Positions 1-28,722 of a DNA stretch of 28,722 nt are shown here, piece by piece (within the stretch, counting starts at the first letter, position 1; the number at the start of each line of letters is the position of its first letter). The stretch comes from a virus, in IMG/VR virus record IMGVR_UViG_3300042907_000507, positions 1 to 28,722 of that record; one strand, 5' to 3'. Position numbers and translations under genes: made by a program. The notes under the pieces are model-generated. The model was not told the DNA's origin. It saw nothing but the letters and a program-made list of their open reading frames with translations, and did no database searches.

Positions 1-376
1 CTGCTGACCAAAAAGGAATAATATCACGAGTCGATGCAAAGTTAGTTGAAGGCAAAACAGCACAAGAAAGGTTAAATTCCTCCAAAGATTGCCCCGTGTC
101 CATTTCTACCGACAAACGGCAAATGTCAGTAACAACGCTACCTACCTGAGTGTATCGGCTTGTGCCAATTACTGTAATCGTAGCCGCTCCTGATTGGTTT
201 GTGATGCTTGGTGTCCATGTGCCGTTAGTTGGAATACCTAATAAATCAACATCAATATTCTTGGTAGTTCCCGTTGGTGCTTCCGAGGTGTCCGAAACGT
301 CAACAATCACCAACTTATCACCGCTAACGGGTGCTGTTAGTAGTTCCGGTAATGCTGTAATCTTTACTCCTGCCAT
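1..376 (-). CDS. Tail appendage/fibre-like protein, N-terminal part (cut by window edge)
   Basis: An open frame starts at the ATG 374-376 and runs off the left edge after 125 codons without a stop. The start lies 2 nt after the TAA of the gene before it. The N-terminus (MAGVKITALPELL, then SGDKLVIVDVSD and a TKNIDVDLL stretch) resembles the short N-terminal segment of many Bacteroidota phage fibre and appendage proteins, which begin K-I-(T/S)-A-L-P and continue to a 'value in a D-L' strand. Position right after another fibre gene supports an appendage role. The C-terminal receptor-binding part is not visible, so the function is inferred from context and this N-terminal pattern only. Confidence 0.7.
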   Translation of the reverse strand, partial: MAGVKITALPELLTAPVSGDKLVIVDVSDTSEAPTGTTKNIDVDLLGIPTNGTWTPSITNQSGAATITVIGTSRYTQVGSVVTDICRLSVEMDTGQSLEEFNLSCAVLPSTNFASTRDIIPFWSA

Positions 377-378
377 GA

Positions 379-591
379 TTAAGTTGTTGTTAGTTGGTTA
401 ATTGCATCAATGAACAATTCAGTTGATTCAAATGATTCGTTGTTGATTGTCGTATCGCTAGGTGTAATGCCGAGTACCATTCCCCCGATTGTAATGTGAA
501 CGAAGTCATCATCCACTAATTCAATCAGATCAAAATAGCCTTCGAATCCATTAACCTTTAAGATGTTGTTCTCAATTTGTATGTTCATCAT
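379..591 (-). CDS. Small hypothetical protein between fibre genes (70 aa)
   Basis: This frame starts at ATG 589-591, which overlaps the TGA of the fibre gene (588-590) as ATGA; a second ATG follows at once (586-588), so either start is possible. The protein is short, acidic and beta-rich in appearance (GFEGYFDLIELVDDDFVHI, then GGMVLGITPSD), with no signal peptide, membrane segment or catalytic motif I can recognise. The tight coupling to the upstream fibre gene and to the next appendage gene, which starts 2 nt after its stop, suggests a structural accessory such as a small virion or fibre-assembly protein. I do not recognise the family. Confidence 0.7.
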   Translation of the reverse strand: MMNIQIENNILKVNGFEGYFDLIELVDDDFVHITIGGMVLGITPSDTTINNESFESTELFIDAINQLTTT

Positions 592-2687
592 GTTTGCATT
601 ATTCGATAATAAGATACAGCCGTGCTATCTGCTCCCGATGTGTTCTGAACACAAAAAACGAAATACTTATCTACTGCCCAATTGATGTTGTAATTCGTCA
701 ATACATTTAACCCGATATCAGTAATCAATAAACTTGTCGCTGTTGGTATCTCTGTTACAGTTGCTGATTTAATATTTAATCTTCGCTCAAGCCTTGCCCC
801 TGAGGTAACATTTGAAGCGGTATAAGTTGCAATCAGTTGAGGCGAACCAACTAAGTCAGCCGTTCCGTTCACGTACACACGATAAACCACAGCACCACCA
901 GCACCAGTCTTATTCACCGTACCCCAATCAAGTTGAATGATATCGTTAGCTGCAAATGTGTTTGCTGCTATTAGTTGGGTTTTAGAAACCGTGTTCGTAT
1001 TAGTAGATGAAGCAGTTCCCGTGGTGGTATCTTTGAACACCGTCAAGGAAGTAATTGCGTTTATTTGAGTCTGAATATTGCTAGTCGCACCCTTGACATA
1101 ACTCAACTCTGTTAAACTTGGATAAGTCGCAACAGGCAATGATGCCAACACCCTTGCTGCGGTGAAGTATGCAATCTCATTAACCGTTCCGAACCCCGTT
1201 AACGCATCAACAGGAGTGCCGTCAAGGTTTAGCACCCATGAAGTGTAAGTGCCGCTACCTGTGTGATTCTTGATGTCCACAACAAGCGCACCAGTAGCAG
1301 CATTATAACTTGTTACCTCGCCATGCATATGATTTGAAACATTAAACACAACGAGAATCTCTTGCAGCGGAATGTAGCTTAAGTTAATATCGACAGTAAA
1401 ACTTTTTGAGCCATTACTTACGCTGTTAGAAGTTACCGATGAAGTCTTATACCTATCGGCTAACGAATTGATAATAGGCGCAGCAGGGTTAGTATTGTCA
1501 ACATTGATATTAATACCTGAGTTGACTGATGTAACTGTTCCGGTAGGAATAGTTGGCTTGTTCTTTATGAAGTCAAGTGCTGCGTTGTTCGCCTGTGTCC
1601 AATCAGACTGAATCTGAGCAGCAGGGATTGATGGCTTGTTCAGTATCTCACTTAGTCCACTAACAGAATTCCAATCAGCATTAACAGGAGCGGTGATGGT
1701 TGGCTTGTTGAGTATCTCAGATACACCACTAACAGAGTTCCAATCGGAATTAACCTGAGCCGCAGGTATTGATGGCTTGTTAAGTATCTGATTGTTGCCA
1801 CTCGTAGCATCCCAATCAGTAGGTCTTTCGATAGTCTGAAGCCCTGCTCCAAGGTTTGTCCAGTACGTTGCGTTGGTAGGTAGTATAGAATCGTTGTTTG
1901 CGATACATCGGTAGATATTCCCGTTGTACCATACCGTGTTCCCTATCACATAACCGTTGCCTGTTACTGTAAGGTGGTCGGTTGAGAAAGCAATGGCTGT
2001 TGTTATGCCACCAACGCCACCGATAGCAACAAGGGGGTCGGCTACCGTTCCGTTTCCTGTTATCGTAACACCGTCAACAGCTACTTCGGTAAGGCAAGGA
2101 GTACACGGTTCGTAGTTCGGAGGTAGTGGTATCTCACCCGTTTCGCAGGTGTCATAACACCCATCATCGGCACTACTTACTATCTGAACATCAATGTCGA
2201 TACTTACACAAGCCCACTCGTAGTTCTGAGTCAATGACTTAATCTCGTTGGCATATCCGTTAGGTATCACCTCGTATGACATCACCCCGATGGAAGCCTT
2301 GAACCCGAAGTCCATGCCCGATGTCAGCTTGAACACACGGGAAGCAATCCAATCTTGAGCATCTTCTGAGTCGCATGGAAGGTGTGACTTGCGGACAACA
2401 GCGTAAGCCGTCAGAGGGAAGGTTGTCTGATACATCTTCTTGCAGCCTGACACCTTCAAAGAGTCAATGATGCTGATGCTTACCTTACCTCTTTTCGCCC
2501 AGAAGATTGTTCCCTGCTTCGCATCGAAGTTGGTTACTACCTCGCCTTGTCCATCACCGATGTAGTGAATCCATGCCTTGTCGTTTCCGTTGGCATTGAG
2601 TTCACATAGCCCGAACTGCTTATCGAAGATATTAGCAACTGCAATGCGTTGATTTAAACGTCTTATTATCTCAGATAGTAGATTCAT
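588..2687 (-). CDS. Large fibre/appendage protein with neck-like N-domain and DWNSxSG/ILNKP repeats (699 aa)
   Basis: The start ATG 2685-2687 shares a base with the TAA of the preceding gene (TAATG). Residues 1 to about 175 form a globular domain that may anchor the protein in the virion. A Cys-rich linker follows at about 177-198 (CYDTC, CTPC). Residues 250-281 (VWYNGNIYRC, then P and a YW pair) look like the small carbohydrate-binding module of chitin-binding type, Y/W rich with one Cys. Four imperfect repeats at residues 289-382 carry D-W-N-S-x-S-G and I-L-N-K-P, as in many phage fibres. The rest is Ser/Thr/Asn-rich beta-type sequence. It probably binds host surface polysaccharide. The fusion of an N-terminal virion domain to a fibre is inferred from layout. 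Confidence 0.75.
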   Translation of the reverse strand: MNLLSEIIRRLNQRIAVANIFDKQFGLCELNANGNDKAWIHYIGDGQGEVVTNFDAKQGTIFWAKRGKVSISIIDSLKVSGCKKMYQTTFPLTAYAVVRKSHLPCDSEDAQDWIASRVFKLTSGMDFGFKASIGVMSYEVIPNGYANEIKSLTQNYEWACVSIDIDVQIVSSADDGCYDTCETGEIPLPPNYEPCTPCLTEVAVDGVTITGNGTVADPLVAIGGVGGITTAIAFSTDHLTVTGNGYVIGNTVWYNGNIYRCIANNDSILPTNATYWTNLGAGLQTIERPTDWDATSGNNQILNKPSIPAAQVNSDWNSVSGVSEILNKPTITAPVNADWNSVSGLSEILNKPSIPAAQIQSDWTQANNAALDFIKNKPTIPTGTVTSVNSGININVDNTNPAAPIINSLADRYKTSSVTSNSVSNGSKSFTVDINLSYIPLQEILVVFNVSNHMHGEVTSYNAATGALVVDIKNHTGSGTYTSWVLNLDGTPVDALTGFGTVNEIAYFTAARVLASLPVATYPSLTELSYVKGATSNIQTQINAITSLTVFKDTTTGTASSTNTNTVSKTQLIAANTFAANDIIQLDWGTVNKTGAGGAVVYRVYVNGTADLVGSPQLIATYTASNVTSGARLERRLNIKSATVTEIPTATSLLITDIGLNVLTNYNINWAVDKYFVFCVQNTSGADSTAVSYYRIMQT
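1542..1823 (-). repeat. Four imperfect coding repeats (DWNSxSG ... ILNKP) in the fibre gene
   Basis: The repeats encode residues about 289-382 of the 699-aa fibre: PTDWDATSG-ILNKPSIPAAQ, SDWNSVSG-EILNKPT, ADWNSVSG-EILNKPSIPAAQ and SDWTQANN-IKNKPTIP. Units are roughly 24 codons. The two middle copies are nearly the same over the DWNSVSG and SEILNKP cores, and copies one and three share SIPAAQ. Such repeats are usual in trimeric fibre shafts or collars and can change copy number by recombination. Confidence 0.85.
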
Positions 2688-3265
2688 TACAGACCTTTGT
2701 TGAACGCCTCTGTGATGAACTCAGATAGCGATGTTTCGAACTCTTTAATCTCTTCGTTAGTCGGCACGAAGATAGCACCGTATTTGTTTTCCAATCCTTC
2801 AACTTTGCCTTCTTCAGAAGATTGAATTGTAATCGATGATTCAAGCCCGTTGTTCTCTATTCCGCTACTCTGAAACCCGAACTTCAACGCTCCCGTTAAT
2901 TGAAGTGGAAGGTTTGCCGATGTCTGACTCTTTAACTGAGCATAGCCATTCGGAAAATACAAAGATTCAATTGGTTTCCCTTTTTTAGCCTTTCCGCTTT
3001 TGGTAGTAGAATTAGACTTGCCAAATTTGAATGATGAAGGTGCGTTCTTGACCGCCGATGGCGAAACGTAGATAGGAGTCGTTGAGTAAGGCACAGTCGG
3101 TAGTTTATCCCCTTCCGAATTACTCCCTCCCGTTGTTCCCGTACCGAAGATTCTAAGAAACATAAGCCCCTTCAAATCTTCGACAGCACGGTACAATGGG
3201 ATGAAGTTACTTCTCCACGCATCCGTTATAGCCTGTGACTTCTGTTCGAACTCCTTAACTGTCAT
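2687..3265 (-). CDS. Head-tail connector / neck-type protein (192 aa)
   Basis: The start ATG 3263-3265 overlaps the upstream TGA (ATGA). The protein begins with a helical stretch (VKEFEQKSQAITDAWRS), has a low-complexity Ser/Gly/Lys linker in the middle (about residues 65-100), and ends with a domain carrying PNGYAQLK, L-T-G-A-L-K-F-G-F and NKYGAIFVPTNEE. The order 'L-T-G-x-L', a strand, then 'YGxIFxPxxEE' is what is seen in phage tail-completion and morphogenesis proteins of the HK97 gp10 or gp13-like kind. Its place after capsid genes and before fibres fits a neck or tail-completion role. Assignment rests on motif pattern and location. Confidence 0.6.
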   Translation of the reverse strand: MTVKEFEQKSQAITDAWRSNFIPLYRAVEDLKGLMFLRIFGTGTTGGSNSEGDKLPTVPYSTTPIYVSPSAVKNAPSSFKFGKSNSTTKSGKAKKGKPIESLYFPNGYAQLKSQTSANLPLQLTGALKFGFQSSGIENNGLESSITIQSSEEGKVEGLENKYGAIFVPTNEEIKEFETSLSEFITEAFNKGL

Positions 3266-4275
3266 GGCAGGGCTGTTACGTATTTCATGTTTCTGTTACA
3301 ATCGAAGCAATGGCGGTCATCAGGTAGCCTCATGTTCTGAAGCATCGCTGACACCTCGTCCATGTAGCGAGTTTCGGCAATGTCACGAGCAGTAGTTAAC
3401 GCCTCCGGTGTTACACTTACCGCCGTATTTACTCTCTTTGATTGGCTTGCCGTTAATCCGTAGTTGTATATCTCAACAGCCGTAGCGTAGGCAAGCGGCA
3501 AAGCCATAAGCCCACCGATAGAACATAGCCACCCTTCACGATCGCAGTTAACATTATACACGATGCTCATTCCTTGTGTGTACTTCTTAGACGTTGAGGT
3601 AAGCACACTCGTTCCATCAGTCGTTAACTCAATGCCGATAGCATCAACGAATGGACAGATGTGCGACTCTTTCAATCGCCCTCCGCAGTCCGTACAAGCA
3701 CCCTTCTTGGTTATCATCTTATAGGTCGCAGCCGTTGACTCATACACGAATGCCAAGTCTAGCTTTCTACGCTTCGCCTTAAACGTCTTTCCGATAAACT
3801 GCTCAACGCTACCAACAGCATACACGAATGTACCTACTAGCTTGAGCGTTGTCATATCGAACACCTTAACACTTACGTTGGTAGATGCAGCAGGAATACC
3901 GATGTTGAAATCTGAAATATAAAGATTTAGAAATGAAGTTGAGTTAGGGTCAATCTTCAATCGAATACCTCCGTACTTTCCAGCACCGAGAGCGGCATCA
4001 ATGTTAGTCGCATCGGTCAATACCTGACCTACTCGCTTACCATCAATAACGGTATCGGCTTTCATTGACGGCGAAAGACGGGTTAAGATATCGCCCGAAA
4101 GTTTGCGCCATGCAAACTCTCTCTTGTCGTTAAACAAGTCAACACCGCTCACGTACTGGTCCGTGATAAGCTGACCGAGTAATGTTTGATTGATGCCTAA
4201 ACTATCAATGTACAGCCCCGTTGATGGCTCGGTCTGCGTGCAGCCTCTTAATCCTAGAAGTGATTCGTAACACAT
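3262..4275 (-). CDS. Virion structural protein with Cys clusters, downstream of capsid (337 aa)
   Basis: The ATG (4273-4275) follows a capsid-gene terminator and a TAACTTTG box with only 5 nt between box and ATG, so this gene seems to head its own transcript. The protein carries two Cys clusters: C194-x2-C197 with H205 and C207 (CTDCGG, then ESHIC), and a second near the C-terminus (HCFDCN), both possibly metal sites. The body is beta-rich, with a helical C-terminal part (TARDIAETRYMDEVSAMLQ). Its place between capsid and neck gene suggests a head-completion, neck or decoration protein. I do not recognise the exact family. Confidence 0.65.
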   Translation of the reverse strand: MCYESLLGLRGCTQTEPSTGLYIDSLGINQTLLGQLITDQYVSGVDLFNDKREFAWRKLSGDILTRLSPSMKADTVIDGKRVGQVLTDATNIDAALGAGKYGGIRLKIDPNSTSFLNLYISDFNIGIPAASTNVSVKVFDMTTLKLVGTFVYAVGSVEQFIGKTFKAKRRKLDLAFVYESTAATYKMITKKGACTDCGGRLKESHICPFVDAIGIELTTDGTSVLTSTSKKYTQGMSIVYNVNCDREGWLCSIGGLMALPLAYATAVEIYNYGLTASQSKRVNTAVSVTPEALTTARDIAETRYMDEVSAMLQNMRLPDDRHCFDCNRNMKYVTALP

Positions 4276-4280
4276 GAGGT

Positions 4281-4288
4281 CAAAGTTA
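4281..4288 (-). promoter_or_regulatory. Putative Bacteroidota -7 box TAACTTTG, 5 nt before an ATG
   Basis: On the minus strand TAACTTTG fits the Bacteroidota -7 consensus TAnnTTTG. It lies between the capsid terminator and the ATG at 4275, with only ACCTC between. A transcript from here would have almost no leader. No clear TTG box is seen 19-21 nt upstream, where the terminator U-tract lies. Confidence 0.5.
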
Positions 4289-4319
4289 AATAAAAAAAGG
4301 GTGAGCAGTTAGCCCACCC
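4289..4319 (-). terminator. Intrinsic terminator after the major capsid gene
   Basis: Minus-strand stem GGGTGGGC / GCTCACCC (8 bp with one G-U), loop TAACT, then seven Ts. It starts 7 nt after the TAG that would end the capsid readthrough extension (4326-4328), not close to the capsid TGA at 4401. Confidence 0.85.
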
Positions 4320-4325
4320 CTATTC

Positions 4326-4400
4326 CTATACAAGTAGGTTAGTGTTATCCTCCGTGGTCAAATCGCTACCGTCTTCCGTTAGCAGATTCAACTCGGTTAT
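4326..4400 (-). other. In-frame extension behind the capsid UGA stop (24 codons + TAG)
   Basis: Directly after the capsid TGA (4401-4403) the same frame stays open for 24 codons and ends in TAG at 4326-4328. The peptide includes LLTEDGSDLTTEDNTNLL, which aligns without gaps to the annotated C-terminus of the 538-aa tail protein (LLTESGERITTEGDENIL), sharing L-L-T-E-x-G, T-T-E, N and L. The terminator follows at once. This suggests real coding sequence, reached by UGA readthrough (as in the Q-beta coat gene) or recently cut off by a nonsense mutation or base error. Confidence 0.6.
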
Positions 4401-5444
4401 TCATGCATTGTTAATCAACACACAGTTAACGTAGTTAACGCCAGCCAACTTATCTGATGCTTCGTAGATGTCAGTTGGAAGAGTTACCAACTTACCGATA
4501 GCAGTCACGATAACAGAAAGGTTACCACAGTCATCCTTTAACGTCAAGTCAACTGGAACACCAGCAGCCGTGAAAGCGATTGTGCGAGAGTAACCAGCAC
4601 CAGCAGAAGGTTGGAAACCGTTGTTCCACTCAGCAAGGTTATAAGATAACCATTGGATTGCACCAGCAGTAGTCACCAATGCGTGTGATTGGTCACCTTG
4701 TGCAGCAGCAAGACGACTGTCGTATGCGAAGCCGAACCCGTTCTGCTGACTGATAGCCAACAAGTCAAGTCCGTTCTGAGAGCAGCAACCAGCCTTAACA
4801 GCGTTTGCGTAGCGTTGCATAGCAGCACCACCGAAAGCTATTGGAGCAGATGGGTAGTTAGCCATCTGAGTAGCTTGAGTGATGTCAGCAAGTGCAAACT
4901 CGTTAACAGCACCGCCAGTAGCTACGGTCTTAATCTGAAGACAGTCACCTGACATAGTGAAGAAACCTTCTACATCAGTACCCCATGATCCGATAGCAGC
5001 AACAGCTTGTGTAGCAGCAGCAGAAGCAACCTTACGGTCTACTACGTCCATCAAGCGCATAACGCTTTCTAAGAAGTAAACCGAGTTGTCTTGACAATGA
5101 CGAGCAATGTCAGCACCTGAGATTAACTGAGAAGCCTGATAGGTGTCAGTTGTTTCAAGTGTGTAAGTAGTAGTTGAGTCACCGTACAAGTTAGTCGCTG
5201 TACAGTTGCTGATGTCAGCACCTTCTACAACTTCTGTTTCAGGCAAACGCTGAATCCAACGTGCTTCAACTGTGCGAAGTTTACCGCCTCCGGGCGCAAC
5301 TTGCATCTTAATCATCTTCACATTCTCAGGCGAGTTAAGATACTCAAGGAAAGGAAGGGCTTCACGTTGACCAACCTCAATGAAGAGTTCGCCAAGCGGT
5401 GCTTGAATGTTTGGACATTCGGATAGTAATCGAGAGATAGACAT
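4401..5444 (-). CDS. Major capsid protein (347 aa to UGA; 371 plus the recoded residue with readthrough)
   Basis: This is the most capsid-like gene in the window: it directly follows a coiled-coil scaffold gene, is flanked by its own terminators, and has its own promoter-like box upstream. The sequence is Ala/Gly/Thr-rich. The N-terminal arm (ISRLLSECPNIQAPLGELF) leads to a P-G-G-G-K-L-R-T-V-x-A-R-W stretch, then long helices (about residues 110-150, VMRLMDVVDRKVASAAATQAV), as in HK97-fold capsids of Bacteroidota phages. The C-terminal part (PVDLTLKDDCGNLSVIVTAIGKL) is beta-rich. The TGA stop at 4401-4403 is in frame with the 24-codon extension listed separately. HK97 fold is inferred from pattern and context; no search was run. 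Confidence 0.75.
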   Translation of the reverse strand: MSISRLLSECPNIQAPLGELFIEVGQREALPFLEYLNSPENVKMIKMQVAPGGGKLRTVEARWIQRLPETEVVEGADISNCTATNLYGDSTTTYTLETTDTYQASQLISGADIARHCQDNSVYFLESVMRLMDVVDRKVASAAATQAVAAIGSWGTDVEGFFTMSGDCLQIKTVATGGAVNEFALADITQATQMANYPSAPIAFGGAAMQRYANAVKAGCCSQNGLDLLAISQQNGFGFAYDSRLAAAQGDQSHALVTTAGAIQWLSYNLAEWNNGFQPSAGAGYSRTIAFTAAGVPVDLTLKDDCGNLSVIVTAIGKLVTLPTDIYEASDKLAGVNYVNCVLINNA

Positions 5445-5445
5445 T

Positions 5446-5511
5446 TTAGTTCGTCTTTAAGTTTGGATTTCCGCTCTGTTCAAGGTTGAGGGATTCACCT
5501 ACTTGTCTCAT
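5446..5511 (-). CDS. Possible short leader ORF before the capsid gene (21 codons)
   Basis: An ATG at 5509-5511 opens 21 codons (MRQVGESLNLEQSGN, continuing to NLKTN) and ends with TAA one base before the capsid ATG. The ATG lies inside a perfect 6-bp inverted repeat (CTCATG 5507-5512 / CATGAG 5520-5525). The composition is hydrophilic and plausible, but there is no other support. It could be a leader peptide that couples capsid translation, or chance. Confidence 0.25.
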   Translation of the reverse strand: MRQVGESLNLEQSGNPNLKTN

Positions 5512-5525
5512 GTTAGAGTCATGAG
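5507..5525 (-). promoter_or_regulatory. Inverted repeat in the capsid mRNA leader
   Basis: CTCATG-TTAGAGT-CATGAG is a perfect 6-bp palindromic stem with a 7-nt loop, about 60 nt before the capsid ATG. It would hide the ATG of the possible leader ORF. It has no T-run, so it is not a terminator; a translational or mRNA-stability role is possible. Confidence 0.35.
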
Positions 5526-5552
5526 TGACTACTTGCTGTCTTAATTGCGTGG

Positions 5553-5560
5553 TAAAGATA
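5553..5560 (-). promoter_or_regulatory. Putative capsid promoter -7 box (TATCTTTA)
   Basis: TATCTTTA matches TAnnTTTG at all but the last base. It lies just after the scaffold terminator and about 108 nt before the capsid ATG. Having a terminator and then a promoter would let the capsid gene be transcribed strongly and separately. Confidence 0.4.
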
Positions 5561-5571
5561 ATGAAAGTTTC

Positions 5572-5602
5572 AAACAAAAAAAGGGTAACATTTCTGCTAC
5601 CC
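5572..5602 (-). terminator. Intrinsic terminator after the scaffold gene
   Basis: Minus-strand stem GGGTAGC / GTTACCC (7 bp, one G-U), loop AGAAAT, then TTTTTTTGTTT. It separates scaffold from capsid transcription. Confidence 0.8.
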
Positions 5603-5641
5603 TCTTCCGTCAACATAAACACACAAAGCAAATCAAATATA

Positions 5642-6466
5642 CTATAATCCTAAGAAACGAGGGTTGACACTCTTAACTTTTTGATTGTTTCCGTCAGCTT
5701 GTTGCTGAAAGGTAGGCTTGGCACTACTTCCAAATGTCTTCCCTGCATGGGGATTCTTCTGAATAATACCTGCATCGGTAGCCTCTTTTAATAACACCTC
5801 AGAGATGCCAAGAAACTGACCAGCCTTTGCGCTTGATTTAAGTCGTTCTCCTGACTTCTTATCCTTCATGATAGGGCTGCCATCATCTTCGATGTCGATA
5901 ACGTACTTATCGGCAATGACTGACTTAAAACCACGAATCGTTATCTCACTAACTGTCGGATCAAGTTTTATAGCAGATAGTTCTTTCTCAAATACCGAAT
6001 TGATGGTAGATGCTTTTAGATCTGTTTTAACTTTCTCTTTGTACTGGTCAAACTGTGCGATGGCATCCTGTCTCGCTCCGTCAAGTTCTGCAGACTTCTT
6101 TTCAAGAGTCGTGTATTTCTTCTCCCATTCTTTTATCACCGCTTCAGAACCATTGCCCGATGCTCTGCTCTCCCATTCTAACTTCTGTGCTTCGAATGCT
6201 TCTTTAGCTTTCTCTGATGCGCCACGTATAACGTCCTCAATCTTCTTGTCCTTGAAATCATCCTCAGTCAATACTACGCCGAAAGGTTCGAATGACTTAC
6301 GTGCTACGTTGGCAATGCTGCCCGTTACTCTTCCAATCTTAGAGGATAGTTCTTCAGACTTTATCCACGCTGCGGAGAACTTCTCCTTTGCCTCGTCTAT
6401 TGATTCTACTTCGTTTAGGTTTAGGAATTTCAACAACTCCTGTGCTTCGTTCTCTTTGAGTGCCAT
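5642..6466 (-). CDS. Capsid scaffold-like protein (274 aa)
   Basis: The protein is highly charged and helical. A predicted coiled coil spans roughly residues 95-165 (EAFEAQKLEWESRASG, then KKYTTLEKKSAELDGAR and QFDQYKEKVKTDLK). The C-terminus is basic and disordered (GKTFGSSAKP, QQQADGNNQKVK), as expected for a capsid-binding tail of a scaffold. It sits directly before the major capsid gene and after portal and minor head genes, the usual place for scaffolds. No protease motif is evident. The start ATG (6464-6466) lies inside the 3' part of the 75-aa gene, a long overlap of 113 nt. A base-paired terminator follows. Confidence 0.75.
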   Translation of the reverse strand: MALKENEAQELLKFLNLNEVESIDEAKEKFSAAWIKSEELSSKIGRVTGSIANVARKSFEPFGVVLTEDDFKDKKIEDVIRGASEKAKEAFEAQKLEWESRASGNGSEAVIKEWEKKYTTLEKKSAELDGARQDAIAQFDQYKEKVKTDLKASTINSVFEKELSAIKLDPTVSEITIRGFKSVIADKYVIDIEDDGSPIMKDKKSGERLKSSAKAGQFLGISEVLLKEATDAGIIQKNPHAGKTFGSSAKPTFQQQADGNNQKVKSVNPRFLGL

Positions 6467-6581
6467 AGTTTAATTCAATTGGTTTAAGTTCTAATTCACG
6501 ACCGCCGTTCTTAATGAGCAGTTCAGCAACCATCGGGGATGCTCTCTTTATTGCGCCGTCAGGCATGACGATTATCTTCAT
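6354..6581 (-). CDS. Small hypothetical protein overlapping scaffold start (75 aa)
   Basis: I choose the ATG at 6579-6581 (MKIIVMPDGAIKRASP), because the longer version would need a TTG. The first half looks like normal coding sequence (VAELLIKNGGRELELKPIE). The second half is very basic (KPKRSRINRRGKGE) and is written in the frame shifted against the scaffold, overlapping it by 113 nt. A TATCTTTG box ends 6 nt before the ATG, so the transcript could be leaderless. The family is unknown; small basic proteins at this place could bind scaffold or DNA. The long overlap could also mean that only the N-terminal half is under selection. Confidence 0.55.
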   Translation of the reverse strand: MKIIVMPDGAIKRASPMVAELLIKNGGRELELKPIELNYGTQRERSTGVVEIPKPKRSRINRRGKGEVLRSVDKV

Positions 6582-6587
6582 CTTCAA

Positions 6588-6595
6588 CAAAGATA
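6588..6595 (-). promoter_or_regulatory. Putative -7 box TATCTTTG, 6 nt before an ATG
   Basis: Perfect TAnnTTTG match in the 34-nt gap between the minor head gene and the 75-aa gene, followed by TTGAAG and ATG. It would drive the small gene and scaffold on a leaderless or nearly leaderless mRNA. A -33 TTG box is not clear. Confidence 0.5.
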
Positions 6596-6615
6596 CAAAT
6601 TAGTTTGATTCTGTA

Positions 6616-7530
6616 CTATTGTTGATAGTACCCTTCTGCCTTCGCTCTTTCAATGACTTCGGGTGGCACTCTCTTAAGTTCAAGAGGTATCAGTACGTGC
6701 CTGCAGTTCCATCCACCAAGGAATGTAAAAATAGTTCGTGAGTCCGTTCCTTCTATCTCTCCTGCCCACGTACCGCCTTTGATATCAGTCAATCCTCCTG
6801 AGTTCTTACCATCACCCCATGCCTCAATCTCTTTACGATGAAATACCTCCCCTTCACGGTGTTGGCAGAACGGTCTTGTCGTAGGTATCTCACCGCCAGC
6901 GTAACGAAAGAACTCAATGTTTAGATTTTCAGCTACGACAACAGAATAAGAACGGTCAGAGATAGCCTGTGCCGTTGTTGCCGTTGTCTTGATGTTAGCC
7001 AATAGCCTACCATCAGCTTTATCAGTACCAAGCAGCACCGTCTCAAGTGATTTGACCGCTTCCCTTAGTGGCGCACGGGCAGCCACGTTAGAGGTAAGTT
7101 GCTCAAGGAATGGAAGTGTGACTTCGTTGCGTAGTCCTGAGCCGATGAAGGCATCGATAGCGTTTGCCTTTGTCAGTTGCAGTAGTGCCTTCTGTGCGGA
7201 GGTAGGTTCGAATGACTGGTCGAACTTCTTGGCTATATCGTTGGTGAGTTGTATCCCTTCGTCAATGCCATTTAGGAACGACTTAACAGCATCTTGATAC
7301 TCCGCTCCTGCGAGTAGCTTATTCAACCGTTCTCCTATCGCTCCGATTCGTTTGATGTTGTCATCGGTCTGCAAGATATTACCATCAGCATCGACATCAA
7401 AGGAGTTTAGCAATGGCGAAAGTTCACGCCATACTTTTAACTGAACCTTGACTGCATCGGTGGCAAGGTTCTCAGGTGTTGCCTCAAAGAGGGCAATCTT
7501 CTTCTTTACGAGTTCATCAAATGATGCCAC
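6616..7530 (-). CDS. Minor head protein / phage head morphogenesis (Mu F / SPP1 gp7-like) (304 aa)
   Basis: The N-terminal two thirds are helical, as in portal-associated minor head proteins. The C-terminal part (about residues 215-290) carries the signature of the Mu gpF/SPP1 gp7 family: R-Y-A-G-G, R-P-F-C-x-H-R-E-G-E-V-F, a G-G-x-T-D-I-K-G-G-T-W stretch, and G-G-W-N-C-R-H-V-L-I-P-L. These Cys/His residues are conserved in the family. It follows portal directly and overlaps it by 14 nt. The start is GTG (7528-7530), with no nearby ATG that keeps the N-terminus. The role is expected in head assembly or DNA ejection; family assignment is by motif recognition. Confidence 0.75.
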   Translation of the reverse strand: MASFDELVKKKIALFEATPENLATDAVKVQLKVWRELSPLLNSFDVDADGNILQTDDNIKRIGAIGERLNKLLAGAEYQDAVKSFLNGIDEGIQLTNDIAKKFDQSFEPTSAQKALLQLTKANAIDAFIGSGLRNEVTLPFLEQLTSNVAARAPLREAVKSLETVLLGTDKADGRLLANIKTTATTAQAISDRSYSVVVAENLNIEFFRYAGGEIPTTRPFCQHREGEVFHRKEIEAWGDGKNSGGLTDIKGGTWAGEIEGTDSRTIFTFLGGWNCRHVLIPLELKRVPPEVIERAKAEGYYQQ

Positions 7531-9430
7531 CTAGTAGATTTTGTTGAGCCTGTTGGATAGGGTCTAATACCTCACGCACTTTGCTAACTGCTGCCTCACG
7601 TAAGAGAATGACTTGCTCCGACATCGGTAAGCTGATGAAGGTAGGGTTGTCCTCTGTTGGAACGTAGTCCCTCATCAACTCCATGATAAGCTGCGGTGCT
7701 GATTGATGGAGTACGTCTTGCCATTTCTCAACCGTTCCGTTTCCTATCCTTGCCAGCACATCAGCACTACTCATAAGGAGTAACTCATCAGCGTTGACAA
7801 TCAATTCATAGATAGCAGAACTTTGGTCATCGGTGTAGTTGACCGCCTTGATGTAGTTATACACGTTGGCATAGGTTACCGCAGGAGGTACGCCAGCCTT
7901 GATGCCTTCGCTGATTAGTGCTAGGTAGTCGGATGGTGTACTGATATCAAATGAGGTAGGATAGACAAGTGTAACACCTCCGAAGTATTCACCGTATCGC
8001 ATCTTCCCCATAGTGACCAAGCAGAACTCGTAGATGGAGAATAGCTGGTCAGAGATTGGCTTCACGAAAGCGTATAACGCCCTCATCTTATTGAGTGAGC
8101 CTGTCGCAGTAGAAGCCTCTCCTATCGTTCCTGTTGAGTCGGAAGATGGAAGGTGAAGTATTTGTCTTGACTTGGTAAGATGAGTGTCTATCTCTTTACG
8201 AAGGAAGTCGAGCGTGTCCATCGGAGGACTCACAAACTTCATGTAGTCACCGGATAGACCGCTGTCACCTTCGCTCATTGATGTCTTAGGCTTAACGAGT
8301 AGCATCCCTGTTGGGCTGAATCGGCTCTTCACACCAGCACCCGAACATGATGGGCAGGTACGATAACCGCCTCCGATAGCATCGAAGATTTGACCTGAGT
8401 CACATCTGTTACCTTCACGGTCTGTGAACTCACAAATCTCACCAAGGGCAACCATGAAAGGAAACGCCGATGTAGCCTTGCTCATTTGAAGATACGACTC
8501 ATCGAGTACCACTTGGTCAAGCAAAGGAACGGCAGTAGTAAATGGTGATTGGAAGAGCAACTCACTACCTATCATCTGCGGTGTACCCATCAGCTTCTTG
8601 CACGGCACATAGCCAAGGTCGTGAGCGAAGTAAAGCACAGGTTGACCAAAGGTCATATCTGCCTTCTTTCCTACTTGCTCTATTCTCCAAATGTTGGTGT
8701 CATCGTACAGTTCGAGAATGATACCACTCTCTTCGCTCTTAGAGCCATTCTTAACAACTGACTTATCTTCATCTAGGACTAAGTACCACTCGTCAAGTTC
8801 CTGCCCTACAATCCGCTTGCACGAGTAATAAGATGGCATCGGCTTGATAAGGTTATTGGATAACGCTAACTCTTCATCATCGCCATCCACTAACTCCATG
8901 TCGAAGTCTTCCGGCTCGATGGCGATAATACCGTTCGGGTCAATCAGCTTCAGCGTTGGAAGTAGCGACTTGATAAACGACTCAAGAGAGCCGAACTTCT
9001 CAATCTCGTTATTGACAAAGTGCTGGAAGGTATCCTGTCCGAACCGCTCGTCTGTCTCAGCGTTGTATTTGATGCTCCAATTCTGGTCGGCAAAGGCACG
9101 AGAGATAGTAGAGCGGAAGTCCTCAAACACATTAAGAGTCGATGGCTTGTAGTTCGCCTTGATATACTCCGCTTGGGCATCGGTCTGATTCGGCGCACGA
9201 ACAGAGAGAAGATGTTCGGGGTAGACATCAGCACGGGCATGGGGTAGGATAGAATCGTACAACAGGGCTGCGAAGTTATACCCTTCCCAATATTCGGGAT
9301 ATGGCAGCACTCCTACTCTGCGCTTACTGATATAGTTAGTCGCTGACTGTGCCTCGGCGTTCTTATGCGCCTTGGTCTTAGCTGCGAACTTCGCCACTAT
9401 TCTATTGATCTCCTCTACCGATAGTGCCAT
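7517..9430 (-). CDS. Portal protein with an embedded Cys4 cluster (637 aa)
   Basis: The size, the position before minor head, scaffold and capsid, and the overall pattern (long N-terminal alpha/beta part, GYVPCKKLMG wing strand, a helical region RKEIDTHLTKSRQ around 410-420, stem-like C-terminus) fit a dodecameric portal. Residues 333-362 hold C333, C343, C359 and C362 (CEFTDREGNRC, then TCPSCSGAG), which looks like a zinc ribbon inserted in the portal. The C-terminus is Gln-rich and helical (DPIQQAQQNLLGG). The start ATG shares a base with the TAA of a 26-codon microgene (TAATG). Portal identity is strongly favoured by context; I did not align it. Confidence 0.75.
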   Translation of the reverse strand: MALSVEEINRIVAKFAAKTKAHKNAEAQSATNYISKRRVGVLPYPEYWEGYNFAALLYDSILPHARADVYPEHLLSVRAPNQTDAQAEYIKANYKPSTLNVFEDFRSTISRAFADQNWSIKYNAETDERFGQDTFQHFVNNEIEKFGSLESFIKSLLPTLKLIDPNGIIAIEPEDFDMELVDGDDEELALSNNLIKPMPSYYSCKRIVGQELDEWYLVLDEDKSVVKNGSKSEESGIILELYDDTNIWRIEQVGKKADMTFGQPVLYFAHDLGYVPCKKLMGTPQMIGSELLFQSPFTTAVPLLDQVVLDESYLQMSKATSAFPFMVALGEICEFTDREGNRCDSGQIFDAIGGGYRTCPSCSGAGVKSRFSPTGMLLVKPKTSMSEGDSGLSGDYMKFVSPPMDTLDFLRKEIDTHLTKSRQILHLPSSDSTGTIGEASTATGSLNKMRALYAFVKPISDQLFSIYEFCLVTMGKMRYGEYFGGVTLVYPTSFDISTPSDYLALISEGIKAGVPPAVTYANVYNYIKAVNYTDDQSSAIYELIVNADELLLMSSADVLARIGNGTVEKWQDVLHQSAPQLIMELMRDYVPTEDNPTFISLPMSEQVILLREAAVSKVREVLDPIQQAQQNLLGGII

Positions 9431-9510
9431 TATGCTACTACTTTAGTTGTTGGCTTGTTGATGATGTTAGAGCCGCATTTCTTGCCGCCGCAAAGTTGTA
9501 TCGTTTTCAT
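9430..9510 (-). CDS. Cys-rich microprotein before portal (26 aa)
   Basis: An ATG at 9508-9510, one base after the methyltransferase TGA, opens 26 codons (MKTIQLCGGKKCGSN, continuing to TTKVVA). The TAA (9430-9432) overlaps the portal ATG. C7-G-G-K-K-C12 is a small knuckle-like motif. The exact fit between two genes on both sides, plus a TAACTTTG box ending 6 nt before the ATG, argue that it is translated. It may be a virion or chaperone microprotein or a coupling leader for portal. No family is recognised with certainty. Confidence 0.55.
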   Translation of the reverse strand: MKTIQLCGGKKCGSNIINKPTTKVVA

Positions 9511-9511
9511 G

Positions 9512-10099
9512 TCACGCAAAGTTACGATGTAAGATGGACAATCCCCGACCTTCGGGAGTGTTTAATGTAACCGTGTTATAACCGAATGCTTTAGCATATT
9601 CAACCAAGTGGCGAGGGTCATCTAAGTGAATAGTGTCATGGTACACGAACACACCGCCACGAGAGAGCAACCGCTCCAATACCTTGAACTCAGGTAAGAT
9701 GTTATCCCACGAATGGTCACCGTCAACGAAGATAAGGTCGAAGTGGTTCGGCATCATCTTAGAACACTTATTGATTGAAGTACCTAAGACGAACTCAATC
9801 ACCTTCCCGTTGGCGTTCTCCATCATCGCCTTAGTATCTTCTACCCTGTAATCGTTGATATCAACTCCGATATACTGACCGCCATTAGGTAGTGCCTCAA
9901 TGATAGACTTCGTTGTCTCACCTTCGAATACACCTACTTCTAGCACGGTCATCACACGGCTCATCTTAATCAACGACCCGATGAACTTACCTACCTCGTC
10001 TTCCGAGTTCCATCCATGCCGTGCCACCTCATTGAATGTAGGGGTGGTGACAATAGTATCCTTCTTAGGTCTTCCGACCTTCTTCTTATCGTTTAGCAT
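9512..10099 (-). CDS. Class I SAM-dependent methyltransferase (195 aa)
   Basis: Visible Rossmann-type methyltransferase motifs are: motif I V-L-E-V-G-V-F-E-G-E-T-T (52-63), the strand-2 acid in Y-I-G-V-D-I-N-D (76-83), D-L-I-F-V-D-G-D-H-S-W (121-131) and G-G-V-F-V-Y-H-D-T (148-156). This order fits the Methyltransf_24 type, often found with glycan genes. The N-terminus has V-G-R-P-K-K, a basic hook. I use ATG 10097-10099, which overlaps the glycosyltransferase by 14 nt; an upstream ATG at 10141 would overlap by 56 nt. It probably acts with the neighbouring glycosyltransferase on a sugar or virion protein; this pairing is inference. Confidence 0.8.
   Translation of the reverse strand: MLNDKKKVGRPKKDTIVTTPTFNEVARHGWNSEDEVGKFIGSLIKMSRVMTVLEVGVFEGETTKSIIEALPNGGQYIGVDINDYRVEDTKAMMENANGKVIEFVLGTSINKCSKMMPNHFDLIFVDGDHSWDNILPEFKVLERLLSRGGVFVYHDTIHLDDPRHLVEYAKAFGYNTVTLNTPEGRGLSILHRNFA
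9517..9524 (-). promoter_or_regulatory. Putative -7 box TAACTTTG, 6 nt before the microprotein ATG
   Basis: TAACTTTG lies in the last codons of the methyltransferase gene and is followed by CGTGAC and ATG. It would start the head-gene transcript (microprotein, portal and onward). Since it is inside coding sequence the match alone is weak; the repeated spacing to an ATG seen at other sites adds support. Confidence 0.35.
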
Positions 10100-11036
10100 C
10101 AGCGTGTTTTTGTTCTGTGATTCGTACAATAGTAAACTCATGGTGAAGATTAGCCTTCCTCATGTTAATCTTTAACAGCCTATCAAGCCACTCGGTATAA
10201 AACCGTGGTGTAAATCCTGCACCTCCGTAGTATGACTGAAGGTAGAAGTTATCTGTCACCTCTTGATATGACATACCTCGTTGCATGGCGAAGTGAATGA
10301 ATCCACTCTCTGAGCCATTAATCCTTCCTTCGTTCTTATAGCTTGGGTCAATGCCTGCTATACAAAGAGCGATGTTCATGTATAACTCATCAGGCTGCCC
10401 ACCGCCCCACTTCATCCGTAGCTTCTCCGTTGGTATCTGATTGGTCGTGTATAGTGTCTTAGCTATGTCGTACAGCTTGGCAGCCTCCTTGCCCATCGTG
10501 ATGAACTGAAGGCTGCTATTGATAGCTGGAAGGATTGCATCAGCATCTAGTTTATACCGTTCCCAAATATCATCAGCCCAAGCCCATTGCATCGATGGTA
10601 TCGCTCTCCCTTGGTCAATGGTATGATATCCTACGCAATGACTAAGGTAAGGCTTGCCCGTTGCTATCAGTTCGTGCAATAGCGGTGTGATATCCTTCAA
10701 CGCCACCGCATCAACGTCAAGGTATAGATTATGTTTATACGGTAGGTAATCGTAGAGGCTCACTTTAAGTTTGCCTGGATCAAATTTACCGTCCGTGAAA
10801 AGGTCGTTAGTGTCAACCTCTCTTATCTCGTCAATGAAACGATGAAGGTCGCACGATGAAGTAGCGGTAACGTAGTTGTCAACGAATAGCGTAATAGGTA
10901 GGCTAGGGTTGAATGACTTAATGCTGAAAGCTAAGTTATAAGCAGCCCAATAGTAGCCCCGTTTGCCGAATGCAAATAGCACCACCCCTGCCGAAGTAGG
11001 AGTAGTGCCATCGTTAGTAGTTAAGTCGTTAGTCAT
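10086..11036 (-). CDS. GT-A type glycosyltransferase (GT8-like) (316 aa)
   Basis: The start is ATG 11034-11036, overlapping the TGA of the preceding gene (TGATG). After a short polar N-terminus comes a beta-strand/helix pattern (AGVVLFAFGKRGYYWAAYNL, LPITLFVDN). Next is N-L-Y-L-D-V-D-A-V-A-L, a DxD metal/nucleotide-sugar site (D107, D109), as in GT8 and related GT-A enzymes. Later W-G-G-G-Q-P-D-E-L-Y-M-N (W-x-x-x-x-P-D-E) matches the acceptor or catalytic region of such enzymes. A transferase in a tail/head operon may decorate a virion protein or change host surface sugars; the sugar donor and target cannot be read from sequence. No signal peptide is seen. Confidence 0.75.
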   Translation of the reverse strand: MTNDLTTNDGTTPTSAGVVLFAFGKRGYYWAAYNLAFSIKSFNPSLPITLFVDNYVTATSSCDLHRFIDEIREVDTNDLFTDGKFDPGKLKVSLYDYLPYKHNLYLDVDAVALKDITPLLHELIATGKPYLSHCVGYHTIDQGRAIPSMQWAWADDIWERYKLDADAILPAINSSLQFITMGKEAAKLYDIAKTLYTTNQIPTEKLRMKWGGGQPDELYMNIALCIAGIDPSYKNEGRINGSESGFIHFAMQRGMSYQEVTDNFYLQSYYGGAGFTPRFYTEWLDRLLKINMRKANLHHEFTIVRITEQKHADAKR

Positions 11037-11575
11037 CAAACGAAGATTCCAGCAGGTGCAGGTAACTGAGCAGGGATAGACTTAGAACGCCATGCGAAGG
11101 TTACCTCGTAGCGTTGTAGTTCGTTGTTCTGCTCAGGGATGATGAACTGTGCGGAGGTAGTGATACCAACGGCAGGGTCAATCCATACAATCTTTCCTGA
11201 GTCGCAAGAGTAAGCCATTATCCAACCGATTCGTCTGTTGTTAACGTCATCCCAAAAGGTAGAGTTATCATCAGTAACGTTAGCATCGTAGAGCGTAGCG
11301 GTACGGTCTTCGTTGATACGGATTGGAGTACCGCAACCGATAGGTGAGTCAACCGTTACTGGCGAGCCAGCAGGGAGAGCAAATCGGATGTCTTCGATAA
11401 GTTTAGCTGTTCCAGCATCAAGCAAAGCCTGTATCTCAACTGCTGAAGATGGGTCTGCTACGGTCGTTCCGCAAGCCCCGATGATGATAGCGGAGATACC
11501 GCCGAGTTTATACTCCCCACAGTTAACCAAATCATGGCTAAGTAGTGAGGAATCGCAATAAGATACGCATCCCAT
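11036..11575 (-). CDS. Tail structural protein, possibly tail tube (179 aa)
   Basis: The protein starts with M-G-C-V-S-Y-C and has L-V-N-C-G-E-Y-K-L-G-G-I-S-A-I-I-I-G, then strands such as R-I-G-W-I-M-A-Y-S and L-Q-R-Y-E-V-T-F-A-W-R. A short beta-rich protein of this size next to large tail proteins could be the major tail tube protein, although it lies downstream rather than upstream of the tape measure. It has its own promoter-like box (TATCTTTG) and a TAAACAACT leader motif just before the ATG, which suggests high expression and fits a major virion protein. It is followed by the glycosyltransferase with a TGATG junction. The exact role is not proven. Confidence 0.55.
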   Translation of the reverse strand: MGCVSYCDSSLLSHDLVNCGEYKLGGISAIIIGACGTTVADPSSAVEIQALLDAGTAKLIEDIRFALPAGSPVTVDSPIGCGTPIRINEDRTATLYDANVTDDNSTFWDDVNNRRIGWIMAYSCDSGKIVWIDPAVGITTSAQFIIPEQNNELQRYEVTFAWRSKSIPAQLPAPAGIFV

Positions 11576-11581
11576 TGTTGT

Positions 11582-11590
11582 AGTTGTTTA
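11582..11590 (-). promoter_or_regulatory. Leader motif TAAACAACT just before an ATG
   Basis: TAAACAACT, then ACAACA and ATG (11575). The same 9-mer lies just before the starts at 25137 and 26014. Its A-rich, SD-less context suggests a translation-initiation enhancer; chance is not excluded. Confidence 0.3.
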
Positions 11591-11650
11591 ATCGTTAGGT
11601 CGCTGTTGTACAGGTCGCTTCCTTGACACCTACGGGGCAATAAGACAGTT

Positions 11651-11658
11651 CAAAGATA
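11651..11658 (-). promoter_or_regulatory. Putative promoter -7 box TATCTTTG before tail gene
   Basis: Perfect TAnnTTTG in the 91-nt gap between the 538-aa tail gene and the 179-aa gene. The transcript would have a leader of roughly 70 nt with a direct repeat AGCGACCT. A TTTG occurs upstream, but at too short a spacing (14 nt) for a good -33 element. Confidence 0.45.
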
Positions 11659-11666
11659 TTAATTTT

Positions 11667-13283
11667 TTACCACAAAATATTCTCGTCTCCTTCGGTTGTG
11701 ATTCTTTCACCCGATTCAGTCAGTAAGAAGTTCTCGATATCGTTGTCTAGTATCGAAGGTAGACAGTTAGCATCGGCGGCAGCACATAGCACCTTTGACA
11801 CCTTCTCATCTTTTAAATACATCTCAATCTCAACCGCTCCGAATCTGTTATCGGCAACCTCCCAAGTAACGGACGGGAACTCACCCTCTGATGGGAAGTA
11901 TAACTCATCGTTGATATAGCAGTTGTCGTAGTAGATTACAGTTGACAAGAAGTCAAGCACACGCTCTGGCACTCGCCCAAAGTTAAATGACCACTTCTTT
12001 CTACGGTCAACGTAAGAGGCAGACCATCGTCCTGATGCGTACCGGAAAGTGTCAACATCGGTATCATATTGCGGCTTGTACTTGATGCCCTCCAACCTGA
12101 TAGAAGGCAAGAAAGAAGAACCGCCGAAAGCAAAGCCGAACTGGTCAGAGGCATTACATCCTCCGATGTTCAAGAACTTACACGGATCGTCATAGTCACC
12201 AACCGATAGTGTATCTGAGAATTGAGTAAATGATAATGATGAAGGTGCTGTTCTTACTGACAATCCTTCGACTGCTATAAGTCCTGCACCTACGATAGTG
12301 GCTAAGAATCCCATCACGGGCGAAGTAGCTACCAATGTCTCGGTGTATGTTCCTGCCGCAGTCCTTGTCACTGGTGATGCAAAGCCATTCAATCGAAATG
12401 AGTTACCACCCTCGCAAGCCGTTAGCGTATAGGTCACCTCATAAGAGGCATCTAAACAAATCTCAGTAGCGTTGACGAATACATAGTTCCCATTTATCAC
12501 ATCACCACCTTCGATAGTGGCTTGTCCGTTAGGGTATAGCTGCCAGTTATCACTACCGATAGCCTCCCAACAGCCGCCGCCCGTTTCAAGTTCTTGGTTG
12601 CACACCCTTGAGATGTCGCAAGTATCACAGTTTTCCGTTATCGCTAGTCGGTAACACCCTGCTCCGATTGCGTTGTCGGTCATGTCGATTGCCACCGTTA
12701 GTTTATTGTCAACAACCGTAGTTAGGAATGTTGCCTCTTCGATGAATGCTAACGTGTCAGGCTCAACCCAAGCCACTTGAATGTTCGTTAACACTCCTGC
12801 TGCGTAAACATTGAGTGAGAAGCATCCTACGTAAGTATTCGAAGTGAAGGATAGCAGTAGGCTTAAATCACCATTGATAGCAGCCTGAGTAGATAAGAAC
12901 ACCTCGTACGTTCCAGCGGTGTAGAAGGTGAATGAATCGCCACCTTGTATCTGCATCGTTAAGCTACCCTCTTCCATCGTGTTGATAACGACAGAGAACC
13001 GAAATACCTCGTAAGGCTCAGTCATCGTTAAGGTAGTCGTTGCGTTAGCACCAACAGAGGCAATCGTAGAACAAACCTCACGCCCACTTAACGTCCAACC
13101 AACAGCGGTAAAGCTAGAGAGCGGTAGCCTTTCGGTACAGTCTCCTGCCGCTAGTTGAAAGAATAGCTGGTCATCATAATCGACTAACTGCTTCCAAGTG
13201 TCGGGAGAGCATCCACAATCGGCAGATAGAGCCGATGAAGGTTGAAAGATAATAGGCTGGTTGGGTATTGAAGTGTAACTCAT
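11667..13283 (-). CDS. Large tail protein with LLTESG-type C-terminal tail (538 aa)
   Basis: The gene starts with ATG overlapping the TGA of the upstream tail gene (ATGA). The protein is beta-rich and Cys-rich (CGCSP, CDTCDISRVC). It has at least two carbohydrate-binding-like jelly-roll stretches, each with the pattern 'F-R-F-S/N-G ... A-G-T-Y-E/T-x-x-L' (about residues 95-160 and 255-335), and a conserved central core (PSIRLEGIKYKPQYDTDVDTFRYASGRW). The last residues read LLTESGERITTEGDENIL plus W, the same short tail found behind the capsid UGA. It is most likely a distal-tail or receptor-contacting protein; no enzyme motif was seen. Confidence 0.6.
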   Translation of the reverse strand: MSYTSIPNQPIIFQPSSALSADCGCSPDTWKQLVDYDDQLFFQLAAGDCTERLPLSSFTAVGWTLSGREVCSTIASVGANATTTLTMTEPYEVFRFSVVINTMEEGSLTMQIQGGDSFTFYTAGTYEVFLSTQAAINGDLSLLLSFTSNTYVGCFSLNVYAAGVLTNIQVAWVEPDTLAFIEEATFLTTVVDNKLTVAIDMTDNAIGAGCYRLAITENCDTCDISRVCNQELETGGGCWEAIGSDNWQLYPNGQATIEGGDVINGNYVFVNATEICLDASYEVTYTLTACEGGNSFRLNGFASPVTRTAAGTYTETLVATSPVMGFLATIVGAGLIAVEGLSVRTAPSSLSFTQFSDTLSVGDYDDPCKFLNIGGCNASDQFGFAFGGSSFLPSIRLEGIKYKPQYDTDVDTFRYASGRWSASYVDRRKKWSFNFGRVPERVLDFLSTVIYYDNCYINDELYFPSEGEFPSVTWEVADNRFGAVEIEMYLKDEKVSKVLCAAADANCLPSILDNDIENFLLTESGERITTEGDENILW

Positions 13284-15292
13284 CTCAGTATCTTATTGCT
13301 CTTTAGTTCAATTCCTGCGTTCTGTTTGATAAGGCTGTTCACCGTTAACGTCTTGATGTAGCCGGGTATCACCCTGAGTGGGTCATCGTGCCGCCCAAAG
13401 GTAATCGGTTGACTTGTATTGGAGAGTATCGATTCAATCTCGCTCATGGTCAAAGGTCGCTCAAACTTGTACAAGTAAGCCCTTACGTCATCGATGTTGA
13501 CGGGTTGAAGTTCAGGCTCGTCAGGGTTGCCTGGGTTAAGAGGAACGCCACTACCTTCGAAGTAAGAATAAACACCATCGAATGATGGGTAGATTGTAAT
13601 TGGGTGAGTTGTACCAAAATCATTCTGAACACTAGCAAACATATCCGTCTTAATGATATCGCCAGCGTTACAAACAAAGGATGCAGTACAAGCAAACGGA
13701 GTGATGTCGTTGTAGTTATCTATCACGGCTGGTCCGACAACTTCTTCAATCATTACATCATCGCTATTGTACCTCTGAATGATTGCCTTTAATGTACAAG
13801 TTCCCACCGGAGCATCAAACTCTGGTCCTTTAAGAAGGTTCAGAACGAAGCTGTATATTCCAACATAAGGAACAACATATTGAGTAGACAAGAAGTGATT
13901 CCCTGCATCTACAATCTCATCATTATATTGGATATAGAATCCATTAAACCCAAGGAAAGTTGTTCCTGCTGTATTTGTATCGAAGAACTGAACAGTAGGA
14001 AGTTCGTCAAGTACACGGGATTCGAATACTGTCGTAGCAGGGTCAAATGGATTAGTCAGGAAGCTATAAAGCGAGTTAGGATATCCACTTATCCAATTAT
14101 TTGAAACAAATATATTCCGAAGGCTTCCGTTGTATACATCTTGCCCAATAGAATAAGGGTCGAACTGATTAGCCCTATATTGAGCAGGAGCGGAAGCGTA
14201 CCAATAGGAATCAACTATGACAGGGTTTAATTTATAATCTTCAGAATTGAATCTAAAGATGTCTTCAATCACGTTGGTATCGAATACAACCTCGCTACTC
14301 TTTAGATCTAAAATTGTCGAAGTATTACACTCACCTGAGAATCCAAACTTTTCATCTCTAAAACCTCTGAACGGTGTCTGAGTAAAAGTGCAAGCGGTAT
14401 TCCCACCATCACAAGCCTCTTTCTCTAGCATCGGCTCACTACCGAAGTTAACAGCCTGATAGAGTCTTGACCGGTCAAAGGTTAGGTCTATGCTCGGTTG
14501 GTCATAAAGATTAGCACTCGCTCCTGATTGGAAGTAGTATGTTGCTAATTCGATTCTTAACAAAGGTCTGCCGTTGGATTGCTTCTCAAATGAAAGCCCA
14601 AGGTTTAGCTTCTTCTTTAATGCAATGTATAGCGTTTCAAATGAAATAACTGTTTCTGAAGCAGACCTATTCTTAATTGCATCACCATTGGTGAGCAGTA
14701 GAAAGGAGGGGTCTGATGTTGAGAACGAAAAGTAAAAGAGAGAACTTTCGAAGTCTATCAAGTTATCACTCATGCAGCTTACTAAATGTTTGAAGGCATC
14801 GTAAACTGATACTCCTGTAATAAATTCGCCATCATACCCTCCAGTAGCAGGATTGAAGAACTGACCAATCAAAGGGGTCGGAGGGCTTACTGCAAGTTGA
14901 TTCTTAGTAAGACTAGCCGACATTGAGAACGGAATGCCTTTGTTGTTGTTTATCTTGGTGCTGAATGATTCATCGTAGACCTTAGTCTTAACTTGGCATT
15001 TATCTAAATCGAAGTTGCACTCTGATAGGATGATATACCCGTCAACTAACTTCTTCCATGCTCCAGCACAAACGTACTCAACACGAACATCAATAAGGTT
15101 ACAGAATCCCGTTTGGTCAAGTTTGCCGAACAAGTAGCCATAGACACCTCCATCGAAGATAAGGTCATTGTCAAACGACACTATCCGTGCGTTGATTTCT
15201 ACGTTCTCATTGATAGCAAAACCGAACTCATCAGCGTTCAATGGCTGCCCTCTATCCGCTCCGTCAATTATGAATCTTATGTCTACTGCCAT
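13280..15292 (-). CDS. Large minor tail protein, tail hub/tip candidate (670 aa)
   Basis: It follows the tape measure with a 10-nt overlap and precedes another tail protein with ATGA, the usual place of distal tail or hub proteins. The N-terminus has the strand-rich pattern of tail tip proteins (R-F-I-I-D-G-A-D-R-G-Q-P-L, N-A-R-I-V-S-F-D-N-D-L, L-V-D-G-Y-I-I-L-S-E-C-N). The middle has a beta-rich region with aromatic stretches. The end carries a helical hook (LTMSEIESILSNTSQPITFGRHD) and K-T-L-T-V-N-S-L. There is no peptidase or glycosidase motif I can identify. A structural tail tip role is inferred from synteny and size. Confidence 0.6.
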   Translation of the reverse strand: MAVDIRFIIDGADRGQPLNADEFGFAINENVEINARIVSFDNDLIFDGGVYGYLFGKLDQTGFCNLIDVRVEYVCAGAWKKLVDGYIILSECNFDLDKCQVKTKVYDESFSTKINNNKGIPFSMSASLTKNQLAVSPPTPLIGQFFNPATGGYDGEFITGVSVYDAFKHLVSCMSDNLIDFESSLFYFSFSTSDPSFLLLTNGDAIKNRSASETVISFETLYIALKKKLNLGLSFEKQSNGRPLLRIELATYYFQSGASANLYDQPSIDLTFDRSRLYQAVNFGSEPMLEKEACDGGNTACTFTQTPFRGFRDEKFGFSGECNTSTILDLKSSEVVFDTNVIEDIFRFNSEDYKLNPVIVDSYWYASAPAQYRANQFDPYSIGQDVYNGSLRNIFVSNNWISGYPNSLYSFLTNPFDPATTVFESRVLDELPTVQFFDTNTAGTTFLGFNGFYIQYNDEIVDAGNHFLSTQYVVPYVGIYSFVLNLLKGPEFDAPVGTCTLKAIIQRYNSDDVMIEEVVGPAVIDNYNDITPFACTASFVCNAGDIIKTDMFASVQNDFGTTHPITIYPSFDGVYSYFEGSGVPLNPGNPDEPELQPVNIDDVRAYLYKFERPLTMSEIESILSNTSQPITFGRHDDPLRVIPGYIKTLTVNSLIKQNAGIELKSNKILR

Positions 15293-17988
15293 TGGTATCT
15301 TGAATCTTTAGAGTTTACATTGATAACCATAGGACGTTTCTTTAGGTTCTTGTTGATGCTTCTCAATTCACTCTCCATGCTCCGGCTGTCTAACTTAGCG
15401 TTAACCGTTACACCATCGCTGCGGCGTTTATCTTGCATCATGTAGGACATAACAGCAGGACGAACATAACGCTCGTCAATCAGCTTCTTAAAGGCAGCAG
15501 ATGAAGTATTCATAGCGTTGAGTTCTTGGCGGTGCTTGACAGACTGCCCACGGTTGACGATGTACTCATCACGTTCCGCTTCTATCATAGTACCTCCTTG
15601 GCTATGTCGTTGACCGCCTACTACACCGCCTCGCTCGAACTTAGGAATCGGCTTGGCTGCAATAACTGCAATCTGAGCAGCACCAGCTATAGCCATGATA
15701 ATCTTTAGTGGGATTGTCTTAGCTGCCGCTACGGCTGCTGCACTACCTATGATGGCGTTGAATAGAGCAAGTGCCTTGTCCTGCTTCGCTTGTCTTGTCT
15801 TCTCAGCAGCAATGACCATGGCTGTTCTTTTAGCTAATGCAGTCCTTTGTCGTTCCTTCTGACGTTCTGTTTCTGTCGAATCATTAATAGCCTTTAACTC
15901 AGCATCACTACTGGCGGTTATGTCAGCTATCCTGTTTTCGCTTTGTTGTTTACTAAGTTCGTTTAATGAAGAAAATGCAGAACTAACAGCTTCGGCATAT
16001 TGAAATATAATTTCAATTCGTTTCTGAAACTCTTCCTTTTGTTTAGCAGTAATATCCTCCTCCTCTTTCTTTTCGTCATCAGCTTGCTTCTTCTTAACCT
16101 TTTTTCGGTATTCTATCAACTTAGCTGCGTTAGATTGGCTCTCGTTAATGTTCTTAAGCTCGTCCTCAACAATACCATCGTCAATAGCTTTGATGCCATC
16201 AGCGTAGTCCTGTTGGGCTTTAATTTGCTTTTGTTTAATGTCTTCGGTTAGCGTAACTATATCCTCTCCTGCTTTTTTACGGGTAAAGAACTCAAGTTTT
16301 AATCCTGCTGTTGTTTCTGCAAGTTCTGCCTCTAGGACAGACTTCTTAGCTGCCACCGAGTCTTTGTCTACTTGAAGTCTGTTGCTTGCGTATAACTTAT
16401 CAATGGCTGCTACCCTAGCAGCAGAGGCAAGGGCTATCTCTTCTGCTGACTTTGTTTTGTCTTTTATGTTTTTAAGTCGCTCCTGTTCTGCTTTCTTTTT
16501 TTCGTTAGTTTCTTCTTGGTCAATAATAGCAATGTCTGTTTGTAGCTTTTTAGTTGCTACATTTTTATAATCAACAAACCCTTGTTCTAGTGCTATCTTC
16601 CTACTGTTTACTTCGTTGTAGTTTTTAAGGTCTTGTTCAAGTCTGCCCTTTGATATATTAACAAAAGATTTATTTCTTTGATTTGAATCTTTATCATACT
16701 GCTCTTGATTCTCGCTTAACCTCTTACGTGACTCACTTACAATTTTAGCAAGTTCCTTTTCTTTTTGTACAATATCTGAATACTCAATAATCCTTTGACC
16801 GTTAGCTTTGAGTGCCTCTTCGTTTGCCTCTCTTGTTACTTTAGCACGATCCGCTGTTGATTGTGTTATCTTACCCTGTGATACCAATAGTCTTTCGTTA
16901 GATTCTACTAACTCACGATTCAATGCCGCAACATCTCCCTTTAATCCAATTATAGAAGCATCAGCATCATCAAGCGATGCCTTAAAACTAGCAGCAGCTT
17001 GTTTACTATCCTCCCATGCCTTATACAACGCCACCAATCCAATAACCAACAGACCTATTCCCGTTCCTGCAATAGCTAACTTTAGCAAGTTTAGACTCTT
17101 GACCGTTGTCAAGGTAGCAACGGCAGCACCTTCTTCAGCACCAGCCAATACCTCGGTGGCGGTAGCAGCTGCATAGGTAGTGACTACCTTCTCCTTCATG
17201 AAGATATTCTGAAACGCTATCTTAGTCGCACCTTGTCCGGTGATTAAGTTAGCCGCCTCTTGTAATCCTGTGAGTAACGCTATCGCTCCCTGAGTTTGAG
17301 AGATTACCTTCTGTAAGTCTTTGTTCTCTTCACCGAATATAGCAATAGCACCTTGAGCGATTGAGAAGCCAGCAGCCAGCCCTTTGATTGCACCAACTGC
17401 CGCATCGAACTTAAACGTATCGGAAGCAAGCACCCGAACACGCTCGTTAGTGTCACCTATTTGGTCTTCTAACCGTGCCGCTTGGAATGCCGTCTCTTGA
17501 AATGCCTTGCTGTTTTCTTGACCCTGTGCTTCAAGGTTTGAGAGTTCAGCCTTTAGGTTCTTTAGTTGGGTCTTTAAACTCAACGCCGCCTTCTCTACCT
17601 TGCCCGTCTCGTTGCCGTAGACCGTTGTTCCTTTGGTTAGTTTATCAAGTTCCGCTCGTAGCTTGGCTGCGTCTTCAATGTTCTTCTTGTACGCCGCCGA
17701 CTGCTTCTGCCCTGCACTAAGTAACTTAATCTCTTCATCGTATAGCTTCTTGATGCCAGCCTTCAACGAATCGATACTCTTAACCTGACTATCGATAGCA
17801 GCCTTTACCTGACCGCTACTGAACGCCGCCGCAGCAGACTTACCAGCATCCTTAAATGAATCAGATGCCTTCTTCCCTGCTTCTGCTGCCTTATCACCAA
17901 TGACGGCTATATCTTTAGTGGCTTGCTTGACAGAAGCGTCTAACGAGTCGCTATCGGCGGTGAAGGTTACGAGTATATTAGCTGCCAC
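15283..17988 (-). CDS. Tail tape measure protein (901 aa)
   Basis: This is the longest gene of the window, long and mostly helical. Residues 1-200 contain Ala/Lys-rich coiled coil (KQATKDIAVIGDKAAEAGKK). A hydrophobic segment follows at about 299-322 (LLKLAIAGTGIGLLVIGLVALY). Long charged coiled coil runs through about 340-710. A second hydrophobic stretch (AIIGSAAAVAAAKTIPLKII) leads to the typical C-terminal tape-measure motif K-F-E-R-G-G-V-V-G-G, H-S-Q-G-G-T, E-R-D-E-Y-I-V-N-R-G. The protein sets tail length and is expected to be ejected with DNA. The start codon is GTG, overlapping the preceding gene by 11 nt. Confidence 0.9.
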   Translation of the reverse strand: MAANILVTFTADSDSLDASVKQATKDIAVIGDKAAEAGKKASDSFKDAGKSAAAAFSSGQVKAAIDSQVKSIDSLKAGIKKLYDEEIKLLSAGQKQSAAYKKNIEDAAKLRAELDKLTKGTTVYGNETGKVEKAALSLKTQLKNLKAELSNLEAQGQENSKAFQETAFQAARLEDQIGDTNERVRVLASDTFKFDAAVGAIKGLAAGFSIAQGAIAIFGEENKDLQKVISQTQGAIALLTGLQEAANLITGQGATKIAFQNIFMKEKVVTTYAAATATEVLAGAEEGAAVATLTTVKSLNLLKLAIAGTGIGLLVIGLVALYKAWEDSKQAAASFKASLDDADASIIGLKGDVAALNRELVESNERLLVSQGKITQSTADRAKVTREANEEALKANGQRIIEYSDIVQKEKELAKIVSESRKRLSENQEQYDKDSNQRNKSFVNISKGRLEQDLKNYNEVNSRKIALEQGFVDYKNVATKKLQTDIAIIDQEETNEKKKAEQERLKNIKDKTKSAEEIALASAARVAAIDKLYASNRLQVDKDSVAAKKSVLEAELAETTAGLKLEFFTRKKAGEDIVTLTEDIKQKQIKAQQDYADGIKAIDDGIVEDELKNINESQSNAAKLIEYRKKVKKKQADDEKKEEEDITAKQKEEFQKRIEIIFQYAEAVSSAFSSLNELSKQQSENRIADITASSDAELKAINDSTETERQKERQRTALAKRTAMVIAAEKTRQAKQDKALALFNAIIGSAAAVAAAKTIPLKIIMAIAGAAQIAVIAAKPIPKFERGGVVGGQRHSQGGTMIEAERDEYIVNRGQSVKHRQELNAMNTSSAAFKKLIDERYVRPAVMSYMMQDKRRSDGVTVNAKLDSRSMESELRSINKNLKKRPMVINVNSKDSRYQWQ

Positions 17989-18202
17989 GGTTTAGAGTTT
18001 TAATGAACGATTCAAATTTAAGGATAAATACCTCAACATCATTACGCATCATCTGATTGTATGCCAGTACATCACCGTCACACATCGCCATGACTTGCTC
18101 CTTTAGTCTCTCTTGGGCTTTGTTCGCCCTGTATCTCGGTGAGTATCCAGCAGGGTTAGTGCCGCTATAAGTTTGCGCTGCTGGTGTACGTTGTGTTCCC
18201 AT
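17978..18202 (-). CDS. Small protein before tape measure; possible gpT-like chaperone part (74 aa)
   Basis: The frame opens at ATG 18200-18202 inside the 212-aa gene and overlaps it by 100 nt; it lies in the -1 frame relative to that gene. The sequence has a Pro/Tyr-rich start (TPAAQTYSGTNPAGYSPRYR), then a helix (QERLKEQVMAMCDGDVLAYN). In lambda-like phages the chaperone gpG is extended by a -1 frameshift into gpGT in just this place before the tape measure. No classical X-XXY-YYZ slip site is seen, so independent initiation at its ATG is as likely as frameshifting. Confidence 0.55.
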   Translation of the reverse strand: MGTQRTPAAQTYSGTNPAGYSPRYRANKAQERLKEQVMAMCDGDVLAYNQMMRNDVEVFILKFESFIKTLNRGS

Positions 18203-18741
18203 AGCGTCTGAAAGTCTTCTGCTGACATAGACATTAAGGGAGTCAGCGGCTCGATACCCAAGCGAGTAAAAAAATCATGCGACCCCTCCTTGCACATCGC
18301 TTCGAACACTTCAAGTTTCTCCTTATGGATATCGGGGTTGATGATATACGGGTCTTCATCGTCACGCAGAACCCAAGTAGCAGCTATGTTAAGAAGCAAG
18401 TCACGATGTATAACCGTGTCCTGCCGTTCTCTTATGATGTGGATATAGGTAGCTATCAAGGCTGCGTTCTTCGGGTTACCTAACCCTGCGCTGAGTGCCT
18501 TCTCCATCTCGGTGAGTATGGATTCCATCTCACTACCCGATAGTCCACTACTCAACCGTTCAAGTAATGCCATCGACATACTGAATCGTTCAAGTGGCAT
18601 ATTGACTTCCTTTGGGAATCGTAGGTAGTTATGACCTTCGTGCGTGAATACCTTCACTAGGTTTAGCGTTGCCTGTTTGGCTTCCCACTTATTGAATAGA
18701 TGCCACCACTTGCGAGGCATTAATCTTCTGAATAACTTCAT
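18103..18741 (-). CDS. Putative tail assembly chaperone (gpG-like) (212 aa)
   Basis: The gene sits two positions before the tape measure. It is mainly helical (FSMSMALLERLSSGLSGSEMESILTEMEKAL; KLEVFEAMCKEGSHDFFTRLGIEPLTP). The last 100 nt overlap a -1 frame gene, as in gpG/gpGT pairs. No motif proves the role. The start ATG at 18741 overlaps the preceding gene by 53 nt; an internal ATG at 18720 (MPRKWW) would shorten the overlap to 32 nt and is equally possible. Its context, position and the overlap are the main evidence. Confidence 0.55.
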   Translation of the reverse strand: MKLFRRLMPRKWWHLFNKWEAKQATLNLVKVFTHEGHNYLRFPKEVNMPLERFSMSMALLERLSSGLSGSEMESILTEMEKALSAGLGNPKNAALIATYIHIIRERQDTVIHRDLLLNIAATWVLRDDEDPYIINPDIHKEKLEVFEAMCKEGSHDFFTRLGIEPLTPLMSMSAEDFQTLWEHNVHQQRKLIAALTLLDTHRDTGRTKPKRD

Positions 18742-18958
18742 CTAGCGTATTTAAGCAATATATCTTTTCTTGTGATTTAGTCTTTATCATCGTCCTATTC
18801 TCGTCCACCACCTCAACAACCATTTCAATATTGGCGATGCTGATAAGTATCTTGCAGTAGCCTGCCTCAACGGCACTAAGTTCACGAAGTTCTTCATCTT
18901 CGATTGTGCCGTCATATTGCATCAGCACCGATTTGACAACGATGAAGCTGCTCACCAT
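18689..18958 (-). CDS. Small hypothetical protein in tail module (89 aa)
   Basis: The ATG (18956-18958) overlaps the upstream TGA by 7 nt; a GTG three bases later would give a GTGA junction. The protein is acidic in the middle (YDGTIEDEELRELSAVEAG) with a beta-rich strand pair (CKILISIANIEMVVEVVDEN) and a short helical end. I do not recognise a family. Its place between the Cys-rich gene and the putative chaperone suggests a role in tail assembly. Confidence 0.65.
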   Translation of the reverse strand: MVSSFIVVKSVLMQYDGTIEDEELRELSAVEAGYCKILISIANIEMVVEVVDENRTMIKTKSQEKIYCLNTLDEVIQKINASQVVASIQ

Positions 18959-19158
18959 TTACCGATTGGGCATTGTGCATCTTCTACTCTTGTCTTCGCT
19001 GGCAGGAAGCATCCACAGTCTTTGCATAGGTTAAGCCTCTTGTCTTTTAGATTGCAAGTAGAACAGATTTCCGTTCTCGGTTTACTCCTTGCCCGTGCAT
19101 CTCTGTTGCTAGTGAGATAGTACCACCATCCTTCTATGATTGCTAATAGTGTCTTCAT
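18952..19158 (-). CDS. Zinc-ribbon-like small protein (68 aa)
   Basis: The C-terminal half has the pattern R-T-E-I-C-S-T-C, then L-C-K-D-C-G-C-F-L-P-A-K-T-R and Q-C-P-I-G-K-W, with C-x2-C and C-x2-C-x-C pairs as in a treble-clef or zinc-ribbon fold. The N-terminal part has a tryptophan-rich amphipathic helix (EGWWYYLTSNRDARAR). Small proteins ending C-P-x-G-K-W are common in Bacteroidota phages. The function is not known; a metal-stabilised structural or assembly protein is likely. The start overlaps the upstream stop (TAATG). Confidence 0.75.
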   Translation of the reverse strand: MKTLLAIIEGWWYYLTSNRDARARSKPRTEICSTCNLKDKRLNLCKDCGCFLPAKTRVEDAQCPIGKW

Positions 19159-19502
19159 TAGTCCGTGAGTGTTATGATAGCAGGCTCGGTGTCTGACTGC
19201 ACGATAGAGAAGCTGATACAGGTGTATGCCACCTCGTCAACTGTAATCGTCTCATGCGCTCCGTTAACACCTCCAAGAGTGACGAATAGAGTATAGCCTT
19301 GTAGTGCATCGACTACGATACCTTCAACGGTTATGATACCTTCAGCATCGGACGTTGCAGGAAACGTCTGTACTCGCCCCGTTGCGTTGTGCTGAAGACA
19401 GACAAGGAACGAGGTGTCAGGTGTGACGGTCCAGAAGGTAAGCCCCGAAGCGCAGGACTCAATGTAAGTGCCTGCATTGTAACATAGTGAACATACGCTC
19501 AT
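19158..19502 (-). CDS. Cys-rich small beta protein after terminase (114 aa)
   Basis: The start ATG (19500-19502) overlaps the terL TGA as ATGA; longer starts lie inside terL and were not used. The N-terminus M-S-V-C-S-L-C-Y and then I-E-S-C give a small Cys cluster; the rest is beta-rich (SFLVCLQHNATGRVQTFPATSD, GYTLFVTLGG). Small proteins with C-x2-C-Y at the N-terminus and a beta body are typical of Bacteroidota phages near tail genes. It may be a virion or tail structural protein, with no catalytic motif. Confidence 0.65.
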   Translation of the reverse strand: MSVCSLCYNAGTYIESCASGLTFWTVTPDTSFLVCLQHNATGRVQTFPATSDAEGIITVEGIVVDALQGYTLFVTLGGVNGAHETITVDEVAYTCISFSIVQSDTEPAIITLTD

Positions 19503-20817
19503 AAGTGTCTCTTTAGAATTGCGTTGACAAAGTAACGGAAACAGTCGAGAAAATCGGCACGTTCCGCTAAGTTCTTTCTGTTGGATTTCATGATTCCCCC
19601 GTCTGAGTTGCATTGTACCTGCTTCGCATCGTAGACAAATCCCTTACACTTGACTGAGTTAACCTTGATGTCTAGCTTTCTTAGTGCGTTGTTGCAATCG
19701 ATACGGCTATTAAAGTGGGTAGGGTTCGCTGGAATGATTATCTGACTATCTCCTAGCTTCAACCGTCTCTTGATCTGCGTGTATGCTGAACTATTATCCC
19801 TCTGTTGGATGCTCCTACCGTTACCCATAGCATCACCCGTTATCCTCAGCAGCCCTATCGGGATGCCGTAAGACTCCACATGATCACAGAACGAGTCAAC
19901 GCTTCCCTTCTCTATCTTGATCTCGTCTACCACCACGCAGCCCCTCGCCGTCTGTTGGATGACGAGTGCGCATAATGGGTTGATGTTAAAATCGACTGAG
20001 ATAAACACAGGGATATGAGGATTGATGGCAAGGCTGTCATCTATGTGGTCGTTGTCATTCCATGCGTGCAGGAACGGGTTGGTGATATCGTCCATCACAT
20101 CCCAGTCACCCTCTACGAATCGCTGATACTGGATAGGTGGCAGTTCCTTCAATGACTCTAGGTACTCTTGACTGATATACGGGTTATCGGTGATGCGTGA
20201 GTTGATGTACTCCCATCGCTCCGGAAGCGTTCCCGTTCTCCATCGTTCATAGATAACAGACTTCACCCAGTTGTTAGCCGGGTTACAAGTGGCGAGACAA
20301 ACGATAGGAGGATTGCCGACCGCCTTGTTCCAGCTTCCTATCCTTTCCTGCACCTTGTAGAAGGTAGCCTCTTGAAGTTCGTTCACTTCGTCAAGCCCTG
20401 CACCGTTTACCTCAAGACCTCTGAACCTGTTCAAGTCCTTATCGTCATCAAATGATTCAGCCATGAAGATTAACTCACTACCGTTGATGAAGTGAACCAC
20501 GTTAGTATCCAAGTTCCATTTCTTAACGTACTTCTGCATTCCGTCATTAAGGATAGAAGAGAACGATGGGAAGGTTGTTCTTTTTAAATCAGGTAATGTC
20601 TTACGGATGATTACCCACCGTGAGCGAGGATAGAGTAGACAAAGCGAACAAAGTGTGAGTAGCAACCAATAGGTCTTGCCACCACGTTATTATTTCCCCC
20701 TCACATTTCTATGAGGGGCAGCCATCGTATAGCACCACCGAATACAATAACTCGCTTGTATCCGTTGATTGCCATATCGTAGGCTGTCGTTTGTCTTTTA
20801 GTTAGCTTGAAGCCCAT
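19499..20817 (-). CDS. terL: Large terminase ATPase/nuclease, gene split in its P-loop by a 41-nt insertion
   Basis: TerL packages phage DNA: an ATPase drives it and a nuclease cuts it. The start ATG (20815-20817) shares a base with the terS TAA. The first 31 codons end F-G-G-A-I-R. In another frame, after a 41-nt insert, the sequence continues G-G-K-T-Y-W, giving the P-loop GGAIRGGKT if joined. Joined length is 425 aa, normal for the family. Joined numbering: Walker B G-L-D-E (D129, E130), coupling motif C-N-P-A-N-N (about 164-169), RNase H-type nuclease acids D262 (S-V-D-F-N) and D315 (T-G-D-A-M-G), and a late acid in A-D-F-L-D-C. Unjoined, the first frame stops at TGA 20701-20703 after 38 codons. 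Everything else looks intact, so the gene is probably functional. Confidence 0.85.
20685..20725 (-). other. 41-nt hairpin-bearing insertion in the terL P-loop (bypass candidate)
   Basis: The insert lies between direct repeats ACG, one ending at 20726, the second at 20685-20687. It holds a perfect 7-bp stem CCCCTCA / TGAGGGG (20712-20718 with 20697-20703) and an 8-nt loop. Upstream frame: CGA, then 7 sense codons and TGA. Downstream frame: two TAA stops directly before CGT. Only a jump from CGA to CGT restores the P-loop; both codons are read by the inosine-containing tRNA-Arg (ICG). This layout resembles the coding gap in T4 gene 60 (take-off, hairpin, matched landing). Not demonstrated. Confidence 0.7.
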
Positions 20818-21260
20818 TACTCTTTATCTCCCTCCGTTCTAATTATTATTAATGGTTCGGTGGTGGTTATGTTGGTATCTCCAAGGTTAGCCCATAACGC
20901 TCTCTGACGGTTAGCAAGCCAATGTTTAGCGGCCGCCGTATCAGATGGTAGTTCTTTCTTCAAGTCTACCACATCACCATCCCTTGTTAATGCCTGCTCA
21001 ACTACCGTTACACCAATCGCTCGGTTATACATCGCCTTCGCTACTTTGCCGTCTGCTTCTTCTTTTCCCCGTGTTAATGACTTAAAAAAATCTGGGTAGT
21101 CTTTTTTCCAAGCGTTAAATGTTGGCTCACTAACTCCTATGATGTTGCACATTTGAACATCAGTAAGTCCAAGTAGTGCCATTTCGAACACTTGCTCGTT
21201 GAACGCTTCCTTGTACACAATCGGTCTTCCACGTTCTCTTTTATCGTTGTCCTCTGCCAT
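20817..21260 (-). CDS. terS: Terminase small subunit (147 aa)
   Basis: Starting ATG 21258-21260 follows a TAACTTTG box by only 4 nt. The N-terminal part (GRPIVYKEAFNEQVFEMALLG) leads to a helix-turn-helix at about residues 33-55 (TDVQMCNIIGVSEPTFNAWKKDYPDFF), as in Terminase_2-type small subunits, which bind the packaging site. A helix follows (GKEEADGKVAKAMYNRAIG), then a region with D-T-A-A-A-K-H-W-L-A-N-R, common in this family. The stop overlaps the terL start as TAATG, giving translational coupling. Family assignment is by motif pattern and synteny. Confidence 0.85.
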   Translation of the reverse strand: MAEDNDKRERGRPIVYKEAFNEQVFEMALLGLTDVQMCNIIGVSEPTFNAWKKDYPDFFKSLTRGKEEADGKVAKAMYNRAIGVTVVEQALTRDGDVVDLKKELPSDTAAAKHWLANRQRALWANLGDTNITTTEPLIIIRTEGDKE

Positions 21261-21264
21261 GCTT

Positions 21265-21272
21265 CAAAGTTA
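21265..21272 (-). promoter_or_regulatory. Putative -7 box TAACTTTG, 4 nt before terS ATG
   Basis: Perfect TAnnTTTG match overlapping the end of the 58-aa gene, followed by AAGC and the terS ATG. A transcript starting 5-8 nt downstream of the box would be leaderless. No clear -33 TTG is visible. Confidence 0.45.
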
Positions 21273-21446
21273 ATCAATATCGTAAGTCGTTTGGTCTTTT
21301 TTCGCTCCTATCCTGCTTTTTTGGCGTTCTGCGAACTGAACGGCTAATACTTCCGCTTGTTGAGGTGTAAGTCCTTTAGCAATCAGCCTACGGGTGTTGG
21401 CTTCGATTATCTGCTTCGTATTTCCGAATAGTAAGTTGTCCGTCAT
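21270..21446 (-). CDS. Small pre-terminase protein (58 aa)
   Basis: ATG 21444-21446 overlaps the TGA of the upstream gene (ATGA) and the frame runs 58 codons to TAA. The sequence (MTDNLLFGNTKQIIEANTRR, then KGLTPQQAEVLAVQFAERQK) is a compact two-helix protein that resembles small proteins next to terminase genes. No catalytic motif is present. The tight coupling and coding-like composition make it likely real. The role is unknown, possibly DNA-binding or terminase-related. Confidence 0.8.
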   Translation of the reverse strand: MTDNLLFGNTKQIIEANTRRLIAKGLTPQQAEVLAVQFAERQKSRIGAKKDQTTYDID

Positions 21447-21823
21447 AGCGTGTAGGTATCGATTCGTTTCTTTACCATCTCGATAAACTTCTCCATCATA
21501 GAGGCATAGTAACTATTGAAGTCGCTATGCCCTTCTGCGTTTCTTTCGAAGAGAACGTACAGGCAAGACCTCAACCGTTGGCTGGGTGTCTTACTACCCA
21601 TCTCTTCGGCATCTATCTTGATTGACTTTAGTATCTCTTCATCGTTAAATGAGAATGACTCGCCCTTGAATCCCATTACTCCGACTCCTGATGCCCATTG
21701 GTTGAGTAACTCTGCTGCCTTTGCTGGCGATAGTTCTTGCGTTCCTATCACGACCTTTAGAGTCTTATCTCTTCGGGTGCTGACTGACTCGATGGCGCAT
21801 GGGATAAGTAGTAAATCGCTCAT
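21443..21823 (-). CDS. Phage protein of unknown function, pre-terminase module (126 aa)
   Basis: The start overlaps the upstream TGA (ATGA). The protein begins with a beta strand pair (LLLIPCAIESVSTRRDKTLKVVIGTQELSP) and continues helical, with S-F-S-F-N-D-E-E-I-L-K and T-P-S-Q-R-L-R-S-C-L-Y-V-L-F-E-R. The second half repeats the pattern 'Q-R-L-R ... F-x-x-Y-Y-x-S-M-M-E-K-F', which I have seen in conserved phage proteins of unknown function near replication genes in Bacteroidota phages. No enzymatic motif. Confidence 0.75.
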   Translation of the reverse strand: MSDLLLIPCAIESVSTRRDKTLKVVIGTQELSPAKAAELLNQWASGVGVMGFKGESFSFNDEEILKSIKIDAEEMGSKTPSQRLRSCLYVLFERNAEGHSDFNSYYASMMEKFIEMVKKRIDTYTL

Positions 21824-22002
21824 GCTGCGATGTGTTTAGCTGCGATATCGTCCAAGTACAACCGTATCATCTTCTTGATAGAATCCTTGTGGCTCTTAGG
21901 TATGCGGAATGCCACCGTAGTAGTCGGCTCGCCGTACTTATGCTTCGCCCCTGCTCCTAGCCTCTTACCTCCCCTGCGCTCTGTTGTCTGTGGTTGATTC
22001 AT
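21820..22002 (-). CDS. Ribbon-helix-helix-like small DNA-binding protein (60 aa)
   Basis: I use ATG 22000-22002; the longer frame needs a TTG start. The N-terminus is very basic (TERRGGKRLGAGAKHKYGE). The next part, T-T-T-V-A-F-R-I-P-K-S-H-K-D-S-I-K-K-M-I, has the strand-helix pattern of ribbon-helix-helix (MetJ/Arc-like) repressors, with the short beta strand TTTVAFRI as DNA-reading element. It probably binds operator DNA as a dimer and may regulate this operon. The stop overlaps the next gene (ATGA). Confidence 0.65.
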   Translation of the reverse strand: MNQPQTTERRGGKRLGAGAKHKYGEPTTTVAFRIPKSHKDSIKKMIRLYLDDIAAKHIAA

Positions 22003-22012
22003 CTGTACAAAT

Positions 22013-22252
22013 TTAATCAATATTTTGATTCTGCAATGCTATCCCTTTATTTTTTAGAAGTCTTAACCACGACAAACACCTATCTAAGTACGCCATATTC
22101 ACCCGTGTCTCAGGGTCGGAGTTGACTAACTGAGCGGCAAAAGAACGGTGTGTCTTCCTTGCGTTATGGTAGGTCGTTGCTCCGTCCTTCACCTCAACTT
22201 CATCGGGTAGGTAGTTGACCATGTAGTGTGTCACCTTCTCATCGTCCGTCAT
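22013..22252 (-). CDS. Small hypothetical protein (79 aa)
   Basis: The ATG (22250-22252) overlaps the TGA of the Cys-rich microprotein (ATGA), which gives strong coupling. The sequence includes THYMVNYLPDEVEVKDGATT, then a basic helical stretch (ARKTHRSFAAQLVNSD) and a second helix (AYLDRCLSWLRLLKNKG). No recognisable motif. It may have a DNA- or protein-binding role in the replication module. Confidence 0.7.
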   Translation of the reverse strand: MTDDEKVTHYMVNYLPDEVEVKDGATTYHNARKTHRSFAAQLVNSDPETRVNMAYLDRCLSWLRLLKNKGIALQNQNID

Positions 22253-22398
22253 TTACAGCCCTCCTTCGTGCATATTATCTTACCGTGATACACCTTGGCG
22301 TGTTGACATTTGCCTGAACGGATCTCGTAGTAATTAAATTCACATGGCTTGTCGTTAGAAGGGGTTGGTGGTGGTGGTGTCCCAATCGTTGTCTGCAT
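22249..22398 (-). CDS. Cys-rich microprotein overlapping dnaB 3' end (49 aa)
   Basis: An ATG at 22396-22398 inside dnaB, in its +1 frame, opens 49 codons that end with TGA overlapping the ATG of the next gene (ATGA). It starts M-Q-T-T-I-G-T-P-P-P-P-T and then has C19, C31, H33, H38, C43 and C48 (PCEFNYYEIRSGKC, then IICTKEGCK), a small zinc-binding pattern. The Pro run comes from the ACC repeat of dnaB. The 44-nt overlap with dnaB, the Cys pattern and exact coupling make it credible. Confidence 0.65.
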   Translation of the reverse strand: MQTTIGTPPPPTPSNDKPCEFNYYEIRSGKCQHAKVYHGKIICTKEGCK

Positions 22399-23752
22399 AG
22401 TTTCTTAGGTCTTTAGGTGGTGATGGTAGGAAGCTGCTCCCCTGTGGTGTTATCCCTGAGTCACTGAAGGAAGTCATGTTAACGGAGTGGCGAAATTCAA
22501 CCGTTCCCGTTGCCCCTTGGCGATGCTTCTCAAAGAGGTAGAATATCTCATTGGTGTATGGCGTTCCGTTATCATCGTTCAAGCCGTAGTATGATGGTCT
22601 CCATACAAAAGCCACCGTGTCGGCATCCTGTTCTAGCGAACCTGACTCACGAAGGTCTGATAGCATCGGTTTCTTATCGGCTCTTTTCTCTACCTCTCGG
22701 CTCAACTGTGCTAGTGCGATGATAGGTATGCCAAGTTCTTTCTGTGCCGCTTTAATCGTTCTGCTTATCTCAGCTACCTCCGCCTCTCTGTTACCGCCTC
22801 TGAAGCCCTCTATCGTCATCAGTTGAAGGTAGTCGATGATTACCCACTTACACCGCCCCTTGCGATGTTCTCTCTTGATAACTCTTATCGCCTCGTGTAC
22901 TCCGCATCGTGCCTTGTCGTAGATCAGGAATGGGTTATGCTCAATCTTACCTATCGTCTTTTCAAAGGCCGCCAGTTCGGGCTGCGTTAAGTTACCATCC
23001 CGAAGCCTTGAAGAGAGTATCTGATTGTCGGATTCCATCAGGATAAGACGTTGACAAAGTTGAGAGGGATTCATCTCTAGGTTAAAGTAGATGCCCGGCT
23101 CTTTGGATTGCATACCGTGAAAGAGTGCGAGTGCCGTCTTGCCCATCGAAGGTCTTCCTGCTATGATGATAAACTCAGGATGCCATCCACCCGTGAACCT
23201 ATTGATTGATTGTATGCCCGTTTCGATGCCTGTGGTCTTCCCTGCTGCCGTCAATGCCGCTCGGCGGTAGTATGCCTCCCTTTCGTCATTGGTAAGCTGT
23301 AAGAGGTCTATTATGTTATCTGCCGAGCCTCCCGTGTCAAGAAGTGAAGTAAGTCGTTTGATGATTCCCGTTGCCGTAGTGTAGCCGTCTGAGGTGTTGT
23401 GCATCCCTAACGACTCTTCGGTGAGTATCTGAGAAACGCTTCTCTTGATGTTAGCATCTTTAAGAGTTGCGATGTACTCGTTAACTGGCTCGTTGTAGGT
23501 AAGGCTACTCATCCACGCTATGACGGTGGTGCGCTCGTCCTTCTCTATACCTCCTGCTTCGTTTGAATATTGGAAGAAGTTAATAGCATCAGGTGTTTTA
23601 CCCTTGGCTACTAGTGCTTCGATGACCTTGAACGCTTTGTTAGTTAACTCGTCCGTGAATAGGTTAGCTGATAGTTGAGGTAGTAGGTCTCGGTGTGTGT
23701 CACCCGTCATCAGGATGGCGATAAGTGCTTGCTCTGTTTTGCTTGTGTTCAT
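22355..23752 (-). CDS. dnaB: Replicative DNA helicase, DnaB family (465 aa)
   Basis: Hexameric helicase that unwinds DNA at the phage fork. The N-terminal domain (E-Q-A-L-I-A-I-L at 7-14) leads to the RecA-like domain: Walker A G-R-P-S-M-G-K-T (199-206), L-E-M-N-P-S-Q-L (225-232), Walker B V-I-I-D-Y-L-Q-L-M (304-312), A-Q-L-S-R-E-V-E-K-R (348-357) and S-D-L-R-E-S-G-S-L-E-Q-D-A-D-T-V (365-380), all as in bacterial DnaB. The C-terminus is Thr-rich (DTTTTNPF). It follows the loader-like gene. An operator-like inverted repeat lies just before its ATG. The last 44 nt also encode the start of a Cys-rich microprotein in +1. Confidence 0.95.
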   Translation of the reverse strand: MNTSKTEQALIAILMTGDTHRDLLPQLSANLFTDELTNKAFKVIEALVAKGKTPDAINFFQYSNEAGGIEKDERTTVIAWMSSLTYNEPVNEYIATLKDANIKRSVSQILTEESLGMHNTSDGYTTATGIIKRLTSLLDTGGSADNIIDLLQLTNDEREAYYRRAALTAAGKTTGIETGIQSINRFTGGWHPEFIIIAGRPSMGKTALALFHGMQSKEPGIYFNLEMNPSQLCQRLILMESDNQILSSRLRDGNLTQPELAAFEKTIGKIEHNPFLIYDKARCGVHEAIRVIKREHRKGRCKWVIIDYLQLMTIEGFRGGNREAEVAEISRTIKAAQKELGIPIIALAQLSREVEKRADKKPMLSDLRESGSLEQDADTVAFVWRPSYYGLNDDNGTPYTNEIFYLFEKHRQGATGTVEFRHSVNMTSFSDSGITPQGSSFLPSPPKDLRNYADNDWDTTTTNPF

Positions 23753-23756
23753 GGTT

Positions 23757-23791
23757 GTAGGATTTTAGTAGGAAAAATAAAATGTCCTACT
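23757..23791. promoter_or_regulatory. Operator-like repeat before dnaB
   Basis: AGTAGGA (23767-23773) and TCCTACT (23785-23791) form a perfect 7-bp inverted repeat. A third half site, GTAGGA (23757-23762), lies 11 bp from its direct copy, about one helical turn. The block spans the stop of the loader gene and the dnaB leader. It could bind a repressor or form a hairpin that changes dnaB translation. Confidence 0.35.
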
Positions 23792-24548
23792 GGTCTGAAT
23801 TAGCACCTGAGAAATGGACTCCGTTAGAAGCCCTGCTGAAGGTAGGTTGAATAGGTTTTGAAAAGGAGGTAGGTGAGTCAATGTCAAAGAATCCTGCCCA
23901 GTTGCGTTCAATGGAGTTCTCGATTATCTTCATCGCCTTTGCCTTATTTCCTTTCGATAGCTCTCTTAACTTATTGGCAAGTAGGTCAAGTGCTTTCTCG
24001 GTAGGTGTTTTCTTTATTCGGATTCTCATGTCGATGAAGTCAACAAATAGTTCTTTGAGAATTGGATCGTTACCAAAGTATTTTTTCGAATCAACCAACA
24101 GGACAAAATCACTTTTCGATTTTGGCTCTTTTGTTTTCTTCTCTTTATATTCTTTATTGTCTATATCCTCTTTAAACGTCTTATGAATATGGGTTGTGCC
24201 TTGGTCAGTGCCTCGGTCATGCTCTATACCGTGCTTCGGTCGTGCTATGGTCTGTGCCTCGGTAAATTTTACTAGGGCAATTACATTGCATTTATATTGA
24301 TTTATTGATGGCTGAACTACTTTTATAAGTCCATTATCTATCAACTCATCAAAGTGTTTCTTATAGGTTTTGTAGGTAGCAATATTTACTCCATTCATTA
24401 TCTGAGTAGCACTTAGCCCAAACGATTCTCTCCAATGTAATTCATTCGCCACGGATAGAATGTAGAAATAGATTGATGTAGTCGTAGGATTAACCTTTTG
24501 AGGGTTGACACTTGCCCAGTTCCAATACCCATTGAAATATTCAAACAT
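23787..24548 (-). CDS. Replisome organiser / helicase loader-like protein (253 aa)
   Basis: The N-terminal 100 residues form a winged helix (TSIYFYILSVANELHWRESFGLSATQIMNGVNIATYKTYKKHFDELIDNGLI), as in phage replication initiators of the DnaD/O type. A charged linker follows (about 120-150). The C-terminal domain has N-D-P-I-L-K-E-L-F-V-D-F-I-D-M-R and then I-I-E-N-S-I-E-R-N-W-A-G-F-F-D, typical of replisome organisers with a W-x-G-F-F end, just before dnaB, which such proteins load. The ATG overlaps the stop of the 67-aa gene. The origin may lie inside its coding sequence, as often in these phages; I see no clear iteron set. Confidence 0.8.
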   Translation of the reverse strand: MFEYFNGYWNWASVNPQKVNPTTTSIYFYILSVANELHWRESFGLSATQIMNGVNIATYKTYKKHFDELIDNGLIKVVQPSINQYKCNVIALVKFTEAQTIARPKHGIEHDRGTDQGTTHIHKTFKEDIDNKEYKEKKTKEPKSKSDFVLLVDSKKYFGNDPILKELFVDFIDMRIRIKKTPTEKALDLLANKLRELSKGNKAKAMKIIENSIERNWAGFFDIDSPTSFSKPIQPTFSRASNGVHFSGANSDQ

Positions 24549-24744
24549 CGTATCCGAAATAAGTTAATATTTTTTTATCCAAATGCAATGCAGTTTCAAT
24601 TAGCAACTCTTCCATTGCCATTTCTTTTTTAAAATCATGACTTCTAAATTCTAAATCTAAATTCCTCAATCTGCTTTCAATCCATAATGACTTAATCATT
24701 TCAATCAACTCATCTTTTTCAAGGTTCTCGATTTTTGCTTTCAT
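24541..24744 (-). CDS. Small coiled-coil protein after structured RNA (67 aa)
   Basis: I use the ATG at 24742-24744 (MKAKIENLEKDELIEMI), 6 nt after the U-tract of the structured RNA. An upstream in-frame ATG at 24838-24840 would add 32 residues translated from the RNA structure and is not preferred. The protein is charged and helical (LEKDELIEMIKSLWIES; HDFKKEMAMEELLIETALHLDKK) and probably forms a coiled coil. Its position after a terminator-like RNA and before the replication genes suggests it is the first gene of a conditionally transcribed operon. Family unknown. Confidence 0.6.
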   Translation of the reverse strand: MKAKIENLEKDELIEMIKSLWIESRLRNLDLEFRSHDFKKEMAMEELLIETALHLDKKILTYFGYDV

Positions 24745-24750
24745 ACTTTT

Positions 24751-24859
24751 AAAAATAAAAAAGCCCATTAACGGCTGCGGTCGAAGCGGTTTATTTCTAA
24801 ACCTCGCAGCCCTCAATGGGCAAAATGTTTTATTATTCATTCAGGCTTCGACCTCTGAA
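24751..24859 (-). ncRNA. Structured RNA with predicted loop-bulge pseudoknot and terminator
   Basis: Hairpin A: TTCAG / CTGAA (24855-24859 with 24840-24844) with a 10-nt loop holding GGTCGAAGC. After an A-rich linker, hairpin B has stem 1 GCCCATT / AATGGGC, a 3x3 internal loop, stem 2 GGCTGCG / CGCAGCC, stem 3 GGTTTA / TAAACC closed by a GAAA tetraloop, and a one-sided bulge GCTTCGAC between stems 3 and 2. This bulge is complementary to the hairpin A loop (9 nt with one flanking base). TTTTTTATTTTT follows. A TATCTTTG box places a likely start at hairpin A. It may be a cis attenuator for the downstream replication genes or a free small RNA. I do not recognise the class. Confidence 0.7.
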
Positions 24860-24864
24860 CTTCA

Positions 24865-24872
24865 CAAAGATA
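24865..24872 (-). promoter_or_regulatory. Putative promoter -7 box TATCTTTG of the structured RNA
   Basis: Perfect TAnnTTTG match in the gap after the lipoprotein gene. The first base of hairpin A lies 5 nt downstream of the box, so the transcript would begin at or just before the structure. The -33 region (GTTA at about 20 nt spacing) is weak. Confidence 0.5.
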
Positions 24873-24879
24873 AACTAAA

Positions 24880-25137
24880 TCACTTAATATAATAACTACA
24901 AGTAGTTGTTACAGTAATCTTCTGACTTCCCACTCCTGTTGTCGCTGTGGTTTCCATCGACTCAGCCACCTTCCTCGCCTGTCGTGCCGTTAGATCGCAC
25001 TTCTTGACGTAGGTGATATCGGTCGATTCGTTGTACTTCGACACGGTGATTGTCTTGATGTTGAATTGATAGCATGACTTCTCGCAGGAGGTCAACGTAG
25101 CTACGATGATTGTTAGTAGGATGATTGCTTTTTTCAT
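24880..25137 (-). CDS. Small phage-encoded lipoprotein (85 aa)
   Basis: A typical SPII signal peptide is visible: M-K-K, a hydrophobic core A-I-I-L-L-T-I-I-V-A-T and the lipobox L-T-S-C with Cys18 as the lipidated residue. The mature part (EKSCYQFNIKTITVSKYNES) has Cys residues that may form disulfides and ends beta-rich with T-T-T-C-S-Y-Y-I-K. In phages, small lipoproteins often block superinfection by binding receptors or the DNA entry site; this is an inference here. An A-rich leader with the TAAACAACT motif precedes the ATG. The gene is in an AT-rich accessory patch. Confidence 0.75.
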   Translation of the reverse strand: MKKAIILLTIIVATLTSCEKSCYQFNIKTITVSKYNESTDITYVKKCDLTARQARKVAESMETTATTGVGSQKITVTTTCSYYIK

Positions 25138-25142
25138 GGTTC

Positions 25143-25151
25143 AGTTGTTTA
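25143..25151 (-). promoter_or_regulatory. Leader motif TAAACAACT before the lipoprotein ATG
   Basis: TAAACAACT, then GAACC and ATG (25137). It is the same 9-mer as before the starts at 11575 and 26014, at nearly equal distance. Possible SD-independent initiation enhancer. Confidence 0.3.
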
Positions 25152-25160
25152 AGTTGGTTG

Positions 25161-25775
25161 TTATTTTTTTGCAAAGTTTTTAATGAAGTTATCCATCGTT
25201 TTTTGAGAAATGTAATGATGATCTCTATTATTAAACACCCCTTGTAAATCAATAAACCTTTTTACATCATAAAATTGACAATAAAATTCTCTATCAATTT
25301 CATCGACATCATCTAAAAAAAATCCATTTTTACTTTTCCTTTTACCTAAATCTTGAAACTGCTCCCAGTATTTTAACGCATGATGTATTTTAGTTTCAAT
25401 AAAATAAGAGCGTCCAAAATTGCCTGCATACTGAAATTCATAGAAACTTTCATCTTTACTAAAATTAAATGAGTTAATTATTGAATTTTGATTTTTGCAA
25501 ATAACTCTTCTTTTTTCAATCTTTAGGTTTTCGCAAACCAAATCAATAATTGACTGATAGACATCCATTGTATAAATGTCATTTATAATTTTTGGTATTG
25601 TTGGAAATGAACAACTATCAATTGTGTTTGTGGCAAGATTATGATATTGACTTTCGGATGTTACGAAATCATACTTGAATACTACTGAAATTGGAATCAA
25701 GTCTATAGTAAAATAAATTTGATATCTCTGTTCACCTTCGCCACAGGTAAATATCTGTTGGTTTTTAATTTCCAT
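25161..25775 (-). CDS. AT-rich hypothetical protein, accessory gene candidate (204 aa)
   Basis: The start is taken as ATG 25773-25775, overlapping the upstream TGA (TGATG); a GTG lies one codon earlier. Base composition is clearly more AT-rich than neighbours, with many AAA, AAT and TTT codons, and the protein is rich in Phe, Tyr, Ile, Asn and Lys. No known domain is recognised. The sequence has aromatic-rich stretches (SFYEFQYAGNFGRSYFIETK) and a helical end (YISQKTMDNFIKNFAKK). It looks like a recent acquisition (moron). The low GC and lack of conserved neighbours fit a defence or counter-defence gene, but that is speculation. Confidence 0.7.
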   Translation of the reverse strand: MEIKNQQIFTCGEGEQRYQIYFTIDLIPISVVFKYDFVTSESQYHNLATNTIDSCSFPTIPKIINDIYTMDVYQSIIDLVCENLKIEKRRVICKNQNSIINSFNFSKDESFYEFQYAGNFGRSYFIETKIHHALKYWEQFQDLGKRKSKNGFFLDDVDEIDREFYCQFYDVKRFIDLQGVFNNRDHHYISQKTMDNFIKNFAKK

Positions 25776-26014
25776 CACTCAAAGTTTTTGCCTTCTGCTT
25801 CCCTGAAATCAATATCATTACCAGTATTGATTCTATGCTCAGATATTTTAATAAGCATAGAGGCTCTCTCAAGTTCATACTTCAATGAATTGTTTGCTTG
25901 CTTCGCTAAGTTGGCTTGAGCCTTGGCTTGGTCAACTGATATATCATTCTTGTCCAACTTTTCCATTTGGTCAAAAATGAAGTGCAGTAGTGATTTGTTG
26001 TTTACTGGTGTCAT
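25775..26014 (-). CDS. Small helical phage protein (79 aa)
   Basis: The sequence M-T-P-V-N-N-K-S-L-L-H-F-I-F-D-Q-M-E-K-L-D followed by I-S-V-D-Q-A-K-A-Q-A-N-L-A-K-Q-A-N-N-S-L-K-Y-E-L-E-R-A is a helical pattern that I know from small conserved proteins in phage recombination/replication modules, sometimes with VRR-NUC genes. The function is unknown. The start is set by an A-rich leader with TAAACAACT. Confidence 0.75.
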   Translation of the reverse strand: MTPVNNKSLLHFIFDQMEKLDKNDISVDQAKAQANLAKQANNSLKYELERASMLIKISEHRINTGNDIDFREAEGKNFE

Positions 26015-26018
26015 TGGT

Positions 26019-26399
26019 TTAGTTGTTTAGGTATTCGTCAATAATTCTCAAACATTCTTCTGTTCCTGTTCCGAAGACTGCTAAGTAGCCAGCCTCGTTA
26101 AGTGCCGATAGTATCTCAGCCTGTCGCTCTGTATGCTCGTTAGCCTTCAACTCACCGTCTTTCTTGAACGGGTTGCCCTTCTCTGTCTTTATCTCAATAA
26201 AAAGCCCTGAGAAGTCTTTATTCGGCTTTGCGATAAATAAGTCAGGATAGCCCCTGATAGGATTCATGGCCTTGTGGTTCTTCGACTGAAACACACTCAT
26301 GTACATTCCGGCGGCGAAGTCAAACCGAAAGATGACCTTTGGGTACTTGATGCTCATGTATCGTGCTATCACTCGGTAAATCTCAGATTCGTGTTGCAT
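26019..26399 (-). CDS. VRR-NUC domain nuclease (126 aa)
   Basis: PD-(D/E)XK-type nuclease of the VRR-NUC family. Visible: an N-terminal helix (SEIYRVIARYMSIKYP), F-A-A-G-M-Y, G-Y-P-D-L-F-I (50-56, metal acid D53), L-F-I-E-I-K-T-E-K-G (66-75, E69 and K71), E-R-Q-A-E-I-L-S-A-L (91-100, conserved Gln93) and G-Y-L-A-V-F-G-T-G. In phages these enzymes can act as Holliday junction resolvases or structure-specific nucleases in recombination. It overlaps the upstream gene by 17 nt. Catalytic residues look intact. Confidence 0.9.
   Translation of the reverse strand: MQHESEIYRVIARYMSIKYPKVIFRFDFAAGMYMSVFQSKNHKAMNPIRGYPDLFIAKPNKDFSGLFIEIKTEKGNPFKKDGELKANEHTERQAEILSALNEAGYLAVFGTGTEECLRIIDEYLNN
26021..26029 (-). 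promoter_or_regulatory. Leader motif TAAACAACT before ATG 26014
   Basis: Third copy of the 9-mer, here also encoding the last residues and first stop base of the nuclease gene, followed by AAACCA and ATG. Confidence 0.25.
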
Positions 26400-26763
26400 G
26401 GTAGTTCGCTATTATTTCTTCTCGTGAATGATTAGCAAGATACAGATAGAAGTCGGCATGATACGCTATCCTAGCCACCCGATGGGTATTGTTCTCCAAC
26501 TCCTTAATCGTAGACTCTACGATACACGGCTGCTCGGTGTTGAGTATCTTCATCCCTGCCTTCTTACCTATCTCGTACTGGATGCGCTCGGTCAGGTTGG
26601 ATAAGTTGACCCTCAAATCATCGGCTATGATACAAGCAGGTACTTCGCCATTCATCGCCCACCATCTGTCCATCGCCATCTGCATCCTTACCTCAACCTC
26701 ACGGTAGAATAGTAGCTTCTCTGTCTGATACCGCTCACGGTAGTGTTTCAGTAACTCACTCAT
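26383..26763 (-). CDS. Hypothetical helical protein in recombination module (126 aa)
   Basis: The gene is coupled on both sides (ATGA with the upstream nuclease, 17-nt overlap with VRR-NUC). The protein is helical and basic (LLKHYRERYQTEKLLFYREVEVRMQMAMDRWW), with L-S-N-L-T-E-R-I-Q-Y-E-I-G-K-K-A and V-A-R-I-A-Y-H-A-D-F-Y-L-Y-L-A. No catalytic or metal motif is seen. It may be a partner of the nearby nucleases. Family not recognised. Confidence 0.7.
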   Translation of the reverse strand: MSELLKHYRERYQTEKLLFYREVEVRMQMAMDRWWAMNGEVPACIIADDLRVNLSNLTERIQYEIGKKAGMKILNTEQPCIVESTIKELENNTHRVARIAYHADFYLYLANHSREEIIANYHATRI

Positions 26764-27374
26764 GCCTTTGCCCTCCCTAGTTGATTACGAACCGTCTTCC
26801 ACTCTTCTCTGATGTACTTCTCAATCAAGGCATCTGCCTGTTGTAGGTCGTGTTCGTTGTGTCGAAAGACGAAGATATCGTTCTCGTTAGAGGTGAACTG
26901 CTTCGCTCTCGCTGGCACTCCAATGTAGAAGAACATACTTGGGTCAACCCCTGCCACCTTGGCGAACCATGCCGCCTGTATGTGGTTGTAGTGCTTTATC
27001 ATGTCCGACTGAAATGCCTCCATCGTCTTCGCTGATGTGGTCTTGATGTCAGCAATGATACCAAACCCTGTATTGTGAATGTCAAGCATCGCCTTCGCTG
27101 GTATCTCATTGCCAAGGATATTGACTGTTGAGATAACAACTACCTCTTTAGACGATCCGTTGAAGATATGAAATGCGATAGGGTGATTCATGATGCAGCG
27201 GTGTACGTTGGATGCTTCCTCGTTCATCTGCTCCAACTCCATTTCAAGAATCTGATTGTGAAAGTCTGCCCCCTTAGCGAGGGCAAACTTAGCATAACTG
27301 ATATCTCCTGTGTAATGCTTCTTGATTCTCGATGCCGATAGCGCAGGGTAGAATATGAACTCTTCTCTGCTCAT
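26760..27374 (-). CDS. PD-(D/E)XK exonuclease-like protein (RecE/YqaJ type) (204 aa)
   Basis: Likely a recombination exonuclease. Motifs in order: S-A-S-R-I-K (13-18), G-A-D-F-H-N-Q-I (35-42, as the G-x-x-x-H of exonuclease VIII-like enzymes), A-K-A-M-L-D98-I, I-I-A-D109-I-K111-T-T-S (the D-(x)n-D-x-K core) and H-Y-N-H-I-Q133-A-A-W-F (Q-x-x-Y-like). Length of about 200 aa fits the family. With the coiled-coil protein and SSB-like gene upstream it would form a phage recombination set. Exonuclease direction cannot be read from sequence. Confidence 0.85.
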   Translation of the reverse strand: MSREEFIFYPALSASRIKKHYTGDISYAKFALAKGADFHNQILEMELEQMNEEASNVHRCIMNHPIAFHIFNGSSKEVVVISTVNILGNEIPAKAMLDIHNTGFGIIADIKTTSAKTMEAFQSDMIKHYNHIQAAWFAKVAGVDPSMFFYIGVPARAKQFTSNENDIFVFRHNEHDLQQADALIEKYIREEWKTVRNQLGRAKA

Positions 27375-27589
27375 GGCTTGGTGTATTTCTCGGTGTAGAA
27401 ACTTTCAAAAGGTATCTCTGTGCTTTCAGATATCGTAAGAGAACCTGAAAGATACGCACCTCTTAGATGCTCCTTTTCAAGGGATAGAATGTTAGAGGCA
27501 TACTCAATAGCTGATGCCGTTGATGGATTCGGATTAAGATTGTAGCTGTACTGAAGCTGGAAGATTAGTAGTTCTAGTGGCGTTCTCAT
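27371..27589 (-). CDS. Small hypothetical protein (72 aa)
   Basis: Coupled by ATGA at both ends. The sequence is MRTPLELLIFQLQYSYNLNP, then SAIEYASNILSLEKEHLRGAYL and an acidic end. It has one predicted helix pair and no known motif. Its place before the exonuclease-like gene suggests a helper role or simple operon membership. Confidence 0.7.
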   Translation of the reverse strand: MRTPLELLIFQLQYSYNLNPNPSTASAIEYASNILSLEKEHLRGAYLSGSLTISESTEIPFESFYTEKYTKP

Positions 27590-27846
27590 GGTTTTATTTT
27601 AGCACTATTTTTTTTATTCAATGACTTTAACAATTCTGTGTATTCAGAAAGAAGATCAAGATATTTTTTCTTCCAATACTCCGCTGATGCTTTGTGGTCG
27701 CACTCTATTGTATGACCTCTTTTTGTTATTTCATCAATCAGTTCACCGTCTGAGAATTTAGATAGTTTTGATTTCTTTTTCGGTTTGCTTTTTTCTTGAG
27801 AGGTAGCATAAAACCTTGCTGTATGTATTCCTTCAGGGGCTTTCAT
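27586..27846 (-). CDS. Small basic coiled-coil protein (86 aa)
   Basis: ATGA junctions at both ends. A very basic stretch (EKSKPKKKSKLSKFSDGE) is followed by a helical part (ASAEYWKKKYLDLLSEYTELLKSLNKK), likely a short coiled coil; I-E-C-D-H-K may be a small metal or fold element. No family is recognised. The basic part suggests nucleic-acid contact. Confidence 0.7.
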   Translation of the reverse strand: MKAPEGIHTARFYATSQEKSKPKKKSKLSKFSDGELIDEITKRGHTIECDHKASAEYWKKKYLDLLSEYTELLKSLNKKNSAKIKP

Positions 27847-28508
27847 CGGATCACTTGTGTTTTATGGTCGTAGACTTCAATTCCTTTAATCTCTTTGATT
27901 CCTGTGTCAGCCATCGCCTTGGCAAGTCCTGTGAGTAACACCTCAACATCGAACTTATCGGCAGCGATAAGAGCGAACACCACCGCTGACCAGTCTACCA
28001 TGTGAACGGGAGTGCCTTCGATGACTCTCGCCTTCTTAGTGACTCTGATGTTCTTAGGCTGCTCGGTCTGAACGCTCACTAGCTTATCGGTGAATCTCCC
28101 CATGATATCGGCAATGGCATCCGCTCCTGATGCTGCTATTGCTGCTGCCGCCTCTGCTTTAATCTTCTCATTTGCCTCACGTTGGATGCGCTCTAGTTCG
28201 GAAGAATAGACTAGCATCATGGCCTTACGTTCAGAAATGAAGTCTGTCAGCGGCGTGGTAGCCTCTTTCTCAATCTCCATGATTTGCTTCTTGTAGGCAT
28301 CAAGTGGAGACGTTGCCGTCTTACGTGCCGTTTCGATTGATTTAACGGCTTCGTTTGCTAGTTTCAACGTCTCAGCCGTGATATCATAAGATAGGCGGTC
28401 TGTGATGCTCTTAGGAGCATTCTCGATTAATTGCTGCGTCTTAAGTAACGCAGGGTGATTGATGACCTCGTATAGGTCTGCGACTTTAATTGTTAGTTCT
28501 GCTCTCAT
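27843..28508 (-). CDS. Coiled-coil phage protein, recombination-associated (221 aa)
   Basis: I use the ATG at 28506-28508 (MRAELTIKVADLYEV) since the longer frame needs a TTG. The middle (A-R-K-T-A-T-S-P-L-D-A-Y-K-K-Q-I and then T-P-L-T-D-F-I-S-E-R-K-A-M-M-L-V-Y) and a long E/K-rich helix match the pattern of phage proteins 'T-x-P-L-D-x-x-K-K ... P-L-x ... E-R-x-R-Q-E-A-E' found beside SSB or recombinase genes. The C-terminal domain (HMVDWSAVVFALIAADKFDVEVLLTGL) ends in a K-G-I-E-V-Y strand. It likely works with the SSB-like gene. Its own promoter lies upstream. Confidence 0.75.
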   Translation of the reverse strand: MRAELTIKVADLYEVINHPALLKTQQLIENAPKSITDRLSYDITAETLKLANEAVKSIETARKTATSPLDAYKKQIMEIEKEATTPLTDFISERKAMMLVYSSELERIQREANEKIKAEAAAAIAASGADAIADIMGRFTDKLVSVQTEQPKNIRVTKKARVIEGTPVHMVDWSAVVFALIAADKFDVEVLLTGLAKAMADTGIKEIKGIEVYDHKTQVIR

Positions 28509-28532
28509 TGCTCTGTGTGAATTAGTGAATGG

Positions 28533-28564
28533 CAAAGTAAACTCTTTTGTTTTGATTGTGCAAA
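28533..28564 (-). promoter_or_regulatory. Putative promoter of the recombination operon
   Basis: TTTG (28561-28564) and TTACTTTG (28533-28540) are spaced by 20 nt, close to the Bacteroidota -33 TTG / -7 TAnnTTTG layout with one mismatch. It lies directly after the SSB-like terminator and 24 nt before the ATG at 28508. Confidence 0.45.
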
Positions 28565-28570
28565 CATTTG

Positions 28571-28602
28571 ATAATAAAAATAAGGGAGGTGGTTAGCCTC
28601 CC
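28571..28602 (-). terminator. Intrinsic terminator after the SSB-like gene
   Basis: Minus-strand stem GGGAGG / CCTCCC with loop CTAACCA, followed by TTATTTTTATTAT. It starts 6 nt after the stop at 28609 and separates this gene from the recombination operon. Confidence 0.8.
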
Positions 28603-28608
28603 GATAAA

Positions 28609-28722
28609 TTAGAACGGTGACTTTCCGTTAGGTAGTTCCCAAGGAAGGTCTTCTTCATCTTTGCTAGGTGATATAGCAGGGATGCCAGCAGTACGATTGT
28701 CGGGTAGGTCATAACCATTCAT
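28609..28722 (-). CDS. C-terminal end of a probable SSB-like protein (partial)
   Basis: Only the last 37 codons are visible. The window edge falls on an ATG (28720-28722), which may be an internal Met. The tail contains S-K-D-E-E-D-L-P-W-E-L-P and ends S-P-F, close to the acidic tip of single-strand DNA-binding proteins (typically D-D-x-I-P-F), which recruits partner proteins. A terminator follows. If it is SSB, it fits with the recombination and replication genes that follow. The OB fold itself is outside the window. Confidence 0.5.
   Translation of the reverse strand: MNGYDLPDNRTAGIPAISPSKDEEDLPWELPNGKSPF

Follow-up and report, generated by a model that had tools for sequence, protein, structure and literature searches.

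How does a phage obtain a working large terminase subunit when the P-loop of that subunit is split by a gap with stops in both of the reading frames concerned? The question is raised by IMG/VR virus record IMGVR_UViG_3300042907_000507, of which the whole stretch of 28,722 nt (the window) was analysed. The terL gene of the window starts at an ATG on the minus strand (20817-20815), and its frame 0 translates as MGFKLTKRQTTAYDMAINGYKRVIVFGGAIR, then WLPLIEM, then a UGA stop; the reading frame after a CGT codon further on runs GGKTYWLLLTL... to a stop at 19499. The interruption falls within the TerL P-loop (FGGAI-CGA / 38 nt / CGT-GGKTYW). A previous reading of this locus, made from the sequence only, had proposed that the P-loop is interrupted between FGGAIR and GGKTYW by a 41-nt insert; translation and the relatives confirm the interruption, and the 41-nt insert is equivalent to our 38-nt gap because CG is repeated at both ends. 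The UGA that closes frame 0 and the UAA-UAA before the landing codon, also part of that proposal, are present at 20703-20701 and 20692-20687 (Table 1). Joined, the two segments give 31 + 394 = 425 aa, the length of the uninterrupted TerL of L010, and L010-L013, the nearest kin of the window (94-98% protein identity), have an uninterrupted terL. We consider it very probable that the interruption is an element for programmed ribosomal bypass, which belongs, or once belonged, to a mobile cassette.

Table 1. Features of the terL locus in the window, with putative roles in bypassing where these are named.
Feature	Position	Strand	Basis and remarks
terS	20817..21260	(-)	phrog_309 terminase small subunit; ends on first base of terL ATG
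terL first segment	20725..20817	(-)	31 codons, from the ATG through the takeoff codon; last residues VIVFGGAIR
5' stem-loop, 18 bp in two parts	20728..20776	(-)	covariation and window fold
Putative takeoff codon CGA (Arg)	20725..20727	(-)	CGA in 44/44 family A carriers
Gap presumed to be bypassed, 38 nt	20687..20724	(-)	relatives 36, 37 or 38 nt; 0/105 uninterrupted terL
Gap hairpin, 9 bp, GNRA (GAAA) tetraloop	20697..20718	(-)	98.7% of cells paired
UGA closing frame 0	20701..20703	(-)	sequence; 44/44 carriers have a frame-0 stop <=8 codons past takeoff
UAA-UAA, landing frame, abutting landing codon	20687..20692	(-)	sequence
Putative landing codon CGT (Arg)	20684..20686	(-)	44 carriers: CGA 19, CGT 14, CGC 11
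terL second segment	19499..20683	(-)	394 codons and stop, GGKTYW...; Terminase_3 and Terminase_6N

Protein searches with the window TerL and with a more distant TerL gave 160 loci, to which pattern scans added more. After removal of duplicates, the TerL family of the window (family A) comprised distinct genes of two kinds, 44 interrupted and 105 uninterrupted; most of the insert-bearing sequences were gathered with DNA patterns, and these counts are not frequencies. One and the same codon carries the insert in the first set and lacks it in the second, and the first segment is in frame and ends in the same residue in all insert-bearing relatives. The arginine codons that flank the gap, which the sequence-only reading had singled out in the window, are kept across the carriers, with a CGA takeoff throughout and a landing codon that is CGA, CGT or CGC (Table 1) and in none of the 44 AGA or AGG; at the same residue the 105 uninterrupted genes have CGT in 47, CGA in 41, AGA in 8, CGC in 7 and AGG in 2. 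As CGA and CGN had been required by two of the patterns, we ran a third scan that left both codons open, and it returned no family A exception to CGA takeoff and CGN landing. In bacterial decoding one tRNA-Arg, with anticodon ICG, reads CGU, CGC and CGA, and the landing codons are confined to this set.

The gap measures 38 nt in 24 carriers, 37 nt in one and 36 nt in 19, and since these lengths span all three frame classes, it is the matched codon that is preserved and not the frame. The 36-nt gaps are in frame, where a stop would otherwise be unneeded, and in each of the 19 a frame-0 stop is reached no more than two codons past takeoff. In the window's class the CGA takeoff is followed by UGG, and the frame-0 stop lies eight codons on. 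Among the 24 members of the 38-nt class, 19 have a landing-frame stop that abuts the landing codon and no start codon, and 5 have GTG or ATG in the landing frame, as does part of the 36-nt class. Inserts of the 36-nt class frequently terminate in ATTCG or ATACG, a repeat of the target, and some members of that class also have an Ile codon ahead of the landing Arg codon (ATA...ATT), so that an Ile hop would give the same protein; only an Arg hop is allowed in the 38-nt class and in the class with AAGTCC before CGT. In L093, L105 and L063, GGU-UAG or GGC-UAA follows takeoff, so that a copy of CGAGGY stands on each side of the gap; these may represent an older form of the 38-nt class.

The gap contains a hairpin, in the window CCCCUCAUA-GAAA-UGUGAGGGG, which had been recognised previously but taken as a stem of 7 bp, too short by two pairs and without its tetraloop. 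Across family A the loop is GAAA or GCAA, and the stem is kept by compensatory change: four pairs have changed on both sides, and such cells number 38, compared with 15 in shuffles and 0-4 in slid controls. The exact 22-nt hairpin of the window occurs in five other IMG/VR contigs, always at the same terL codon and with different flanks, and is therefore neither chance nor assembly error. The earlier suggestion that GAGGGG in the hairpin serves as an SD-like guide is unproven, the G's being accounted for by pairing with CCCC and such a role being inseparable from stem pairing. An Rfam search of the element gave no match at E values up to 1. A covariance model scanned over about 0.5 Mb gave one strong match per insert-bearing phage and none elsewhere. 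In L088, G+C-rich hairpins at 1334, 1934, 2500, 5666 and 8307 match only the stem part of the model; they lack the codon frame and were rejected as elements, being probably terminators or repeats of an unrelated phage.

Absent from the sequence-only reading were the 5' stem-loop, the HNH gene of the kin, the 36-, 37- and 38-nt classes and a second TerL family. The 5' stem-loop lies within coding sequence and spans positions -49 to -1, with its foot ending exactly at the takeoff codon. Among 26 distinct insert-bearing sequences 94.7% of its cells are paired, with compensatory changes, and pairing reaches 97% in the inner and 92% in the outer stem of carriers, against 62% and 49% in 89 distinct uninterrupted genes. 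One pair alternates between A-U, G-C, U-A and G-U, with an amino acid replacement resulting on one side and a synonymous site responding on the other. In addition, the fold energy has a mean z of -2.5 in carriers and +0.4 in non-carriers when compared with synonymous-codon redraws, and the RNA of the window from the 5' stem-loop through the landing codon (20776-20684) has a fold z of -6.0 against dinucleotide shuffles. The covarying stem-loop is linked to the insert, and the uninterrupted relatives are without it. A first fold, of a 101-nt piece, had paired exon 1 (the first terL segment; exon 2 is the second) with the 3' end of the gap; this was discarded, as the conserved solution is a separate 5' stem-loop. 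Among window-clade carriers, exon 1 shows 0.04-0.05 synonymous differences per codon and exon 2 about 0.3, against about 0.3 in both exons of the uninterrupted sisters of the clade, and recent transfer of exon 1 with the insert can also be the source of the low exon 1 value.

The codon-agnostic scan also returned a distant TerL (L237) with 36 nt inserted into its P-loop, YGGAI-RGGKTF. Arg is encoded there by AGG, and AUU and AUC form the matched pair, one codon upstream; the uninterrupted sisters L242 and L243 read ATT AGG, and most of the relatives returned by a search with the L237 TerL are uninterrupted. In bacterial decoding tRNA-Ile GAU reads both AUU and AUC. Hairpin forms in this second family (family B; L244, L247, L248, L251, L273, L274 and others) go from CGU to CGU or CGA over 36 nt; in them UAA or UAG immediately follows takeoff and the hairpin has 10 bp and a GNRA loop, and in all the 36-nt gaps of families A and B a stop comes directly or one codon past takeoff. 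Reduced forms of family B have no gap hairpin: L245 reads CGC/UGACAAA/CGA (7 nt), L257 and L258 read CGC/UGACAAAC/CGU (8 nt) and L275 reads CGC/UGA/CGU (3 nt), a form also found in L318, but there with other frameshifts. The matched pairs thus comprise CGA to CGU, CGA or CGC, CGU to CGU or CGA, CGC to CGA or CGU, and AUU to AUC. Mean z values for the fold of exon 1 in family B are -3.8 in hairpin forms, -3.4 in reduced forms and -1.5 in uninterrupted genes (four distinct sequences each). The CGC-UGA-CGU of L275 (about 1048-1056), in the terL P-loop and with flanking frames intact, is a candidate for a natural stop-hop, or for UGA readthrough adding one residue. In L245 a small ORF between terS and terL (456-635), with the Cys/His pattern CICGY...CFCHNCKKE, precedes the 7-nt hop form and occupies the place of the HNH gene in other carriers.

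Several kin of the window carry, between terS and terL, an ORF with NUMOD4 and HNH_3 domains (phrog_59, HNH endonuclease) whose end overlaps the terL start; such ORFs were found in L015, L031, L071 and L244. Among the family A loci with enough upstream sequence, an HNH gene lies directly upstream of terL in 21 of 41 insert-bearing versus 0 of 104 uninterrupted loci (Fisher p = 2.6e-14). In family B the gene is intact in L244, and a C-terminal HNH remnant is present in L247/L248. The window itself has no HNH gene, the state expected after endonuclease loss. On a quick maximum-likelihood tree of exon 2, insert presence needs 19 changes, at least 16 of them forced by well-supported branches, which amounts to some 19 gains or losses of the element. 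Between paired sister phages, identity is 51-80% in exon 1 and mostly 88-95% in exon 2, and thus carriers received exon 1 and the insert together; in L154 exon 1 is largely native (82-84%).

We propose the following course of bypassing. The sequences show conservation, covariation, codon matching, mobility, linkage to HNH genes and purifying selection; which tRNA acts, what the stem-loops do, where cleavage falls and the skip as such are what we infer from them. Ribosomes would translate the 31 codons of the first terL segment and halt at CGA, where the peptidyl-tRNA would let go; the ribosome would slide across the 38-nt gap, and the same tRNA-Arg(ICG) would re-pair with CGU, allowing translation to resume and to yield a single TerL of 425 aa whose P-loop is whole. 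As has been proposed for T4, refolding of the 5' stem-loop in its wake probably propels the ribosome onward, and the gap hairpin with its GNRA loop probably aids takeoff. No clear sign of the nascent-peptide signal that T4 requires, and no KKYK-like motif, was seen in exon 1, the peptide of which is similar in most carriers and different in L154. The neighbouring HNH homing endonuclease presumably cleaves the conserved P-loop sequence; the element interrupts that sequence, and the carrier would therefore be protected, while skipping would render the insertion harmless. In the window, the endonuclease gene would have been lost and the element would have remained. Bypass had been the interpretation of the sequence-only reading too, and it finds support in the same-codon presence and absence of the insert, the covarying stem, the kept codons and the purifying selection considered below.

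Could the interruption instead be an assembly error, or terL a pseudogene with a hairpin that is junk? Stops or frameshifts do occur in exon 2 of a few carriers (L080, L106, L297, L315, L318 and L319), which are either low-quality contigs or decaying copies; within family A, exon 2 is uninterrupted in 42 of the 44 carriers, L080 having one stop and L106 being frameshifted. However, the element sits at one codon in dozens of contigs from many metagenomes, its stems covary, and eight of nine insert-bearing pairs differ in exon 2 by 38-103 synonymous and only 1-6 nonsynonymous codons: 57/4 between the window and L004, and 103/4, 77/6, 72/6, 61/4, 38/1, 77/3 and 89/2 in others, with L028/L031 at 95/17. 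So few nonsynonymous changes indicate that selection maintains a functional terminase here, as the sequence-only reading had supposed, and by recurrence and purifying selection together we excluded this explanation; its probability is negligible, and for the family as a whole it is already refuted. The same selection weighs against the idea that the matched codons reflect target-site duplication only (ATNCG...ATNCG), with expression lost and the carrier surviving otherwise. The frequent ATTCG or ATACG ends of the 36-nt-class inserts, which repeat the target, would fit such a duplication, but no ATNCG repeat exists in the class that has AAGTCC before CGT, and only carriers retain the 5' stem-loop within their coding sequence, which makes this reading extremely unlikely.

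Removal of the 36-38 nt from the mRNA, as a tiny intron or by other RNA processing with the stems as a recognition structure, would restore the P-loop just as well, and conserved stems do flank a precise joint. We nevertheless hold it to be unlikely, because it does not predict much of what is seen. Splicing needs neither matched synonymous codons nor a stop beside takeoff in in-frame gaps, it does not predict the shift of the pair to AUU-AUC where the Arg codon is AGG, and the 3-, 7- and 8-nt gaps (CGC-UGA...CGN) offer no stem for RNA processing to recognise. The element has no Rfam match, no conserved catalytic RNA core of a group I or II intron was found in the 38-nt gap, and the gap is far shorter than such introns. 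Alternatively, terL might be a split gene whose two polypeptides assemble into TerL, the second being made by reinitiation in or after the gap. Functional split phage genes are known (T4 gp39/gp60, Aeh1 nrdA; PMC2988022), and the GTG or ATG codons in the landing frame of part of the 36-nt class and of 5/24 of the 38-nt class would permit reinitiation there. In 19/24 of the 38-nt class, including the window, a stop abuts the landing codon and no start codon comes before the GGK lysine codon, the first in-frame TTG of the window lies behind that codon, and the break would fall inside the P-loop; a split gene is on these grounds very unlikely.

Programmed bypassing is best characterised by comparison with T4 gene 60, in which the takeoff and landing codons match, a stop and a hairpin with a stable tetraloop lie close to takeoff, and an HNH gene is adjacent; its 5' stem-loop is proposed to re-form behind the ribosome and so to propel it (PMC5009743, PMC3014915, PMC11194080). 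The terL element resembles it in having two ORFs across a non-coding gap, matched codons, a phage gene as its site, an adjoining HNH gene in the kin, a 5' stem-loop upstream of takeoff, a tetraloop hairpin after it and a stop near takeoff, and the T4 region, folded with the same tool, has the same two-hairpin layout. A stop immediately past takeoff stimulates bypassing in T4 and is no defining part of the functional class; in terL it stands there, or one codon later, in the 36-nt class and in family B, and eight codons on in the window's class. The two differ in that T4 skips 50 nt from GGA to GGA in a topoisomerase gene, whereas the terL element skips 36-38 or 3-8 nt in a P-loop, from Arg or Ile codons that are synonymous rather than always identical. 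The tetraloop is GNRA in terL and UUCG in T4, the takeoff codon lies between the stems in terL and in one of them in T4, and the terL element has no peptide like the KKYK of T4. Moreover, the T4 gap has been called unique among its relatives, but the terL element recurs in many lineages. Applied to T4 positions 2400-3000, our covariance model (R1) scored at most 5.6 bits, with nothing at the gap above 2.0, and in missing the T4 gap it provides no evidence of homology; a comparison with MobA at the protein level says little because MobA is a 37-aa defective fragment. The terL element thus appears to be built like T4 mobA/gene 60, with no evidence that it is homologous to it.

The mobA gene and the 50-nt bypass sequence of T4 reportedly form a mobile DNA cassette (Bonocora et al. 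2011, PNAS 108:16351, as cited in PMC10236363 and PMC8300805). In each case an HNH homing endonuclease accompanies a bypass insert that sits within a conserved, essential gene, and in each the endonuclease decays while the insert stays. In contrast to mobA, the terL-linked endonuclease is of the NUMOD4 + HNH_3 kind, lies between terS and terL and is intact in many kin, and its cassette is found in two TerL families with many transfers, cleavage being presumed. A candidate bypass, proposed to be UUA-dependent and regulatory, has been described in the terminase gene of Streptomyces phage Hau3 (PMC5009743, its ref. 161), and is similar in that bypass was proposed in a phage terminase gene; the passage on Hau3 in that review mentions no endonuclease cassette. 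The mitochondrial byp elements of Magnusiomyces are, like the terL element, short inserts in coding sequence that are skipped in translation; they occur in most genes, often with imperfect codon matches, and are context-independent (PMC5009743). According to the same 2016 review, no natural in-frame stop hopping was known, and it had been shown with constructs only (PMC5009743); the CGC-UGA-CGU of L275 and the CGC-UGA-CAAA(C)-CGN of L245 and L257 are similar to those synthetic stop-hops.

The carriers are likely phages of Bacteroidota, because the nearest named relatives, all at low identity, are Bacteroidota phages or a plasmid (Flavobacterium phage 11b, the portal of Croceibacter phage P2559S and Hymenobacter plasmid pHsw2); by the sample numbers, we would guess that they are of a freshwater type. 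Among cultured phages and plasmids there was no close carrier, and the TerL relatives of Flavobacterium phage FPSV-S1 and plasmid pHsw2 are annotated as single uninterrupted CDSs. A pattern scan of 84,980 cellular species gave one match, in Streptomyces (L107), which was taken as chance. No solved structure matched TerL by sequence. Elsewhere in the window the portal gene is recognisable, and three strongly overlapping minus-strand ORFs (17978-18202, 18103-18741 and 18689-18958) precede the likely tape measure gene, where a frameshifted tail assembly chaperone is usually encoded; no slippery heptamer was evident when 18060-18260 was inspected briefly. Within the structural gene cluster, ORFs at 9512-10141 and 10086-11039, both on the minus strand, appear by eye to be like a class I methyltransferase and a glycosyltransferase, respectively.

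To our knowledge, T4 gene 60 is almost the only proven programmed bypass in bacteria or phages, and its rules so far rest on one sequence. In the open-licence literature we found no description of the elements reported here, and a recent report may exist. It is likely, in our judgement, that bypassing is not a T4 oddity and instead constitutes a recurrent mobile strategy, in which an HNH endonuclease is combined with a self-neutralising skip element in the terL P-loop of at least two TerL families, with Arg or Ile takeoffs, gaps spanning 36-38 nt and, in reduced form, natural stop-hops over 3-8 nt in which the 5' stem-loop is retained and the gap hairpin absent. Dozens of natural variants, together with uninterrupted controls, show what covaries or stays fixed among stems, codons, stops and gap length. 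Such a comparative system makes it possible to test natural stop-hops, the minimum length of a bypass and the need for a nascent peptide, as well as how selfish endonucleases neutralise the damage that they themselves cause.
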